NCBI RefSeq assembly: GCF_900109465.1
Contig: NZ_FOAZ01000004.1
Location: forward strand, 310,001 to 374,000
From: Streptacidiphilus jiangxiensis
GTDB taxonomy: Bacteria > Actinomycetota > Actinomycetes > Streptomycetales > Streptomycetaceae
DNA length: 64,000 bases
Direction of reading: 5' to 3'
Part shown: positions 1 through 64,000 of the stretch, piece after piece
Position numbering within the stretch: position 1 is the stretch's first letter
Layout of the letters: each line of letters starts with the position of its first letter
Notes under the pieces: model-generated
The model's input: the letters and a program-made list of their open reading frames with translations, nothing else
What the model was told of the DNA's origin: nothing
Database searches by the model: none
Made by a program: the position numbers and the translations under genes

Positions 1-1
1 C

Positions 2-1486
2 CGCACCGTCGTCGCCGTCATCGGCGACGGCGCGCTGACCGGCGGCATGGCCTGGGAGGCGCTCAACAACATCGCCGAGAGCGACCGCCCGGTCATCATC
101 GTCGTCAACGACAACGAGCGCTCCTACTCGCCGACCATCGGCGGCCTGGCCAACCACCTCGCCACCCTGCGCACCACGCAGGGCTACGAGCGCTTCCTGT
201 CCTGGGGCAAGGACGCGCTGCAGCGCACGCCGGTGGTGGGCCAGTCGCTCTTCGAGACCCTGCACGGCGCCAAGAAGGGCCTGAAGGACTTCATCGCCCC
301 GCAGGGCATGTTCGAGGACCTGGGCCTGAAGTACGTCGGCCCGATCGACGGCCACGACGTCTCCGCCCTGGAGTCCGCGCTCAAGCGCGCCAAGGGCTTC
401 GGCGGGCCGGTCATCGTCCACTGCCTCACCCAGAAGGGCCGCGGCTACCGCGCCGCCGAGCAGAACGAGGAGGACCGCTTCCACGCGGTCCCCGTCATCC
501 ACCCCGACACCGGCCTGCCGGTCAAGACCGCCGGCCAGGACTGGACCTCGGTCTTCGGCGAGGAGATGGTGGCCATCGGCCGCGAGCGGGAGGACATCGT
601 CGGCATCACCGCCGCGATGCTGCACCCCGTCGGGCTGGCCCCCTTCGCCAAGGAGTTCCCGGACCGCATCTACGACGTCGGCATCGCCGAGCAGCACGCC
701 GCGGTCTCGGCGGCCGGCCTCGCGACGGGCGGCCTGCACCCCGTCGTCGCCGTCTACGCGACCTTCCTGAACCGCGCCTTCGACCAGGTGCTGATGGACG
801 TGGCGCTGCACAAGTGCGGCGTGACGTTCGTGCTGGACCGAGCCGGCGTGACCGGCGCCGACGGCGCCTCGCACAACGGCATGTGGGACATGTCGATCCT
901 GCAGGTTGTGCCCGGCCTGAAGCTGGCCGCCCCGCGCGACGCCGACCAGCTGCGCGCGCAGCTGCGGGAGGCGGTCGCGGTCGAGGACGCGCCCACCGTC
1001 GTCCGCTACTCCAAGGGCAACGTCGGCCCCGCGGTCCCGGCCGTCGGCCGGGTCGGCGGCATGGACGTCCTGCGCGACGGCGGCGCGGACGCCGACCTGC
1101 TCATCGTCTCCGTCGGCGCGATGGCCCAGACCTGCCTGGACGCGGCCGAGAAGCTGGCCGCCCAGGGCATCGCCGCCACCGTCGTCGACCCCCGCTGGGT
1201 CAAGCCCGTCGACCCGGAGCTGGCACCTCTCGCCGCGCGGCACCGCGCGGTGCTCACGGTCGAGGACAACGGCCGCGTGGGCGGCGTCGGCGCGACGATC
1301 GCGCAGGCGCTGCGCGACGCGGGTGTGGACGTCCCGCTGCGGGACCTGGGCATCCCGCAGGAGTTCCTGGACCACGCCACCCGCGACGAGATCATGACCC
1401 AGATCGGCCTCACCGTCGACGGCGTGGCGGAGAAGGCGGCAGCGCTGGTCGCGAAGGTGTCGCTGGACCCCGCGACGGTGCTCTGA
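2..1486 (+). CDS. dxs: 1-deoxy-D-xylulose-5-phosphate synthase (5'-truncated by window)
   Basis: Catalyses the thiamine-diphosphate-dependent condensation of pyruvate and glyceraldehyde-3-phosphate, the first step of the MEP isoprenoid pathway in the cytosol. The frame is open from base 2 and begins inside the TPP-binding stretch ([16 protein letters not shown]), so roughly the first 140 residues lie outside the window and 494 are visible. The central transketolase pyrimidine-binding domain ([16 protein letters not shown]) and the C-terminal transketolase domain ([13 protein letters not shown]) are both present in the usual order. A copy of the dispersed palindrome follows the stop. The call is secure; only the start is unseen. 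Confidence 0.96.
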
Positions 1487-1515
1487 GTACTGGCGCACGA
1501 TTGAGTTGCACTCTC

Positions 1516-1644
1516 CAGGGGCGCGGGTCGGAGCCGTTCAGCGGCTCCGCCGCGGGGCGCGACAAGCCACTGACGAGCGGATGGTCCTGAACGAGCAGGG
1601 CCGTCCGCGCAGGGGGCTTTCTCGCGCAGTTCCCCGCGCCCCTG
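1516..1644. repeat. Dispersed palindromic intergenic element, copy 1
   Basis: Begins with CAGGGGCGCGGG and ends with CGCGCAGTTCCCCGCGCCCC, the two arms shared by all copies in this window. A small internal hairpin (GGAGCC/GGCTCC) sits in the left half. It lies directly after dxs and overlaps the apparent 5' end of the glycosyltransferase frame. Confidence 0.7.
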
Positions 1645-3023
1645 TCCTGTGCCTCCTCCTCGCCGTTGTCCTGGTGACCCGGGTTCCGTCGTTCCTGCGA
1701 CCGTTCTGGAACCCCGACGAGGGCTACCTCGCCACCGAGGCGAGGATGCTCGCGCACGGCGGGACGCTCTACGGCGACGTCGTGGACCGCAAGCCGCCCC
1801 TGCTGCCGTGGCTCTACCAGGGCGCCTTCGCCCTCTTCGGCTCGCACTCGCTGTGGCCGCTGCGCGTCCTCGCCGTCCTCGCCGTCCTCGTGACCGCGCT
1901 GCTCGTCGCGTCCGTGGCGCAGCGACGGTGGGGGGCCGGGACGGTGGCGGGCCTGCTCGCCGCCGCGCTGAGCGTCTCGCTCGCGCCCGCGGACACCCAG
2001 GCGGCGACCTTCGAGGTCTTCATGCTCCCCGCCACCGCCGCCGCGTTCTGGTGCGCGGACCGCAAGCACTGGGCGGGCGCGGGCCTCGCCGTCGCCCTCG
2101 CCGCGATGGTGAAGCAGACCGGGGGAGTGGTGCTGCTCCCCGCGCTCTTCCTGCTGTGGCGCACGGACCGCCGCCCCGCCGCCGTCGCGCGGCTCCTGCT
2201 CGCCGCCGCGCTGCCGGTCCTCGCCCTCGCGCTGCTGACCGGTCCGAAGAACTTCCTGTTCTGGGTCGTCTCCGGCTCCGGCGACTACGCCTCCCTCGAC
2301 GGCGCCTGGGCCACCGCGCTGGGCCGGGCCACCGGGAACGCCGCGATCCTGCTCGCCGCGGTCGTGCCCGCGGTCGTGCTGCTGGCCCGGCAGTGGCGCG
2401 CCTCGCTCCGCGAGGACGCCGACCTGTGGATCTGGCTCGCCGGGTCGGCCGTGGGTGTCGCGGTCGGGTTCCACTTCTTCGGGCACTACTACCTCCAGCT
2501 CGTGCCACCGCTGGCGCTCCTCTGCACCGGCGCCCTGCACCGGGCCGGCTCGCCGGCCTGGACGCGGGCCGCGCTCGGTTGGGCGGGCGTCGCGGCAGCG
2601 GTGTTCGTCACACTCGGTCTGACCGCGTCCACGCAGCCGGTGACCCGTGTGCAGACCGTCGCGGCGGCCGTCGACGCGAACACCGCGCCGGACCGGACCG
2701 TGCTGGTCTGGGGCATGCACCCGGAGATCTACTGGCTCGCCGACCGCGCCCCCGCGAGCCGCTACCTCACCGCCGGACTGCTGACCAACTTCGCCGGCGG
2801 CCGCGACGGCAGAGGAGTGGGCGTCCAGAAGGCCGTAGCGGGCTCCTGGGCGACGTTCGAGCGCGAGATGAGGGATCACCCGCCGACCCTCGTCGTGGAC
2901 GACTCCCAGGGCGCTCCGTACGCCCCCGCGGCCGTCCCGCCGATCAGGGATCTGCTCGCGGCACGGTACGAGCGGATCGGCACCGCCGGAGGCGCCGTTA
3001 TCTACCGGCTACGCGGCCGTTAG
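1581..3023 (+). CDS. GT39-like polytopic membrane glycosyltransferase
   Basis: Predicted integral membrane protein of about 480 residues, with many hydrophobic helices and an early acidic motif (WNPDEGYLATEA) followed by DRKPPLLPWLY. This arrangement is typical of the protein-mannosyltransferase/ArnT (GT39/GT-C) superfamily, whose members transfer sugar from a polyprenyl-phosphate donor on the outer face of the membrane. The acceptor cannot be read from sequence. The ATG at 1581 lies inside the palindromic repeat and has no convincing SD. The first transmembrane helix starts immediately after the repeat, at about 1644. The true start may therefore be this ATG, an upstream in-frame ATG at 1506, or a GTG at 1674 that would cut into the first helix. 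Confidence 0.75.
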   Translation: MVLNEQGRPRRGLSRAVPRAPVLCLLLAVVLVTRVPSFLRPFWNPDEGYLATEARMLAHGGTLYGDVVDRKPPLLPWLYQGAFALFGSHSLWPLRVLAVLAVLVTALLVASVAQRRWGAGTVAGLLAAALSVSLAPADTQAATFEVFMLPATAAAFWCADRKHWAGAGLAVALAAMVKQTGGVVLLPALFLLWRTDRRPAAVARLLLAAALPVLALALLTGPKNFLFWVVSGSGDYASLDGAWATALGRATGNAAILLAAVVPAVVLLARQWRASLREDADLWIWLAGSAVGVAVGFHFFGHYYLQLVPPLALLCTGALHRAGSPAWTRAALGWAGVAAAVFVTLGLTASTQPVTRVQTVAAAVDANTAPDRTVLVWGMHPEIYWLADRAPASRYLTAGLLTNFAGGRDGRGVGVQKAVAGSWATFEREMRDHPPTLVVDDSQGAPYAPAAVPPIRDLLAARYERIGTAGGAVIYRLRGR

Positions 3024-3146
3024 CCGGAGATCCGGTTGAAGTCTTCACACGTTCGCATGAGAGGCTGACCCCCGTCCGTCCGCCGACCGAGCAGTGGGCC
3101 GGTACGGGAACGGGACACCCAGCAGGGACCGAGTAGTCGAGGACAG

Positions 3147-4079
3147 GTGGAAGTGAAGCCCTCCACGGACAAGAGCCCCCAGGAGCCGGCCGGGGCGTCG
3201 GTTCGCAAGACCCCGTGGCGACGCTGGCTGACGGCCGGCGGCATGGTCGTCGCGATCTTCGTGGTCGCGGGCCTGATCGGCTCCGTGGTGCGGGCCCACA
3301 AGGAGACCCAGCTGGCGCCGCCGGAGGGCGCGACCGGTGCCAGCGCGCTGGCCGTGCCGCAGTGGGGTCACGCCGCGGTCACCCTCACCGTCTACGAGGA
3401 CATGCGGGACCCGGCCACGCTCGCCTTCGAGAACACCTACGGCGCGACCCTGCGCCAGCTGGTCGCCTCCGGGGTGGCCAACGTCTACTACCGCGAGACG
3501 ACGGGCGTGGACAAGGCCCAGGGCGGCAGCGGCTCGCTCCAGGCCGGCAACGCGCTGGGCTGCGCGCTGGACGCGAAGAAGTTCGCCGACTACCGCGCGG
3601 TGCTGCTGAACAACCAGCCGACCGAGTCGGACGACGCGTTCGGCTCCGACAGCCACCTGATCACGCTGGCCAAGAAGGTCAAGGAGCTGGACACCGACGT
3701 GTTCCGCGCGTGCGTGGACAACGGTGACCACAAGGTCTGGGTGCAGGACTCGAACAAGGCCTTCACCGCGTCGAACTTCGGCCCCGGCCCGGTCCTGACG
3801 ATGCTGGTGGACCAGACGAACACCAACGAGGCGCAGGCGCAGGCGATCATCTCCTCGACGCTGACCCTCACGCCCAAGCAGCTGCAGGACCGCGTCCTCG
3901 CCGCCGCCGTCCAGGCCACGCCGACCTCGGCGGACCTCCCGTCCGTAGCGGTCACCAACGGCGCGACCCCGACCCCGGCTGCCGCCCCGACCACGCCGGC
4001 GCCTTCGCTCTCGGCGAGCGCGAAGCCGGCCAAGGCGAAGAAGAAGCCGACCGCTTCCGCGTCTCCCTCCCTGCACTAG
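3147..4079 (+). CDS. Membrane-anchored DsbA/thioredoxin-fold protein lacking the CXXC
   Basis: 310-residue protein: a short cytoplasmic N-terminus, one transmembrane helix (about residues 28-50), an extracytoplasmic DsbA-like domain (about 65-230) and a Pro/Ala/Thr-rich lysine-ending tail. The strand that normally carries the active site reads VTLTVYEDMRDPATLAFE. In catalytic relatives this position is YEDFxCPxC, so both redox cysteines are absent here. The two remaining cysteines (in LGCALD and RACVDN) are far apart. It is probably a non-catalytic binding or scaffold version of the fold. The start is GTG 3147, behind a weak GGACAGG SD; GTG 3153 is also possible. Confidence 0.75.
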   Translation: MEVKPSTDKSPQEPAGASVRKTPWRRWLTAGGMVVAIFVVAGLIGSVVRAHKETQLAPPEGATGASALAVPQWGHAAVTLTVYEDMRDPATLAFENTYGATLRQLVASGVANVYYRETTGVDKAQGGSGSLQAGNALGCALDAKKFADYRAVLLNNQPTESDDAFGSDSHLITLAKKVKELDTDVFRACVDNGDHKVWVQDSNKAFTASNFGPGPVLTMLVDQTNTNEAQAQAIISSTLTLTPKQLQDRVLAAAVQATPTSADLPSVAVTNGATPTPAAAPTTPAPSLSASAKPAKAKKKPTASASPSLH

Positions 4080-4085
4080 GCACCA

Positions 4086-4117
4086 CCTCAGGGGCGCAGT
4101 TCCCCGCGCCCCTGAGG
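4086..4117. repeat. Minimal copy of the dispersed palindrome (12-bp stem)
   Basis: CCTCAGGGGCGC at 4086-4097 pairs with GCGCCCCTGAGG at 4106-4117 around an 8-base loop. This looks like the two outer arms of the larger repeat with the middle removed. It lies in a convergent 3'-3' intergenic gap. Confidence 0.6.
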
Positions 4118-4125
4118 ACCAAAGG

Positions 4126-4167
4126 CGAAGGGCGGCTCCCCCGATCACTCGGGAGAGCCGCCCTTCG
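4126..4167. terminator. Bidirectional hairpin terminator
   Basis: CGAAGGGCGGCTC at 4126-4138 pairs perfectly with GAGCCGCCCTTCG at 4155-4167, with an inner CCGA/TCGG stem. It separates the convergent DsbA-like and fadB-like genes and can serve both strands. No U-tract follows, which is normal in streptomycetes. Confidence 0.75.
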
Positions 4168-4180
4168 GCGTTCGTGCAGG

Positions 4181-6310
4181 TTACGCCGGGACGCTCGCGA
4201 CGCCCTGGGCGAGGAAACGCTTGCCGTTGACCCGCTCGGAGACGCCCTCGCGGTCCAGGTACGGGGTGATGCCGCCCAGGTGGAACGGCCAGCCCGCGCC
4301 GGTGATCAGGCAGAGGTCGATGTCCTGCGCCTCGGCGACGACGCCCTCGTCCAGCATGAGCTGGATCTCCTGCGCCACCGCGCCCAGCGCGCGCTCGCGC
4401 AACTGCTCCTCGGTGAGGACCTTGTCGCCCAGCTCCAGCAGCGCGACGACCTCGGGGTCCAGCTCCTGCTGGCCCGACGCCCAGGTGTAGAAGCCGCGCT
4501 TGCCGGCCTTGACCACGCGGCCCAGGTTCTCGGAGACGAAGAAGCGCTCCGGGAAGGCGTTGTGCAGGGTCTCCGACACGTGCAGGGCGATGGCCGGGCC
4601 GACCAGCTCCAGCAGCACGATCGGGGACATCGGCAGACCGAGCGGCTCGACGCCCTTCTCGGCGACGGCGATCGGCGTGCCCTCGTCGATGATCTGCTGG
4701 ATCTCACCCATGAAGCGGGTGAGAATACGGTTCACGACGAACGCCGGGGCGTCCTTGACCAGAACCGCGGTCTTCTTCAGCTTCTTCGCGACGCCGAAGG
4801 CCGTGGCCAGCGAGGCGTCGTCCGTCTGCTCGCCGCGGACGATCTCCAGCAGCGGCAGGACCGCGACCGGGTTGAAGAAGTGGAAGCCGACGACCCGCTC
4901 GGGGTGCTCCAGCTTGGACGCCATCTCGCTGACGGACAGCGAGGAGGTGTTGGTCGCCAGGATGCAGGTGGGCGAGACCACGGCCTCGACCTCGGCGAAG
5001 ACCTGCTGCTTGACGCCCATCTCCTCGAACACGGCCTCGATGACGAAGTCCGCGTCGCCGAAGGCGGCGGCCTTGTCGAGCGAGCCGGTGACGAGGCCCT
5101 TGAGGCGGTTGGCGTTGTCGCCGTTGACGCGGCCCTTGGCGAGCAGCTTGTCGATCTCGCCGTGGACGTAGCCGACGCCCTTGTCGATGCGCTCCTGGTC
5201 GATGTCCGTGAGGACGACCGGCACCTGGAGGCGGCGGGCGAAGAGCAGGGCCAGCTGCGAGGCCATCAGACCGGCGCCGACGACGCCGACCTTGGTGACC
5301 GGGCGGGCCAGCGCCTTGTCCGGCGCACCGGCCGGGCGCTTGCCGCGCTTCTGGACCAGGTTGAACGAGTAGATGCCGGCGCGCAGCTCGTCACCCATGA
5401 TCAGGTCGGCCAGCGCGGCGTCCTCGGCGTCGAAGCCGGCCTGCAGGTCGCCGTCCTTGACCTGGGCGATGATGTCCAGCGCCCGGTAGGGGGCCGGAGC
5501 CGCACCGTGGACCTTGCCGTCGACGACGGCGCGGCCCCAGGCCACGGCGTCGTCCCAGGCCTGGCCGCGGTCGATCTCGGGACGCTCGACCGTCACGGCG
5601 CCGGTGAGGACCTGGGCGGTCCACAGCAGCGACTGCTCGACGAAGTCGGCCGGCTCGAAGATCGCGTCGGCGATGCCGAGCTCGAAGACCTGCTTGCCCT
5701 TGAGCTGCTTGTTCTGGGCCATCGAGTTCTCGATGATGACCTGGACGGCCTTGCCCGCGCCGATCAGGTTCGGCAGCAGCGTGCAGCCACCCCAGCCCGG
5801 GACCAGACCGAGGAAGCACTCCGGCAGCGAGAAGGCCGGCAGGCCCGAGCTGACGGTGCGGTAGGTGCAGTGCAGGCCGACCTCGACGCCGCCGCCCATC
5901 GCCGCGCCGTTGTAGAAGGCGAAGGACGGGACGGGCAGGGCCGCGATCCGCTTGAAGACGTCGTGGCCGCCCTTGCCGATGGCCAGTGCGTCGCTGTGCT
6001 CCTTGAGCACCTCGACACCCTTGAGGTCGGCGCCGACCGCGAAGATGAACGGCTTGCCGGTGATGCCGACGGCGACGATCTCGCCGGCCGCGGCCTCACG
6101 CTCGACCTGGTCCAGCGCCTCGTTCAGCTTGGCGAGGGAGCCCGGGCCGAAGGTGGTCGGCTTGGTGTGGTCGAAGCCGTTGTCCAGGGTGATCAGCGCG
6201 AAGCGGCCGGCACCCAGGGGCAGGTCGAGGTGACGCACGTGAGCGGTCGTCACGACCTCGTCCGGGAACAGCTCGTGAGCCTTGAGCAGCTGCTCGGTGG
6301 TGGTCGTCAT
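4181..6310 (-). CDS. fadB: 3-hydroxyacyl-CoA dehydrogenase/enoyl-CoA hydratase (FadB/FadJ type)
   Basis: Bifunctional beta-oxidation enzyme of 709 residues. The N-terminal crotonase domain carries an oxyanion-hole region (FAVGADLKGVE). Next comes an NAD-binding domain (VGVVGAGLMASQLALL) with the 3HCDH signature VGFHFFNPVAVLPLLEIV, then the C-terminal 3HCDH domain. It hydrates enoyl-CoA and oxidises 3-hydroxyacyl-CoA. The start chosen is ATG 6310, preceded by GGGAGC and overlapping the TGA of the upstream thiolase (TGATG). The longer frame adds 24 residues with no family similarity. It forms a translationally coupled alpha/beta fatty-acid-oxidation pair with the thiolase. Confidence 0.93.
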   Translation of the reverse strand: MTTTTEQLLKAHELFPDEVVTTAHVRHLDLPLGAGRFALITLDNGFDHTKPTTFGPGSLAKLNEALDQVEREAAAGEIVAVGITGKPFIFAVGADLKGVEVLKEHSDALAIGKGGHDVFKRIAALPVPSFAFYNGAAMGGGVEVGLHCTYRTVSSGLPAFSLPECFLGLVPGWGGCTLLPNLIGAGKAVQVIIENSMAQNKQLKGKQVFELGIADAIFEPADFVEQSLLWTAQVLTGAVTVERPEIDRGQAWDDAVAWGRAVVDGKVHGAAPAPYRALDIIAQVKDGDLQAGFDAEDAALADLIMGDELRAGIYSFNLVQKRGKRPAGAPDKALARPVTKVGVVGAGLMASQLALLFARRLQVPVVLTDIDQERIDKGVGYVHGEIDKLLAKGRVNGDNANRLKGLVTGSLDKAAAFGDADFVIEAVFEEMGVKQQVFAEVEAVVSPTCILATNTSSLSVSEMASKLEHPERVVGFHFFNPVAVLPLLEIVRGEQTDDASLATAFGVAKKLKKTAVLVKDAPAFVVNRILTRFMGEIQQIIDEGTPIAVAEKGVEPLGLPMSPIVLLELVGPAIALHVSETLHNAFPERFFVSENLGRVVKAGKRGFYTWASGQQELDPEVVALLELGDKVLTEEQLRERALGAVAQEIQLMLDEGVVAEAQDIDLCLITGAGWPFHLGGITPYLDREGVSERVNGKRFLAQGVASVPA

Positions 6311-7533
6311 CACTTGCTCCCGTGACCGTCGAAGTGCGGGTTCTCCCAGATGACCGTCGCGCCCATGCCCATGCCGATGCACATGGAGGTGAGGCCGTAA
6401 CGGACGTCCGGACGCTGCTCGAAGCGGCGGGCCAGCTGCGTCATCAGGCGCACGCCGGAGGAGGCCAGCGGGTGGCCGAAGGCGATCGCGCCGCCGAACG
6501 GGTTGACCCGCTCGTCGTCGTCCGCGATGCCGAAGTGGTCCAGCATGGACAGGACCTGGATGGCGAAGGCCTCGTTGATCTCGAACGCGCCGATGTCGGC
6601 GATCGTCAGACCGGCCTTGGCCAGCGCCTTCTCGGTCGCCGGGACCGGGCCGATGCCCATGACCTCGGGCTCCACGCCGACGAAGGCGTAGGAGACCATG
6701 CGCATCTTGACCGGCAGGCCCAGCTCGCGCGCGACGTCCTCGGCGGCGATCAGGGAGGCGGTGGCGCCGTCGTTCAGACCGGCCGCGTTGCCGGCGGTGA
6801 TCCGGCCGTGCGGGCGGAACGGGGTCTTGAGGCCCGTCAGCGACTCCAGCGTGGTGCCCGGGCGCATCGGCTCGTCGGCGGTGGCCAGGCCCCAGCCGGT
6901 CTCGCCGCCGGCCGGGTCGGTGCGGCGGATGGCCACCGGCACCAGGTCGGGCTGGATGTTGTTGTCGGCGTAGGCCTTGGCGGCCTTCTCCTGGCTGCGG
7001 ACGGCGTAGGCGTCGCAGCGCTCCTTGGTCAGGTGCGGGAACCGGTCGTGCAGGTTCTCCGCGGTCATGCCCATGAACAGGGCGGACTCGTCGACCAGCT
7101 TCTCGGAGAGGAAGCGCGGGTTCGGGTCCACGCCCTCACCCATGGGGTGACGGCCCATGTGCTCGACGCCGCCGGCGAGGGCGATGTCGTAGGCGCCGAA
7201 GGCGATGCCACCGGCCACGGACGTCACGGCGGTCATCGCGCCGGCGCACATGCGGTCGATGGAGTAGCCCGGGACGGTCTTGGGCAGGCCCGCCAGCAGC
7301 GCGGCCGAGCGGCCCAGGGTCAGGCCCTGGTCGCCGATCTGGGTGGTGGCGGCGATGGCGACCTCGTCCACGCGCGCCGGGTCCAGGTTGGGGTTCCGGC
7401 GCATGAGCTCCCGGATCGCCTTGATCACCAGGTCGTCGGCGCGGGTCTCGGCGTAGATGCCCTTGGGGCCGGCCTTGCCGAAGGGGGTGCGGACGCCGTC
7501 GACGAAGACGACGTCCCTCGCGGTACGAGGCAC
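6310..7533 (-). CDS. fadA: Acetyl-CoA C-acyltransferase (thiolase)
   Basis: 407-residue thiolase that cleaves 3-ketoacyl-CoA in the last beta-oxidation step. The nucleophilic Cys lies in DRMCAGAMTAV, the His in GGAIAFGHPLASSG and the C-terminal Cys in SMCIGMGMG. The start is GTG 7533, because an ideal GGGAGGAG lies nine bases upstream; the longer reading adds 13 unrelated residues. The stop overlaps the start of the fadB-like gene. A short palindrome in its upstream region may be an operator (see the regulatory entry). Confidence 0.94.
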   Translation of the reverse strand: MPRTARDVVFVDGVRTPFGKAGPKGIYAETRADDLVIKAIRELMRRNPNLDPARVDEVAIAATTQIGDQGLTLGRSAALLAGLPKTVPGYSIDRMCAGAMTAVTSVAGGIAFGAYDIALAGGVEHMGRHPMGEGVDPNPRFLSEKLVDESALFMGMTAENLHDRFPHLTKERCDAYAVRSQEKAAKAYADNNIQPDLVPVAIRRTDPAGGETGWGLATADEPMRPGTTLESLTGLKTPFRPHGRITAGNAAGLNDGATASLIAAEDVARELGLPVKMRMVSYAFVGVEPEVMGIGPVPATEKALAKAGLTIADIGAFEINEAFAIQVLSMLDHFGIADDDERVNPFGGAIAFGHPLASSGVRLMTQLARRFEQRPDVRYGLTSMCIGMGMGATVIWENPHFDGHGSK

Positions 7534-7615
7534 GGTGGCTCTCCTCCCAAGCGCCCGTTTCGCAGCGGGCACGGTGTGGTCACAGCGGAACGGCGAACGT
7601 CCCGAGAGTGATGCT

Positions 7616-7627
7616 ACCCGCCGGTAA
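7616..7627. promoter_or_regulatory. Candidate operator upstream of the thiolase-fadB operon
   Basis: Plus-strand TACCCGCCGGTA (TACCGGCGGGTA on the minus strand) is a 12-base inverted repeat about 85 bases before the thiolase start, within GTTACCGGCGGGTAGC. Its position and dyad suit a TetR- or GntR-type fatty-acid regulator, but the protein is not identified here. Confidence 0.35.
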
Positions 7628-7662
7628 CCAACGCGCCAAGGAGGGGAGGGATGAGCTCTGGG

Positions 7663-8976
7663 TCACTCCCGCCGGGAGCCGTTGGCGGCGCTGTCGGCGG
7701 CGATGCCGTTCGGGCTCACCTTCGCGGTCACGAACGCCTTGGCGATCACCGGGGAGACCTGCTCGACCTGCCAGGCGCGGGCACCGAGGGCGGAGAGCGC
7801 GTCCGCGACCGACTCGACGGTGACGCGGGTGGGCGGAGCCCAGGCCAGCCGTCGCACCAGCTCCGGGGTGACCAGGTTCTCCTGCGGCAGGTGCAGCCGC
7901 TCCGCGAGGGTGGTCACCGCGGCGCGGGCGGAGGAGAGACGAGCGGCGGCGAGGGGGTCCTTGTCGGCCCAGGCGCGCGGCGGCGGCGGACCCTCGTGCG
8001 CAGCGGTCGCGGGCGGCAGCTGCGCCTCGGGCACCGCGCGGGCGGCGTCGATCGCGGCTATCCACTGCTCCAGTGCGCGCCGGTGCACGCGCGGCCCGAA
8101 GCCCGCGACGGCCTGCAGCGCGTTGATGTTCGCTGGCATGGCGAGCGCGGCGGCCACGATGGCCGCGTCGGACAGCACCCGGCCCGGGGAGACGTCCCGC
8201 TCGCGCGCGACCCGGTCACGCGTCTGCCACAGCTCGCGCACCGCGGCCAACTGACGACGACGGCGCACCTTGTGCACGCCGGAGGTACGCCGCCACGGGT
8301 CCACCCGCGGCGGCGGCGGGGGAGCGGCGACGATCGCGGCGAACTCCTGCTGCGCCCACTCCAGCTTCTGCTGGTCCGCCAGCTCCCGTTCGAGTGCGTC
8401 CCGCAGCTCGACGAGGACCTCCACGTCCAGTGCGGCGTAGCGCAGCCACGGCTCCGGCAGTGGGCGCGTCGACCAGTCGACGGCCGAGTGCCCCTTCTCC
8501 AGGCTCAGCCCGAGCACGTTCTCCACCATCGGCCCGAGGCCGACACGGGGGAACCCCGCGAGGCGGCCGGCGAGCTCGGTGTCGAACAGGCGCGTGGGCC
8601 GCATGCCCAGCTCCGCGAGGCAGGGGAGGTCCTGGTTGGCGGCGTGCAGCACCCACTCGACGTCGGCGAGGACGGCGCCGAGCGCGGACAGGTCCGGGCA
8701 GGCGACAGGGTCGATCAACGTACTGCCGGAGCCTTCTCGCCGCAGCTGCACCAGGTACGCCCGCTGGCCGTACCGGTAGCCGCTGGCCCGCTCGGCGTCG
8801 ATCGCGACGGGGCCGTGGCCCTGGGCGAACCGGTCGACGATCGCGGCGAGGGCCGCCTCGTCGGCGACGACCGGCGGAATGCCCTCGCTGGGCTCGAGAA
8901 GGGGGACCGCGTGGACCGCTTGCCCGGGGGCGTCGCTGCTGACTTGGTCGATGGCGTCTTCACGGGCGTCGGTCAC
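7663..8976 (-). CDS. rnd: Ribonuclease D-type 3'-5' exonuclease (DEDD + HRDC)
   Basis: 437-residue protein. The N-terminal DEDD exonuclease domain shows VAIDAERASGYRYGQRAYLV (Exo I), HAANQDLPCL (Exo II) and RYAALDVEVLVEL (Exo III). An HRDC-like helical region (about residues 215-295) follows, then an additional C-terminal segment typical of actinobacterial homologues. It is expected to trim 3' ends of tRNA and other stable RNA precursors. The chosen start, GTG 8976, gives a normal N-terminus; the longer frame runs into the palindromic repeat and encodes its RAVPRAP signature. No clear SD is seen. Confidence 0.9.
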   Translation of the reverse strand: MTDAREDAIDQVSSDAPGQAVHAVPLLEPSEGIPPVVADEAALAAIVDRFAQGHGPVAIDAERASGYRYGQRAYLVQLRREGSGSTLIDPVACPDLSALGAVLADVEWVLHAANQDLPCLAELGMRPTRLFDTELAGRLAGFPRVGLGPMVENVLGLSLEKGHSAVDWSTRPLPEPWLRYAALDVEVLVELRDALERELADQQKLEWAQQEFAAIVAAPPPPPRVDPWRRTSGVHKVRRRRQLAAVRELWQTRDRVARERDVSPGRVLSDAAIVAAALAMPANINALQAVAGFGPRVHRRALEQWIAAIDAARAVPEAQLPPATAAHEGPPPPRAWADKDPLAAARLSSARAAVTTLAERLHLPQENLVTPELVRRLAWAPPTRVTVESVADALSALGARAWQVEQVSPVIAKAFVTAKVSPNGIAADSAANGSRRE

Positions 8977-9047
8977 GGAAGAAAGACTACGCCCGTAGGC
9001 GGTGGATGACCTTCCGCACGTCCGCCACAGGGGCACCAGGCAACACC

Positions 9048-9152
9048 CAGGGGCGCGGGGAACTGCGCGAGCAACCACCCTGTGCGGATGGCCCTGCTCG
9101 TTCGGAGACTTACCACCTGGGGTGGCTTGTCGCGCAGTTCCTCGCGCCCCTG
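9048..9152. repeat. Dispersed palindromic element, copy 3 (full length)
   Basis: Full copy: left arm CAGGGGCGCGGGGAACTGCG, central GTGCGGATGGCCCTGCTCG, right arm CGCGCAGTTCCTCGCGCCCC. The arms pair over about 20 bp. It lies between rnd (start) and the response regulator (stop), both on the minus strand. Confidence 0.8.
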
Positions 9153-9185
9153 ACAGTGCAACCAGCTATGGGAACGAACCTGGAA

Positions 9186-9240
9186 GGCTTGTCGCGCCCA
9201 GGCGGCGGAGCCGCAAATCAGCAGAGCCTCGCGCCCCTGG
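9186..9240. repeat. Partial second copy of the dispersed element
   Basis: Starts with GGCTTGTCGCGC and ends with CCTCGCGCCCCTGG, with GGCGGAGCCGC between. It resembles the right half of the longer copy at 36360. It follows the full copy by about 35 bases, so two elements are stacked here. Confidence 0.5.
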
Positions 9241-9269
9241 GGGCTTGTCCGCTGAAACGTTCCCGCGAG

Positions 9270-10010
9270 CTAGTGGATGATGCCCGTGCGGAGAGCGACA
9301 GCGACCATGCCGGCGCGGTCGCCCGTGCCGAGCTTGCGGGCGATGCGGGCCAGGTGGGACTTGACCGTCAGCGCGGAGAGCCCCATGGCGACACCGATCG
9401 CCTTGTTCGACTGCCCCTCGGCCACCAGCCGCAGGACCTCGACCTCGCGGCCGGAGAGCTCGCGGTACGCCTGGGGTGCCGGCTGGCCCTGCGCCGGAGC
9501 AGCCTGCGGCATGCCCGGCGCGCCACCGGGCGGGATCTGCGCGCCCGGGAGGCCCGGACGACGCATGTGGGACGCCGCGCCGGGAAGGCCCGGACGCAGG
9601 GCCGGCACGCCGTTCATGCCGGGGCGCTGCGGGACGCCGTTGCCGACCCGGGTGCCGGTCACGACGTAGCCCTTCACGCCGCTGGCCAGCGCGCTGCGGA
9701 CCGCGCCGATGTCGTCGGCCGCGGACAGCGCCAGGCCGTTGGGCCAGCCCGCGGCGCGGGTCTCGGCGAGGATGGCGAGGCCGGAGCCGTCCGGGAGGTG
9801 GACGTCGGCCACACAGATGTCACGGGGGGTGCCGACCCGTGGCCGGGCCTCGGCGAGCGAGGAGGCCTCGATCACGTCGCGCACACCAAGGGCCCAGAGA
9901 TGCCGGGTGACCGTGGAGCGAACGCGCGGGTCCGCGATGACCACCATGGCGGTGGGCTTCGTCGGACGGTAGGCGACCAGGTTTGCGGGGTGCTCAAGGA
10001 GAACGGACAC
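9270..10010 (-). CDS. Orphan response regulator, LuxR/NarL-type output
   Basis: 246-residue DNA-binding regulator with no kinase beside it. The receiver-like domain (residues 1-105) keeps the phospho-acceptor Asp in CVADVHLPDGSG and the Lys in SGVKGYVV. A Gly/Pro/Met-rich linker (about 110-165, repeated PGLPG and RPG units) joins it to a NarL/FixJ HTH (LSGREVEVLRLVAEG, then LSALTVKSHLARIARKLG). The unusually long linker and lack of a cognate kinase suggest input other than classical phosphotransfer, though that is inference. An upstream leader of about 260 bases is noticeably more AT-rich than the surroundings. Confidence 0.88.
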   Translation of the reverse strand: MSVLLEHPANLVAYRPTKPTAMVVIADPRVRSTVTRHLWALGVRDVIEASSLAEARPRVGTPRDICVADVHLPDGSGLAILAETRAAGWPNGLALSAADDIGAVRSALASGVKGYVVTGTRVGNGVPQRPGMNGVPALRPGLPGAASHMRRPGLPGAQIPPGGAPGMPQAAPAQGQPAPQAYRELSGREVEVLRLVAEGQSNKAIGVAMGLSALTVKSHLARIARKLGTGDRAGMVAVALRTGIIH

Positions 10011-10270
10011 CAGGCCTCCTGTGGTGAGGTGCCGGGAAGAGGGTCACTGTCTGCTTCGGCACCATCGGTGCCCGGCTTTAGCGAATGATCACGATTGAGT
10101 GAGCGGCAAATCGGGCAGTTCGGATATTTTGTTCAGCTCGATTGAGCCTAAGTCACCCGTAAGTGATCAAAAGCGGTCGACACGCCGAACACGTGACCCA
10201 AATGTCCGAAATCGGATACCCCAGCGTACGCCGAAGCTGACGAACCTTCACCTGAACGAGAGAAGGAAAC
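10011..10270. other. Long AT-richer leader/promoter region of the response regulator
   Basis: No coding frame is convincing in this 260-base gap between DUF3000 and the regulator, which are both on the minus strand. Its base composition is clearly lower in GC than the flanks (for example GATATTTTGTTCAGC). That suits a promoter plus a long 5' UTR, but I could not place the -35 and -10 with confidence. Confidence 0.4.
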
Positions 10271-10978
10271 TCACGCCCCACCGCGCGGCTGCCGCCGCGT
10301 CGGCATCGGCACCACGCTGCTCGCGGGCCCCGACGTGACCGCACCACCGGCGCCCGGAGCGGGCAGCGGGAGCGGTGACGGCGGCAGGCCCGCGCACTGG
10401 CACAACAGCTCGCCCCACGCACGCAGGTGTGCCCCGAGGTTCAGGCCGGCGTCACCGCGCGCGATCGGCGTCCAGGACGCCCGGATCTCGATCTCCGTGC
10501 TGGACGGACGATCCGCCATGCCGCCGAAGTACTGCGAGTACGCGCGCGAGACCGTGCCGCTGGGCTCGGTGTAGGCGCAGCCGAACTGCTCCAGCGCGTC
10601 CGTCAGCCAGGACCAGCCGACCTCCGCGAGCAGCGGGTCGTCCGCGATCTCCCGTTCCAGGTCCGCCTGCGTCAGCGAGACCAGTCGGAACTCGCCCTGC
10701 CAGGCCTCGTGCCCGGACGGGTCGTGCAGCAGCACCAGCCGGCCGTCGGCCAGCTCCTCGCCGTCGGCCTCGACGGTCGCGGTCAGCGCGTGGGCGTAGG
10801 GCGCGAGCCGGCGCGGCGCCGGGGTCTGCCCGAGGGTGATCTCCGGCCGCAGCCGGGTGCCGAGCAACTCCGCGACCGCGGCACGGAACACCTCGGGTAC
10901 CGCTTGCTCCCCCGATGCCCCGTCGCCGAACGCGGATCCGCCCTCGTGCCTCGGCTTTCCGCCGCTCACCCCAGCCAT
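10271..10978 (-). CDS. DUF3000 family protein
   Basis: 235-residue soluble protein of an actinobacterial family of unknown function. Recognisable features are EVFRAAVAELLGTRLRPE near the N-terminus, a repeated beta-strand pattern in the middle and the conserved GSAYTEPSGTVSR-like region (GCAYTEPSGTVSRAYSQY). The Pro/Gly-rich C-terminal tail is likely disordered. It is divergent from hemE with 82 bases between the starts, an arrangement I recall from other Streptomyces genomes. No enzymatic residues can be assigned. Confidence 0.85.
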   Translation of the reverse strand: MAGVSGGKPRHEGGSAFGDGASGEQAVPEVFRAAVAELLGTRLRPEITLGQTPAPRRLAPYAHALTATVEADGEELADGRLVLLHDPSGHEAWQGEFRLVSLTQADLEREIADDPLLAEVGWSWLTDALEQFGCAYTEPSGTVSRAYSQYFGGMADRPSSTEIEIRASWTPIARGDAGLNLGAHLRAWGELLCQCAGLPPSPLPLPAPGAGGAVTSGPASSVVPMPTRRQPRGGA

Positions 10979-11060
10979 GCCGGAAGACTATGCGCCCGGC
11001 TCGTCCGCGCAGCGCAGACACCACGGAAGAGCGCCGCTTCGGGCGTGCGAAGATTTCACC

Positions 11061-12122
11061 GTGACCGAGAGCGCAAGCAGCAAGAGCAGCCCCACGTACG
11101 ACTCCGCGTTCATGCGCGCGTGCCGAGGGGAGGAGGTCCAGCACACCCCTGTCTGGTTCATGCGCCAGGCCGGTCGTTCGCTCCCCGAGTTCCGCAAGGT
11201 CCGCGAGGGCATCGCGATGCTGGACTCCTGCATGATGCCGGAGCTGGTCAAGGAGATCACCCTGCAGCCGGTCCGCCGGCACGACGTGGACGCGGCCGTC
11301 TACTACAGCGACATCGTGGTGCCGCTCAAGGCCATCGGCGTCGACCTGGACATCAAGCCCGGCGTCGGCCCCGTCATCGCCCACCCGGTGCGCACCCGCG
11401 CGGACCTCGCGCAGCTGCGTCCGCTGGAGCCGTCGGACGTCCCCTACGTCACCGAGGCCATCGGCCTGCTGACCGCCGAGCTCGGCGAGAAGCCGGTGAT
11501 CGGCTTCGCCGGTGCGCCGTACACGCTGGCCAGCTACCTCGTCGAGGGCGGCCCGTCGCGGACCTACGAGAACACCAAGGCCATGATGTACGGCGACCCG
11601 GAGCTGTGGGCCGAGCTCGTCGACCGCCTGGCCGTCATCACGGCCGGGTTCCTGAAGGTGCAGATCGAGGCCGGGGCCTCGGCGATCCAGCTCTTCGACT
11701 CCTGGGCGGGCGGGCTGGCCCCGGACGACTACCGCCGCAGCGTGCTCCCCGCCTCGCAGAAGGTGTTCGCGGAGGTCGCCTCCTACGGCGTCCCGCGGAT
11801 CCACTTCGGTGTGGGCACGGGCGAGCTGCTGGGCCTGATGAGCGAGGCGGGCGCGGACGTCGTCGGCGTCGACTGGCGCGTCCCGCTGGAGGAGGCGGCC
11901 CGCCGGATCGGCGGCACCAAGCCGCTCCAGGGCAACCTGGACCCGACGGTCCTGTTCGCCCCCGAGTTCGCCGTCCGCGCGAAGACGGACGAGGTCCTCG
12001 CCTCGGCGAAGGCCTCCGGCCGCGGCCACATCTTCAACCTCGGCCACGGCGTCCACCCGACCACGGACCCGGACGCGCTGACCCGCCTGACGGCCTACGT
12101 GCACGAGCAGACCCAGCGCTAG
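11061..12122 (+). CDS. hemE: Uroporphyrinogen decarboxylase
   Basis: Decarboxylates the four acetate side chains of uroporphyrinogen III to give coproporphyrinogen III in heme biosynthesis. Family motifs are the N-terminal VWFMRQAGRSLPEFRKVR, GFAGAPYTLASYLVEGG and the C-terminal FNLGHGVHPTTDPD. The start is GTG 11061, giving 353 residues, the family's usual length; the longer frame adds 75 unrelated residues antisense to DUF3000. No strong SD precedes the GTG. It is the first of three heme genes within 4.5 kb. Confidence 0.96.
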   Translation: MTESASSKSSPTYDSAFMRACRGEEVQHTPVWFMRQAGRSLPEFRKVREGIAMLDSCMMPELVKEITLQPVRRHDVDAAVYYSDIVVPLKAIGVDLDIKPGVGPVIAHPVRTRADLAQLRPLEPSDVPYVTEAIGLLTAELGEKPVIGFAGAPYTLASYLVEGGPSRTYENTKAMMYGDPELWAELVDRLAVITAGFLKVQIEAGASAIQLFDSWAGGLAPDDYRRSVLPASQKVFAEVASYGVPRIHFGVGTGELLGLMSEAGADVVGVDWRVPLEEAARRIGGTKPLQGNLDPTVLFAPEFAVRAKTDEVLASAKASGRGHIFNLGHGVHPTTDPDALTRLTAYVHEQTQR

Positions 12123-12127
12123 CCGAA

Positions 12128-12232
12128 AGGGGCGCGGGGAACTGCGCGAGCAACCACCGGCGTGCGGATGGCCCTGCTCGTTCGGCAAGTCACCACACAG
12201 GGTGGCTTGTCGCGCAGTTCCTCGCGCCCCTG
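12128..12232. repeat. Dispersed palindromic element, copy 4 (full length)
   Basis: AGGGGCGCGGGGAACTGCG on the left, CGCGCAGTTCCTCGCGCCCC on the right and the same GTGCGGATGGCCCTGCTCG middle as copy 3. It fills the convergent gap between hemE and the DUF4349 lipoprotein almost exactly, so it may act as the shared terminator. Confidence 0.8.
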
Positions 12233-12235
12233 CTG

Positions 12236-13237
12236 TCACTCCTCGTCTGCCTCGGGCTTGCGCCGACGGGTGAAGCGGTACGCGCCGTAGGCGATCAGTG
12301 CTGCGAGGGCCAGGAACGGGAAGCTCGCGCTGACAGCGATCAGCAGCCCCCGCCCGACCATGTACAGCGCGTGCCAGCCGGAGGCCAGCGCATGTCCGGC
12401 CGCGCTCCACGCGCCGTCGGTCTTCGGCTTCGCCGGCGGCGGGGGCGTCGCCGTCTGGAAGAGCTCCACCGTCACGGTCGACAGCGCGACCTGGCCGCGC
12501 AACGCCGCGACCTGGGACTCGAGAGAGTTCAGATCGGACTCCCGCGAGGTGACCGCCTGCTCCAGGGTGATCATGTCGCTCAGTGAGCCCGCCTGCTTCA
12601 TCAGCGTGGTGAGCCGGTCGATGCTGGCCTTCTCGCTCGCCACCCGCGCGTCGAGGTCGACGACCTGCGAGGTGACGTCCTGGCTGGACCGCTGCTGGGC
12701 CAGGACCGTGCCGAGGGAGCCGAGCTGCCCGAAGACGGTGTCGTACGACGCCGAGGGGATGCGCAGCACCATGATCGCGCCCTCGCCCGCCGCGTTCGAC
12801 GGGATGGGCAGCGTGGAGGCGGCCGTCGTGTCGCCCACGGTCCACGACAGCGTGCCCGCGTCGCCGACCTGCTCGGAGTCGAGGTAGCCGCCGACGGACT
12901 GCACCAGCGTCTGGGCCTGCTTCACCGCCGCGTCGACGTGCGCGCACCGCAGTTGGATCTGGCCGCTGTAGATGACGGACCGGTTCGATGCCGCAGCCGC
13001 CGCGCCCGACGACCCGGGCGAGGGCGCCGTGCTCGCCGCTCCTGCCGAACCCGCCGCGCCCCCCGCCGAAGCCGCCGCGCCCCCCGCTGCCGCGCCGGGT
13101 GCGTGCACGGGGGCCGCCCCCGCCGCGCTGCTGTTGCTGCTGCCCGCCTCGGAGCAGCCGGTCAGTGCCAGCCCCACCACCAGGAATCCCGCCGCCAGCG
13201 ACGCCCCGAGCCGGCGTCTGTGGTCCCTCGATCGCAT
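12236..13237 (-). CDS. DUF4349-domain membrane-anchored lipoprotein
   Basis: 333 residues. A signal peptide ends in a lipobox (LALTGC), so the mature protein should be lipidated on the outer face. An Ala/Gly/Ser-rich linker leads to the DUF4349 region (SVIYSGQIQLRCAHVDAAV through a predicted coiled coil, SEKASIDRLTTLMKQAGS... SDLNSLESQVAALRGQ). A C-terminal transmembrane helix with an Arg-rich tail (YRFTRRRKPEADEE) completes it. The ATG at 13237 has a strong GAGGGGAG SD. The protein thus seems tethered at both ends. Function unknown; it is divergent from hemG. Confidence 0.88.
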   Translation of the reverse strand: MRSRDHRRRLGASLAAGFLVVGLALTGCSEAGSSNSSAAGAAPVHAPGAAAGGAAASAGGAAGSAGAASTAPSPGSSGAAAAASNRSVIYSGQIQLRCAHVDAAVKQAQTLVQSVGGYLDSEQVGDAGTLSWTVGDTTAASTLPIPSNAAGEGAIMVLRIPSASYDTVFGQLGSLGTVLAQQRSSQDVTSQVVDLDARVASEKASIDRLTTLMKQAGSLSDMITLEQAVTSRESDLNSLESQVAALRGQVALSTVTVELFQTATPPPPAKPKTDGAWSAAGHALASGWHALYMVGRGLLIAVSASFPFLALAALIAYGAYRFTRRRKPEADEE

Positions 13238-13384
13238 GTGTTCGCTCCCCTCGTCACGGATCTCGCGGATTGGATGCCCGATCCGGGGGTGCGGTTCCCG
13301 ACACCGTGTCAACAAGGCGGTAACGAAAGGATCGAGCCCCGGCCACGGTCAGCGGCGCGGAGCCGGTGTGCGAGAGTGAAGGAC

Positions 13385-14854
13385 ATGGACCGCACGACGC
13401 ACACCCCCACCACCGACCAGTCCCGACCGCTCCCGCACGTGGTGGTGGTCGGCGGCGGGATCGCCGGACTCGCCGCCGCGGCGCGGCTGCGCGGCGTCGT
13501 CGGCGGGGGCGCCCGGGCGCGCGTCACGGTGCTGGAGGCCTCGCCGCGGTTCGGCGGCAAGCTGATGTCCGGCGAGGTCGGCGGGGTCGGTGTGGACCTC
13601 GGTGCCGAGTCCGTGCTGGCCCGGCGACCCGAGGCGATCACGCTGGCGCAGGCTGTCGGCCTCGCGGACGCCCTGCAGCCGCCGACCACCGCCAAGGCGT
13701 CGATCTGGACCCGTGGCGCGCTGCGCCCCATGCCGACCGGCCACCTCATGGGCGTCCCCGGCGACCTCGACGCGCTCGCCGCCTCCGGCGTCGTCTCGCC
13801 CGAGGGCCTCGCCCGCGCCGCCGAGGACGCGACGCTGCCGCGCACCGAGGTCGGCGCCGACGTCGCCGTGGGGGAGTACGTCGCCGCGCGGCTCGGCCGC
13901 GAGATCGTCGACCGCCTGGTCGAGCCGCTGCTCGGCGGCGTCTACGCCGGGCACGCCGACGCGATCTCGCTCGCCGCCGCCGTCCCGCAGTTGCTCGCCA
14001 TCGCGCAGCGCGAGCGCTCCGTGATCGAGGGCGTGCACGCGGCTCTCGCCACCGCCGCGCAGAACCCGAACCCGGCCCCCGTCTTCACCGGCATCGACGG
14101 CGGCATCGGCCGCCTGCCCGGTGCCGTCGCGGACGCCTGCCGCGCCGCCGGGGCCGAGCTCCGCACGGACACGCCCGTCGCCTCGCTGCGGCGCACCGCC
14201 GAGAGCTGGACGGTCACCACCGAGGGCGGCGAGGAGTTGGCCGCCGACGCCGTCGTGCTGGCCGTCCCCGCGACCGTCGCGGCCCGACTCCTGGCCGAGC
14301 TCGCGCCCGGCGCCGCGGCCGAGCTGGGCGGGATCGAGTACGCGGGCATGGCCCTGGTCACCCTCGCCTACCACCGCGCCGAGCTCGGCCCGCTGCCCGG
14401 CAGCGGCTTCCTCGCGCCGCCCGTCGACGGCCGGGCGATCAAGGCGTCGACGTTCTCCAGCAACAAGTGGGGCTGGCTCGACAAGGCCGCCCCCGAGAGC
14501 TTCGTGCTGCGCACCTCGCTGGGGCGCCAGGCCGAGGAGGCCGTCCTCGACCTCGACGACGCCGAGCTGGTCGCCCGCTCCCGTGCGGACCTGCGCGAGG
14601 CCGCGGGCATCACCGCCACCCCGTACGCGACGGCGGTGACGCGCTGGCACGCGGGCCTGCCGCAGTACCCCGTCGGGCACCCGGAGCGCGTCGCCCGCGT
14701 GGAGTCGGCGCTCGCGGCGCTGCCCGGCCTGGCGCTGTGCGGCGCGGCGTACCACGGCGTCGGCATCCCCGCGTGCATCGCCGACGGGTGGCGGGCGGCA
14801 ACCGCGGTGACTGCCGGCGAGGTCTCGCCGGACCTGGTGTCCGGCACGAAGTGA
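13385..14854 (+). CDS. hemG: Coproporphyrinogen III / protoporphyrinogen oxidase (HemY/CgoX type)
   Basis: 489-residue FAD-dependent oxidase. An N-terminal dinucleotide-binding motif ([17 protein letters not shown]) is followed by the family pattern [19 protein letters not shown] and the C-terminal [19 protein letters not shown]. In actinobacteria, which use the coproporphyrin-dependent heme route, this oxygen-dependent enzyme oxidises coproporphyrinogen III to coproporphyrin III. That assignment is supported here by hemQ only 20 bases downstream. The start is ATG 13385. Confidence 0.94.
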
Positions 14855-14874
14855 GCAAGGGAGACAATGGCCCC

Positions 14875-15594
14875 ATGAGCGACCAGAACACTGAGCACAC
14901 CGAGAAGGCGAAGCCGAAGGCTCGCGAGCTGAACGACGTCATCCGCTACACCCTGTGGTCGGTGTTCCGCCTCAAGGACGTGCTGCCGGACGACCGCACC
15001 GCGCTGGCGACCGAGGTCGAGGAGCTGTTCGCGCAGCTCGCCGAGAAGGACGTGACCGTCCGCGGCACCTACGACGTCTCCGGCCTGCGCGCCGACGCCG
15101 ACCTGATGATCTGGTGGCACTCCGAGAGCAGCGACAACCTGCAGGAGGCGTACAACCGCTTCCGCCGCACGGAGCTGGGCCGCCGCCTCGACCCCGTCTG
15201 GTCGAACATGGCGCTGCACCGCCCCGCGGAGTTCAACAAGTCGCACATCCCGGCGTTCCTCGCGGACGAGACGCCGCGCGAGTACATCTGCGTGTACCCG
15301 TTCGTGCGCTCGTACGACTGGTACCTGCTGGAGGACGCGGAGCGGCGCGAGCTGCTGGCCGAGCACGGCAAGATGGCCCGCGGCTACCCCGATGTCCGCG
15401 CCAACACGGTCGCGTCCTTCGCGCTGGGCGACTACGAGTGGCTCCTCGCCTTCGAGGCGGACGAGCTGTACCGCATCGTCGACCTCATGCGCCACCTCCG
15501 CGCTTCCCGCGCGCGCCTCCACGTCCGCGAGGAGGTCCCGTTCTACACGGGTCGTCGCAAGGCTGTCGCCGACCTGCTGGCCGGTCTGGCGTAG
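14875..15594 (+). CDS. hemQ: Coproheme decarboxylase (chlorite-dismutase-like HemQ/ChdC)
   Basis: 239-residue enzyme of the Cld fold that converts Fe-coproporphyrin III to heme b by two peroxide-dependent oxidative decarboxylations. Markers are [20 protein letters not shown], carrying the radical-forming Tyr region, then [20 protein letters not shown] and a C-terminal [15 protein letters not shown]. The ATG at 14875 has AGGGAG ten bases upstream and lies 20 bases after the hemG stop, so the two are one operon. The ferrochelatase gene of the route is not in the window. Confidence 0.95.
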
Positions 15595-15599
15595 CCGGA

Positions 15600-15693
15600 C
15601 AGGGGCGCGAGCAATCACCGGCGTGCGGATGGCCCTGTTACCGGGGGACCATCCGCACGCCGGTGGCTTTTCGCGCAGTTCCCCGCGCCCCTG
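15600..15693. repeat. Dispersed palindromic element, copy 5
   Basis: Here the central part is itself a near-perfect palindrome: CACCGGCGTGCGGATGG and CCATCCGCACGCCGGTG flank a short loop (about 15617-15665). The outer arms are shorter. It lies in the convergent gap after hemQ and could fold as a strong terminator or cruciform. Confidence 0.75.
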
Positions 15694-15703
15694 ACGCCTG
15701 CAC

Positions 15704-16564
15704 CTACCTGCGGGAGCGAATGGTCAATCCTGCCCGCAGCCGCGCGTCACGCAGCGCCCTCGGGCCGCGGAAGGTGACGGTGGTGAGCGGGTCGGGGTTA
15801 CGGCGGCCCGGGCTGAGGGCGCGAAGCAGTTGCTGGCCGGCCGGGGCCGCCCAGGGGGTGACCGGGTGGAACTCCGCGCGGGCCATCAGCAAGGTGCCGG
15901 CCGTCAGGATCAGCGGCAGGAGGAACCACGCCGCAGGCTCCAGCAGGCTCTCGTGCGCGCCGGTGAGCAGGTTCCGCACGCCGACGGTGGCCAGCGCCGT
16001 CGTCCCGAGAGCCACCGTGGCGAGCAGCGCGACGCGGACCGCCATGACTGCCTGGGCCATCGCCGCGCGGGTGCCGGGGGAGACCGCGAGGCCGACCTCG
16101 GCGAGGGAGCGGGCCAGGGTGACGACGGACGGGCCGACCGCGACCTCGCGGCGGACCTCCTCGGTCCGCCGCTGACCGTCGGGGCCGAGCGCCGCGATGA
16201 CCTCGGACTCCAGTTGGGTGTCGGGCACCGGGCGGGCCACCGAGGTCCAGCCGGTGTGGGCGATGTGGAGCAGGCCGCGGCCGGTCATGTCCAGGAGCGT
16301 CACGTCCACGACGCGTTCCGGACCGCCCGCGAGGTACGCCGCCTCCGCGGTCGACGCGCGCGCCTCAGGCGGGTTCGGCGCCGACGCGGTGGTCAGCCGG
16401 GGGTCGCTCGCGGCAGCCAGTCGGCACAGCCGGAGGGACGACAGCGCTGCCAGCAGGAACGCGGGCACCAGGAACAGGTACGGCATGATGGCCAACCAAC
16501 CCGAGTGGCGGCCGCTCCTCAAGATGCGCCCGGCGACGGATACCCAACCGTGATCGACCGTCAC
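15704..16564 (-). CDS. TIGR04222-domain membrane protein
   Basis: Up to 286 residues. A first hydrophobic helix (MPYLFLVPAFLLAALSSLRL) is followed by the family hallmark EAAYLAGGPERVVDVTLLDM, a winged-helix-like cytoplasmic region and two further helices (AVRVALLATVALGTTALATV; PAAWFLLPLILTAGTLLM). Function unknown; the family is common in streptomycetes. The start is ambiguous. GTG 16564 lies where third-position GC switches into this frame, but its SD is too close. ATG 16486 gives 260 residues, a normal length. It overlaps the next gene out of frame. Confidence 0.75.
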   Translation of the reverse strand: MTVDHGWVSVAGRILRSGRHSGWLAIMPYLFLVPAFLLAALSSLRLCRLAAASDPRLTTASAPNPPEARASTAEAAYLAGGPERVVDVTLLDMTGRGLLHIAHTGWTSVARPVPDTQLESEVIAALGPDGQRRTEEVRREVAVGPSVVTLARSLAEVGLAVSPGTRAAMAQAVMAVRVALLATVALGTTALATVGVRNLLTGAHESLLEPAAWFLLPLILTAGTLLMARAEFHPVTPWAAPAGQQLLRALSPGRRNPDPLTTVTFRGPRALRDARLRAGLTIRSRR

Positions 16565-16880
16565 TCCTCCGGCGCAACGCCACGGCCAGTGCGAGCCAGG
16601 CCAGCGCGGCCAGCACCACGAAGCCGGCCAACGGCGGCCGGGCCGCCGGTGAGGCCGCCGGTGACGCCTCGGACGCGGTCGTGCCCATCGTGGCGTGGGA
16701 CCAGCGGAACGTGGCGATCGCCGCGAGCAGCAGGGCCAGTAGCAGTGCGCCGAGCAGAAGTCGTCGGGCCGCGCGGAAGGCGCGGGCACTGTGGCGGGCG
16801 CCGGAGCTGGTCCACAGGACCAGCCCGGCGGCCGGGCCGACGCCGACCGCCGCCGCGACGAACAGTGGATCGAGGCTCAT
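16365..16880 (-). CDS. Small membrane protein, out-of-frame overlap or frameshift
   Basis: An excellent GGAGGAGG SD precedes ATG 16880. The first 105 or so residues look real, with three hydrophobic segments (PLFVAAAVGVGPAAGLVLW; LLLGALLLALLLAAIATF; GFVVLAALAWLALAVAL) ending in Arg-rich RRR. After that point (about 16566) third-position GC falls, and the frame looks like a shadow of the TIGR04222 gene. Either the two genes overlap with a lost stop, or a single-base insertion in GGAGGAGTGA has split one protein. A different frame does end in GAGGAGTGA exactly there. Confidence 0.5.
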   Translation of the reverse strand: MSLDPLFVAAAVGVGPAAGLVLWTSSGARHSARAFRAARRLLLGALLLALLLAAIATFRWSHATMGTTASEASPAASPAARPPLAGFVVLAALAWLALAVALRRRSDGRSRLGIRRRAHLEERPPLGLVGHHAVPVPGARVPAGSAVVPPAVPTGCRERPPADHRVGAEPA

Positions 16881-16905
16881 CCGGACACCTCCTCCGAAGA
16901 GGGAA

Positions 16906-16932
16906 GGAGCCAGGTCCCCCGCACCTGGCTCC
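16906..16932. terminator. Hairpin terminator downstream of the PIN gene
   Basis: GGAGCCAGGT at 16906-16915 pairs perfectly with ACCTGGCTCC at 16923-16932 around a 7-base loop. It lies 60 bases beyond the stop of the minus-strand PIN gene and just upstream of the small membrane protein. Confidence 0.6.
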
Positions 16933-16992
16933 ACAGTGGAGAGCATGTCCGCCGGCAGGCGCTCCGGGAAGAGCCGGACGGGATTCTCAGAG

Positions 16993-17568
16993 CTAGATTT
17001 GAGCTTTCCCCGGCCTTGCGGTGTCGAACTCGTGCGGTCCCGAACTGATCCGGTGGAGGCGGCGGCCGGCCTCCGTCATCCGTCGCAGCAGGTCGTGGGC
17101 CTCGACGGGGGTGATCAGGCGTTCGCGCGCGGCTGCGGCGGCCAGGTCGTAGGTCTCCAGGGTGGTGATCCCGCGGCGGCGGGCGTAGCGGGCGGCGTCG
17201 CGGTCGTCGGAGATCCAGACGGAGCGGCGGAACTCCGGTTCCTTGGTGATCAGGGCGAGCGTCTCGGCCTCGCCGAGATGCTGGGTGGGGCGGCGCCGGT
17301 CGCCGCCGAAGACGGCGCGGCGCAGCCGTTCGACCTCGGTGCGGACGCCCGCGTCGGTGATCTCGATCGGTTCGCCGAGTGCGCCGCCGTCCACGAGACC
17401 GGTCAGCGGCGGCAGGTGGCGGGCGGAGAGCCGGGCCTCCCGGGCGACCGCCTCGGACCAGCGGCCCCGACCGTCGAGCACCTTCTCCAGTAACGCGAGC
17501 CGGTCGACGGCCGCGAAGTTGCAGAGCACCGTGTTGTCGGGGAACCACCACTGGGTCCGACCGGTCAT
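16993..17568 (-). CDS. PIN-like domain protein (DUF3368-type), partner of XRE-ImmA
   Basis: 191 residues. The acidic residues expected of a PIN nuclease are visible: Asp in WWFPDNTVLCNF, Glu in GEAETLALI and the Asp pair in VWISDDRDAARYARRRGI. The spacing resembles DUF3368-type PIN proteins, which often act as toxins or RNases. The ATG at 17568 overlaps the TGA of the XRE-ImmA gene (ATGA), so the two are translationally coupled. This suggests a two-component toxin/regulator cassette. RNase activity is inference. Confidence 0.78.
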   Translation of the reverse strand: MTGRTQWWFPDNTVLCNFAAVDRLALLEKVLDGRGRWSEAVAREARLSARHLPPLTGLVDGGALGEPIEITDAGVRTEVERLRRAVFGGDRRRPTQHLGEAETLALITKEPEFRRSVWISDDRDAARYARRRGITTLETYDLAAAAARERLITPVEAHDLLRRMTEAGRRLHRISSGPHEFDTARPGKAQI

Positions 17569-18686
17569 GGCTGGTACATCAACTCCCCCTGGGCGGCCGA
17601 CGACTCGGACGGCTCCAGGCGGCCCTCCAGTTCGTCGGGCGCCATGCCGAGCAGGGCGGCCAGCGGTCGCAACGTCGTCTCGCCCGCCTCGAACGCGGAC
17701 CAGAGGCCCTCGGCCAGCCGAGCGGGCGGGCGTTCGGCGGCGGCGACGGCGGCCTCGCGCAGGTAGGTGTCCATCGCCGCGGTGGCCAGGTGGCATTCGG
17801 CGGTGGTGCGACGGCGCAGCCGCGCGTGCTCGGCGGCGCTGATCAGGTCCAGACGGCGCAGCCGGGCTGCGAGCGCGCTCGGGGACACCCGGAAGCGGAC
17901 CACGAGTTCGGCGAAGTCGAGGGCCTCGGCCGCCACCCGTACCTCCGCCTCCGGCATCAGCAGGGCGGCGGCGAAGGCGTTGGCGCGGACCTCGTCCGGT
18001 TCGGCCTGGCGGCCCGGGGCGACGGGCGACTCGGCCAGTGGCTCGGCGGCGTCGCCCGCCAGGAGGTGCCCGAGCTCGTGCGCGAGGGTGAAGCGCTGCC
18101 TGGTCCACCGCTCGTCGCGGCGGGCCAGGGCCAGCCGGAAGCCGTCCTCCTGCCAGGCGAAACCGTCCACGGCGCCGGGCAGTTCGGTGACGGCGAAGTC
18201 CACGCCGAAGGCGTGCTCGCAGGCGGAGAGCAGCTCGCCGGTGGCGAGCAGCGCGGGCTCGGCGTCCACCAGTGCGTGGACGCGCCCGCGCGCGTCGAGG
18301 GCCAGCAGCTCGCCCTGCCGGTCCGGGTCGCCCGCCGGCAGCGGCGGCAGGTCGGGCAGGGCCGGGGCGCGGCCCAGCAGGTCGAGGACGTCGTAGGCGG
18401 AGGTGAACCGTTCGGCGCGCTCGGTCAGGCTCGGCCCGTGCCCGGCGGCGTCCCCGCGCGCGGCGACGCCGACGGGGGAGTGCTGTCGACCGGTCAGCAG
18501 CCAGTCGACGCTGACCTGGGCGGCCTCCGCGATGAGCGCGAGGTCGAGAGAGCTGAAGCGGCGGATGCCGCCGAGGGACTTGGAGAGCTTGTCGGGCGTG
18601 ATTCCCGCGAGCGCGGCGAAGGCGGCCTGGCTCAGCCCGGCCCCCCGGATCACCTCGCGTACCCGCCCGGAGACGGATTCGTCCAT
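17565..18686 (-). CDS. XRE-family regulator fused to ImmA/IrrE metallopeptidase
   Basis: 373 residues. An N-terminal Cro/CI HTH (residues 5-65: GLSQAAFAALAGITPDKLSKSL) is followed by an ImmA/IrrE domain with zinc motif RFTLAHELGHLLAGD and the downstream conserved ANAFAAALLMP. Proteins of this layout repress their own operon, and some cleave a partner repressor in response to stress. It overlaps the downstream PIN gene by four bases. The promoter at 18694-18722 suggests a leaderless mRNA starting at or near ATG 18686, and an inverted repeat covers the -35 box. Confidence 0.88.
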   Translation of the reverse strand: MDESVSGRVREVIRGAGLSQAAFAALAGITPDKLSKSLGGIRRFSSLDLALIAEAAQVSVDWLLTGRQHSPVGVAARGDAAGHGPSLTERAERFTSAYDVLDLLGRAPALPDLPPLPAGDPDRQGELLALDARGRVHALVDAEPALLATGELLSACEHAFGVDFAVTELPGAVDGFAWQEDGFRLALARRDERWTRQRFTLAHELGHLLAGDAAEPLAESPVAPGRQAEPDEVRANAFAAALLMPEAEVRVAAEALDFAELVVRFRVSPSALAARLRRLDLISAAEHARLRRRTTAECHLATAAMDTYLREAAVAAAERPPARLAEGLWSAFEAGETTLRPLAALLGMAPDELEGRLEPSESSAAQGELMYQP

Positions 18687-18693
18687 GCCCTAC

Positions 18694-18723
18694 ACAGTAC
18701 GACGGTGTTGCGAGAATCGCAAC
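18694..18723 (-). promoter_or_regulatory. Promoter of XRE-ImmA/PIN operon with overlapping operator
   Basis: Minus-strand TTGCGA (18722-18717) and TACTGT (18699-18694) are separated by exactly 17 bases, and the start ATG follows eight bases after the -10, so the mRNA is probably leaderless. GTTGCGA-GAA-TCGCAAC at 18707-18723 is a perfect 17-base dyad spanning the -35. It is the likely binding site of the XRE protein, and on the plus strand it also supplies a weaker TTGCGA toward the YbjQ-like gene (TACGGT at 18729-18734). Confidence 0.65.
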
Positions 18724-18772
18724 GCTGCTACGGTTCCGGTCAGGGGTTCCGAAGAGTGAGGGGGAGGCGGCC

Positions 18773-19582
18773 ATGAGCACGCCCGGGTATCAGCAGGTCC
18801 AGATCTCCGAGGTCGCGCGCGGCCGGCTGGACGGTTCGCGGCAGGGGCGCCCGTGCTTCACCTCCGACCTGTCCGTCAACGAGTTCGTGCTCGTCACCGA
18901 GTCGGGATTCGAGCCGCTCGGCATGGTGATGGGCACCAGCGTCTACCACGTCGGCGTCCAGTACGGGAACTGGAAGGTCAGCCAGGAGCTCGGCGTCCTC
19001 ACCCAGGCCATGTACAACGTCCGTGAGTTGGCCATGGCCCGGATGGAGGCCGAGGCCGCGCAGCTCGGCGCGGACGGCATCATCGGCGTCTCGCTGCGCC
19101 CGATGAACTACGGCTTCCTCGCCGACGTCGTCGAGTTCATCGCGGTCGGCACCGCGGTCAAGGCGACCGACGGCACCAACTACCGCGCCCCCAACGGCAA
19201 GCCCTTCACCACCAACCTCTCCGGCCAGGACTTCTGGACCCTCTGGCAGCACGGTTGGCTCCCGCGCCGCCTGGTGCTGGGCAACTGCGTCTACCACGTG
19301 GCCCACCAGACGCTGCGCCAGACGCTGGCCCAGGTCGGCCAGAACGCGGAGATGCCGCAGTTCACCCAGGCCCTGTACGACGCCCGCGAGCTGGCGATGG
19401 CCCGCATGCAGTACGAGGGCCAGCAGTTGGGCGCGGACGGCATCGTGGGCACGTTCGTCGACGACTTCCGCTACTGGGGCGAGCACGGCGTCGAGTTCTT
19501 CTCCCTCGGCACGGCGGTGAGCAAGGTCCGCCCGGACGTCAACCCGATCAAGCCGACGATGACCATGCCCTTGAACGGGTAG
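18773..19582 (+). CDS. Heavy-metal-binding (YbjQ-like) protein, tandem-domain
   Basis: 269 residues made of two homologous halves: VLVTESGFEPLGMVMGTSVYHVG ... RELAMARMEAEAAQLGADGIIGV in the first, RRLVLGNCVYHVAHQT ... RELAMARMQYEGQQLGADGIVG in the second. Each half matches the YbjQ/PF01906 fold with its conserved LGADGI motif, so the gene arose by internal duplication. Role unknown; the family forms pentameric rings, and metal binding is only suggested. ATG 18773 has a GGGGGAGG SD. It is divergent from the XRE-ImmA/PIN operon and shares its operator region. Confidence 0.8.
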   Translation: MSTPGYQQVQISEVARGRLDGSRQGRPCFTSDLSVNEFVLVTESGFEPLGMVMGTSVYHVGVQYGNWKVSQELGVLTQAMYNVRELAMARMEAEAAQLGADGIIGVSLRPMNYGFLADVVEFIAVGTAVKATDGTNYRAPNGKPFTTNLSGQDFWTLWQHGWLPRRLVLGNCVYHVAHQTLRQTLAQVGQNAEMPQFTQALYDARELAMARMQYEGQQLGADGIVGTFVDDFRYWGEHGVEFFSLGTAVSKVRPDVNPIKPTMTMPLNG

Positions 19583-19592
19583 CGGCACCCCT

Positions 19593-19671
19593 CAGGGGCG
19601 CGAGGCTCTGCCGATCCGCGACTGCTCCGCCGGCCTTCGGTCGGGAGACGCCCCCTGCGGGGGCGCCCCTG
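19593..19671. repeat. Dispersed palindromic element, copy 6 (variant)
   Basis: CAGGGGCGCGAGGCTCTGCC on the left and GGGGGCGCCCCTGG on the right, with an internal GGCCTTCGGTC part. It sits between the convergent YbjQ-like and monooxygenase genes and ends only a few bases from the monooxygenase stop. Confidence 0.6.
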
Positions 19672-19674
19672 GGG

Positions 19675-20904
19675 TCAGCGTCGGAACAGCCACGAGCCGA
19701 CGCGTCCCGTCCGTTTCTCCGCCTCGCGGGACGCGGCGACCGCCGCGAAGCCGTAGTCGCGCATCCGCTCCTCGTAGGCGCCCACGGCGCCGACCAGCGC
19801 GGCCGGGGAGTCGTCGCGCCGCTCCGCGAGTGCGCGGCAGAGCAGCGCAGCGTCCTGCAGCGCGGTGTTCGCGCCGGAGCCGCGGGCGGGGCTCATGGCG
19901 TGGATCGCGTCACCCAGCAGGGTCACCCGTCCCGGTGGCCAGGCCGGGACCCGTTCCGCGCTGCGGATCACGGCGAGGAAGGTCTGCTCGACCTCCGCCG
20001 CGGCGACCAGTTCGCGCAGGTCCGCGTGGAAGGTGCGGACCGCGCGGCAGGCGAGGGCGTGCAGTGCGGCGGGGTCGGCCTTCTCCAGCTCGGATTCCGC
20101 CGCGCCCAGGTCGCGGGCCCGCGCGGTGACGGCCCACATCAGGTAGTCGGGCGCGGGCGAGAGCCGGATCTCCGGCGCCAGTCGCGCCGCGGCCGCCGGG
20201 GGCTGTTCGCGCAGCCGGACCAGGCCGGTGGCCAGGCCGACACCGCCTCCGACGAACGCGGTGAACCCCTCCAGCAGCGCGGCCGGCAGCAGGGCCCGGG
20301 TCCGGTCGGTGAGGAGCGTGCGCCCGTACAGGCAGCGTCCGCCGGTGTCCTCGACGACGGCGTGCGGCAGCAGTTGGCGGCGCACGGTCGAGTGCACGCC
20401 GTCCGCGCCGACCAGCAGGTCCGCCCGTGCGGTGTCCCCGTCGGCGAAGCGCACCTGCACGCCCTGCCCGTCGATGGCGTAGCCGGTGACCGCGCGGCCG
20501 TGGTGGATCCTGTCCGCGAGCCCGGCGCAGAGCAGCTCGCGCAGCGTCCTGCGGTGCACGGAGGTGCTCAGGGTGCCGGGCGCGTACGGGTCCTGGCCGC
20601 TGTCGCCGGTGACCTCGTGCAGGACCCGGAGTCGTCGGCTCAGCACGGTGAAGCGGCGGCTGGGCTGTCCGCAGGTCGCCTGGAACAGCTCGAAGAGGCG
20701 CGGCGGCAGGCATCGCTCCAGCGCGAGCCCGGCGCGCGCGTCGAGATGCAGCCGGTAGCCCTGCGGCCGGATGTCCGGGCCGGTGTCCCGCTCGTAGACG
20801 TCGACCTCGATGCCGATCCGCCGCAGGCCCTGGGCCAGGCAGAGCCCGCCCAGTCCGGCTCCGGCCACGGCGACCCGCAGTTCCCCGTTGCGTGCTTCCC
20901 CCAT
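19675..20904 (-). CDS. FAD-dependent monooxygenase (p-hydroxybenzoate hydroxylase fold)
   Basis: 409-residue class A flavoprotein monooxygenase. The N-terminal GxGxxG ([19 protein letters not shown]) is followed by the acidic E of VDVYERD, then the DG motif ([16 protein letters not shown]) and the GD motif ([21 protein letters not shown]). It would hydroxylate an aromatic or polyketide-like substrate using NAD(P)H and O2, but no pathway genes are adjacent, so the substrate is unknown. ATG 20904 has GGGAAGAAGG upstream; the longer frame adds 19 residues. Confidence 0.87.
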
Positions 20905-21001
20905 GCGCGCCTTCTTCCCGTCCTCGGCGGGGGTAATCGGGCGGGCGCGCCGGGGAGTCATTTACCAAGATTCGTGGCATAAATGCGGTTATGTACGATT
21001 C

Positions 21002-22183
<1,182 letters not shown>

Positions 22184-22200
22184 TCGCAGCCACCGCGCGT

Positions 22201-22230
22201 GCCGCCCCGGCCGTGCAGGGCCGGGGCGGC
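22201..22230. terminator. Bidirectional hairpin terminator
   Basis: GCCGCCCCGGCC (22201-22212) pairs with GGCCGGGGCGGC (22219-22230), a perfect 12-bp stem with a 6-base loop. It lies between the convergent LAXTG protein and the MacB-type permease. Confidence 0.75.
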
Positions 22231-22233
22231 GCC

Positions 22234-23466
22234 TCACACCGTGTTCAGTGCCTCGGTCGGGGAGAGCCGGGCCGCGCGGGTGGCGGGGTAGAGGCCGGCC
22301 AGGGTGCCGATCAGGACGGCGGAGCCCAGGCCGGCCGCCAGGCCCTGCGCGGGGACCGACGCGGGCCAGTGGCGCCAGACGGCGTATCCGGCGCTGATCG
22401 CCGCGCCCAGGGCGACGCCCGCGAGGCCGCCGCCGCCGGAGAGCGCGACCGACTCGGCCAGGAACTGGAGCCGGATCTGCCCGCGCCCGGCGCCCAGGGC
22501 CCGGCGCAGGCCGATCTCCTGACGGCGCTCCAGCACCGAGATCACCATCGTGTTGGCCACGCCCACCCCGCCCACCAGCAGCGCGACCGCGCCGAGGCCG
22601 AGGAAGAGCGAGGTGAACGCCGACTTCGCGGCGAGCTGCGCCGCGAGCGCGTCGGAGGGGCGGCTGACGTTGACGTCCTCGGGGTGGCCGGGGTCGGCGG
22701 TCTGGGCGAGAACCCCCCGCACGGCGTCGACCTGCTCGTCCGTGGAGCGCTCGTACACCGTCGTCGGATGCCCGTCGAATCCGAGGTCGCTCTGCGCCTC
22801 GGGCCAGCCGACCAGGGCGGAGCGGTCCAGCTCCGGCGCCAGCGTGACGGGTGCCAGCACGCCGAGCACGGTGAACCAGCGCCCGGAGAGGTAGACCTGA
22901 CGGCCCGGCCGGTCGATGCCGAGGGTCGCGGCGGCCTGGGCGCCGAGCACCACCGCCGGATAGCGCTCGGTCGCGCCGTTGAGGAAGAGGCCCTGGGCGA
23001 GGGTGCCGCGCACGGTGCCCAGCAGGTCGGTGCGGGCGGCGACGACGGCGATGCCGCCGTTGGCCAGCGGGTCGATGCGGTCCGTGCGCCGGACCGTCGC
23101 GCCCTGGACCAGGCCGGTGTCGGTGGCCGACTGGACCGGGCCGATGCGGCGCACCATCGCCGCCGCGTCCAGCGGCAGTTCCGTCGGGTGCCCGAACACG
23201 TCCTGGCCCGGCGAGACGGTCAGCATGTTCGTGCCCAACTGGCCGATCCGGGCCAGCAGATCGGCCCGGCCCGCCTCGCTGATGCCGAGCACGGCCACCA
23301 TCGCGGCGATCCCGATGGCGATCCCGAGGCCCGACAGCAGCGCCCGCAGCGGCCGCCCGCGCAGACCCGCGACGCCGACGCGGAGCACGTCCGAGGCCCG
23401 CAGCCGGCTCGGCTGCGGCAGTGCGACGGTCGTGGTCACGGACATCGTTCCCGAGCGCGGGCTCAT
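22234..23466 (-). CDS. MacB/FtsX-type ABC transporter permease
   Basis: 410 residues with the MacB topology: one N-terminal helix ([26 protein letters not shown]), a large extracytoplasmic MacB_PCD domain, then three C-terminal helices beginning [41 protein letters not shown]. It couples to the ATPase directly upstream, whose stop overlaps its ATG (ATGA). The complex is probably a mechanotransmission-type efflux or lipoprotein-handling machine rather than a classical pump; the substrate is not evident. Confidence 0.9.
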
Positions 23467-24212
23467 CGCGCCGCCTCCCCGCCCGTGACCGTCGCGCGCT
23501 GTCGGGCCGGGCCGCTGTCGGAGCGCAGCCGACCGTCCAGGATCTCGACGACGCGCGGCAGCTGTTCGGCGATCGTGCGATCGTGGGTGATCACGGCGAT
23601 GGTGGACCCGCCCTGGTGCAGTTCGTGCAGCAGCGTCATGATCCCCGACCCGGCCGAGGAGTCCAGGTTGCCCGTCGGCTCGTCGGCCAGCACGACGGCC
23701 GGCCGGGCGACGATCGCGCGGGCGATCGCGACGCGCTGCCGCTCCCCGCCGGAGAGCTGCTGCGGGCGATGGCGCAGCCGGTGGCCGAGGCCGACACGGA
23801 GCAGCGCCTCCCGGGCCGCCTCCCGTCGGCGGCGCGCCGCGACGCCGCTGTACAGCAGGCCCTGCGCGACGTTCTCCACGGCGTCGAGGCCGGGGGAGAG
23901 GAAGAACTGCTGGAACACGAAGCCGATCGAGCGCGCCCGCAGCGCGGAGAGCCGCCGGTCGGGCAGCAGCGCGGTGTCGTGGCCGAGCAGCAGTACCTGC
24001 CCCTCGGAGGGGCGGTCGAGCGTGCCCATCAGCTGCAGCATCGTCGACTTGCCGGAGCCGGACCGGCCGACGATCGCCAGCATCTCGCCCGCGTCGACCC
24101 GCAGCGAGACACGGTCGAGCGCCCGCACGCCACCGGGGTAGACCCGGCTCACGGCGCGCAGCTCCAGCACGGTGGTGGCGGTGGTGGAAGTGGTGGCGTT
24201 CGTGGCGTTCAC
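23463..24212 (-). CDS. MacB/LolD-type ABC transporter ATP-binding protein
   Basis: 249 residues with Walker [11 protein letters not shown]-loop FVFQQFFL, signature [17 protein letters not shown], Walker [14 protein letters not shown] and switch His in AVITHDRT, all consistent with the LolD/MacB ATPase clade. GTG 24212 overlaps the adaptor's TGA (GTGA), so adaptor, ATPase and permease are coupled. Confidence 0.93.
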
Positions 24213-25399
24213 GAGGACGGCACCTCCACCGGCAGACCGGGCGTCAGCCCGGGGCCGCTGACCTCGACGCGTCCCTGCGCGAACATGCCCAGCGTGACCG
24301 GCAGCAGCGTCGTCGTCCCGCCGCTGCCGACCCGCTCGACGGCGTAGCCGCCGCCGGCCAGGGCGAGCAGAGCCGACACCGGGACGGTCAGCACACCGGT
24401 GTGCACCTCGCTGGTGAACGAAACCGTGACCGGTGCCCCGTCGAGCGACCCGGCCGCGTTCGGCTGGTCGAGGGTGATGTGGACGGGCAGCGTCGCACCC
24501 TGGACGGAGCCGCTGGCGGCCGTGCTCCCGGGGTCGGTGCCGCCCGACCCGGACGCTCCGGTGGGACCGTTGGCGCCGCCTGCCGCGCCGGAGCCCCCGG
24601 TGGAGGCCACCGTGCCGACGTCGGCGATGTGGCCGGTGACCGTCGCCCCGCCCGGCAGCGCCACCGTCACCGCCGCCCCGGCGCGGGCCAGCTGCTGCTG
24701 GTCCACCGGCAGCGGGACGGTGACCAGTCGCCGGGTGGAACTGAGCGAGAGCAGCACGCCCGTCGCGGGCGCGCCCAGCACGGCGCGGACCCCGGTCACC
24801 CGCACCTGGCCCGGCTCGACCACCACCTGGCCGGGCGCGAGGGTCCCGGTCTGCGGCCGGCCGAGGTCCGACTGCCACTGACCGACCGCGTCCGCCGTGG
24901 CCTGCGAGTAGTGGTCGTCGTCCGCGAGATCCGGCCCGTAGCCGAGAGCCCGCAGCGCCCGCTTGAGCTCCCTGACGTCGGGCCCGTCGTCGACGCCGAC
25001 CTCCAGGGTGCGCCACAGCGGCACCGAGCCGTAGACGAGCGGCACCGGCAGCCCGTCCACCTCGTAGACCCGTGAGCCCTCCGAGATCCGGTCGCCGACC
25101 GAGGGCAGCCAGGTGAGCGTGCCGCCGCCCGGGGCGGCCGGGACGTCGTAGCTGTCGGCGTAGCCGAGCGTCCCGTCGATCTGCTGGTACTGCCGCAGGT
25201 CCGCGCGCGTCACCGGCGCGGTGACGAGGTGCGCCGGCGCGGCGGCGGGCGCGGCGGAGCGGCCGCGCCAGGCGAGCACGCCACCGGCGGTGGCGCCGCA
25301 GCAGAGCACCAGCACCAACGCTCCGACCGCGATCCGGCGGCCGCGGTGCCGCTCCTCCTCCTCGACGACGGTGACCGGCGGGGTCTCCACCTCGGTCAT
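24209..25399 (-). CDS. Periplasmic adaptor-like protein with peptidoglycan-binding domain
   Basis: 396 residues. A short cytoplasmic N-terminus and one transmembrane helix (residues 20-45) precede an extracytoplasmic HlyD/MacA-like adaptor. Within it lies a PG_binding_1 domain ([21 protein letters not shown] ... [16 protein letters not shown]). The following beta-barrel region ends with [16 protein letters not shown]. Gram-positives use such adaptors with MacB-like permeases, and the wall-binding module suggests anchoring to peptidoglycan. The stop overlaps the ATPase start. Confidence 0.87.
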
Positions 25400-25403
25400 C
25401 CGT

Positions 25404-25973
25404 TCACCCCCCGCTGCCCGGCGCGGCCGAGGCCGAGGAGCCCGCGGCGCGGCAGGCCAGGACCGCCTGCTCGGTCTTCGGGTCGCCCGCGCCGCTGATC
25501 CGCAGCGGCTGGCCGGGCTGCGGGTCCGGCACCGAGATGCCGTGCGCGCGCAGGCACTCGGCGAGCGCCACCGCGCGGGCGACGGCCGTCGGGTCGCCGC
25601 CGCCCTTGCCGTCGGCGCCCAGGAAGTGCTGGCAGGTCTGCAGCGCCGCCTGGGTCGCCGCGTCGCCCTTGGTGCCGGCCGGCAGCTGCACGGTCGTGGC
25701 CCCGGCCTGCGGGTCGGGCACGTTCACGCCGTGCTGCCGCATGCACGAGGCGAACTGCAGCAACTGCGTGGTCCGGTCGGCGGTGGCGGAGGCCGAGGGG
25801 CTCGCCCCGGCTGCGCCGGTGCCGACCGCGGCGACGCCGGGGGATGGCGTGGAGCTGCCGCAGCCACTGAGCACGACCAGCGCGACGGCGGAGGCGAGCG
25901 TGGAGGCGAGAGCGCTCGGGAGCGGACGACGCGGTCGGCGACGGCCCGCTCCGGGTACTGACGATGTGGTCAT
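25404..25973 (-). CDS. Lipoprotein with duplicated CxxxxG-type repeat
   Basis: 189 residues. The signal peptide ends in a lipobox (VVLSGC). The mature part contains two similar segments, FASCMRQHGVNVPDPQAG and LAECLRAHGISVPDPQPG, each followed by a second Cys (LQTCQHFLG; VLACRAAG). This small extracytoplasmic repeat is common in actinobacteria next to MacB-type operons. It is the first gene of the operon, four bases before the adaptor, and divergent from the two-component system. Function unknown, perhaps ligand sensing for the transporter. Confidence 0.8.
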   Translation of the reverse strand: MTTSSVPGAGRRRPRRPLPSALASTLASAVALVVLSGCGSSTPSPGVAAVGTGAAGASPSASATADRTTQLLQFASCMRQHGVNVPDPQAGATTVQLPAGTKGDAATQAALQTCQHFLGADGKGGGDPTAVARAVALAECLRAHGISVPDPQPGQPLRISGAGDPKTEQAVLACRAAGSSASAAPGSGG

Positions 25974-26077
25974 GCCCCTGGTGTAGTGAGTCGGATGTTG
26001 CACAGCCGTCTCCGGCCACGGATACGGCGGCGAAAGGTCGCCGCCGATAGGACGGAGTGACGAAGGGGGTAGCAGGG

Positions 26078-26749
26078 ATGCGGGTACTCGTGGCCGAGGA
26101 CGAGGCGGTTCTCGCCGAGCTGGTGGCCGAGGGGCTGCGCGCGCACGCGATGGCGGTCGACGTCGTCCTCGACGGCGACGACGCACTGGAGCGTCTGGAC
26201 GTCAACGACTACGACGTGCTGGTGCTGGACCGGGATCTGCCGGGCACGCACGGCGACGAGGTCTGCCGGGAGCTGGTGCGGCGCGGGGCACGCACCCGGG
26301 TGCTGATGCTCACCGCCTACGCCGGGGTCGGCGACCTCGTCGAGGGGCTCGGCCTGGGCGCCGACGACTACCTGGGCAAGCCCTTCGACTACGAGGAGCT
26401 GGTCGCGCGGGTGCAGGCGCTGGGCCGTCGGGCCGGGCGGGCGCTGCCCCCGGTGCTGCGGGTCGGCGGCCTGGTGCTGGACCCGCCGCGTCGGCAGGCG
26501 TCCCGCGACGGGCGTCATCTGCGGCTCTCGCTCAAGGAGTTCGCCGTGCTCCGGGAGCTGATGGCGGCCGAGGGAGCGGTGGTCAGCACCGAGGAGCTGT
26601 TGGAACGGGCCTGGGACGAGAACGCCGACATGTTCACCAACGCGGTCCGGATCACGATGAGTCGGCTGCGGGCCAAGCTCGGCGAGCCGCCGATCATCGA
26701 GACGCTCACCGGGGTGGGGTACCGCATCCGGACGGAGTCGCCCGCGTGA
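26078..26749 (+). CDS. OmpR/PhoB-family response regulator
   Basis: 223 residues. The receiver has acidic residues EDE, phospho-Asp in VLVLDRDLPG and Lys in LGKPFDYEEL. A winged-helix output domain (LSLKEFAVLRELMAAEGAVV ... TGVGYRIRTE) completes the protein. ATG 26078 is preceded by AAGGGGG; a GTG at 26057 in the same frame is possible. It is divergent from the MacB-type operon (104 bases), so probably controls it. Confidence 0.92.
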   Translation: MRVLVAEDEAVLAELVAEGLRAHAMAVDVVLDGDDALERLDVNDYDVLVLDRDLPGTHGDEVCRELVRRGARTRVLMLTAYAGVGDLVEGLGLGADDYLGKPFDYEELVARVQALGRRAGRALPPVLRVGGLVLDPPRRQASRDGRHLRLSLKEFAVLRELMAAEGAVVSTEELLERAWDENADMFTNAVRITMSRLRAKLGEPPIIETLTGVGYRIRTESPA

Positions 26750-28002
26750 GCGGCCCCCGGCCGGGCCCCCGGCGACGCGCCCGCCGCCGCTCGGTGCGGC
26801 TGACGCTCACCGTCCTGTACAGCGCGCTCTTCCTGGCGGCCGGCACGGTCCTGCTGGGCCTGGTCTACCTGCTGTTCCGGCAGGGGCTCAGCCACAACGT
26901 CACCGTCCTGCCCAAGTCCGACCTGCCGGGCCACAGTGTCAGCGGGCTGAGCGCCCGGCAGATCAAGGAGCTGGCGGACCACTTCAACCAGGCCACGCTG
27001 CACCAGCTGATCGTCACCTCGGCGTCGGCGCTCGCGGCGACCATGGCGGCGGCGGTGCTGCTGGGCTGGTGGACGGCGGGGCGGGTGCTGCGTCCGCTGC
27101 ACCGGATCACCGCCACCGCGCGCCGGCTGTCGTTCGAGAACCTGCACGAGCGGATCGCCCTGGACGGCCCCGCCGACGAGCTGCGCGAGCTGGCCGACAC
27201 CTTCGACGCGATGCTGGACCGTCTCGACTCGGCGTTCGACAGCCAGCGCCGGTTCGTGGCCAACGCCTCCCACGAGCTGCGGACGCCGCTCGCCGTCCAG
27301 CGCGCCGCCATCCAGATCCGGCTGGCCCGGGCCACCCCGGCGGAGATCCCGCGCGTCCAGGCCGAGCTGCTCGCCGCCAACCGGCGCAGTGAGCAGCTGA
27401 TCGAGGGACTGCTGCAGCTGGCGCGCAGCGACCGGGGGCTGACCAGGCGCGAGCCCGTGGAGCTGGTGGAGGTCCTGCGCGAGGAGACCGAGGCGTGTCG
27501 GGCGGTCGCCCAGAGCGTCGGACTGTCCCTGCGCCGGGTCGATCCGGAGGCGCCGGAGACTCCCGCGACCGTCCTGGGCGACCGCGTGCTGCTGGCGCAG
27601 CTCGTGGTGAACCTGCTGCACAACGCGATCCGCTACAACGTCCGAGGCGGTGCGGTCGCCGTCGGCGTGACCGTCGACGGCGCGCAGGCCCGGCTGAGTG
27701 TCGCCAACACCGGCCCCGTCGTCCCCGTCGACCAGGTCGAGCAGCTCTTCGAGCCGTTCCGCCGGCTCGGCCGGCGCGGTGAGCCCGCCGGCCCGACGGC
27801 GGAGCTGGGCTTCTCCGCCGGGCTCGGCCTGTCCATCGTCCGGTCGGTCGCCACCGCCCACGGCGGCACGGTGACGGCGACGGCCAACCCCGCCGGCGGT
27901 CTCACCGTGGAGGCCGTCCTGCCGCTGGCCGAACCTTCCGCGCGCCGCGACCCCGGCTCCCGTCGGACGGCGGAGCCGCGCCCGGCCCGGGCCGCCTCGT
28001 GA
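26746..28002 (+). CDS. Membrane sensor histidine kinase
   Basis: 418 residues. Two transmembrane helices (about 18-40 and 85-108) enclose a short extracytoplasmic loop. HAMP, HisKA (FVANASHELRTPLAVQ) and HATPase (LVVNLLHNAIRYNVRGG; GLGLSIVRSVA) domains follow. GTG 26746 overlaps the regulator's stop (GTGA). It likely senses a membrane or wall signal relevant to the divergent MacB-like exporter. The convergent ABC gene begins its stop only five bases after this stop. Confidence 0.92.
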   Translation: MSGPRPGPRRRARRRSVRLTLTVLYSALFLAAGTVLLGLVYLLFRQGLSHNVTVLPKSDLPGHSVSGLSARQIKELADHFNQATLHQLIVTSASALAATMAAAVLLGWWTAGRVLRPLHRITATARRLSFENLHERIALDGPADELRELADTFDAMLDRLDSAFDSQRRFVANASHELRTPLAVQRAAIQIRLARATPAEIPRVQAELLAANRRSEQLIEGLLQLARSDRGLTRREPVELVEVLREETEACRAVAQSVGLSLRRVDPEAPETPATVLGDRVLLAQLVVNLLHNAIRYNVRGGAVAVGVTVDGAQARLSVANTGPVVPVDQVEQLFEPFRRLGRRGEPAGPTAELGFSAGLGLSIVRSVATAHGGTVTATANPAGGLTVEAVLPLAEPSARRDPGSRRTAEPRPARAAS

Positions 28003-28007
28003 CGGCC

Positions 28008-30095
28008 TCATCCGGCGGGGGCGTCGAGGCCGCGTGCCGCGAGAGCGGCGGCGATCTTGGCGGCGCGGACCGCGTCCGAGCCGGCGGGCGAGGCTGCCGC
28101 GTCGGGGCCGAGGTAGGCCTCCGCCTGGAGCGCGAAGAGGCGGGCGTAGCGGCCCCGCAGGGCCATCAGCTCCGGGTGGGTGCCCTGTTCGGCCACCCGG
28201 CCGTCCTCCAGGACCAGGATGGTGTCGGCCTCGCGGACCGTGGAGAAGCGGTGCGAGATGTACACCGTGGTGCGCCCGTGGGCGAGTTCGCGCAGGCGGG
28301 TGAAGAGCGCGTGCTCCGCCTCGGCGTCCAGCGCGGAGGTCGGCTCGTCCAGCACCAGCAGCGGCGTCTCCCGCAGGAACGCCCGCGCCAGGGCGACCTT
28401 CTGCCACTCGCCCCCGGACAGCTCCACGCCCGCCGCGAACCACTTGCCCAGCGGGGTGTCGTAGCCGGCGGGCAGCGCGTCCAGCAGGGCGTCGGCGCCC
28501 GCGCGGCGGGCCGCGTCCGCGACGGCGGGGCGGTCCTCCAGACGGGATACCTCGCCCAGGCCGATGTTCTCGGCGGCCGTGGCCTGGTAGCGGACGAAGT
28601 CCTGGAACAGGGCGGCCACCTGGCCGCGCAGCGCGTCCGGGTCGAGGCGGCGGATGTCCGTGCCGTCCAGCAGGATCCGGCCCTCGGCCGGGTCGTAGAG
28701 CCGGCACAGGAGCTTGATCAGCGTCGACTTGCCGGCGCCGTTGCGGCCGACCACGGCCAGCGTCCGCCCGGGCGCGAGGGTGAAGCTGACCTCGCGCAGC
28801 GCCCACGCGTCGCTGCCCGGGTAGCGGAAGGACACGTTCTCGAAGACCACCTCGCCGCGCAGCGGGGCGGGCAGCGGCAGGGGTTCCTCGGCGTCCGCCT
28901 CCGGGGCCTCGACGGCGAGGAGTTCGTAGAGCTTGCTGAGGTAGAGGTTGTTCTCGTACATGCCGGTCAGGCCCTGGAAGACGCCCTGGATGGCACCCTG
29001 GAGCGCGGTCGCCGCCGCCGTGTAGAGCGTCAGGTCGCCGAGCGAGAGCCGACCGTGGACGGCGGCCAGTGCGACGTAGAGGTAGGTGAGCGACCCGGCC
29101 AGCACGGTCAGTCCGCTCCAGGCGGCGCCCACCAGGTAGCGGCGGGTCACCACCGAACGCAGCCGGCGGTAGGCGGCGGCGCCCAGCAACCGGAAGCGGT
29201 CCGTCAGGTACGGCGCCAGACCGAAGACCTTCACCTCCTTGGCGAAGGTGTCCGTGGTCACCAGCCGGGAGAGGTACTCCATCCGGCGGCGCACCGGCGA
29301 GGACCACTGGGCCAACAGGAAGCCGCGCATCCCGTACCGCGAGTCGGAGACGAACGCCGGGACCGGTGCGACCAGGGCGACCAGGGCGAGCCACGGGCTC
29401 AGGCCGATCAGCAGTGCCGCCATGCCGACGAAGGTGATCACCGTCTGCACCAGCCCGAAGGCGCCGCCGATCATCGTGACCGGCCGGGTCGCGGCCTCCT
29501 GCTGCGCCTGGCGCAGCAGGTCGTAGGAGTCCGGGCCCTCGAAGAACGGCAGCCCGAGCCGGCCCGCGTGCCGCATCACCCGCAGCTGGACGCTCTGCGC
29601 AGCCTTCTCCTGCAGCAGTTGCTGGGTGATGTTGCGCAGCGCCGCACAGCCGGTGCTGACGGCGTAGATGGCGAACTGCGCCCCGGCCAGCACCACGATG
29701 GCGCTCGCGCTGCTCATCTCCGGCAGCCGCACCTGGCCCCAGGGCAGCGGCAGCGCGAGCGGCACCCGGTCGGGCAGGTGGCGCACCCGCAGCTCCACCG
29801 CGCGCACCACGGTGTTGACCAGCAGCCGCCCGGTGACGGCCACGGCCGCCGGGACCAACCCGGCCACCACCGTGGCCAGCCCGAGCAGCACCGTCAGCAG
29901 CGGCCCGGCCCGCCAGACCAGCGCCAGGACCCGGCCGAGCCCGACGACCGTCGCGCCGACCGCGCGCAGCCCGCGCGGGGCGGCCGTCGCGGGCCCCGGC
30001 ACCGTCGTGAGGTCGGCGTCCTCCTGGCCGACCGGCCCGGTCAGGCCGCTGCCGCCGGTCACGGCGGCCCGCGAGGTGTGCACGATCTGGACCAT
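28008..30095 (-). CDS. ABC exporter, fused membrane and ATPase domains
   Basis: 695-residue half-transporter. A six-helix exporter domain (about 40-345) is followed by an ATPase with Walker A VVGRNGAGKSTLIKL, Q-loop ALFQDFVRYQ, signature VELSGGEWQKVALARAF, Walker B LLVLDEPTSALD and switch His in VYISHRFST. It has no N-terminal C39 peptidase domain, so it would not itself cleave a leader. Its start is 44 bases from the divergent S9 peptidase, and it is the best candidate exporter for the peptide encoded at 33301. ATG 30095 has a GGTGGAGA SD. Confidence 0.9.
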   Translation of the reverse strand: MVQIVHTSRAAVTGGSGLTGPVGQEDADLTTVPGPATAAPRGLRAVGATVVGLGRVLALVWRAGPLLTVLLGLATVVAGLVPAAVAVTGRLLVNTVVRAVELRVRHLPDRVPLALPLPWGQVRLPEMSSASAIVVLAGAQFAIYAVSTGCAALRNITQQLLQEKAAQSVQLRVMRHAGRLGLPFFEGPDSYDLLRQAQQEAATRPVTMIGGAFGLVQTVITFVGMAALLIGLSPWLALVALVAPVPAFVSDSRYGMRGFLLAQWSSPVRRRMEYLSRLVTTDTFAKEVKVFGLAPYLTDRFRLLGAAAYRRLRSVVTRRYLVGAAWSGLTVLAGSLTYLYVALAAVHGRLSLGDLTLYTAAATALQGAIQGVFQGLTGMYENNLYLSKLYELLAVEAPEADAEEPLPLPAPLRGEVVFENVSFRYPGSDAWALREVSFTLAPGRTLAVVGRNGAGKSTLIKLLCRLYDPAEGRILLDGTDIRRLDPDALRGQVAALFQDFVRYQATAAENIGLGEVSRLEDRPAVADAARRAGADALLDALPAGYDTPLGKWFAAGVELSGGEWQKVALARAFLRETPLLVLDEPTSALDAEAEHALFTRLRELAHGRTTVYISHRFSTVREADTILVLEDGRVAEQGTHPELMALRGRYARLFALQAEAYLGPDAAASPAGSDAVRAAKIAAALAARGLDAPAG

Positions 30096-30139
30096 CAGCT
30101 CTCCACCAAAACCGCAAGGGACAGGACAGGGGGAACGTC

Positions 30140-32008
30140 ATGACGGACGGCCAGCACGAGGTCCCGCTCATACCGCGCGAGGTGTTGTTCGGGAACCCGG
30201 CGCGGATGAGTCCCGCACTCTCCGCCGACGGGGAGCGGATCGCCTTCCTCGCGCCGCACGAGGGGGTGCTCAACGTCTGGGTCGGCTCCTGGCGCAAGGG
30301 CGACCACCGGCCGGTCACCGACGACCGCGGTCGTGGCGTGCGCACCTTCGCCTGGGCGCACGACGGACGCCACCTGCTGTGGCTGCAGGACCAGGACGGT
30401 GACGAGAACACCCGCCTGTACGCGGTCGATCCGGCCGACGGCGTCACCCGGGAGCTGACCCGGTTCCCCGGCGTGCAGACCCGCATCTGCGGACTCAGCC
30501 GGGAGGTCCCGGGCACCGTCCTGGTCGGCCTCAACCTGCGCCGCCCGGATCTGCACGATGCCTACCGGCTCCACCTGGAGACCGGCGAGCTCGTCCTCGC
30601 CGCCGAGAACGAGGGCTTCTCCGGTTGGATCACCGACGCCGCGCTGCGGGTGCGCGGAGCGGTGCGGGCGCTGCCCGAGGGCGGCTGCGAGATCCTGGCC
30701 CGCGACGACGAGCAGGCCCCGTGGCGGGTGGTGCACGCCGTCGGCGCCGAGGACGAGTCGACCACCCGGCCACTCGGCTTCGACGCGGAGGGGCGTCGGC
30801 TGCTGCTGCTCTCCTCCAAGGACGCCGAGACGGCCCGGCTGCTCTCCCTCGACCTGACCGACCCCGACGCGCCGGGCGAGGTGCTCTACGCCGACCCGGA
30901 GTTCGACGTCGTCGGGGTCGGCTTCGAACCAGGCGGGCGCCGCCCGCAGTTCGTGCAGGTGCGGCGCGAGCGTGGCGAGACCGAGGTGCTCGACCCGGCC
31001 CTCGCCGAGGACTTCGCGCTGCTGGACGCCCACGCGCCCGGCGACCTGACGGTGCTCGGCCGCGACGACGCCGACCGGTACTGGCTGGTCCAGTACAACA
31101 GCGACCGGGCGCCGGCCGCCTACTGCGTCTACGACCGCGTCGGGCGCACCGTGGAGTTCCTCTTCAGCCACCTGCCGGAGCTGGAGGGCTATCGGCTGGC
31201 GCCCATGGAGCCCTTCTCGTTCCGCGCCCGCGACGGGCTGACCGTCCGCGGCTACCTGTCCTTCCCGCCCGGCGCCGAGCGGCGGGCGCTGCCCGTGGTG
31301 GTCTGCGTCCACGGCGGCCCGTGGACCAGGGACGTGTGGGGCTACCGGGCCGAGCCGCAGTGGCTGGCCAACCGCGGCTACCTGTGCGTCCAGGTCAACT
31401 TCCGCGGCTCGACCGGCTACGGCAAGCGGTTCGTCAACGCGGGCGACCGGCAGTGGGGCGCGGCGATGCAGGACGACCTGCACGACGCGGTGGCGCACCT
31501 GGTCGCGTCGGGGCTCGCGGACCCGGACCGGGTGGCGATCCACGGCGGCTCGTACGGCGGTTATGCCGCGCTCGCCGGGGTCGCCTTCACCCCGGACGCG
31601 TTCCGCTGCGCGGTCGCCGTGGCCGCGCCGTCCGACCTGCGGTCCTTCATCACCTCGGTGCCCGCGACCTGGGGTCCGCTGCGCGGCACCCTGCACCGCC
31701 GGATCGGCGATCCGGTGGTCGACGCCGAACTGCTCCGCGAGCGTTCGCCGTTGGCGTCGGTGGACCGGATCCGGGTGCCGCTGCTGGTCGCCCACGGCGC
31801 CAACGACCCGCGGGTGCGGCAGGAGGAGGCGGAGCAGCTGGTCGCCGCGCTGGAGCGGAACGGGGTGCCGCACGAGTACCTCCTCTTCCGGGACGAGGGC
31901 CACGGGTTCGTCCGGCCACGCAACCGGCTGGCCTTCTACGCGGCCGCCGAACGCTTCCTGGCCGAGCACCTGGGGGGCCGGGCCGAATCGAGCGAGCAGC
32001 CGGACTGA
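30140..32008 (+). CDS. S9-family serine peptidase (prolyl-oligopeptidase-like)
   Basis: 622 residues with no signal peptide, so cytoplasmic. The N-terminal part is a degenerate beta-propeller ([19 protein letters not shown] and similar blades). The C-terminal alpha/beta-hydrolase carries the oxyanion HGGPW, nucleophile Ser in [12 protein letters not shown], Asp in [14 protein letters not shown] and His in DEGHGFVRP. Family members cut short peptides, often after Pro. A similar enzyme (FlaP) removes leaders of class III lanthipeptides, and lasso isopeptidases belong to the same clan. Here it may trim or inactivate the peptide at 33301. SD AGGGGGA precedes ATG 30140. Confidence 0.9.
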
Positions 32009-32022
32009 CGCACGAGCGGAGC

Positions 32023-32048
32023 GGGGCCGGTCCTCACGGACCGGCCCC
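32023..32048. terminator. Bidirectional hairpin terminator
   Basis: GGGGCCGGTCC (32023-32033) pairs with GGACCGGCCCC (32038-32048) around TCAC. It lies between the convergent S9 peptidase and JmjC genes. Confidence 0.7.
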
Positions 32049-32066
32049 CGGGCCCTGCTCCGGCGC

Positions 32067-33296
32067 TCAGCCGAGCGTCAGCAGGCCCTCGCGCAGCAGC
32101 CGGCGGACCAGGACGAGACGGCCTTCGTCGTCCAGGCGGCCGGGCAGCGACGCGGGGGTGAAGCTGCCCTCGCCGGAGACCGCGAACCGGACGTCCTCCG
32201 CGACCTTGGCGGGGAAGCGGAGCACCTTGCCGTGGAACTCCAGCCGCACGCCGGCCGAGTCCTCGGTGAGCTGCCACAGCAGGTCGGACCGCCGCCGGAC
32301 CCGGGTACCGGTCTCCAGGGAGCTCAGCCGCTCCAGGTCCACCAGGTGACCCCGGAGCACGGGCTGACGGCCCACCAGGGCCCGGCTGACGGCCCGGTCG
32401 ATCAGACCCTCGGGCGCTGCCGCGTCCGGCACCGACCGCAGCAGCGCGTCCAACGTCCGGCGGGCCTCCTGCCGCAGCGCCTCGTCGCCGACGAAGCCGG
32501 GCGGCAGGGCCTCCCGGTAGCGGGGGTCGCTCTCCAGCACCTGGTCCAGCGCCTCGCGCAGCAGCGTGGCGTAGAGGACCGGCAGTACTCCGACCGTCAG
32601 GTGCAGCGAGGCCTCGCCGTTCGAGGTGGCGTCGTGCACGGTGCCACGCGGCATGTACATCAGGTCGCCGGCCCTGAGGTCGAACTCCTGGACCGGTTCG
32701 CCGGGCCCGCCCTGCGGGCGGACGTACGGCTGCGAGGTCAGCGGCAGCCGGGTCGGCGAGTCGTACAGGCGCCAGTGCTTGGAGCCCCAGATCTGCAGCA
32801 CGAACACGTCGTGCGTGTCGTAGTGGGTGTGCAGCCCCTGCTGGCCGGCCGGCGTGAGGTAGGCGTTGGCCTGCATGGCCGCGCTGAACTCCTCCGACAG
32901 CGCGCGCACCAGCGCGCCCAGCGGCTCCCAGCGCTCGTGCAGGAACTTGAAGACGACCGTGGACCCCTGGCGGTACTGCTCGTAGAGCACCTCCAGGGCG
33001 TTGGCCTGCCCGCCGGGACCGGAGGCCACCATCTCCGCCAGCGGGATCTCCCGACCCGACACCACCAGGCGCAGGTCGGAGGAGCGGATGCTGGAGGTGG
33101 AGAGGATCCGGTCGACGTCGTGCAGGGTCAGCGGGTCGGCGTAGTAGTCGGGGTCCTCGCGGTGCACCACGAGCGGCTTGCGCTCCCAGTACTCGCGCTT
33201 GAAGGACGCGGGGTCGAGGGGACGGAGCAACCTGGTGAGATCGAGGGAAGGCCGCGCCGAGGGCGCGGCCTTCCGTCGATCGTGCGTGACCGTCAT
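32067..33296 (-). CDS. JmjC/cupin_4 2-oxoglutarate-Fe(II) hydroxylase
   Basis: 409 residues, similar in layout to the ribosomal-protein hydroxylase ROXA/NO66 group. Iron-binding residues are visible as H158-x-D160 in THYDTHDVFVLQIWG and H221 in YMPRGTVHDATS, with a 2-oxoglutarate-binding Lys in GSKHWRLYD. The C-terminal winged-helix-like region (about 250-409) matches the same family. Such enzymes hydroxylate a side chain of a protein or peptide. It starts four bases after the 48-residue peptide gene, so that peptide is the prime candidate substrate. A 13-bp hairpin spans codons 8-17; a TTG at 33230 is an alternative start beyond it. Confidence 0.85.
   Translation of the reverse strand: MTVTHDRRKAAPSARPSLDLTRLLRPLDPASFKREYWERKPLVVHREDPDYYADPLTLHDVDRILSTSSIRSSDLRLVVSGREIPLAEMVASGPGGQANALEVLYEQYRQGSTVVFKFLHERWEPLGALVRALSEEFSAAMQANAYLTPAGQQGLHTHYDTHDVFVLQIWGSKHWRLYDSPTRLPLTSQPYVRPQGGPGEPVQEFDLRAGDLMYMPRGTVHDATSNGEASLHLTVGVLPVLYATLLREALDQVLESDPRYREALPPGFVGDEALRQEARRTLDALLRSVPDAAAPEGLIDRAVSRALVGRQPVLRGHLVDLERLSSLETGTRVRRRSDLLWQLTEDSAGVRLEFHGKVLRFPAKVAEDVRFAVSGEGSFTPASLPGRLDDEGRLVLVRRLLREGLLTLG
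33246..33274 (-). terminator. Perfect 13-bp hairpin after the peptide gene (possible attenuator)
   Basis: GGAAGGCCGCGCC (33246-33258) and GGCGCGGCCTTCC (33262-33274) pair with a 3-base loop, 27 bases beyond the peptide stop and inside the JmjC 5' end. In many peptide clusters a stem-loop at this place lowers expression of the enzyme relative to the precursor. No U-tract follows, so partial read-through or mRNA stabilisation is expected. Confidence 0.55.
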
Positions 33297-33300
33297 CCGG

Positions 33301-33447
33301 TCAGATCACCGGGTCGCGCGGGTCGTTGTCGGAGATGACGATGACGCTGTCGGACGGGTCGTTGTCGGAGATGACGAACTCCGGCTTCGCCAGCGGCGGC
33401 TGGCCGACCTCGATCTCCTCGGGCGAAAGCGAGAAGCTCTCTTCCAT
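33301..33447 (-). CDS. 48-residue peptide with duplicated acidic C-terminal motif; candidate RiPP precursor
   Basis: The N-terminal half (MEESFSLSPEEIEVGQPPLAKP) is acidic with an FxLxxxEI-like leader motif. The C-terminal half is two near-identical 12-mers, VISDNDPSDSVI (residues 25-36) and VISDNDPRDPVI (37-48), ending exactly at the stop. There is no Cys, Lys or aromatic residue in the repeats; candidate modification sites are Asp, Asn, Ser and Pro. ATG 33447 has GGGGGA five bases upstream; the longer frame adds 20 residues without an SD. JmjC follows by four bases. I do not recognise the family, and a leader/core reading is inference. Confidence 0.65.
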   Translation of the reverse strand: MEESFSLSPEEIEVGQPPLAKPEFVISDNDPSDSVIVISDNDPRDPVI

Positions 33448-33502
33448 TTCGATCCCCCAGTTCTCCTGGACTCCCCGGGGCGGTCGCCTCGGGACGCCGA
33501 GA

Positions 33503-33533
33503 AGCATGCCCCGGGCCGTGCGTGTACCGTCAA
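33503..33533 (-). promoter_or_regulatory. Candidate promoter of the peptide-JmjC operon
   Basis: Minus-strand TTGACG (33533-33528) and CATGCT (33508-33503) with a 19-base spacer, about 55 bases upstream of the peptide ATG. The -35 is good, the -10 weak and the spacing slightly long. Confidence 0.35.
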
Positions 33534-33726
33534 GCGGCGCCGGAACCGGAATGACCGGTATTCCCCCTGGTCAGCGTCACAGAAGTCCTGCGTCCTGTAC
33601 GCCTTTCCCGGGACGCCGGAGGCCCCGACCGTATCCGTGCATCCGAGACATGAGAGGGAAACGGACTGGAGACGTCGACGAAATGTACGCCGGTCTAGAC
33701 AGGTTCTCGCTGTACGAAGGAGAGCC

Positions 33727-34227
33727 ATGGCAGATACGACGAGCAGCGCGGAGCAACGTCTCCGCGCTGTGCAGGAGATGCTGGCGGGGGAGCCGGTGGC
33801 CGAGGTGTCGCGCAGGTATGAGGTCTCCCGACAGTCGCTGTACCGCTGGCGGAGCCGATACGAGAAGGAGGGTTTGGCGGGCCTTCAGGCCCGCTCCAGA
33901 CGACCGCACAGCAGCCCGGGGCGGTTGCGCGGCTCGGTCGAGTCGCTCATCTGCGCGTTGCGGGCGGAGCAGCCCGGATGGGGTTCGCGGCGGCTCGTGA
34001 CGGAGCTGGCCCGGCGCGGCATCGTGCCGTTGCCGTCCCACTCCACGGTCCACCGGGTGCTGGTGCGCAACGAGTTGATCGCCAAGGTCCGCGACGGAGC
34101 GGCCTCGCACTGGGCGGAGGCCGGCGACGAGCGGGACCGCCGGATCGCCCGCCTGGAGGAGGAGGTGCGACGCCTCACCGCGCGACTGGACTCGGCCGCC
34201 CCGCGTGATCCCGCGCCCTGTCACTGA
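33727..34227 (+). CDS. IS481-type transposase HTH remnant fused to a coiled coil
   Basis: 166 residues. The N-terminal helix-turn-helix region (VAEVSRRYEVSRQSLYRWRSRYEKEG) and the second DNA-binding region (LRAEQPGWGSRRLVTELARRG; SHSTVHRVLVRNELI) match the first third of IS481-family transposases. The catalytic DDE domain is missing. It is replaced by a heptad-rich coiled coil (DRRIARLEEEVRRLTARLDSAA). Good AAGGAG SD and intact coding suggest a domesticated DNA-binding protein rather than a dead transposon. Divergent from the peptide operon (279 bases), it may regulate it. Confidence 0.75.
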   Translation: MADTTSSAEQRLRAVQEMLAGEPVAEVSRRYEVSRQSLYRWRSRYEKEGLAGLQARSRRPHSSPGRLRGSVESLICALRAEQPGWGSRRLVTELARRGIVPLPSHSTVHRVLVRNELIAKVRDGAASHWAEAGDERDRRIARLEEEVRRLTARLDSAAPRDPAPCH

Positions 34228-34318
34228 TGTCACCGGGCGTCCCGCACGTGCCGCCCGTCCGGGAACGGAACGGGCCTCGACGGGGACGACCGAAAACCGA
34301 CGGTCGACGGATGGCGTC

Positions 34319-34353
34319 CCTCCGGTCGGCGGGGTCTCCCCGCCGACCGGAGG
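34319..34353. terminator. Strong 16-bp hairpin terminator
   Basis: CCTCCGGTCGGCGGGG (34319-34334) pairs perfectly with CCCCGCCGACCGGAGG (34338-34353). It lies downstream of the IS481-like gene in the convergent gap to msrB. Confidence 0.75.
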
Positions 34354-34382
34354 TCGGGTCGAACGGCCGGCGAACGGGACAG

Positions 34383-34412
34383 CGGCGCCTCCCGGGAGTC
34401 CGGGAGGCGCCG
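34383..34412. terminator. Hairpin terminator serving msrB
   Basis: CGGCGCCTCCCGG (34383-34395) pairs with CCGGGAGGCGCCG (34400-34412), a 13-bp stem with a GAGT loop. It is the second terminator in this gap and lies just beyond the msrB stop. Confidence 0.7.
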
Positions 34413-34433
34413 CCGGGGTCCGCGAGTCCGGGC

Positions 34434-34841
34434 TCACGCCTCCTTGGGGCGCAGCGTCAGGGAGATGGAGTTGATGCAGTACCGCTGGTCCGTCGGAGTG
34501 TTGTAGCCCTCGCCGTCGAAGACGTGGCCCAGGTGGGAGCCGCACTTCGCGCAGCGGACCTCGACGCGGCGCATGCCGTGACTGTCGTCCTTGATGTACT
34601 GGACGCGGTCCTCCGCCAACGGCGCGAAGTAGCTCGGCCAGCCGCAGTGCGACTCGAACTTGGTCTCCGAGCTGAACAGCTCGTTGCCACAGGCGCGACA
34701 GGCGTACACGCCCACCGTCTTGGTGTCGGTGTACTCACCCACGAACGCCCGCTCCGTGCCGGCCTCGCGCAGCACCGCGTACTCGGCCGGGGAGAGCTGC
34801 TCGCGCCACTCCGCGTCGGTCTTCTCGATCTCGTAGCCCAT
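34434..34841 (-). CDS. msrB: Peptide-methionine (R)-S-oxide reductase
   Basis: 135 residues. It reduces methionine-R-sulfoxide in proteins. Two zinc CxxC pairs (VYACRACGNELF; VRCAKCGSHLGHVF) and the catalytic Cys in RYCINSISL are present. ATG 34841 has an AAGGAG SD and lies 31 bases after murC, so it is probably co-transcribed with it. Confidence 0.95.
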   Translation of the reverse strand: MGYEIEKTDAEWREQLSPAEYAVLREAGTERAFVGEYTDTKTVGVYACRACGNELFSSETKFESHCGWPSYFAPLAEDRVQYIKDDSHGMRRVEVRCAKCGSHLGHVFDGEGYNTPTDQRYCINSISLTLRPKEA

Positions 34842-34872
34842 GGTCCGCGCTCCTTCGGTCGGTCCGGCTCGC

Positions 34873-36270
34873 TCAGGCGAGGGTGTCCAGGCGGGAAAGG
34901 ATCTCCGGGCCGAGGAAGGTGACGTCCCCGGCGCCCATGGTCAGAACGAGATCGCCCGGCTTCGACATTCCCGCGACGATCTCGGGCACGGCCGCCAGCG
35001 AGTGGGCACCCTGCACGTCCGTGCCGGCGGCCCGGGCCGCCTCGATGACGATCTCGCTGGTGATGCCGGGGATCGGGTCCTCGCGGGCCGGGTAGATGTC
35101 GAGCACGACGACCTGGTCGGCGAGCGCCAGCGCCTGGCCCATCTCCAGGCCCAGCTCGCGGGTGCGGCTGAACAGGTGCGGCTGGAACACCACGACGACC
35201 CGGCCCTCGCCCGCGGCCTCGCGGATCGCCTGCAGGTCGGCGGCGATCTCGGTGGGGTGGTGCGCGTAGGAGTCGATCACCTGGACGCCGGCCGACTCGC
35301 CCTTGAGCTGCAGTCGGCGCCGCACGCCCTGGTAGCTGCTGAGCGCGGGAGCCAGCTCCGCGGCCGGCACGCCCAGGCGCACACCCGCGGCGAGCGCGGC
35401 GACGGCGTTGTGCGCGTAGTGGCGGCCCGGGACGTTGACGGTGAAGGTCAGCTCGTCGCCCGTCGGCAGGGCGAGGGTCACCTCGCTGGTCATGCCGCGC
35501 GGGGCGATCTTCACGATGCGGAAGTCGGCGCCCTCGGCCTCGCCGACGGTGACGATGTCGAACGCGCGGCCCGCGACGCGGGACGCGAGCTCCGCCGCGC
35601 CCGCGTGGTCGACGTCGACGACCAGCGCGCCGCCCGGGACGATGCGGTCGGCGAACGCCTCGAAGGACTCGTAGATCTCGTCCATGGAGGCGTAGTTGGC
35701 GTGGTGGTCCAGCTCCACGTTGAGGACGATGGCGACCTCGGGCGTGTACTTCTGGAAGCTGCGGTCGCTCTCGTCCGCCTCGGCGACGAAGATCTCGCCG
35801 GTGCCGTGGTGGGCGTTGCTGCCGGGCTCGTTCAGATCCCCACCGATGGCGAAGGACGGGTCCAGCCCCAGCGCGGTGAGGCTGACGGCCAGCATGCTCG
35901 TCGTGGTCGTCTTGCCGTGCGTCCCGGCGACGGCGAGCGCGCGGCGCCCCTCCATCAGCGCGGCGAGCGCGTCGGAGCGGTGCACGATCGGCAGGCCTCG
36001 GCGGCGGGCCTCGGCGATCTCCGGGTTGTCCTCCCGGATGGCGCTGGACACGACGATGGCGCTGGCCCCCGCGGGCACGTGCTCGGCGGCGTGCCCGATG
36101 TGGACCTCCGCGCCGAGCTGGCGCAGGGCCAGCACGACCGTCGACTCCTTGGCGTCGCTCCCGGAGACCTGCGCGCCGCGCAGCGCGAGGATCTTGGCGA
36201 GCCCGGACATGCCGGCGCCCCCGATGCCGATGAAGTGCGGGGCGTTGAGCGGGGCGGGCGAGGCGGTCAT
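34873..36270 (-). CDS. murC: UDP-N-acetylmuramate--L-alanine ligase
   Basis: 465 residues. It adds the first L-Ala to UDP-MurNAc in peptidoglycan synthesis. The N-terminal Rossmann-like motif (HFIGIGGAGMSGLAKIL), ATP P-loop (VAGTHGKTTTTSML), DESDRSF region and the C-terminal FQPHLFSRT are all typical. ATG 36270 has GGAG nine bases upstream; an in-frame ATG at 36294 has none. It lies outside the dcw cluster and is coupled with msrB. Confidence 0.95.
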   Translation of the reverse strand: MTASPAPLNAPHFIGIGGAGMSGLAKILALRGAQVSGSDAKESTVVLALRQLGAEVHIGHAAEHVPAGASAIVVSSAIREDNPEIAEARRRGLPIVHRSDALAALMEGRRALAVAGTHGKTTTTSMLAVSLTALGLDPSFAIGGDLNEPGSNAHHGTGEIFVAEADESDRSFQKYTPEVAIVLNVELDHHANYASMDEIYESFEAFADRIVPGGALVVDVDHAGAAELASRVAGRAFDIVTVGEAEGADFRIVKIAPRGMTSEVTLALPTGDELTFTVNVPGRHYAHNAVAALAAGVRLGVPAAELAPALSSYQGVRRRLQLKGESAGVQVIDSYAHHPTEIAADLQAIREAAGEGRVVVVFQPHLFSRTRELGLEMGQALALADQVVVLDIYPAREDPIPGITSEIVIEAARAAGTDVQGAHSLAAVPEIVAGMSKPGDLVLTMGAGDVTFLGPEILSRLDTLA

Positions 36271-36359
36271 GGTGTCGGGCTCCGGGGGGCGCATCGACGA
36301 CGGGCGGTCGCCTCGATTCTGCCGTATCCGCGGGGGCGGACGATGCAGGCGGGGACCGT

Positions 36360-36541
36360 CAGGGGCGCGGGGCCCCGCCGATGTGCGGCTCCGCCGGGTG
36401 GGCGCGAGCAACCCCGGAGTGCGGATGCTCCTGCCCGTTCGGCGCCCCACGTGGGTGGGTGGCTCGTCGCGCCCACGCAGGGGGCACCCCCGGCCGAAGG
36501 CCGGGGGAGGAGCCGCGCATCAGCAGGGCCTCGCGCCCCTT
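36360..36541. repeat. Dispersed palindromic element, copy 7 (long variant)
   Basis: CAGGGGCGCGGGGCCCCGCC opens it and TCGCGCCCCTTGG closes it. Between them are GAGTGCGGATGCTCCTGCCC and a GGGCACCCCCGGCCGAAGGCC hairpin not seen in the short copies. It is 182 bases long and occupies the gap upstream of murC and downstream of the stress-like gene. Confidence 0.7.
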
Positions 36542-36550
36542 GGCGGCCGC

Positions 36551-37021
36551 CTAGTCCTGCTGGGCGAAGAGCTGGAGGACCGGGACGCCGACCTTGTGGC
36601 GGGCCTGGGAGGCCCAGTCGCGGTGGAAGAGGCCCTCGACCCAGTGCGGGGCGGCCAGCACGATCACCTCGTCCGCCGAGACGTCCTTGATCAGGTCCTG
36701 CAGCCCCTCCAGCGGGTTGTGGTCCACCACCGCGCCCTCCGCGCCGCCCGCCCCGCCGTTGCGCAGTGCGTGCAGCGTGTGCGCGAGGGCCTGGTCCGCG
36801 GCGCTCAGCGCCGCCTGGCCGTGGGGCTCCTCCCGCTCCTTCGCGGCCTGCTCCAGGTAGCCGAAGGCGACGTCGTCGATGGCCCGCAGCAGTTCGTCCT
36901 GCTTGCCGCGCGGCTGCATCACCACGTGGAAGAAGACCGGCTCGTCGCCATGGAGCGTGGTGACCAGCTCGACGTCGGCATCCGACAGCGCCTTCTCGAT
37001 CAACAGAACGGTAGTGAACAC
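36551..37021 (-). CDS. Conserved actinobacterial protein, universal-stress-like
   Basis: 156 residues. The C-terminal pattern SADEVIVLAAPHWVEGLFHRDWASQARHKVGVPVLQLF resembles the nucleotide-binding end of UspA-type proteins. The N-terminal half (DVELVTTLHGDEPVFFHVVMQP) also fits that fold. I recall some databases naming relatives indole-3-glycerol-phosphate synthase, but no TIM-barrel motifs of TrpC are visible. GTG 37021 has AAGAAGG upstream. No operon partner; role unknown. Confidence 0.6.
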   Translation of the reverse strand: MFTTVLLIEKALSDADVELVTTLHGDEPVFFHVVMQPRGKQDELLRAIDDVAFGYLEQAAKEREEPHGQAALSAADQALAHTLHALRNGGAGGAEGAVVDHNPLEGLQDLIKDVSADEVIVLAAPHWVEGLFHRDWASQARHKVGVPVLQLFAQQD

Positions 37022-37103
37022 GTGCGTCCTTCTTCCCTCGTCAGCAGGTGAACCTGTGCGCTGCCTTTGCATCCTCCCGCAATATGCGGAGGGTATCCCT
37101 CCG

Positions 37104-37907
37104 TTATTGCGCAATCTTCACGCTACGGGCGTACCGGGCGAAGAGGAAACCTTTCTCCTCCAGGAGCCCGATCAGTTCCATGCGCTGAGCGATCGACTTC
37201 GCACCATGGGCGATCCGGGGTGCGTCACCCGAGGCGATCAGGGGTGCGAGCGTCGCACAGAGTTCGTCGAGATGATCACCCTCGGCCAACTGACCGAGAA
37301 GCCGGGGGCCGCCCTCCGTCAGGATCCGGGGCAGGCCGCGGCCGGCCAGCGCCGCGACCGCGCGGCCGACGTCCACCCGCGCTTCGCCCGCGACCACCAC
37401 GTCCGCGACCTCGCGGACCCGGGCGAGCCGGTCCGCCGGAGCGGCGTCGGCCGTCACGACGATCGTCGGCACCAGCGGGGAGGTGAACAGCGGCAGCGAC
37501 AGGTCCAGGTCCAGGCCGGCGCTGACGATCGCGATCACCGGCGCGGGGCCCTGCCCGCGCGCCGCCCGCTCCGCGGTGAACTCCGCGCGCGCCTTCGCCG
37601 GGCGGTACCCCTCGGCGCGCACCGTCTGGGCGCCCACCAGCACCACGTCCGCCAGCGCCCGCAGCACCCCGAAGATCCGCTTGTCGGCGGGGGAGGAGAG
37701 GCCCTCCGACAGACCGTCCAGACGTGCCGCGCCGTCCAGGCTGGTCACCATGTTGGCCCGCACCCACGGCCGACCGGCGTCGGTGACCTCGGCCGGGTAC
37801 GCGTAGGCCTCGGCGAGCGCGTCGAGACTCCACGGGACGTCGTCGTTCTGGCCCGGTCTGGAGGTGAGGTCCGTCACATCCGGGGCGTACGGAAGCAGTC
37901 TGCGCAC
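37104..37907 (-). CDS. RibD C-terminal-like pyrimidine reductase family protein
   Basis: 267 residues with the dihydrofolate-reductase-like fold of RibD_C: RANMVTSLDGAARLDGLSEGLSSPADKR, then VLVGAQTVRAEGYRP and the C-terminal LTEGGPRLLGQL. It lacks the deaminase domain of true RibD, so it is a stand-alone NADPH reductase of unknown substrate. GTG 37907 is 45 bases from the divergent zapE start; no clear SD is seen. Confidence 0.85.
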   Translation of the reverse strand: MRRLLPYAPDVTDLTSRPGQNDDVPWSLDALAEAYAYPAEVTDAGRPWVRANMVTSLDGAARLDGLSEGLSSPADKRIFGVLRALADVVLVGAQTVRAEGYRPAKARAEFTAERAARGQGPAPVIAIVSAGLDLDLSLPLFTSPLVPTIVVTADAAPADRLARVREVADVVVAGEARVDVGRAVAALAGRGLPRILTEGGPRLLGQLAEGDHLDELCATLAPLIASGDAPRIAHGAKSIAQRMELIGLLEEKGFLFARYARSVKIAQ

Positions 37908-37952
37908 ATGGGGCAGTCTTCCACGCCCCCGAGGACCGTACCCTTGGGACTC

Positions 37953-39014
37953 GTGTCGCCTGCCCCTCACATAGCCCTCGCCGAGCGCCGGCCCGTCGTC
38001 GCCGCGGAGCGGCTGATCGCCGAGATGGTCCCGCCGCCCCGCTTCCAGCAGGCGCGCTTCAGCACCTACATCCCGGACCCGCAGCAGCCCAGCCAGGCCG
38101 AGGCCGTCCGGGTGCTGGAGGCCTTCGCCGCCGGACTCACCTCCCGCGACACCGCCGCCAAGCCGGCCAAGAAGCGCTGGTTCGGCCGGGGGACGCAGCC
38201 CGCCGAGACCTCCGGCCCCGGCGGCGTCTACCTCGACGGCGGCTACGGCGTCGGCAAGACCCACCTGCTGGCCTCCCTGTGGCACGCCACCCCCGGTCCG
38301 AAGGCCTTCGGCACCTTCGTCGAGCTGACCAACCTCGTCGGCGCGCTCGGCTTCCAGCAGGCCGTGCAGGCCCTCTCCGGGCACACGCTCCTCTGCATCG
38401 ACGAGTTCGAGCTGGACGACCCGGGCGACACCGTCCTGGTCTCCACCCTGCTGACCCGCCTCGCCGAGGCCGGGGTCAAGCTCGCCGCCACCTCGAACAC
38501 CCTGCCCGGCAAGCTCGGCGAGGGCCGCTTCGCGGCGACCGACTTCATGCGCGAGATCCAGGGCCTGGCCTCCCGCTTCCGCAGCCTGCGCATCGACGGC
38601 CAGGACTACCGCCACCGCGGCCTGCCCGAGGCCCCGCCCCCGTACAGCGACGCCGAGGTCACCACGCTGGCCGCGTCCCACGGCGAGGGCGCGTCCCTGG
38701 ACGACTTCGACGCCCTCCTCACGCACCTCTCCGACGTCCACCCCAGCCGCTACGGCGCGCTCCTCGACGGCGTCGACGCCGTCTTCGTGCGCGGTGTGAC
38801 GCCCGTGCCGGACCAGAGCACCGCCCTGCGCCTGGTCGTCCTCGCGGACCGGATGTACGACCGCGAGCTGCCGATCGTCGCCTCCGGCGCGGCGTTCGAC
38901 TCCATATTCAGCGAGGAGATGCTGAACGGGGGGTACAAGAAGAAGTACTTCCGCGCCATCTCCCGCCTGGTCGCGCTCGCCCGCGACAGCAAGCAGATCG
39001 CCGCCGCGGGCTGA
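37953..39014 (+). CDS. zapE: ZapE/AFG1-type AAA ATPase
   Basis: 353 residues. Walker A (LDGGYGVGKTHLLASL) and Walker B (HTLLCIDEFELDD) with a conserved Arg finger region (FRSLRIDGQDYRHRG). The bacterial family associates with the division ring and with membrane-protein quality control. GTG 37953 is chosen; the upstream frame runs antisense to the RibD-like gene. Confidence 0.88.
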   Translation: MSPAPHIALAERRPVVAAERLIAEMVPPPRFQQARFSTYIPDPQQPSQAEAVRVLEAFAAGLTSRDTAAKPAKKRWFGRGTQPAETSGPGGVYLDGGYGVGKTHLLASLWHATPGPKAFGTFVELTNLVGALGFQQAVQALSGHTLLCIDEFELDDPGDTVLVSTLLTRLAEAGVKLAATSNTLPGKLGEGRFAATDFMREIQGLASRFRSLRIDGQDYRHRGLPEAPPPYSDAEVTTLAASHGEGASLDDFDALLTHLSDVHPSRYGALLDGVDAVFVRGVTPVPDQSTALRLVVLADRMYDRELPIVASGAAFDSIFSEEMLNGGYKKKYFRAISRLVALARDSKQIAAAG

Positions 39015-39018
39015 CCGG

Positions 39019-39552
39019 TTGATCCACCCGCTGCTCGCCGAGCGCTTCAGCCCGTACGCCTTCGAGCCCGGCCCGGTGGCCGACCGGGAGCTCACGCTGC
39101 TGCTCGACGCGGCCCGCCGGGCACCCTCCGCGGGGAACTCGCAGCCGTGGGGGTTCCTGCCGGTGCGGCCGGGGGAGGCCGCCCACGACCGGGTCGTCCC
39201 GTACCTGGCGCGCAGTTCCGCGCGCTGGGCCGTGGACGCCGGGCTGCTGGTCGTCGCCCTCGCCCGCCGTTGGGTCGACGACCCGGAGATCACGTACTCC
39301 GAGTTCGCCGACTACGACCTCGGCCAGTCGGTGGCGCACCTGACCGTCCAGGCGCAGGCCCTCGGACTTCAGGTGCACCAGTTCCGGGCCTTCGACCTCG
39401 ACGGCCTCACCGCCGAGCTGAAGCCGCTGCCCGGGTGGGAGATCGTCTCCATGCTCGCGGTCGGCCGCGCGGCGGACGAGCCTCCGCCCACCCGCGAACG
39501 CCGCAGCACCGTCGACCTGACCACGGCCCCGTTCCGCGTGTCCGAGGCCTAG
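39019..39552 (+). CDS. Nitroreductase-family flavoprotein
   Basis: 177 residues. FMN-binding pattern RRAPSAGNSQPWGF near the N-terminus, SVAHLTVQAQALGLQVHQF in the middle and MLAVGRAADEP near the end fit the nitroreductase fold. It would reduce nitro or enone compounds with NAD(P)H; the substrate is unknown. TTG 39019 lies four bases after zapE, so the pair is an operon. Confidence 0.87.
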   Translation: MIHPLLAERFSPYAFEPGPVADRELTLLLDAARRAPSAGNSQPWGFLPVRPGEAAHDRVVPYLARSSARWAVDAGLLVVALARRWVDDPEITYSEFADYDLGQSVAHLTVQAQALGLQVHQFRAFDLDGLTAELKPLPGWEIVSMLAVGRAADEPPPTRERRSTVDLTTAPFRVSEA

Positions 39553-39696
39553 ACCCGGGCCACGGCCGGGACGTGGGCACCGGAGGCGATCAGCGCCGGG
39601 CCCTGGCGTTGCGGTCGGGATGCCGCCGGCGCTCTCCCGGGCGGCGCCTCCCGATTTCGGGGCCGTTTGTCAGTGCCGGGCCGTACGGTTGGTGGC

Positions 39697-41805
39697 GTGA
39701 GGCCTACCACCGATCTTCAGCGGTCCATGGCGCCCTTCGAGGTCGTCAGTCCCTACCAGCCCAACGGCGACCAGCCCGCCGCCATCGCGGAGCTGGAGCG
39801 CCGCGTCCGCGCGGGCGAGAAGGACGTCGTCCTGCTCGGTGCCACCGGTACCGGCAAGTCCGCCACCACCGCGTGGATGATCGAGAAGCTGCAGCGGCCC
39901 ACGCTCGTCATGGCGCCGAACAAGACCCTCGCCGCCCAGCTGGCGAACGAGTTCCGCGAGCTGCTGCCCAACAACGCGGTCGAGTACTTCGTCTCGTACT
40001 ACGACTACTACCAGCCCGAGGCGTACATCGCGCAGACGGACACCTACATCGAGAAGGACTCCTCGATCAACGAGGAGGTCGAGCGGCTGCGCCACTCGGC
40101 CACCAACTCGCTGCTCACCCGGCGGGACGTCGTCGTGGTCGCCTCCGTCTCCTGCATCTACGGCCTCGGTACGCCGCAGGAGTACGCGGACCGGATGGTC
40201 CAGCTCAAGGTCGGCGACGAGATCGACCGGGACGCGCTGCTGCGTCGCTTCGTCGAGATCCAGTACAACCGCAACGACGTCGCCTTCACCCGCGGCACCT
40301 TCCGGGTGCGTGGGGACACGATCGAGATCTTCCCGGTCTACGAGGAGCTCGCGATCCGGATCGAGATGTTCGGCGACGAGATCGAGGCGCTCTCCACGCT
40401 GCACCCGCTCACGGGCGAGGTCATCAGCGAGGACGAGTCGGTCCACGTCTTCCCCGCCTCCCACTACGTGGCCGGCCCGGAGCGCATGGAGCGCGCCATC
40501 GCCGGGATCGAGACGGAGCTGGAGGAGACGCTCGCCCGGATGGAGAAGCAGGGCAAGCTGCTGGAGGCCCAGCGGCTGCGCATGCGCACCACGTACGACA
40601 TCGAGATGATGCGTCAGATCGGCACCTGCTCCGGCATCGAGAACTACTCCCGCCACATCGACGGGCGCACCGCCGGCACCGCGCCGAACACCCTGATGGA
40701 CTTCTTCCCCGAGGACTTCCTCCTCGTCATCGACGAGTCCCACGTCACCGTGCCGCAGATCGGCGCGATGTACGAGGGCGACGCCTCCCGCAAGCGGTCC
40801 CTGGTCGAGCACGGCTTCCGGCTGCCCTCGGCGATGGACAACCGGCCGCTGAAGTGGGAGGAGTTCGTCGAGCGCATCGGGCAGACGGTCTACCTCTCCG
40901 CCACCCCCGGCAAGTACGAGCTCTCCCGCTCCGACGGCCAGGTCGAGCAGATCATCCGTCCGACGGGCCTGATCGACCCGGAGATCGTCGTCAAGCCGAC
41001 GGAGGGCCAGATCGACGACCTGGTCCACGAGATCCGCAAGCGCACCGAGAAGGACGAGCGCGTCCTGGTCACCACGCTGACCAAGAAGATGTCGGAGGAC
41101 CTCACCGACTACCTCCTGGAGCTCGGCATCCGGGTCCGGTACCTGCACAGCGACATCGACACGCTGCGCCGCGTCGAGCTGCTGCGCCAGCTGCGCGCCG
41201 GCGACTACGACGTGCTGGTCGGCATCAACCTGCTCCGTGAGGGCCTCGACCTGCCCGAGGTCTCGCTCGTCGCGATCCTGGACGCGGACAAGGAGGGCTT
41301 CCTGCGGTCGCCCACCTCGCTGATCCAGACGATCGGCCGTGCCGCGCGTAACGTCTCCGGCCAGGTGCACATGTACGCGGACCGGATCACCCCGGCCATG
41401 GACCATGCGATCTCCGAGACCAACCGGCGTCGCGCGATCCAGCAGGCGTACAACACCGATCACGGCATCGACCCGCAACCGCTGCGCAAGAAGATCGGCG
41501 ACATCCTGGACACCCTCACCCGCGAGGACATGGACACCGCCGAGCTGCTCAGCACCGGCTACCGCCAGTCCGGCGGGGGCGGTCGGGGCCAGAAGGCGCC
41601 CGTTCCGGTGCTCGGTCTGAAGGCCGACGCCAAGGAGGCCAAGAGCCTTCCGGCCGCCGAGCTGGCCGAGCTGATCGCCGAACTGACGGAGCGTATGCAC
41701 AATGCCGCGGCCGAATTGCAGTTCGAGGTGGCGGCGCGTCTGCGTGACGAGGTGAATGAACTGAAGAAGGAGTTGCGCCAGATGCGCGAAGCCGGAATGG
41801 CCTGA
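39697..41805 (+). CDS. uvrB: Excinuclease ABC subunit B
   Basis: 702-residue helicase-like damage verifier of nucleotide excision repair. Walker [12 protein letters not shown], the beta-hairpin region [15 protein letters not shown], the DExH-like VIDESHVT, the helicase motif QTIGRAARN and the C-terminal UVR domain ([20 protein letters not shown]) are in order. GTG 39697 gives a normal family length. uvrA is 15 kb downstream on the same strand. Confidence 0.96.
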
Positions 41806-41840
41806 GTGTTCGACGCCCGATTCCTCCGTACGCCGGTCCC

Positions 41841-41863
41841 ATCGAGCGCTTATGGTGCTCGAT
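41841..41863. promoter_or_regulatory. Inverted repeat between uvrB and the TerD gene
   Basis: ATCGAGC (41841-41847) and GCTCGAT (41857-41863) flank nine bases that contain TATGGT. It may be a weak uvrB terminator or an operator over the terD promoter -10; sequence alone does not decide. Confidence 0.35.
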
Positions 41864-41928
41864 AGAGGATGCACAGGGAACGGACAAGGGTCCGCGGGCG
41901 TTCCGACACCATTGGGGAGGGCCGAGCC

Positions 41929-42516
41929 ATGTCGGTGAGTCTGAGCACGGGCCAGCGCATCCGTCTCGAGGGGCAGTCGGGCCCGCCGGTCATCCGGCTC
42001 GGGCTCGGCTGGCAGGGGGCGCCGCGCAAGCGGCTCTTCGGGTCGTCGCGCCGACGTGCGGTGGATCTCGACGCCTCCGCGGTGCTCTACGCCAGCGGCA
42101 CCCTGGCGGACGTGGTCTTCTTCCGGCATCTGGTCAGCAACGACGGGTCGGTGCGCCACGCCGGGGACCTGCGCGTCGGTACCTCCGGCCCGTCGGAGCA
42201 GTCCGAGGACACCGAGTCGATCACGGTGGATCTCGGACGCATCCCGCCCCGGATCACCCAGATCGTCTTCACGGTGAACTCCTACAACGGCCAGAGCTTC
42301 GCCGAGGTGCAGCACTTCCACTGCCGACTGGTCGACGAGGCATCCGGGGCGGAGCTGGCCCGGTTCACCCTGAGCGGCGGCGGGGAGCACAGCGGCCAGG
42401 TGATGGCGAAGGTGGACCGCGACGAGGACGGCGCCTGGCAGCTCACCGCGATCGGGGTGCCCGCCCAGGGGCGCACCTTTCGGGACATGCTCCCGGTGAT
42501 CGAGCAGTACCTCTGA
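41929..42516 (+). CDS. TerD-family stress protein
   Basis: 195 residues. The TerD signature is clear: VDLDASAVLYASGTLADVVFF, then SITVDLGRIPPRITQIVFTV and the C-terminal REMLP-like RDMLPVIEQYL. Members bind calcium and are linked to tellurite resistance and general stress. ATG 41929 is preceded by GGGGAGGG. Confidence 0.92.
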   Translation: MSVSLSTGQRIRLEGQSGPPVIRLGLGWQGAPRKRLFGSSRRRAVDLDASAVLYASGTLADVVFFRHLVSNDGSVRHAGDLRVGTSGPSEQSEDTESITVDLGRIPPRITQIVFTVNSYNGQSFAEVQHFHCRLVDEASGAELARFTLSGGGEHSGQVMAKVDRDEDGAWQLTAIGVPAQGRTFRDMLPVIEQYL

Positions 42517-42554
42517 GGCCTGGTGTGAGAGAAGTCTCTTCACGGGACGAATGT

Positions 42555-42584
42555 TTGGAGTCGATCTTTATATCTGCCTAATGT
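42555..42584 (+). promoter_or_regulatory. Promoter for the riboswitch/GH16 transcript
   Basis: TTGGAG (42555-42560) and TAATGT (42579-42584) with an 18-base spacer, in a stretch (TCGATCTTTATATC) that is unusually AT-rich for this genome. The start of transcription is expected near 42590, just before the riboswitch. Confidence 0.6.
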
Positions 42585-42599
42585 GCGGGGGTCCGTCCC

Positions 42600-42808
42600 C
42601 ACAGCCGACGGACGCCGGCATCGGGCACGCCGAGTCCAGCCCCTCGACGCCGGGAAACGACGAGTCACCAGGGCCGGAGCGGGGGAACCACAGGTAAGCC
42701 GCCCCTGCCCTTTTCCGGGTCGGGGCTCGGGGTGAAGCCGCGTCCGCGCGGCCGGGCCACACTTCTCCGGTCCGAATCCGACAGCTCACCTCGCAGGCGT
42801 CGGAGAGG
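42600..42808 (+). ncRNA. Cyclic-di-AMP riboswitch (ydaO/yuaA type)
   Basis: Hallmarks of the actinobacterial ydaO aptamer are visible: GGAGCGGGGGAACCAC, the joining segment GGGGTGAAGCCGCG, and the 3' closing helix CCGAC (42778-42782) with GTCGG (42799-42803) around AGCTCACCTCGCAGGC. The SD of the GH16 gene (GGAGAGG, 42802-42808) overlaps the closing helix, which allows translational control. In actinobacteria this class usually governs wall-remodelling enzymes. Boundaries are approximate. Confidence 0.78.
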
Positions 42809-42816
42809 CCCGCCCC

Positions 42817-44001
42817 ATGCGCCGCACCCTGTCGACCCCTGCCCGCATAGCCGCGCTCAGCGCCGCACCCGCCCTGCTGCTCGGTGGCGTCGCCGCCACC
42901 CAGGCCCAGGCCGCGACGCCCCGCGTCACCGAGACCGGCCTGACCGCGACCACCACCGCCTCCGGCACCACCGCGAAGCTGACGGTCACGTCGAGCTCCT
43001 GCGTGACCTTCCGTTCCCTGGGCGTGGCCGTCCGCGACGCGGCCGGCCACAACCTGGACTTCCCGCAGTGGCGCAGCAACGCGCGCGTCTGCTCCGGCGG
43101 CCTGACCCTCACCGCCTCCCGTCAGTTCCCGGCCGGCAGCTACACCATGTTCGGTGCGTACCTGGACACCGCCGGCACCTGGCACAACCTGGCCTCGAAG
43201 ACGCTGACGGTCGGGGGCTCCTCCGCCAAGCCGACGCCCGCTCCGACGCCGACGCCGACGTCCACGCCGACGCCCTCCCCGTCGACCCCGGCCGCCACCG
43301 GCTCCATCCCGGCGGGCGTCGCCTCCTCCACCACGCCCATCTGGTCGGACGAGTTCAACTCGCTGAACACGAGCCGCTGGGTCTCCAGCACCACGACGTC
43401 GTACCAGTACGGGAACCACAACCCGAACGACAACAAGCTCGACTGGCTGGACCCGAACGACGTCTCCGTCGCGAACGGCGTCGCCACCTTCACCGCGCAG
43501 CCCAGCTCGCACACCCTGGAGAACGGCCAGCAGGCCTGGACCACGGGCCTGCTCACCACCGAGGGTTCGCAGGAGGGCTTCCAGGTCAAGACCGGCGACT
43601 ACGTCGAGGCCCGCGTCAAGCTGCCGAGCCAGCAGGGTGCCTGGCCGGCGCTGTGGACCTGGAAGAACGGCAACGGCGAGATCGACTCCTTCGAGTACCA
43701 CCCGGACAACCCGAACCTGCTGGAGCTCTCCAACCACGTCAACGCCGCGCACGACTACTACACCGACGCGAACGCGATCAAGCCGGGCGGCTGGGTCACC
43801 ATCGGTACCAAGTACGGCGCGAACTCGGTCGACTGGTACATCAACGGCGTCAAGGTCTACTCGGACAACACGGGCGTGGGCGCGAACTGGTCCGCGTACC
43901 TGATCCTGAACCTGTCCCTCTCCGCCGGTCAGTACCACCCGGCCCCGAGCGGCAGCACCCCGATCACGTTCGCGGTCGACTACCTGCGCGTCTACCACTG
44001 A
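42817..44001 (+). CDS. Secreted GH16 family glycosidase (beta-glucanase-like)
   Basis: 394 residues. A signal peptide (cleavage after AQA) precedes an N-terminal beta-sandwich module (about 35-130) with a Cys pair. A Thr-Pro linker then leads to the GH16 catalytic domain (about 160-394) with the diagnostic NGEIDSFEY motif (nucleophile Glu, Asp, acid-base Glu). It probably hydrolyses beta-1,3 or mixed-linked glucans outside the cell. Placement behind a c-di-AMP riboswitch ties it to osmotic or wall status rather than to sugar catabolism. Confidence 0.88.
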   Translation: MRRTLSTPARIAALSAAPALLLGGVAATQAQAATPRVTETGLTATTTASGTTAKLTVTSSSCVTFRSLGVAVRDAAGHNLDFPQWRSNARVCSGGLTLTASRQFPAGSYTMFGAYLDTAGTWHNLASKTLTVGGSSAKPTPAPTPTPTSTPTPSPSTPAATGSIPAGVASSTTPIWSDEFNSLNTSRWVSSTTTSYQYGNHNPNDNKLDWLDPNDVSVANGVATFTAQPSSHTLENGQQAWTTGLLTTEGSQEGFQVKTGDYVEARVKLPSQQGAWPALWTWKNGNGEIDSFEYHPDNPNLLELSNHVNAAHDYYTDANAIKPGGWVTIGTKYGANSVDWYINGVKVYSDNTGVGANWSAYLILNLSLSAGQYHPAPSGSTPITFAVDYLRVYH

Positions 44002-44028
44002 GCGGGATTTGTTAGCCTGGTCGGGTAA

Positions 44029-44178
44029 GCGGAGGGGAGTACTCCCTGAAACGACGCGTCCGTCATCACGGCGGTGCCACGGCACCTCCCGGGCGCGTCG
44101 GCCCGGCCAGGCACTGGCAGGGCGGAGGAGACCTCCGGCAGTGAAGCGCGTGTCGCTTCTGCCGGAGGAAGGACGTCC
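44029..44178 (+). ncRNA. yybP-ykoY-like manganese riboswitch
   Basis: GGGGAGTACTCCC near the 5' end and CCGTCATCACGGC shortly after are the recurring marks of the yybP-ykoY aptamer. The element lies immediately upstream of a TerC gene, its commonest actinobacterial target. A hairpin at 44132-44168 (CCTCCGGCAG with CTGCCGGAGG, plus inner AAGCG/CGCTT) pairs the GGAGG Shine-Dalgarno, giving an evident translational switch. Aptamer boundaries are approximate. Confidence 0.65.
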
Positions 44179-45186
44179 ATGGACGTTTCCATCGCCATGT
44201 GGGTCACCACCATTGTGGTCCTCGCCGCCCTGATCGCCGTCGACTTCTTCGTCGGCGGACGCAAGCCCCACGAGGTCTCCGTCCGCGAGGCCGCCGTCTG
44301 GTCCGCGATATGGATCGGCCTCGCCGGGCTCTTCGCCGGTTTCCTGTGGTGGCACTCCGGATCGGCGCCCGCCGGACAGTTCCTCGCCGGCTACGTCACC
44401 GAGAAGTCGCTCAGCGTCGACAACCTCTTCGTCTTCGTGCTGATCATGGCGAAGTTCGCTGTTCCCCGGATCTACCAGCAGCGGGTGCTGATGATCGGCG
44501 TGCTCATCGCGCTGGTGTTGCGGGCGGTCTTCATCGCGGCCGGTGCGGCCGTGATCGCCTCCTTCTCGTGGATCTTCTTCCTCTTCGGCGCGTTCCTGAT
44601 CTGGACCGCCTGGAAGCTGATCAAGGAGGCCCGGGCGGGCTCCCAGGACGAGGAGTTCCAGGAGAGCAAGCTGCTGCGCGCCGTTGAGCGCCGCTTCCCC
44701 ACCGCCGACGGCTACCGGGGCACCCGGCTCACCGTCGTCGAGGGTGGCCGCCGTCTGATCACCCCGATGCTGCTGGTGATCCTGGCCCTGGGGACCACCG
44801 ACGTGCTCTTCGCGATGGACTCGATCCCCGCGATCTTCGGCCTGACCCAGGACGCGTACATCGTCTTCACGGCCAACGCCTTCGCGCTGATGGGCCTGCG
44901 CCAGCTGTACTTCCTCATCGGCGGCCTGCTGGACCGCCTGGTCCACCTCTCCTACGGCCTGTCCGTCATCCTCGGCTTCATCGGCGTGAAGCTGCTGCTC
45001 CACGCGCTCCACGAGGCGGGCGTCCACGCCGCTCCGGAGATCGGCACGCCGCTCTCGCTCGCCGTCGTGGTCGGCGTGCTGGCCGTCACCACGGTCACCT
45101 CGCTGGTCTCCTCGCGCCGCGCGGCGGCGCGGGAGAGGGGTCGGCAGCAGGATGACGCGACTCCGTCGGCGAGGATGGGGGCATGA
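44179..45186 (+). CDS. TerC-family integral membrane protein (probable Mn2+ exporter)
   Basis: 335 residues with about nine transmembrane helices. TerC motifs with acidic residues in the membrane: TEKSLSVDNLFVFVLIM and LALGTTDVLFAMDSIPAIF. TerC proteins are increasingly linked to Mn2+ efflux and metalation of exported proteins, consistent with the manganese riboswitch upstream. ATG 44179; the stop overlaps the TetR start (ATGA). Confidence 0.9.
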   Translation: MDVSIAMWVTTIVVLAALIAVDFFVGGRKPHEVSVREAAVWSAIWIGLAGLFAGFLWWHSGSAPAGQFLAGYVTEKSLSVDNLFVFVLIMAKFAVPRIYQQRVLMIGVLIALVLRAVFIAAGAAVIASFSWIFFLFGAFLIWTAWKLIKEARAGSQDEEFQESKLLRAVERRFPTADGYRGTRLTVVEGGRRLITPMLLVILALGTTDVLFAMDSIPAIFGLTQDAYIVFTANAFALMGLRQLYFLIGGLLDRLVHLSYGLSVILGFIGVKLLLHALHEAGVHAAPEIGTPLSLAVVVGVLAVTTVTSLVSSRRAAARERGRQQDDATPSARMGA

Positions 45187-45797
45187 GCGAGACGGAAGAG
45201 ACCGCGAAGAAGCCGGCCCAGCGCCGCACGGGCCGCCGGCCCGGCGGCGCGGACACCCGTGGCGCGGTCCTGGAGGCGGCCCGCTCGGAGTTCGCCGCGC
45301 GCGGCTACGAGAGGAGCAGCATGCGCGGCATCGCCCGGGTGGCCGGGGTGGACGCGGCGCTGCTGCACCACTACTTCGGCAGCAAGGAACAACTGTTCCT
45401 CGCGGCGCTGGACTTCCCGATCGAGCCCGGCCAGGTGGTCCAACTGGTCCTCTCCGGCGAGCCGTCGGAGCGGGGCGAGCGGCTGGCGCGCTTCGTTCTC
45501 GCCCTCTGGGAGCAGCCGGAGGTGCTCGACCGCCTCCTCGCCGTGCTGCGCACCGCGGTGGGCAGCGAGCAGATCGCGCAGGTCCTGCGCGAGTTCATGG
45601 TCGGCGAGCTCATCGTCCGCCTGGCCGCGGAGCTGGGCGGCGACCAGGCCGAGCTGCGGGCGGAGCTGGTCCTCTCGCAGATCATCGGCCTGGCGGTGGC
45701 TCGTTACGTGATCCGTGCCGAGCCGATCGCGTCCGCGACGGCGGACGAACTCGTCCCCTTTCTGGGCGCGACCCTCCAGGGTTATCTGGGCAACTGA
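45183..45797 (+). CDS. TetR-family transcriptional regulator
   Basis: 204 residues. N-terminal HTH (SSMRGIARVAGVDAALLHHYFGSKEQLF) and a C-terminal ligand/dimer domain (TetR_C_17-like). It is coupled to TerC upstream and lies 63 bases before an ABC-2 transporter, so it likely represses the transporter pair. No operator was identified. Confidence 0.9.
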   Translation: MSETEETAKKPAQRRTGRRPGGADTRGAVLEAARSEFAARGYERSSMRGIARVAGVDAALLHHYFGSKEQLFLAALDFPIEPGQVVQLVLSGEPSERGERLARFVLALWEQPEVLDRLLAVLRTAVGSEQIAQVLREFMVGELIVRLAAELGGDQAELRAELVLSQIIGLAVARYVIRAEPIASATADELVPFLGATLQGYLGN

Positions 45798-45860
45798 CAG
45801 GTGCCTGCACCCTCCAGGGGAGCCTTGACGGGAAGCCTTGCTCGGCACGAAACTCAACGC

Positions 45861-46586
45861 ATGGTGAATTCAACTCCCGCCGTCGACGTGCGCGGGTTGC
45901 GCGTCACGCGGGGTGGCAGGCCGGTGCTGGACGGGATCGATCTGGTCGTCGAGCGGGGATCGGTGACGGGCCTGCTGGGTCCGAGCGGGTGCGGGAAGAC
46001 GACCCTGCTGCGCAGCGTCGTCGGGGTGCAGCGCATCGAGGCCGGGGAGGTGCGCGTGCTGGGCCTGCCGGCGGGGGCGCCGGCCCTGCGGGACAGGGTC
46101 GGGTACGTGACGCAGGCGCCGTCCGTCTACGCGGACCTGTCGGTGCTCGCGAACCTGCGGTACTTCGCCGAGGTGCTCGGCGCGCCGAAGGCCGACCCGG
46201 AGCGGGTGCTCGAGGAGGTCGGCCTGCGGGAGCACGCCAAGGACCTCGTCGGACAGCTCTCCGGTGGGCAGCGCGCCCGCGTCTCCCTGGCGGCGGCGCT
46301 GCTCGGAGCGCCCGAGCTGCTGGTGCTGGACGAGCCGACCGTCGGGCTGGACCCGGTGCTCCGCCAGGAGCTGTGGCAGCTGTTCCACCGACTCGCCGCC
46401 GGTGGCGCGACATTGATCGTCTCCAGTCACGTCATGGACGAGGCCGCGCGCTGCACCGCGCTGCTGCTGATGCGCGAGGGGCGGCTGCTCGCCCACGACA
46501 CCCCGCAGGCGCTGCTCGACGCGACAGGAGCCGCCGACATCGAGGCCGCCTTCCTCGCGCTCGTGGCCGGGGAGGGGGCGCGATGA
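45861..46586 (+). CDS. ABC-2 type transporter ATP-binding protein
   Basis: 241 residues. Walker A GPSGCGKTTLLR, signature GQLSGGQRARVSLAAALL, Walker B LLVLDEPTVGLDP and switch His in VSSHVMDE. The DrrA/NatA-like clade exports drugs or lipids. ATG 45861 has no SD, so a leaderless or coupled start is possible; the longer frame begins at GTG 45801. Confidence 0.9.
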   Translation: MVNSTPAVDVRGLRVTRGGRPVLDGIDLVVERGSVTGLLGPSGCGKTTLLRSVVGVQRIEAGEVRVLGLPAGAPALRDRVGYVTQAPSVYADLSVLANLRYFAEVLGAPKADPERVLEEVGLREHAKDLVGQLSGGQRARVSLAAALLGAPELLVLDEPTVGLDPVLRQELWQLFHRLAAGGATLIVSSHVMDEAARCTALLLMREGRLLAHDTPQALLDATGAADIEAAFLALVAGEGAR

Positions 46587-47320
46587 ACCCGCACCGCACC
46601 CTCGCCACCGCCCGCCGCGTCCTGCTCCAGCTGCGCAGCGACCCGCGCACGGTCGCCATGCTGCTGCTCGTCCCGTGTCTGCTGATCGTGCTGCTCAAGT
46701 ACGCCTTCGACGGGCGGCCCGAGGTCTTCGACAGCCTCGGCGCGCCGCTGCTCGGGATCTTCCCGATGATCGTGATGTTCCTGGTCACCGCGGTCGCCAC
46801 GCTGCGCGAGCGGACCACCGGCACGCTGGAGCGGCTGCTGACGATGCCGCTCGGCAGGATGGACCTGCTGCTCGGCTACGCGCTCGCGTTCGGACTGGTG
46901 GCGTTGGTGCAGGGAGTGCTGGCCTTCGGGCTGACGGTGGGGGTGCTCGGGCTGAGCGTCACCGGGCCGAGCTGGGCGCTGCTCGCCGTCGCCGTGGCGG
47001 ACGGGCTGCTGGGGATGGCCCTCGGGCTCTTCGTCTCGGCCTTCGCCGCGACCGAGTTCCAGGCCGTGCAGTTCATGCCGGCGTTCCTGCTGCCCCAACT
47101 GCTGCTCTGCGGGCTGTTCACGCCGCGCGACACCATGGCCGACTGGTTGCACGCGATCTCGGACGTGCTGCCGCTCAGCTATGCCGTCGACGCGATGAAC
47201 AGGATCACCTCGCAGAGCGGGTTCAGCGGTGCGCTCGCCGTCGATCTGGCCGTGGTGCTGGGCTGCACTCTGCTGGCGCTCGCTCTCGGCGCGGCCACGC
47301 TGCGCCGCCGAACGGCCTGA
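46583..47320 (+). CDS. ABC-2 type transporter permease
   Basis: 245 residues with six predicted helices and the ABC2_membrane pattern (FMPAFLLPQLLLCGLFTPRDTM ... LPLSYAVDAM). The ATG overlaps the ATPase stop (ATGA). With the ATPase it forms a DrrAB-like efflux pump controlled by the adjacent TetR. Confidence 0.9.
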   Translation: MNPHRTLATARRVLLQLRSDPRTVAMLLLVPCLLIVLLKYAFDGRPEVFDSLGAPLLGIFPMIVMFLVTAVATLRERTTGTLERLLTMPLGRMDLLLGYALAFGLVALVQGVLAFGLTVGVLGLSVTGPSWALLAVAVADGLLGMALGLFVSAFAATEFQAVQFMPAFLLPQLLLCGLFTPRDTMADWLHAISDVLPLSYAVDAMNRITSQSGFSGALAVDLAVVLGCTLLALALGAATLRRRTA

Positions 47321-47389
47321 TCAGGACTGGCCCCCTTGTCCGGATTGTCCTAAGGTCCGAAGAGACTCGAGGGACGAAAGGGGCGAAAC

Positions 47390-47506
47390 ATGATGATCCT
47401 TGCGATGATCGGATTCTCGATCGCCGTCATCGCCATCTGCACGGGCCTGCTGGTCTTCATGATGGGTGGCTTGAAGTTCCCCGACGAGGGCCGGTCCAAG
47501 CCGTGA
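47390..47506 (+). CDS. 38-residue single-span membrane peptide
   Basis: Begins MMILAMIGFSIAVIAICTG and continues to a hydrophilic end (KFPDEGRSKP), giving one transmembrane helix with a short cytoplasmic or external tail. SD AAAGGGG lies about eight bases before the ATG. A strong terminator follows, so it is a self-contained gene or the last of the ABC operon. Function unknown; such peptides often modulate larger membrane complexes. Confidence 0.6.
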   Translation: MMILAMIGFSIAVIAICTGLLVFMMGGLKFPDEGRSKP

Positions 47507-47525
47507 CCGCCGCCTGCGGCGAAAC

Positions 47526-47566
47526 ATCAGCGCCCCGCACCGGGCAGGCCGGTGCGGGGCGCTGAT
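47526..47566. terminator. 18-bp bidirectional hairpin terminator
   Basis: ATCAGCGCCCCGCACCGG (47526-47543) pairs perfectly with CCGGTGCGGGGCGCTGAT (47549-47566). It separates the small membrane peptide and the convergent cold-shock gene. Confidence 0.8.
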
Positions 47567-47586
47567 TCGTGCTGCTGAGGCTGAGG

Positions 47587-47793
47587 TCAGCTCTGCGGGA
47601 CGATGTTCTCGGCCTGCGGGCCCTTCGGGCCCTGCGTGACGTCGAACTCGACCTTCTGGCCCTCGAAGAGCTCACGGTAGCCCTGCGAGCTGATGTTCGA
47701 GTAGTGGGCGAAGACGTCGGCGCCGCCGCCGTCCTGCTCGATGAAGCCGTAGCCCTTCTCGGCGTTGAACCACTTCACGGTACCGGTGGCCAT
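47587..47793 (-). CDS. Cold-shock protein A-like, paralogue 1
   Basis: 68 residues, an OB-fold single-strand nucleic-acid chaperone. RNP1 KGYGFIEQ and RNP2 VFAHYSNI are intact. The ATG at 47793 is the only one giving a normal-length protein. It is divergent from a second, 80%-similar copy, which must reflect local duplication. An 8-bp hairpin (47893-47916) lies in the long leader. Confidence 0.94.
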
Positions 47794-48076
47794 AGGAATC
47801 CCCATTCTCCAGAGTTGGTCGGCCGCAGCAGAAGCGCGCAGCCGAGTCGCCGGAATGATCACCCTGGTCGGAGAGACCTCAGAAAGCACGAACGCCCGTG
47901 ATCGCGACCACGGGCGGTGAAGCTTAGGGAACCACGACTGCAACTGATTCAAGACTACAGGATCTGGTTCACGTCACTCTTCGGCGTGGCGTACCGCGAA
48001 CTTCGTGGTCCGTTGATCGAGAACCGTGTACCGTCATGGCTTGCATCACCGCAGAATGAGTGGAGAAATACAGATC
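47794..48076. promoter_or_regulatory. Divergent leader region of the two cold-shock genes
   Basis: 283 bases without coding. It contains a CGCCCGTG/CACGGGCG stem (47893-47916) and an AT-richer centre (TGATTCAAGACTACAGG) suitable for back-to-back promoters. Long structured 5' leaders are typical of cold-shock mRNAs, in which they act as RNA thermosensors. Confidence 0.45.
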
Positions 48077-48280
48077 ATGGCGACCGGTACCGTCAAGTGG
48101 TTCAACGCCGAGAAGGGCTTCGGCTTCATCGAGCAGGACGGCGGCGGCGCCGACGTCTTCGCTCACTACTCGAACATCAACTCCACCGGCTTCCGTGAGC
48201 TGCTGGAGGGCCAGAAGGTCGAGTTCGACGTCACGCAGGGCCAGAAGGGCCCGCAGGCCGAGAACATCACCGTCATCTGA
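48077..48280 (+). CDS. Cold-shock protein A-like, paralogue 2
   Basis: 67 residues with RNP1 KGFGFIEQ and RNP2 VFAHYSNI. It differs from paralogue 1 mainly in the middle ([12 protein letters not shown] for [12 protein letters not shown]) and at the C-terminus (NITVI for NIVPQS). ATG 48077 has a GGAGAAA SD. Expected RNA/ssDNA chaperone. Confidence 0.95.
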
Positions 48281-48297
48281 CGGCACCCGGCTCACGC

Positions 48298-48336
48298 ACG
48301 ACGCCCCACAGCGGTTTGTCCGCCGTGGGGCGTCGT
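48298..48336 (+). terminator. Hairpin terminator of cold-shock paralogue 2
   Basis: ACGACGCCCCAC (48298-48309) pairs with GTGGGGCGTCGT (48325-48336), with a GCGG/CCGC inner stem interrupted by one mismatch. It follows the stop by 18 bases. Confidence 0.75.
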
Positions 48337-48369
48337 CGTTCCCGCCCTCCGCTGCGCGAAGCCCGTCCT

Positions 48370-49119
48370 TCAGACCGAGAACCGCAGGAACTCGCTGGTC
48401 GCGCGCTTGGGCGCGGCCGGGTCGGGGAGGATCGCCAGCGCCTCCAGGCTCGGCTGCCGTTCGACCCAGGCCAGGCCCTGTTCCGGGCCCATCGCGAACG
48501 CGGCGGTGGCGAACGCGTCGGTCCGCGCCAGGCGCGCCGGGCCGGAGGAGACCAGCGTCAAGGAGAGCAGGCCGGCTGCCGACTCGCCGGTGCGCGGGTC
48601 CAGGATGTGCGCGCCGCGCTCCGCAGTACCGGAGGTGGCGACGACCAGGTCCCGCCCGGCCAGCACGGCCGCGAGCGAGCCGGGGCGGAAGGGATCGGCG
48701 ACGCCGACCCGCCAGGGACCGCCGACCGACTGCACGTCGCCGCCGCCGTTGACGCAGTGCTCCGTCGAGCCGGCCTCGCACAGCAGTGCGCAGGCTTGCT
48801 CCACGGCCCAGCCCTTGACCCAGCCGCTCGGGTCGAGCCGCCCCTCGGGGTAGGCGCTGAACCAGCCGTCGGTCAGCTGCTCGACCTCCGCGCAGCGCTC
48901 CAGCACCTCGGCCAGCTCCGGGCTCGCGTCGTCGACGCACGCCTCACCGTGGGCGATCCGACCCACCTCGCTGTCGGCCCGATAGGGCGAGAAGCGGGCG
49001 TCGATCGCGTGCAGCCGGGCGACGGCCGCATGCAACGCCTCGTCCACGGCCGGGCTCGGGTCGCGGACCACGAACGAGAAGACCGTGCCCATGACGTGCT
49101 CGGCGTGCCTGGTGATCAC
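48370..49119 (-). CDS. apbE: FAD:protein FMN transferase (ApbE)
   Basis: 249 residues. ApbE motifs: RFSPYRADSEVGRIAHG near the N-terminus, GWVKGWAVEQACALL, the FAD-binding VNGGGDVQSVGG, AHILDPRTG and the C-terminal TDAFATAAF metal site. It covalently attaches FMN to Thr/Ser of the flavinylation motif in the neighbouring protein. GTG 49119 overlaps the FMN-binding protein's stop (GTGA). Confidence 0.95.
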   Translation of the reverse strand: MITRHAEHVMGTVFSFVVRDPSPAVDEALHAAVARLHAIDARFSPYRADSEVGRIAHGEACVDDASPELAEVLERCAEVEQLTDGWFSAYPEGRLDPSGWVKGWAVEQACALLCEAGSTEHCVNGGGDVQSVGGPWRVGVADPFRPGSLAAVLAGRDLVVATSGTAERGAHILDPRTGESAAGLLSLTLVSSGPARLARTDAFATAAFAMGPEQGLAWVERQPSLEALAILPDPAAPKRATSEFLRFSV

Positions 49120-49688
49120 TTGAGTCCGGCCCGGTCGAGGGCGCTCTGCAGCGACTGCGTGTAGCCGTCGCTGGTGTAGGTGGCGCCGGAGACCGCGTCG
49201 ATCTGCGCGCTCTGGGCGGCCAGCGCCTCCTGGTTGAGGACGGGCAACGCGTAGCTGTTGATGTCCTGGTCCCGCTGCATCCCGTTGGGGTACTGCAGCA
49301 CGTCGATCTTGCTGATCCTGCCGCCGCTCACGTCGATCCGGACCTGGACCGGGCCGTAGCGGGTGTCCACCGCGTCACCGGTCCAGCTGCCGGTCTTCGT
49401 CGTGCCCGAGGTCCCCGAGCTCGCCTTGGCGGACGGCGTGCTGCCCCCCTTCGACGAGCCCGACGAGCCCGACGAGGTCGAGCCGGACGAGCCCGAGCCG
49501 GACGAGGTCGAGGTCGACGAGGAGCCCGAGTCGGCCGCCGCGTTGCCGCCGGAGCTGCTGCTCGTGTCGCTGCCGGAGCTGATGACCGGCGCCTGGGACG
49601 AGGCCGACGCGGTGCCGTGCGGCTTGAGTGACAGCAGCAGGACGACGCCGGCCGCCGTGGCGGTGGTGGTGACGATGGCGCGGCGCAT
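49116..49688 (-). CDS. Extracytoplasmic FMN-binding domain protein
   Basis: 190 residues. An N-terminal signal/anchor helix, then a Ser/Gly-rich linker (about 30-100) and a C-terminal FMN_bind domain. That domain carries the flavinylation site DAVSGATYTSDGY, in which FMN is bound covalently through the Thr. It is the substrate of the coupled ApbE and the electron acceptor of the upstream ferric-reductase-like protein. Confidence 0.92.
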   Translation of the reverse strand: MRRAIVTTTATAAGVVLLLSLKPHGTASASSQAPVISSGSDTSSSSGGNAAADSGSSSTSTSSGSGSSGSTSSGSSGSSKGGSTPSAKASSGTSGTTKTGSWTGDAVDTRYGPVQVRIDVSGGRISKIDVLQYPNGMQRDQDINSYALPVLNQEALAAQSAQIDAVSGATYTSDGYTQSLQSALDRAGLK

Positions 49689-49717
49689 GGCAGGCCTCCG
49701 AGGGAGCAGGGACGGGA

Positions 49718-51100
49718 TCAGAAGCTGAAGGACTCGTGGTGGATGCGGTGCCGGGGCACGCCCGCCGCGCGCAGCGCGGTGACGGCGTGCTCCATGAACG
49801 ACTCCGGCCCGCAGACGTACACGTCGTGGCCGACCAGGCCGGGCACCAGGCTGGTCAGCACGCGCGGCTGGATCGGGTCGCCGACCTCGCTGCGGCGTCC
49901 CACCAGGAACTGCAGCCGCGCCCCGCGCGCCTCCGCGATCGCGGTGAGCTCACGCCGGAAGAGCAGCTCCTCCTCCGCGCTCGCCCGGTAGAGCAGGGTG
50001 AGGTCGCCGCGCCTGGCCGGCAGGGTCTCGAACAGGGCGCGCACCGGGGTGATCCCGACACCGGCGGCCAGCAGCAGCACCTGTCGCGAGCGCCGACGTC
50101 GCGCGGTGAACGCCCCGTACGGGCCCTCGGCGCGGACCTTGGTTCCCGGCGCCAGGCGGGCCACGGCGGCGCTGTGCCCGCCCAGGTCCTTGACCGTGAA
50201 GCGCAGGTAGTCGCGGGTCGCCGGGGCCGAGAGCGAGTAGGGGTTGGCCGCGAGGCGCAGTCCCTTGGCCAGGAACTGCAGCCGGAAGAACTGGCCCGGC
50301 TCGGCGCCGAGCTCGTCTAGGTGGCGGCCGGTCAGGAAGAGCGAGACGGTGCCCGGACCCTCAGTGCGGACCTCGGCCACGCGCAGCTGGTGGCGACGGT
50401 CGAACCGCCACGGTCGCACCAGCCGGAACCAGCCCAGCAGGACGGCAGTGCCGAGGTACAGGCCGTACCAGAGCAGCCGCTCCGGGCCCTCCCCGAGGTC
50501 GGCGCCGTTGCTGAGCTGGTGGGCGAAGCTCAGGGCGACGGCCAGATAGGTGGCCAGGTGCAGGTAGTACCAGGTCTCGTAGCCGAGGCGCCGGCGCGCG
50601 GCCCGGGCGGAGAAGAAGCCGGTGGCGAGCAACAGCAGCGTGCCGAAGGTCGCCTTCAGCATGTCGGGGTAGGTCAGCACCATGGTGACGCCCTCGCCGA
50701 TCACGTTCTTCCGGGCCGTCAGCGCGTAGCCCCAGATGATCGTGACGATGTGCGCGCTCACCAGCCCGACGAGGTAGCGGCCGCCCATCGCGTGCCAGCG
50801 GGCGAGCCGGTCGGCGCCGACCTCGCGCTCGAGCAGCGGGATGCGAGACATCAGCAGCAGCAGGACCGGCGCGGTGAATCCGGCCAGCAGGCCGGTGATC
50901 CGCCCCGCGTTGGTCAGCCACTGGTCCAGGCCCACCACGCCCAGCGTGTTCTTCCACCAGAAGCCGACGACGGCCAGGGCCCCGACGGTGATGGCGGCCA
51001 GCACCAGCCGCGGCACGGTGTCCACGGGCAGGCTGGACCCGGGCGGGCCGCCGCGGTGGGCGCCCGCCCGTGCGGCGTGTTGTTGCGTGGTGGCGCTCAT
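49718..51100 (-). CDS. Ferric-reductase-like transmembrane flavocytochrome
   Basis: 460 residues. Six helices with heme-ligand His candidates (LVGLVSAHIVTIIWGYAL; YYLHLATYLAVALSFAHQL) form a ferric-reductase-like domain. The C-terminal half has the FAD motif (NPYSLSA), the NAD(P) region LLLAAGVGITPVRALF and the C-terminal YVCGPESFM. It moves electrons from cytosolic NAD(P)H across the membrane. First gene of a three-gene operon with the FMN-binding protein and ApbE. Confidence 0.9.
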   Translation of the reverse strand: MSATTQQHAARAGAHRGGPPGSSLPVDTVPRLVLAAITVGALAVVGFWWKNTLGVVGLDQWLTNAGRITGLLAGFTAPVLLLLMSRIPLLEREVGADRLARWHAMGGRYLVGLVSAHIVTIIWGYALTARKNVIGEGVTMVLTYPDMLKATFGTLLLLATGFFSARAARRRLGYETWYYLHLATYLAVALSFAHQLSNGADLGEGPERLLWYGLYLGTAVLLGWFRLVRPWRFDRRHQLRVAEVRTEGPGTVSLFLTGRHLDELGAEPGQFFRLQFLAKGLRLAANPYSLSAPATRDYLRFTVKDLGGHSAAVARLAPGTKVRAEGPYGAFTARRRRSRQVLLLAAGVGITPVRALFETLPARRGDLTLLYRASAEEELLFRRELTAIAEARGARLQFLVGRRSEVGDPIQPRVLTSLVPGLVGHDVYVCGPESFMEHAVTALRAAGVPRHRIHHESFSF

Positions 51101-51326
51101 CGGCTGCTCCCTCCGGACGGTGGACGTTTTCGGTAACCCTGACAGCGCAGGTTCAGAATTCCCTATGAGTAAGAGCCCGATCAGAGGCCGAGCGGGCGCT
51201 GTTCTTGCTGGTCAGAAGCGTGTCGGGCGATGGCGTGCGGGCTTCTGCGGGCGAAGTGATCTCATTGCTTTCTCATGGCTGCTCACTCGACTGCAGCAGA
51301 ATGGCCCCATGTCCCAGGAGACCCTC

Positions 51327-52052
51327 ATGTCCACGCCCACGCGGCGCATCCTCGTCGTCGACGACGAGCCGGATCTCGTCGAGGTGCTGTGCGGTGCGCT
51401 GCGCTACGAGGGCTGGGAGACCCGCGGCGCGGGCAACGGCGCGGAGGCCGTGGAGCTCGCCGCACGCTGGCAGCCCGACGCCATCGTGCTGGACATGATG
51501 CTCCCCGACTTCGACGGTCTGGAAGTGCTGCGTCGCGTCCATGCCGCACGGCCGGAGGTGCGGGTGCTCTTCCTGACCGCACGGGACGCGGTCGAGGACC
51601 GGATCGGCGGCATCTCGGCGGGCGGGGACGACTACGTGACCAAGCCGTTCAGCCTGGCCGAGGTCGTGGTCCGGCTGCGCGGCCTGCTGCGGCGCGCCCA
51701 GCCCGTCTCCGGGCCGTCCGGTGCGGTGGACGAGGCCGCCGACACCGAGGACGTGCTCACTCTGGCCGACCTCGTGCTGGACGAGCGCGCCCACGAGGTC
51801 ACCCGCGGCGGCGAGCTGATCGACCTCAGCCCGACCGAGTACGCGCTGCTGCGCTACCTGCTGCGGCACCCGCGCCGGGTGCTGAGCAAGGCGCAGATCC
51901 TCGACGCGGTCTGGTCCTACGACTTCGGCGGGCAGGCGCACGTCGTCGAGCTCTACATCAGCTACCTGCGCAAGAAGGTCGACCACGGCCGCGAACCGCT
52001 GATCCACACCGTGCGCGGCGCGGGCTACCTGATCAAAGCCCCGCATGCCTGA
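51327..52052 (+). CDS. OmpR/PhoB-family response regulator
   Basis: 241 residues. Receiver with DDEPD, phospho-Asp in IVLDMMLPDFDG and Lys in VTKPFSLAEV, then a winged helix (LSPTEYALLRYLLRHPRRVL ... RGAGYLIKA). ATG 51327 has AGGAG seven bases upstream; ATG 51309 has none. It is 226 bases from, and divergent to, the flavin electron-transfer operon. Confidence 0.93.
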   Translation: MSTPTRRILVVDDEPDLVEVLCGALRYEGWETRGAGNGAEAVELAARWQPDAIVLDMMLPDFDGLEVLRRVHAARPEVRVLFLTARDAVEDRIGGISAGGDDYVTKPFSLAEVVVRLRGLLRRAQPVSGPSGAVDEAADTEDVLTLADLVLDERAHEVTRGGELIDLSPTEYALLRYLLRHPRRVLSKAQILDAVWSYDFGGQAHVVELYISYLRKKVDHGREPLIHTVRGAGYLIKAPHA

Positions 52053-53535
52053 GCAGCACCCGCCCGGCCCGGAGTCCCGGCGTCGCTGGTTCGTCCGGCG
52101 CCGCTGGTTCGTCCGGCCGCCCCGCACCCTGCGCGGACGTCTGGTCGCCGGCCTCCTGGCTCTGCTCGCGCTCGCGAGCACGGCCATGGGCCTGGTCACC
52201 GTCTCCGAGCTGCACAGCTTCCTCGTCGCCAAGGTCGACCAGCAGCTCGCCGAGACCGGCGGCCGGTACGCGGCCAGCCTGGATTCGGTCCGGCACGGCG
52301 ACACCCGGGCCCAGTCCACCGGCACCCTCGGCGTCACCCTCCAGGGCGGCCGCGTCACGGGCGCCGGCGTGGTCGACGGGGACGCCGACGACCGCGCCGG
52401 CGGTGACCCGGACGACCATCCCGCGTTCGGCCCCACCACCCAGGCCGTCCTCGCCGCCCTCCCGATCGGCGGCGGACCGGTCACCCGGCACCTGGGCGCG
52501 CTGGGGGAGTACCGCCTGGTCGCCCAGCACGGCGCCGAGGGGGAGACCCTCGTCACCGGCCTGCCGCTGACCCAGGTCGACGGCACCGTGCACCGGCTGC
52601 TCCTGGTCGAACTCCTGGTCTTCGCCGGACTCTTCGCCCTCACCGCGGCCGGCGGCACCTTCTGGGTGCGGCTCGCGCTGCGCCCCCTGGAGCGCGTCAC
52701 CCGCACCGCCGAACAGGTCAGCGCGTTGCCGCTGGCCAGCGGTGAGGTCACCCTGCGCGAACGCGTCCCCGACGCCGACCCGCAGACCGAGGTGGGACGC
52801 GTCGGCCTCGCCCTCAACCTGATGCTGGGTCACGTCGAGGACGCCCTCGCCCAGCGCCAGTCCGTCGAGGAACGCCTGCGCGGCTTCGCCGCCGACGCCA
52901 GCCACGAGCTGCGCACCCCCGTCGCCGCGATCCGCGGCCACGCGGAGCTGGCGCTGCGCAGCCCCGAGCCGACACCGGAATCCGTGCGGCACTCGCTGCG
53001 CCGCATCGAAGCCGAGTCGCAGCGGATGGGCGCCATCGTCGAGGACCTGCTGCTCCTCGCCCGCCTCGACGCCGGCCGTCCGCTGGCCCGCGAGGAGGTC
53101 GACGTCACCCGCCTCGCCCTCGACTGCGTCACCGACGCCCGCGCGGCCGGCCCCGACCACAGGTGGCAGCTGGAGCTGCCCGAGGAGCCGGTCCTCGTCA
53201 CCGGCGACGCCGACCGCCTCCGCCAGGTCGTGGCGAACCTCCTGGCCAACGCCCGGGTCCACACCCCCGCGGGCACCCGCGTCTCGCTCGCCCTGCGCGC
53301 CACGCCGGACCGGGTCCGCCTGACCGTCTCCGACACCGGCCCGGGCATCCCGCCCGACCTCACCCCGCACGTCTTCGAACGTTTCACCCGCGGCGACCGC
53401 GCCCGCTCCCGCGCCACCGGCTCGACCGGCCTCGGCCTCTCCATCGTCGAAGCCGTGGCCACCGCGCACGGCGGCACCGTCACCGTCGACTCCGAGCCGG
53501 GGCGCACCGTCTTCGAGGTCGTCCTGCCGGTGTAG
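52045..53535 (+). CDS. Membrane sensor histidine kinase
   Basis: 496 residues. Two transmembrane helices (about 30-52 and 183-205) flank a 130-residue extracytoplasmic sensor. HAMP, HisKA (GFAADASHELRTPVAAIRGH) and HATPase (VVANLLANARVHTPAGT; GSTGLGLSIVEAVA) domains follow. The start overlaps the regulator by eight bases. The extracytoplasmic signal may be redox or metal status given the neighbouring operon; that is inference. Confidence 0.92.
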   Translation: MPEQHPPGPESRRRWFVRRRWFVRPPRTLRGRLVAGLLALLALASTAMGLVTVSELHSFLVAKVDQQLAETGGRYAASLDSVRHGDTRAQSTGTLGVTLQGGRVTGAGVVDGDADDRAGGDPDDHPAFGPTTQAVLAALPIGGGPVTRHLGALGEYRLVAQHGAEGETLVTGLPLTQVDGTVHRLLLVELLVFAGLFALTAAGGTFWVRLALRPLERVTRTAEQVSALPLASGEVTLRERVPDADPQTEVGRVGLALNLMLGHVEDALAQRQSVEERLRGFAADASHELRTPVAAIRGHAELALRSPEPTPESVRHSLRRIEAESQRMGAIVEDLLLLARLDAGRPLAREEVDVTRLALDCVTDARAAGPDHRWQLELPEEPVLVTGDADRLRQVVANLLANARVHTPAGTRVSLALRATPDRVRLTVSDTGPGIPPDLTPHVFERFTRGDRARSRATGSTGLGLSIVEAVATAHGGTVTVDSEPGRTVFEVVLPV

Positions 53536-53546
53536 TGCGCCGGCTG

Positions 53547-54494
53547 CTACGCCTGCGCGAGCAGCGCGCGGAGTTCGCGGACGCGGATGTGGTCCGGGCC
53601 GAAGAGCTGCTCCGTGGTCGTCTGGACGGCGTGCAGAGCGGCGGTGGCCTCGTCGCGGCGGTTGAGGGCGCGCAGGGCGCGGGCCTGGGTGACGGCCGTG
53701 GCGGCCGCGGTCTCGACCGTGAGGTGCGGGGGCCGGGGCGTCGCGGCGAGGACGTCGAGGGCTTCCTGATGGCGCCCCTGCGCGGTCAGCGCGGAAGCCA
53801 GGTTGACCGTGAGGACGTAGGCGTTGCTCGTCGCCGCGACGCCGCCCTCGACGGAGGCGATCACCAGGCCCTGGCGGGCCGCCGACTCCGCCTCGACGGC
53901 GCGGCCCTGGCCGGTCAGCGCGACCGAGAGCAGGATCAGTCCCGACAGGCGTACCGCGACGCCCGCGGCACCCGCGACGCTGGCGGCCGAGTCGATGAGG
54001 AGGCGGCTCTCCGTCTCGGCCTCGGCGAATCGCTCCGCGTGGCACAGCGCGGCCGCGCGCTGCGCGCGCGTCACCCGGACGAGGGCGCCTTGGTCGACAC
54101 CGTTCCCCGCGAGCTCGGCCAGCTCCACCCAGGCCTGCGCGGACTCCTCGTGACGGCCCAGGGTGTCCAGCGTCCCGGCGTACAGCACCCAGGCCTGCAG
54201 CAGGGTCTGACTCGTCCCCAGCCGCTCCCTCTCCGCCACGACCGCCGCTGCCTGCTCGCTCGCCTCCGCGACGGCGCCCGTCGCGCGCAGTGCCCCGGCG
54301 AGGCGGTAGCGCAGCTCCAGCGTCACGTCGTGCTCGGGCCCCAGCCCGGCCAGGGCCTGGTCCAGCCAGGTGCGCAGTGGGTGCACCATCTGCCCCTGGC
54401 GGCCGGACGCGAAGTACGGCTGCGTCCCCAAAGCCTTCGCGGCCAGGTCCGAGGCCAACCGCTGCCGCGCCCGCCAGTCCTGGAAACGCCCCAT
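53547..54494 (-). CDS. TPR-repeat protein
   Basis: 315 residues of helical hairpin repeats (GALRATGAVAEASEQAAAVVAERERLG; LALTGQGRAVEAESAARQG; NLASALTAQGRHQEALDVL; ALRALNRRDEATAALHAV) ending in RVRELRALLAQA. It has no enzymatic or DNA-binding domain, so a protein-interaction scaffold is likely. ATG 54494 follows GAGGAGGGG. The next gene upstream is a decayed paralogue. Convergent with the kinase, with 11 bases between stops. Confidence 0.82.
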   Translation of the reverse strand: MGRFQDWRARQRLASDLAAKALGTQPYFASGRQGQMVHPLRTWLDQALAGLGPEHDVTLELRYRLAGALRATGAVAEASEQAAAVVAERERLGTSQTLLQAWVLYAGTLDTLGRHEESAQAWVELAELAGNGVDQGALVRVTRAQRAAALCHAERFAEAETESRLLIDSAASVAGAAGVAVRLSGLILLSVALTGQGRAVEAESAARQGLVIASVEGGVAATSNAYVLTVNLASALTAQGRHQEALDVLAATPRPPHLTVETAAATAVTQARALRALNRRDEATAALHAVQTTTEQLFGPDHIRVRELRALLAQA

Positions 54495-54558
54495 CCCCAA
54501 CCCCTCCTCGGTTCCCGGCGCGCCATTGTGCCAGGTGACTCGGGACGCCTCGGGCCCC

Positions 54559-55185
54559 CTATGCCGCGACCGAGGTCTCGGCCAGCAGAGCCCGCAGGCG
54601 AACGACGCGGGGGTGCGCCTCGGTGTGACGACCCTGGGCGGTGAGGGCCGACGCCAGGTTGACGTCGAGGATGCGTTGGAAGTTGCCGACCTGGACGGTG
54701 CTCGTGGCCGATTCGGCCAGTGCCGCGCGCAGGGTCTCCTCAGCCTCGGCCGGGCGATCCTGGTCGACGAGCGCCTTGCCGACGGAGTTCAACGCGGACA
54801 GCCTCGGATACACCCGCAACCCGACCGGCATCCGGTCGACTTCTTCGAGGAACTTCCGCGCCTCCGCCTCCTCGGCGCGGCCCATCATGCAGAGCTGCGC
54901 CGCGATGCAGGAGAGCGCGTAGAAGCGGGCGATGCGCCCCTGCCTGTAGTCGTCTGCCCCGTCCGCTACCGTCCGGAACTCGCGAATGGCCTCCTCGCTC
55001 CGGCCTTCGTCAGCGAGGGCCCGGCCGTGGAACTGCCGGATCTCCAGGGTCAGGGGGTGTCTCTCACCGAGCGCCCCGGCGTCGTCGGTCGAACAGTCCC
55101 ATGCCTCACCTCTCCGGGAACAGCACTGCCCGTCCACGGCAACGGGGGAATGGCGTGGACGGGCAGGCGGGAGAAAATCTCGCAC
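54559..55185 (-). pseudogene. Degenerate, internally deleted TPR paralogue
   Basis: Open frame of 208 residues related to the neighbouring TPR gene: shared NLASALTAQGRH and the C-terminal RLRALLAET-like end. In the intact copy about 50 residues separate these two motifs; here GRHTEAHPRVVRLRALLA joins them almost directly, so two repeats are missing. The N-terminus also starts mid-repeat (GERHPLTLEIRQFHGRALADEGR) after unrelated residues and lacks an SD. It is probably a pseudogene, though a short translated product is possible. Confidence 0.55.
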
Positions 55186-55194
55186 AGGAGATGA

Positions 55195-55419
55195 TCACTT
55201 GTCGAGAGCTTGCGGAGCCCGATCTTCCACCGCAGTGAAACCGTGACATTCACGCACGGGCAGACGCGGGTAGCGCGGCAGGGTGTCGTCCGATGCCGCG
55301 CCGCCGCAGCGCAGGTACGCGGTGCCGCGGCGGGTCTCGTTCAGCAGCCGGTGGGCGCAGCCGAGGCAGAGCCCCGGGTGGGCGCCGAGCTTGGCGAGGG
55401 CGCTCGTGGCGTCGCTCAC
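55195..55419 (-). CDS. 74-residue Cys-rich (zinc-ribbon-like) protein
   Basis: Contains CLGCAHRLLNETRRGTAYLRCGG and a fourth Cys in LPVRECHGF, so CxxC plus two further Cys could bind one zinc. GTG 55419 overlaps the stop of the metallo-hydrolase (GTGA), so it is translationally coupled. I recognise it as a conserved streptomycete hypothetical but cannot name a function. Confidence 0.65.
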   Translation of the reverse strand: MSDATSALAKLGAHPGLCLGCAHRLLNETRRGTAYLRCGGAASDDTLPRYPRLPVRECHGFTAVEDRAPQALDK

Positions 55420-56069
55420 CAGCCCCGGGCCTCCCACTCGGCCAGGTGCGGGCGCTCCGCGCCGAGGGTGGTGTCGTCGCCGTGGCCGGGGTAGACCCAG
55501 GTCTCGTCCGGCAGCGGGGCGAAGAGCTTGGTGGTGACGTCGTGGAAGAGGCTGCGGAACGCCGCCGGATCGCCCCAGGTGTTGCCGACCCCGCCGGGGA
55601 AGAGGCAGTCACCGGTGAACAGGTGCGGGTGGCCCTGGGGGTCGTCGTAGAGCAGGACGATCGCGCCGGGGGTGTGGCCGACCAGGTGCCGGACGGTGAG
55701 GCTGACCTCGCCGACCTTCAGCGTGTCGCCGTCGTCGAGCGGGAGGTCCGTCGGGACGGGGATGCCCTCGGCGTCGATCCGCCCGGCCGCCGTCCGCGCA
55801 CCGGTGGCGCGGACGACGTCGGCGAGGGCGCTCCAGTGGTCCTGGTGCCGGTGCGTGGTGACCACGGTGGCAAGGCTGTCGCCGACGGTCTCCAGCAGGA
55901 CGGGCGCGTCCGCGGCGGCGTCGATCAGCAGCTGCTCGTCGGTGGCGCGGCAGCGCAGCAGGTAGGCGTTGTTGTTCATGGGCCCGACGGCGACCTTGGT
56001 GATCACCAGATGCGCCAACTCCCGGACGTCGGGCGTCCCGCCGACCTTCACCGCTCCGTGGTAGCTCAT
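55416..56069 (-). CDS. MBL-fold metallo-hydrolase (glyoxalase II-like)
   Basis: 217 residues. The di-zinc site is complete: THRHQDHWSAL, GHTPGAIVLLY, FTGDCLFPGG and the C-terminal YPGHGDDTTLG. It resembles hydroxyacylglutathione-hydrolase-like enzymes, which in mycothiol-using actinomycetes would act on mycothiol esters. It follows the mycothiol-dependent isomerase by four bases, so the pair may detoxify an electrophile. Substrate unknown. Confidence 0.9.
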   Translation of the reverse strand: MSYHGAVKVGGTPDVRELAHLVITKVAVGPMNNNAYLLRCRATDEQLLIDAAADAPVLLETVGDSLATVVTTHRHQDHWSALADVVRATGARTAAGRIDAEGIPVPTDLPLDDGDTLKVGEVSLTVRHLVGHTPGAIVLLYDDPQGHPHLFTGDCLFPGGVGNTWGDPAAFRSLFHDVTTKLFAPLPDETWVYPGHGDDTTLGAERPHLAEWEARGW

Positions 56070-56073
56070 GGGA

Positions 56074-56862
56074 TCAGCCTAGCGGCGGGAGCGCCGGCAG
56101 GGCCGCCTTCGGGTCCTGCGCCTGCGCGCGGCCGATCAGCACGTCGAGGCCGCCGCCGTCGGAGCGTCCGGTGAGCCAGGCCAGCAGCGCGGACCCGGGG
56201 CCGATCACGGTCACGTCGGGGGTGCCCGAGGGCCTCGGCGCGCCCGTGTCGTGGACGGACCGGGGGTCCGGCTCGTTCTCCTCGTCGGCCGGGAAGTCGG
56301 TGTCGACCAGGCAGAGGCTCGGCAGCCCCTCGCGGCCGGCGAACCTCGCGCTGACGCGCGCCAGCTGCTGCCGCACGAACGCCTCCGGCCAGTCGCCCGG
56401 GGCGCAGGCGTCCTGCAGGCCGAGGTCGACGTGGTGGTACTCGACCTCCTCGATCCGCCTGGCGACCACCTCGTGCGCGGGGAACGAGCCGAGGCGGTGC
56501 GGGACGTCGACCGCCCACGCGGCGTCCGGCATCGCGGCCGCCGCCGCGTCGAAGCGGGCCGCGCTTGCGCGCAGATCGGCCGCGTGCTCGGCGAGGGTGC
56601 GCTTCGCGCCCGCCTGGATGTCGTGCTCGCGGGCCTCGAGGCTCGGGTACATGGGGGTGGGCACGCCGGTGCGCGCGCCGGTCAGCAGGTTGGTGAGCCC
56701 GTCCGCGTTGCGGGCGAGGTGGGCCAGGACGTGGCCGCGGGTCCAGCCCGGGAGCAGCGACGGCTCGGCGAGCTGCTCCTCGCGCATGGCGTCCACGGTC
56801 GCCAGCAGGCGCGAGGTCGCGGCGGCCAGGACGGGAATGTCAGTGGTGGGTGCGATGCTCAA
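56074..56862 (-). CDS. Maleylpyruvate-isomerase-family mycothiol-dependent enzyme
   Basis: 262 residues of the DinB-like four-helix metal fold. The metal ligands are His in SRGHVLAHLARN-like GHVLAHLARNADGL and the EVEYHHVDLGL motif. The C-terminal part (LLAWLTGRSDG) is the MDMPI_C type. Members use mycothiol for isomerisation or S-transfer. TTG 56862 is chosen because GGGGGA lies six bases upstream; longer starts have no SD. It heads the operon with the MBL hydrolase and the zinc peptide. Confidence 0.87.
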   Translation of the reverse strand: MSIAPTTDIPVLAAATSRLLATVDAMREEQLAEPSLLPGWTRGHVLAHLARNADGLTNLLTGARTGVPTPMYPSLEAREHDIQAGAKRTLAEHAADLRASAARFDAAAAAMPDAAWAVDVPHRLGSFPAHEVVARRIEEVEYHHVDLGLQDACAPGDWPEAFVRQQLARVSARFAGREGLPSLCLVDTDFPADEENEPDPRSVHDTGAPRPSGTPDVTVIGPGSALLAWLTGRSDGGGLDVLIGRAQAQDPKAALPALPPLG

Positions 56863-57078
56863 AGGATGTCCCCCATAGCCGTAGCCGGTTCGGTCGTTAC
56901 GCGGAGCACTTGTCCGTCGTTCCCACGAGCGGAGCGTTCCACGCGCTAGCGTTTCACCCGATCGGGCGAACACGGTCGATTGCCTGAAAAATCGAACACG
57001 TGATCCCATTACTCTTGACTATCGATACTCATTTAGTGGTTCCCGTCCGTTCATCCCGCTTTTGAAGGGCGCAGTAGC
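56863..57078. promoter_or_regulatory. uvrA upstream region with a weak SOS-box-like site
   Basis: TCGAACACGTGATC at 56992-57005 matches the first half (TCGAAC) of the actinobacterial LexA consensus TCGAAC-N4-GTTCGA and half of the second. CGAACACGGTCGA (about 56967-56979) is a second imperfect site. TTGACT at 57014 could be a -35 but I see no well-spaced -10. This region is AT-richer than average, consistent with divergent promoters. Confidence 0.35.
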
Positions 57079-60003
<2,925 letters not shown>

Positions 60004-60049
60004 GCCGCTGAGCCCGCTCACAGGGACGGCGCCTAAGGTTGACGGCGGT

Positions 60050-60067
60050 TCCCCGCGAGGGCGGGGA
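60050..60067 (+). terminator. Short hairpin after uvrA
   Basis: CCCCGC (60051-60056) and GCGGGG (60061-60066) form a 6-bp stem around GAGG, 47 bases beyond the uvrA stop. Weak as a terminator. Confidence 0.4.
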
Positions 60068-60097
60068 TCCGCCCGATACCGAGGAGAGCCCGCCGCC

Positions 60098-60535
60098 GTG
60101 AACAGCGAGAACACTTCCGAATCGGTCGGCTGCTGCCGTCGCCGGCTGCTGCGCGGCGCGGCTGCGGTCGGCATCGCCGGGGCCGGCGCCGCCGTGCTCT
60201 CCGCCTGCGGCGGTTCCTCGGCGGCCTCCTCGCAGAAGGGCCCGGTCACCCTGGGCCCGACGAGCGACGTGCCCGTCGGCGGCGGCAAGGTCTACCGCAC
60301 GGAGCAGGTCGTGGTGACCCAGCCGAGCGCGGGCACGTTCAAGGCGTTCAGCGCGGTCTGCACGCACGCGGGCTGCGTGGTCGACGGGGTCAGCAACGGC
60401 GTGATCAGCTGCCCGTGCCACGGCAGCCAGTTCAAGACCACCGACGGTTCCGTGGCCCAGGGCCCGGCCCAGACGGCCCTGCCCTCCATCCCGGTCACCG
60501 TCCAGAACGGCAAGCTCGTCGCGACGCTCAGCTGA
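60098..60535 (+). CDS. Tat-exported Rieske [2Fe-2S] lipoprotein
   Basis: 145 residues. A twin-arginine signal (RRRLLRGAAAVG) ends in a lipobox-like LSAC, then a Rieske domain with cluster motifs CTHAGC and CPCHGSQF. This is a small stand-alone Rieske protein anchored outside the membrane, not the cytochrome bc1 subunit. Partner reductase unknown. GTG 60098 follows GAGGAG. Confidence 0.92.
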   Translation: MNSENTSESVGCCRRRLLRGAAAVGIAGAGAAVLSACGGSSAASSQKGPVTLGPTSDVPVGGGKVYRTEQVVVTQPSAGTFKAFSAVCTHAGCVVDGVSNGVISCPCHGSQFKTTDGSVAQGPAQTALPSIPVTVQNGKLVATLS

Positions 60536-60539
60536 AACC

Positions 60540-60640
60540 GGGGGCGCGAGGAGCTGCGCGACAGGCCACGGACGTGCGGATGGCCCTGCGCGTTGGTGAC
60601 CATCTGCTGATCAGTGGCTTGGCGCGCAGAGCCTCGCGAC
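60540..60640. repeat. Dispersed palindromic element, copy 8 (degenerate)
   Basis: GGGGGCGCGAGGAGCTGCGC on the left and GGCGCGCAGAGCCTCGCG on the right, with the recognisable GTGCGGATGGCCCTG core. Several substitutions break the arms. It fills the convergent gap between the Rieske gene and the AfsR-like gene. Confidence 0.65.
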
Positions 60641-60641
60641 T

Positions 60642-63600
60642 CTAGAGGTGTTGCAACAACTTCTCGGCGGCGAGGGCCGCGCCGATGCGGCGGTACAGCA
60701 CCAGCGCCTCCCGGAGCTCCGTTCTTGAGCGAGCCGTCTCGCCCAGCGCAGCGTGGGCGCGGCCCAGACCCTCCAGGGCGCGCGCTTCCTCCAGCGGGCT
60801 GCGGACGCGGCGGGCCAGCACCAGGGCCTCCTTGTGGCAGGCGAGCGACGCCTCCGCGCCCTCCGTGGCGAGCCGCAGCGCGCCCGTGCTGTTGAGGACC
60901 TCCGCCTCGCCGTGCGGGTCGCCGAGGTCGCGGAAGAGCTCGCGGGCCTGGGCGAGCAGCTCCGCCGCCTCCGAGGTGCGCCCCAGCGCGTGCAGCGCGC
61001 GGCCGAGGTCGTGGCGGACGTTGGCCTCGCCGTTGCGGCTGCCCGACGCCTGGAAGATCCGCAGGGCCTGCTCGTTCAGGTCCGCGGCCCGCTCCGGCGC
61101 ACCGGCGGAGAGACTGACGCGGCCCAGGTCCCACAGCGAGCGGGCGATCGCCTGCTCCGCGGCGGTCGCCCGGAACAGCCGCAGAGCCCGCCCGAACAGC
61201 TCGGCCGCGGCGTCGAGTTCGCCGAGGTCGTGGTGGATGCGGCCGAGCGCCTGGCAGGCGGTGGCGGCGCCGAGCTGGTTGTCGATCGCCTGGAACGCGG
61301 CCAGGCCGCGTTCGCCCAGCTCGACCGCGGCGCGCAGGTCCCCGCCGAGCTGGTGGACGCGGGCCAGGTCGCACAGCACGTGGCCCTCACCCCAGCGCTT
61401 GCCCATGGCGACGTAGAGCCGCAGCGCGCGGGCGCCGCTCGCGCCGCCCTTGGCGAGGTCGCCGGTGAGCCGGTAGGCGCGGCCCAGCTGGAAGAGTGCG
61501 TTCGCCTGGCCGAGCTCGCTACCCATCTCCCCGAAGAGCTCGAGGGACCGCTCCAGCAACGGCAGGGCCGTCGCGTAGTGGCCGGTGAACAGGTGGACCG
61601 TCCCGCTCTCGTAGATCGCGCCGGCCTCGCCGAGCCGCTCGCCCTGCGCGCGGTAGAGCTCCAGGGCGTCCGTGTGGGCGCGCTGCGCCTCGGTGAACTC
61701 ACCGCGCTGCATGTGGATGCGGCCCAGTTCGGTCAGGCACTCGGCCCGGCCGAGCCGGTCGCCGCCGGCACGCGCCGCCTCGGCGGCCTGCCGCAGCAGG
61801 GCGACGGCGTCGGGCAGTGGGCCCTCCTGGTGCAGCAGCGGGGCCAGGGCGAGGGCGAGGGCGATGCCGGAGGCGCGCCGACGGGGGAGCCGCCCGCCGG
61901 CGAGGGCGAAGCGGGCGAAGGCGAGCAGGTTCTCCCGCTCGGTGCGCATCCAGGCGAGTGCCGCCTCCTCGCCGCGCTCGTCCGGTTTTCCAGCCGTCGC
62001 CGTCGCCGCTCGGGGCGATCGGCGCAGCCGGGCCGCGGCCTGCTCGGCGTCGCGCTCGTAGTGGGCGAGCAGTCGGTCGAGGGCCGTCCGGTACTCGTCG
62101 GCGTCCCAGTGGCCCGGTGCGCGGCAGTAGAGCCGGATCAGGTCGTGGAAGCCGTAGCGGCCGGGGACGTGCTGGGTCAGCAGGTTCTGGTCGAGCAGGG
62201 AGTCCAGCAACTGCTCGGTCAGGACGGTGTCCGCGCCGAGCAGGGCCGCTGCGGCGGCCACGTCCACATCGGCGCCGGGGATCCCCGCGAGCAGGGTCAG
62301 CAGTCGCTGTTCGGTGGCGGGCAGGGCGGTGAACGAGGTCGCGAAGACGGCACTCAGGCCCCGGTCCTCGCGCTCCGCCTCGCGCTGCGTCCTGCGCTGC
62401 GTCCCGGGCTCCGCCTCGCGGTCCGTGCCGTCCAGCTGGTCGAACCGGGGGAGCCGGTGGTGCTCGTCGCGCAGTCGGTCCACGAGATCGGTCAGCCGCA
62501 GCGAGCGACGGCGGCGCAGCTGAGCCGCCGCGATGCGCAGGGCGAGCGGTACGAACCCGCACAGCGCGGCGAGTTCGCGGGCCTCGGGCTGGTCCTCGGG
62601 CACCCGGTCCGGGCCGGCCACGCGGCGCAGCAGCGTCAGCGACTCGTCCTCGCTGAGCACCCGCAGCGGGACGGCGAGGGAGTCGTCCAGACCGGTCAGC
62701 CGTTTGCGGCTGGTCACCAGGACCAGGCAGCGGGAGGTGGCCGGGAGCAGCGGGCGGATCTGGGCGCTGCCGACGGCGTTGTCCAGGACGATCAGAGTGC
62801 GCGTCCCGGCCAGTCGGTCGCGCAGGCGCCGGGCACGTTCGGCCGGGTCCTTGGGGATCGTCTGCGGCGGGACGTCGAGGGAGCGCAGCAGCGCGTCGAG
62901 GGCCTCGGCGGTGGTCATCGGGGTCGCGTTGGGCGTCCAGCCGCGCAGGTCGAGGAAGAGTTGGCCGTCGGGGAAGTCGCCGCGCACCCGCTGGGCCACG
63001 TGCACGGCGAGCGCGGACTTGCCGACGCCGGCCATGCCGTCGACGGCCGCGACGACGGCCCAGCCGGTCTCCTCGCCGTCCGCCGCGTGTCGGGCGCAGG
63101 CGAGCAGGCGCTCCACCTCCGCCTCGCGTCCGGTGAAGGCCCGGGCTTCGGACGGGAGTTGGCAGCGTGCCGGCGGAACGGCGCCGGTCGCGCCCGAGGC
63201 GGCCGTGGTGGGAGCTCGGGCCGGATCCGGTGTCAGGGCCGGGTTGTGCGAGGTGCGGGGCGGCGCGGACACGGCGGCGGCCGGGATCCCGGGGGAGTCG
63301 GTGATCGCGGCGGGTGGTTCCTCGGTGAGGGCCTGGAGGTAGACCTTCTGCACGGCCGCGCCCGGGTCGACGCCCAACTCCTCACTGAGCCGCAGCCGCA
63401 GGCGGGTGAAGACCTCCAGGGCGTCCGCCCGGCGGCCGTCGCGCAGCAGGGCCGTCATCAGGTCGCGCTGGAGCTCCTCGGCGAGCGGGTGCTCCGCCGC
63501 CCAGCTGGCGAGCTCCGGGATGAGGTCGTGGTGGCGGCCGAGCCGCAGTTCGGCGGCGGCGCGCCAGGAGCGCAGTTGCAGCCGGGAGGTCTCCAGGGCG

Positions 63601-64000
63601 TGCTGGAACGGGTCTGCGGGCTCCGTCTCGGCCAGCGTGGGCAGGTCCTCCAACAGGCGTCCCCGCCACAGCCGCAGGGCGGCCGCGGCGGCGCGGCTGA
63701 CGGACTCCCAGTCGCGGGCGAGCCGCGCGCTGCGGGCGTCCTCGGCAAGGCGGCGGAACTCCTCGGTGTCCAACTCGCCCGGCTCGACCCGGATCAGGTA
63801 GCCGGAGGCGGTGGTGCGGATGCGGTCCTGCTCGGCGGGCCCGAACAGTCCGCGCAGGCGGGCCACGTGGTTCTGCAGCGAGGCGCGGGCGGTCGGCGGG
63901 ACGGCATCGCCCCACAGGGCGTCCAGCAGGCCGTGTGTGGGCGCGGTCTCGTTGGCCCGCAGCAGCAACGCGCCGAGCAGCAACCGGCCCTTGCGCGAGG
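60642..64000 (-). CDS. AfsR/SARP-like regulator: BTAD + NB-ARC + TPR (5' end outside window)
   Basis: At least 1118 residues in the window. After a truncated winged-helix start (KGRLLLGALLLRANETAP) comes the BTAD domain (about residues 75-220). An STAND NTPase follows with Walker A VDGMAGVGKSALAVHV, Walker B RTLIVLDNA and GLPLAL-like FVPLALRIAAAQL. About twelve TPR units fill the C-terminus (GRIHMQRGEFTEAQRAHTDALELY and so on). Such proteins activate secondary-metabolite or stress genes after ATP and ligand binding. No target cluster is visible. The stop is TAG 60644-60642. Confidence 0.9.
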   Translation of the reverse strand, partial: SRKGRLLLGALLLRANETAPTHGLLDALWGDAVPPTARASLQNHVARLRGLFGPAEQDRIRTTASGYLIRVEPGELDTEEFRRLAEDARSARLARDWESVSRAAAAALRLWRGRLLEDLPTLAETEPADPFQHALETSRLQLRSWRAAAELRLGRHHDLIPELASWAAEHPLAEELQRDLMTALLRDGRRADALEVFTRLRLRLSEELGVDPGAAVQKVYLQALTEEPPAAITDSPGIPAAAVSAPPRTSHNPALTPDPARAPTTAASGATGAVPPARCQLPSEARAFTGREAEVERLLACARHAADGEETGWAVVAAVDGMAGVGKSALAVHVAQRVRGDFPDGQLFLDLRGWTPNATPMTTAEALDALLRSLDVPPQTIPKDPAERARRLRDRLAGTRTLIVLDNAVGSAQIRPLLPATSRCLVLVTSRKRLTGLDDSLAVPLRVLSEDESLTLLRRVAGPDRVPEDQPEARELAALCGFVPLALRIAAAQLRRRRSLRLTDLVDRLRDEHHRLPRFDQLDGTDREAEPGTQRRTQREAEREDRGLSAVFATSFTALPATEQRLLTLLAGIPGADVDVAAAAALLGADTVLTEQLLDSLLDQNLLTQHVPGRYGFHDLIRLYCRAPGHWDADEYRTALDRLLAHYERDAEQAAARLRRSPRAATATAGKPDERGEEAALAWMRTERENLLAFARFALAGGRLPRRRASGIALALALAPLLHQEGPLPDAVALLRQAAEAARAGGDRLGRAECLTELGRIHMQRGEFTEAQRAHTDALELYRAQGERLGEAGAIYESGTVHLFTGHYATALPLLERSLELFGEMGSELGQANALFQLGRAYRLTGDLAKGGASGARALRLYVAMGKRWGEGHVLCDLARVHQLGGDLRAAVELGERGLAAFQAIDNQLGAATACQALGRIHHDLGELDAAAELFGRALRLFRATAAEQAIARSLWDLGRVSLSAGAPERAADLNEQALRIFQASGSRNGEANVRHDLGRALHALGRTSEAAELLAQARELFRDLGDPHGEAEVLNSTGALRLATEGAEASLACHKEALVLARRVRSPLEEARALEGLGRAHAALGETARSRTELREALVLYRRIGAALAAEKLLQHL

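Follow-up and report, generated by a model that had tools for sequence, protein, structure and literature searches.

The window analysed here, a stretch of 64,000 nucleotides from Streptacidiphilus jiangxiensis, encodes a 48-residue peptide next to a JmjC Fe(II)/2-oxoglutarate oxygenase, and the question is whether these genes and their neighbours form a RiPP pathway and, if so, of what kind. A sequence-only reading had outlined such a cluster at 28008-34227, consisting of the peptide, the JmjC enzyme, an S9 peptidase, an ABC exporter and a transposase-derived DNA-binding protein. All five genes are real, intact and open at their positions, but the limits were too narrow. ORF comparison showed that eleven genes travel together in relatives, so that the conserved block spans 22234-34227 (~12 kb) and includes six more genes, two for a two-component system, one for a lipoprotein and three for a MacAB-like pump with its adaptor. 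The features of the block and of the insertion around it are as follows.

19583-34433, strand-neutral: insertion of ~15 kb relative to congeners, holding the block and two genes without counterpart in the other copies
19675-20961: FAD monooxygenase gene inside the insertion, absent from the other block copies
21047-22183: secreted protein gene inside the insertion, absent from the other block copies
22234-23445, minus strand: MacB/FtsX-type ABC permease, at the far block boundary (Pfam/NCBIfam family search and comparison with relatives)
23463-24212, minus strand: MacB-type ABC ATPase (family search and comparison with relatives)
24209-25399, minus strand: MacA-like periplasmic adaptor with PG_binding_1 domain (family search and comparison with relatives)
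25404-25973, minus strand: small lipoprotein with lipobox LSGC and two repeats of the type C-[ML]-R-x-x-G-[VI]-x-V-P-D-P, matching no Pfam family above the cut-off (family search and comparison with relatives)
26078-26749, plus strand: OmpR-type response regulator (family search and comparison with relatives)
26746-28002, plus strand: sensor histidine kinase with HAMP, HisKA and HATPase_c domains (alternative start at 26794)
28008-30095, minus strand: fused TMD-NBD ABC exporter of 695 aa, the proposed peptide exporter (family search)
30140-32008, plus strand: serine peptidase of the S9 (prolyl-oligopeptidase) family, 622 aa, the proposed leader peptidase
32067-33296, minus strand: JmjC Fe(II)/2-oxoglutarate oxygenase, 409 aa (Pfam, fold model)
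33301-33447, minus strand: precursor peptide gene, 48 aa (homologues, purifying selection)
33666-33703, strand-neutral: conserved promoter block GTCTAGAC...ACATTTCGTCGACGTCTCC, a possible operator by alignment of seven intergenic regions
33727-34227, plus strand: stand-alone HTH protein derived from the N-terminus of an IS481-type transposase, divergent from the peptide gene and probably the cluster regulator

Our interpretation is that the block is probably a biosynthetic gene cluster of RiPP type that arrived by horizontal transfer, because a short precursor with conserved leader and two-repeat, Asp-rich core precedes the JmjC gene and is accompanied by the S9 peptidase, the ABC exporter, the two-component system, the lipoprotein and the MacAB-like pump.

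The co-conservation that the earlier reading had proposed to look for was observed for every gene, and in the same order, in seven species of Streptomycetaceae, namely the window strain, G015, G338, G637, G460, G543 and S. clavuligerus F613-1, where the block is on pSCL4. The count is seven since S. fulvorobeus NBRC 15897 (L023) and Streptomyces sp. CBMA291 (L024) probably duplicate G460 and G543, respectively. Two genomes from another family of the class, G1022 and G1143, encode the same block proteins, the larger of which are 45-67% identical, with the JmjC, ABC and S9 genes co-directional after the peptide gene. The S9 gene is present in 9/9 block copies, and an N-terminal extension of the ABC exporter (~25 residues, SGLTGPxD) is common to the aligned copies including that of G1022. 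Outside 22234-34227, no gene of the window was shared with the five G genomes, if generic similarity among ABC proteins is disregarded.

In four congeners, the genes that flank the insertion (18773-19582 and 34434-34841) are only 0.4-1.5 kb apart and form an empty site, as against ~15 kb in the window strain. No JmjC gene of the block clade was detected in any of 13 congeners, and the gene was present in 4 of the 394 Streptomyces species sampled. Outside the block family, a class-wide search turned up mainly distant JmjC genes that lack such peptides. Of 101 Streptomyces genomes, 35 have relatives of the efflux adaptor, in most cases at 40-46% identity, and the two most similar ones (55-56%) come from genomes with the peptide cluster. 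Since the adaptor family also occurs elsewhere in Streptomyces, the efflux module is not specific to the peptide.

Four bases separate the peptide gene from the JmjC start at 33296. The peptide contains two VISDNDP repeats and can be divided into a leader, MEESFSLSPEEIEV..., and a core, EFVISDNDPSDSVIVISDNDPRDPVI, that bears both repeats. Homologues of 48 aa, about 60-85% identical, were found in the six other Streptomycetaceae and homologues of 45 and 50 aa in G1022 and G1143, at the same position in every relative cluster. It had been argued at the outset that the proposal would fail if the frame lacked purifying selection or if homologues of the JmjC gene lacked an adjacent VISDNDP-type peptide. 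Comparison of six 48-aa orthologues gave pS 0.349 and pN 0.123, with 15, 8 and 26 variable sites at codon positions 1, 2 and 3, and none of the close homologues of the JmjC gene was without such a peptide beside it. The codon-position bias and the constant location of the homologues argue against a chance frame, and the peptide is, by these sequence comparisons, a real gene under selection.

The nine precursors can be aligned end to end, with a leader [ST]-L-x-x-x-E-I-x-V followed by Pro or Ala, then [DEQ]-F, and then the core. The cores consist of [DN]-[NP]-D-P-x-D repeats, the second of which is degenerate in G1022, while the two are near-identical in G1143 (TICNPDPYDRCV and TLCNPDPYDRCV). 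The letters VISDNDP vary, and the constant part is D-P-x-D. An Asn-specific reading of the fixed motif was considered and abandoned because P replaces the N of DNDP in three precursors (repeat 2 of S. clavuligerus, G1022 and G1143). The precursors had no match in NCBIfam, nor in Pfam for the two that were searched there. A search with the leader motif, which had been composed after inspection of the peptides of this clade and its sister clade, gave no matches among 3,807 ORF starts in 65 control loci (384 kb); within the window it recovered the peptide of the block and none of the other 572 ORF starts.

Among the features expected of a RiPP cluster, nine genomes encode a precursor whose leader is conserved and whose core is repeated, the JmjC gene as modifying enzyme directly follows the precursor gene in 9/9 copies, and peptidase and exporter genes (S9 and ABC) are in the cluster. 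Assignment to a common class failed, as anticipated. Family searches of the eleven genes gave no match to lanthipeptide synthetases (LanB/C, LanM, LanKC, LanL or the class V set), YcaO, MNIO, radical SAM (including B12-radical SAM) or ATP-grasp enzymes, and the Streptomycetaceae cores are without Cys, so that the block lacks what defines a lanthipeptide, graspetide or MNIO RiPP cluster. We found no description of the JmjC/peptide combination, or of such an S. clavuligerus RiPP, in the open-licence literature. Because of this and of the missing class features, the block appears to represent a new, apparently undescribed RiPP-type family, pending chemistry.

Several steps in the biosynthesis can be proposed from the gene content. 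Maturation would include removal of the leader by the S9 enzyme, whose gene is convergent to the JmjC gene and whose product has a Peptidase_S9 domain (E 2e-51), a triad-like S471/D556/H588 and no visible signal peptide. The S9 enzyme FlaP cleaves the leader of a class III lanthipeptide after Pro (PMC10885120), and the candidate P1 residue is Pro or Ala in 9/9 precursors here. Cleavage after this residue and before [D/E/Q]F would free a core of ~26 residues, a prediction that could go either way. The class III lanthipeptide clusters described in the same study, which use a FlaP-type S9 enzyme or paired M16 peptidases, resemble the block in the S9 gene and two related loci (L048 and L051, below) in the M16 pair; they differ in that the block has no LanKC or other lanthionine synthetase. 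The fused ABC protein, whose gene start is 44 bases away from that of S9 and in which a domain search found no C39 domain, would then probably export the core peptide.

The two-component system, the lipoprotein and the MacAB-like pump are rather likely to sense and remove the product, in self-protection or signalling. Given that sensor kinase, response regulator and lipoprotein are all within the conserved block, the peptide might instead be a secreted pheromone for this two-component system, processed by the S9 enzyme and exported, with the JmjC enzyme as an accessory. We regard this as somewhat unlikely, as the JmjC gene is the constant neighbour of the peptide; a pheromone would in any case be compatible with a modified peptide rather than opposed to it. 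The last gene, at the block edge, corresponds to the transposase-derived protein of the sequence-only reading. It does contain an N-terminal IS481-type HTH without the catalytic domain, but is confined to the Streptomycetaceae, where it was found in 7/7 copies, and was not found in the G1022 or G1143 copies; in Streptomycetaceae we would expect it, with reasonable confidence, to control the divergent promoter.

In the RiPP-type pathway that we favour, the second step would be the oxidation. The JmjC enzyme has the HxD...H triad noted earlier (Pfam JmjC_2, E 2e-27), and its Fe ligands H158, D160 and H221 do not vary among 18 aligned relatives. The core repeats might be oxidised at the Fe(II)/2OG site, where Asp (or Asn) of D-x-D-P-x-D would most probably be beta-hydroxylated, an assignment for which we see about an even chance; Pro hydroxylation or ring formation would be the alternatives. 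Core conservation is the reason for ranking Asp (or Asn) first and Pro next. Hydroxylation of Arg, His or Orn was rejected for the block clade because no residue of these kinds is conserved in the core. With one modifying enzyme alone, the modification may be modest only.

That the enzyme instead makes a ring or cross-link by oxidative macrocyclisation finds a parallel in the 2OG-dependent RiPP macrocyclisation reported in 2025 (J Am Chem Soc, as referred to in passages of PMC12710340). The characterised JmjC relatives hydroxylate, including the RiPP enzyme BipG, and macrocyclisation seems rather improbable to us, the sequence itself being neutral between a +16 and a -2 Da product.

BipG, from the biphenomycin cluster, is a JmjC gamma-Orn hydroxylase that acts on a RiPP precursor (PMC12707348). 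Together with the related PbsQ (PMC12257519) it provides a close parallel to the hydroxylation proposed for the block, being likewise a JmjC Fe(II)/2OG enzyme of a RiPP cluster that acts on the precursor core. In biphenomycin biosynthesis, however, the JmjC reaction is one step among those of MNIO, B12-radical SAM and arginase enzymes, whereas the JmjC is the sole recognisable modifying enzyme of the block, and neither Arg or Orn nor an aromatic triplet is conserved in the block core.

The closest solved structures are of another kind. A model of the whole JmjC protein (pLDDT 84.8) matched NO66 and MINA53 over the full length, and the enzyme has the fold of the NO66/MINA53/YcfD group (PF08007), with JmjC barrel, helical middle and winged C-terminus as well as the HxD...H ligands, at about 24% identity over the fold alignment. 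With JmjC and winged C-terminal domain combined, it has the architecture of a ribosomal oxygenase (ROX). As NO66 and MINA53 are histidyl hydroxylases of ribosomal proteins, the enzyme could be of ribosomal-oxygenase type and act on a ribosomal or house protein, the peptide being a small partner or an unrelated neighbour. The genomic context favours another substrate: the gene is patchy and island-like in occurrence, absent from congeners and constantly linked to the conserved peptide, peptides with this leader accompany its sister clade as well, and the cores of the block clade contain no His. We therefore consider a ribosomal or house substrate very improbable. The shortness of the frame and its position four bases upstream of the JmjC gene could also suggest a translational leader or a chance ORF, which is barely conceivable for a sequence with amino-acid conservation, repeats, selection, homologues in two families and, in S. 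clavuligerus, annotation as a protein (WP_009999493.1).

How a RiPP-modifying JmjC would recognise its precursor is suggested by its last 85 residues (~325-409), which form an RRE-like winged domain that was modelled alone at pLDDT 94.9. Fold comparison ranked NO66 first, followed by the RREs of PbtF, TbiB1, ThcOx, MccB and McbB, including structures of PbtF with a bound leader fragment and of TbiB1 with leader. The matches beyond NO66 are structural only and weak (Foldseek E 0.04-0.7), yet of the same kind of protein each time. Fold comparison was the informative method, since the domain had no Pfam PqqD match and its profile gave only chance-level matches against PDB sequences and Pfam. The same winged domain is present in ribosomal oxygenases, for which no leader peptide is known. 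Unlike in the NO66/MINA53/YcfD group, the C-terminal domain of the block JmjC recurs as a module fused to other proteins. In G1143, it is fused in frame to an FTR1 iron permease (E 3.6e-32; L124 14559-15695) directly downstream of the S9 gene, and the RRE-like domain of this fusion is 61% identical to the sister clade as compared with 37% to the neighbouring JmjC. Beside the G1057 JmjC, it is fused to a thioredoxin-like protein (E 7e-16; L123 6961-7650, downstream of the ABC gene), so labelled from a CxxC motif near the N-terminus rather than a Pfam match. The precursor candidate in G1057 is MSTLTVEQVTV...DADIDNDYDN. A thiol-redox gene is located at two loci with Cys-bearing precursors, MauE/AhpC-TSA in G1022 and the thioredoxin-like fusion in G1057.

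The occurrence of the domain apart from JmjC suggests a portable module, putatively for peptide recognition. As the first step of the pathway, it would be likely to dock on the leader motif SLxPxEIxV. PF08007 JmjC proteins with an RRE-like fold are mentioned in RiPP-like contexts in passages of PMC12710340; these passages describe neither the block nor its precursor, and no precursor was found for the eukaryotic cases they discuss.

The JmjC tree places the peptides in a wider setting. The seven Streptomycetaceae block enzymes form a clade at 100/99 support, which G1022 joins at 85/57, and the sister clade consists of proteins 44-50% identical to the block JmjC (support 92/93). At 10 of its 13 loci there is a different Asp/Asn-rich peptide nearby whose leader is of the same kind, as in MAKSLNPEDITV...DDNDTNDSGG; no recognisable precursor was found at the other 3. 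An MsbA-type ABC gene adjoins the JmjC gene at most of the loci. Two of them have paired M16 peptidases between the ABC gene and the Asp/Asn-rich precursors (L048 4536-7203 and L051 12344-14981), and these pairs are leader-peptidase candidates by analogy with paenithopeptins. At another locus, a RimK-type ATP-grasp gene (L049 8409-9359, G133) lies directly before the sister-clade JmjC gene, and no precursor was recognised there. In a third clade, about 35% identical and found in four Streptomycetaceae (L062, L063, L064, L065), the JmjC gene is preceded by ORFs of EGPADGGAAGTPGVHDGGADGG repeats that contain His, possibly a separate family of peptide substrates.

The leader motif and the winged domain provide a search handle for similar clusters that class-based mining would miss, and the predicted portable recognition domain would tie a ribosomal-oxygenase-type JmjC to RiPP biosynthesis. 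The peptide family is testable, its main candidate enzyme being a single oxygenase, and one of its carriers is S. clavuligerus, a species with available Cas9 vectors and pSCL4-cured strains (PMC8743545). On a bolder and, in our estimate, unlikely reading, the new RiPP family is defined by a ROX-like JmjC with built-in recognition domain, and its product is a metal-binding peptide (iron or calcium) with beta-hydroxy-Asp. If this were true, the FTR1 fusion in G1143 would belong to a system built on a ribosomally encoded metallophore, and the NO66/MINA53-type winged domains and the RREs would be of common ancestry.

Elsewhere in the window, a c-di-AMP riboswitch (Rfam RF00379) at 42656-42812 is located before the gene at 42817-44001.
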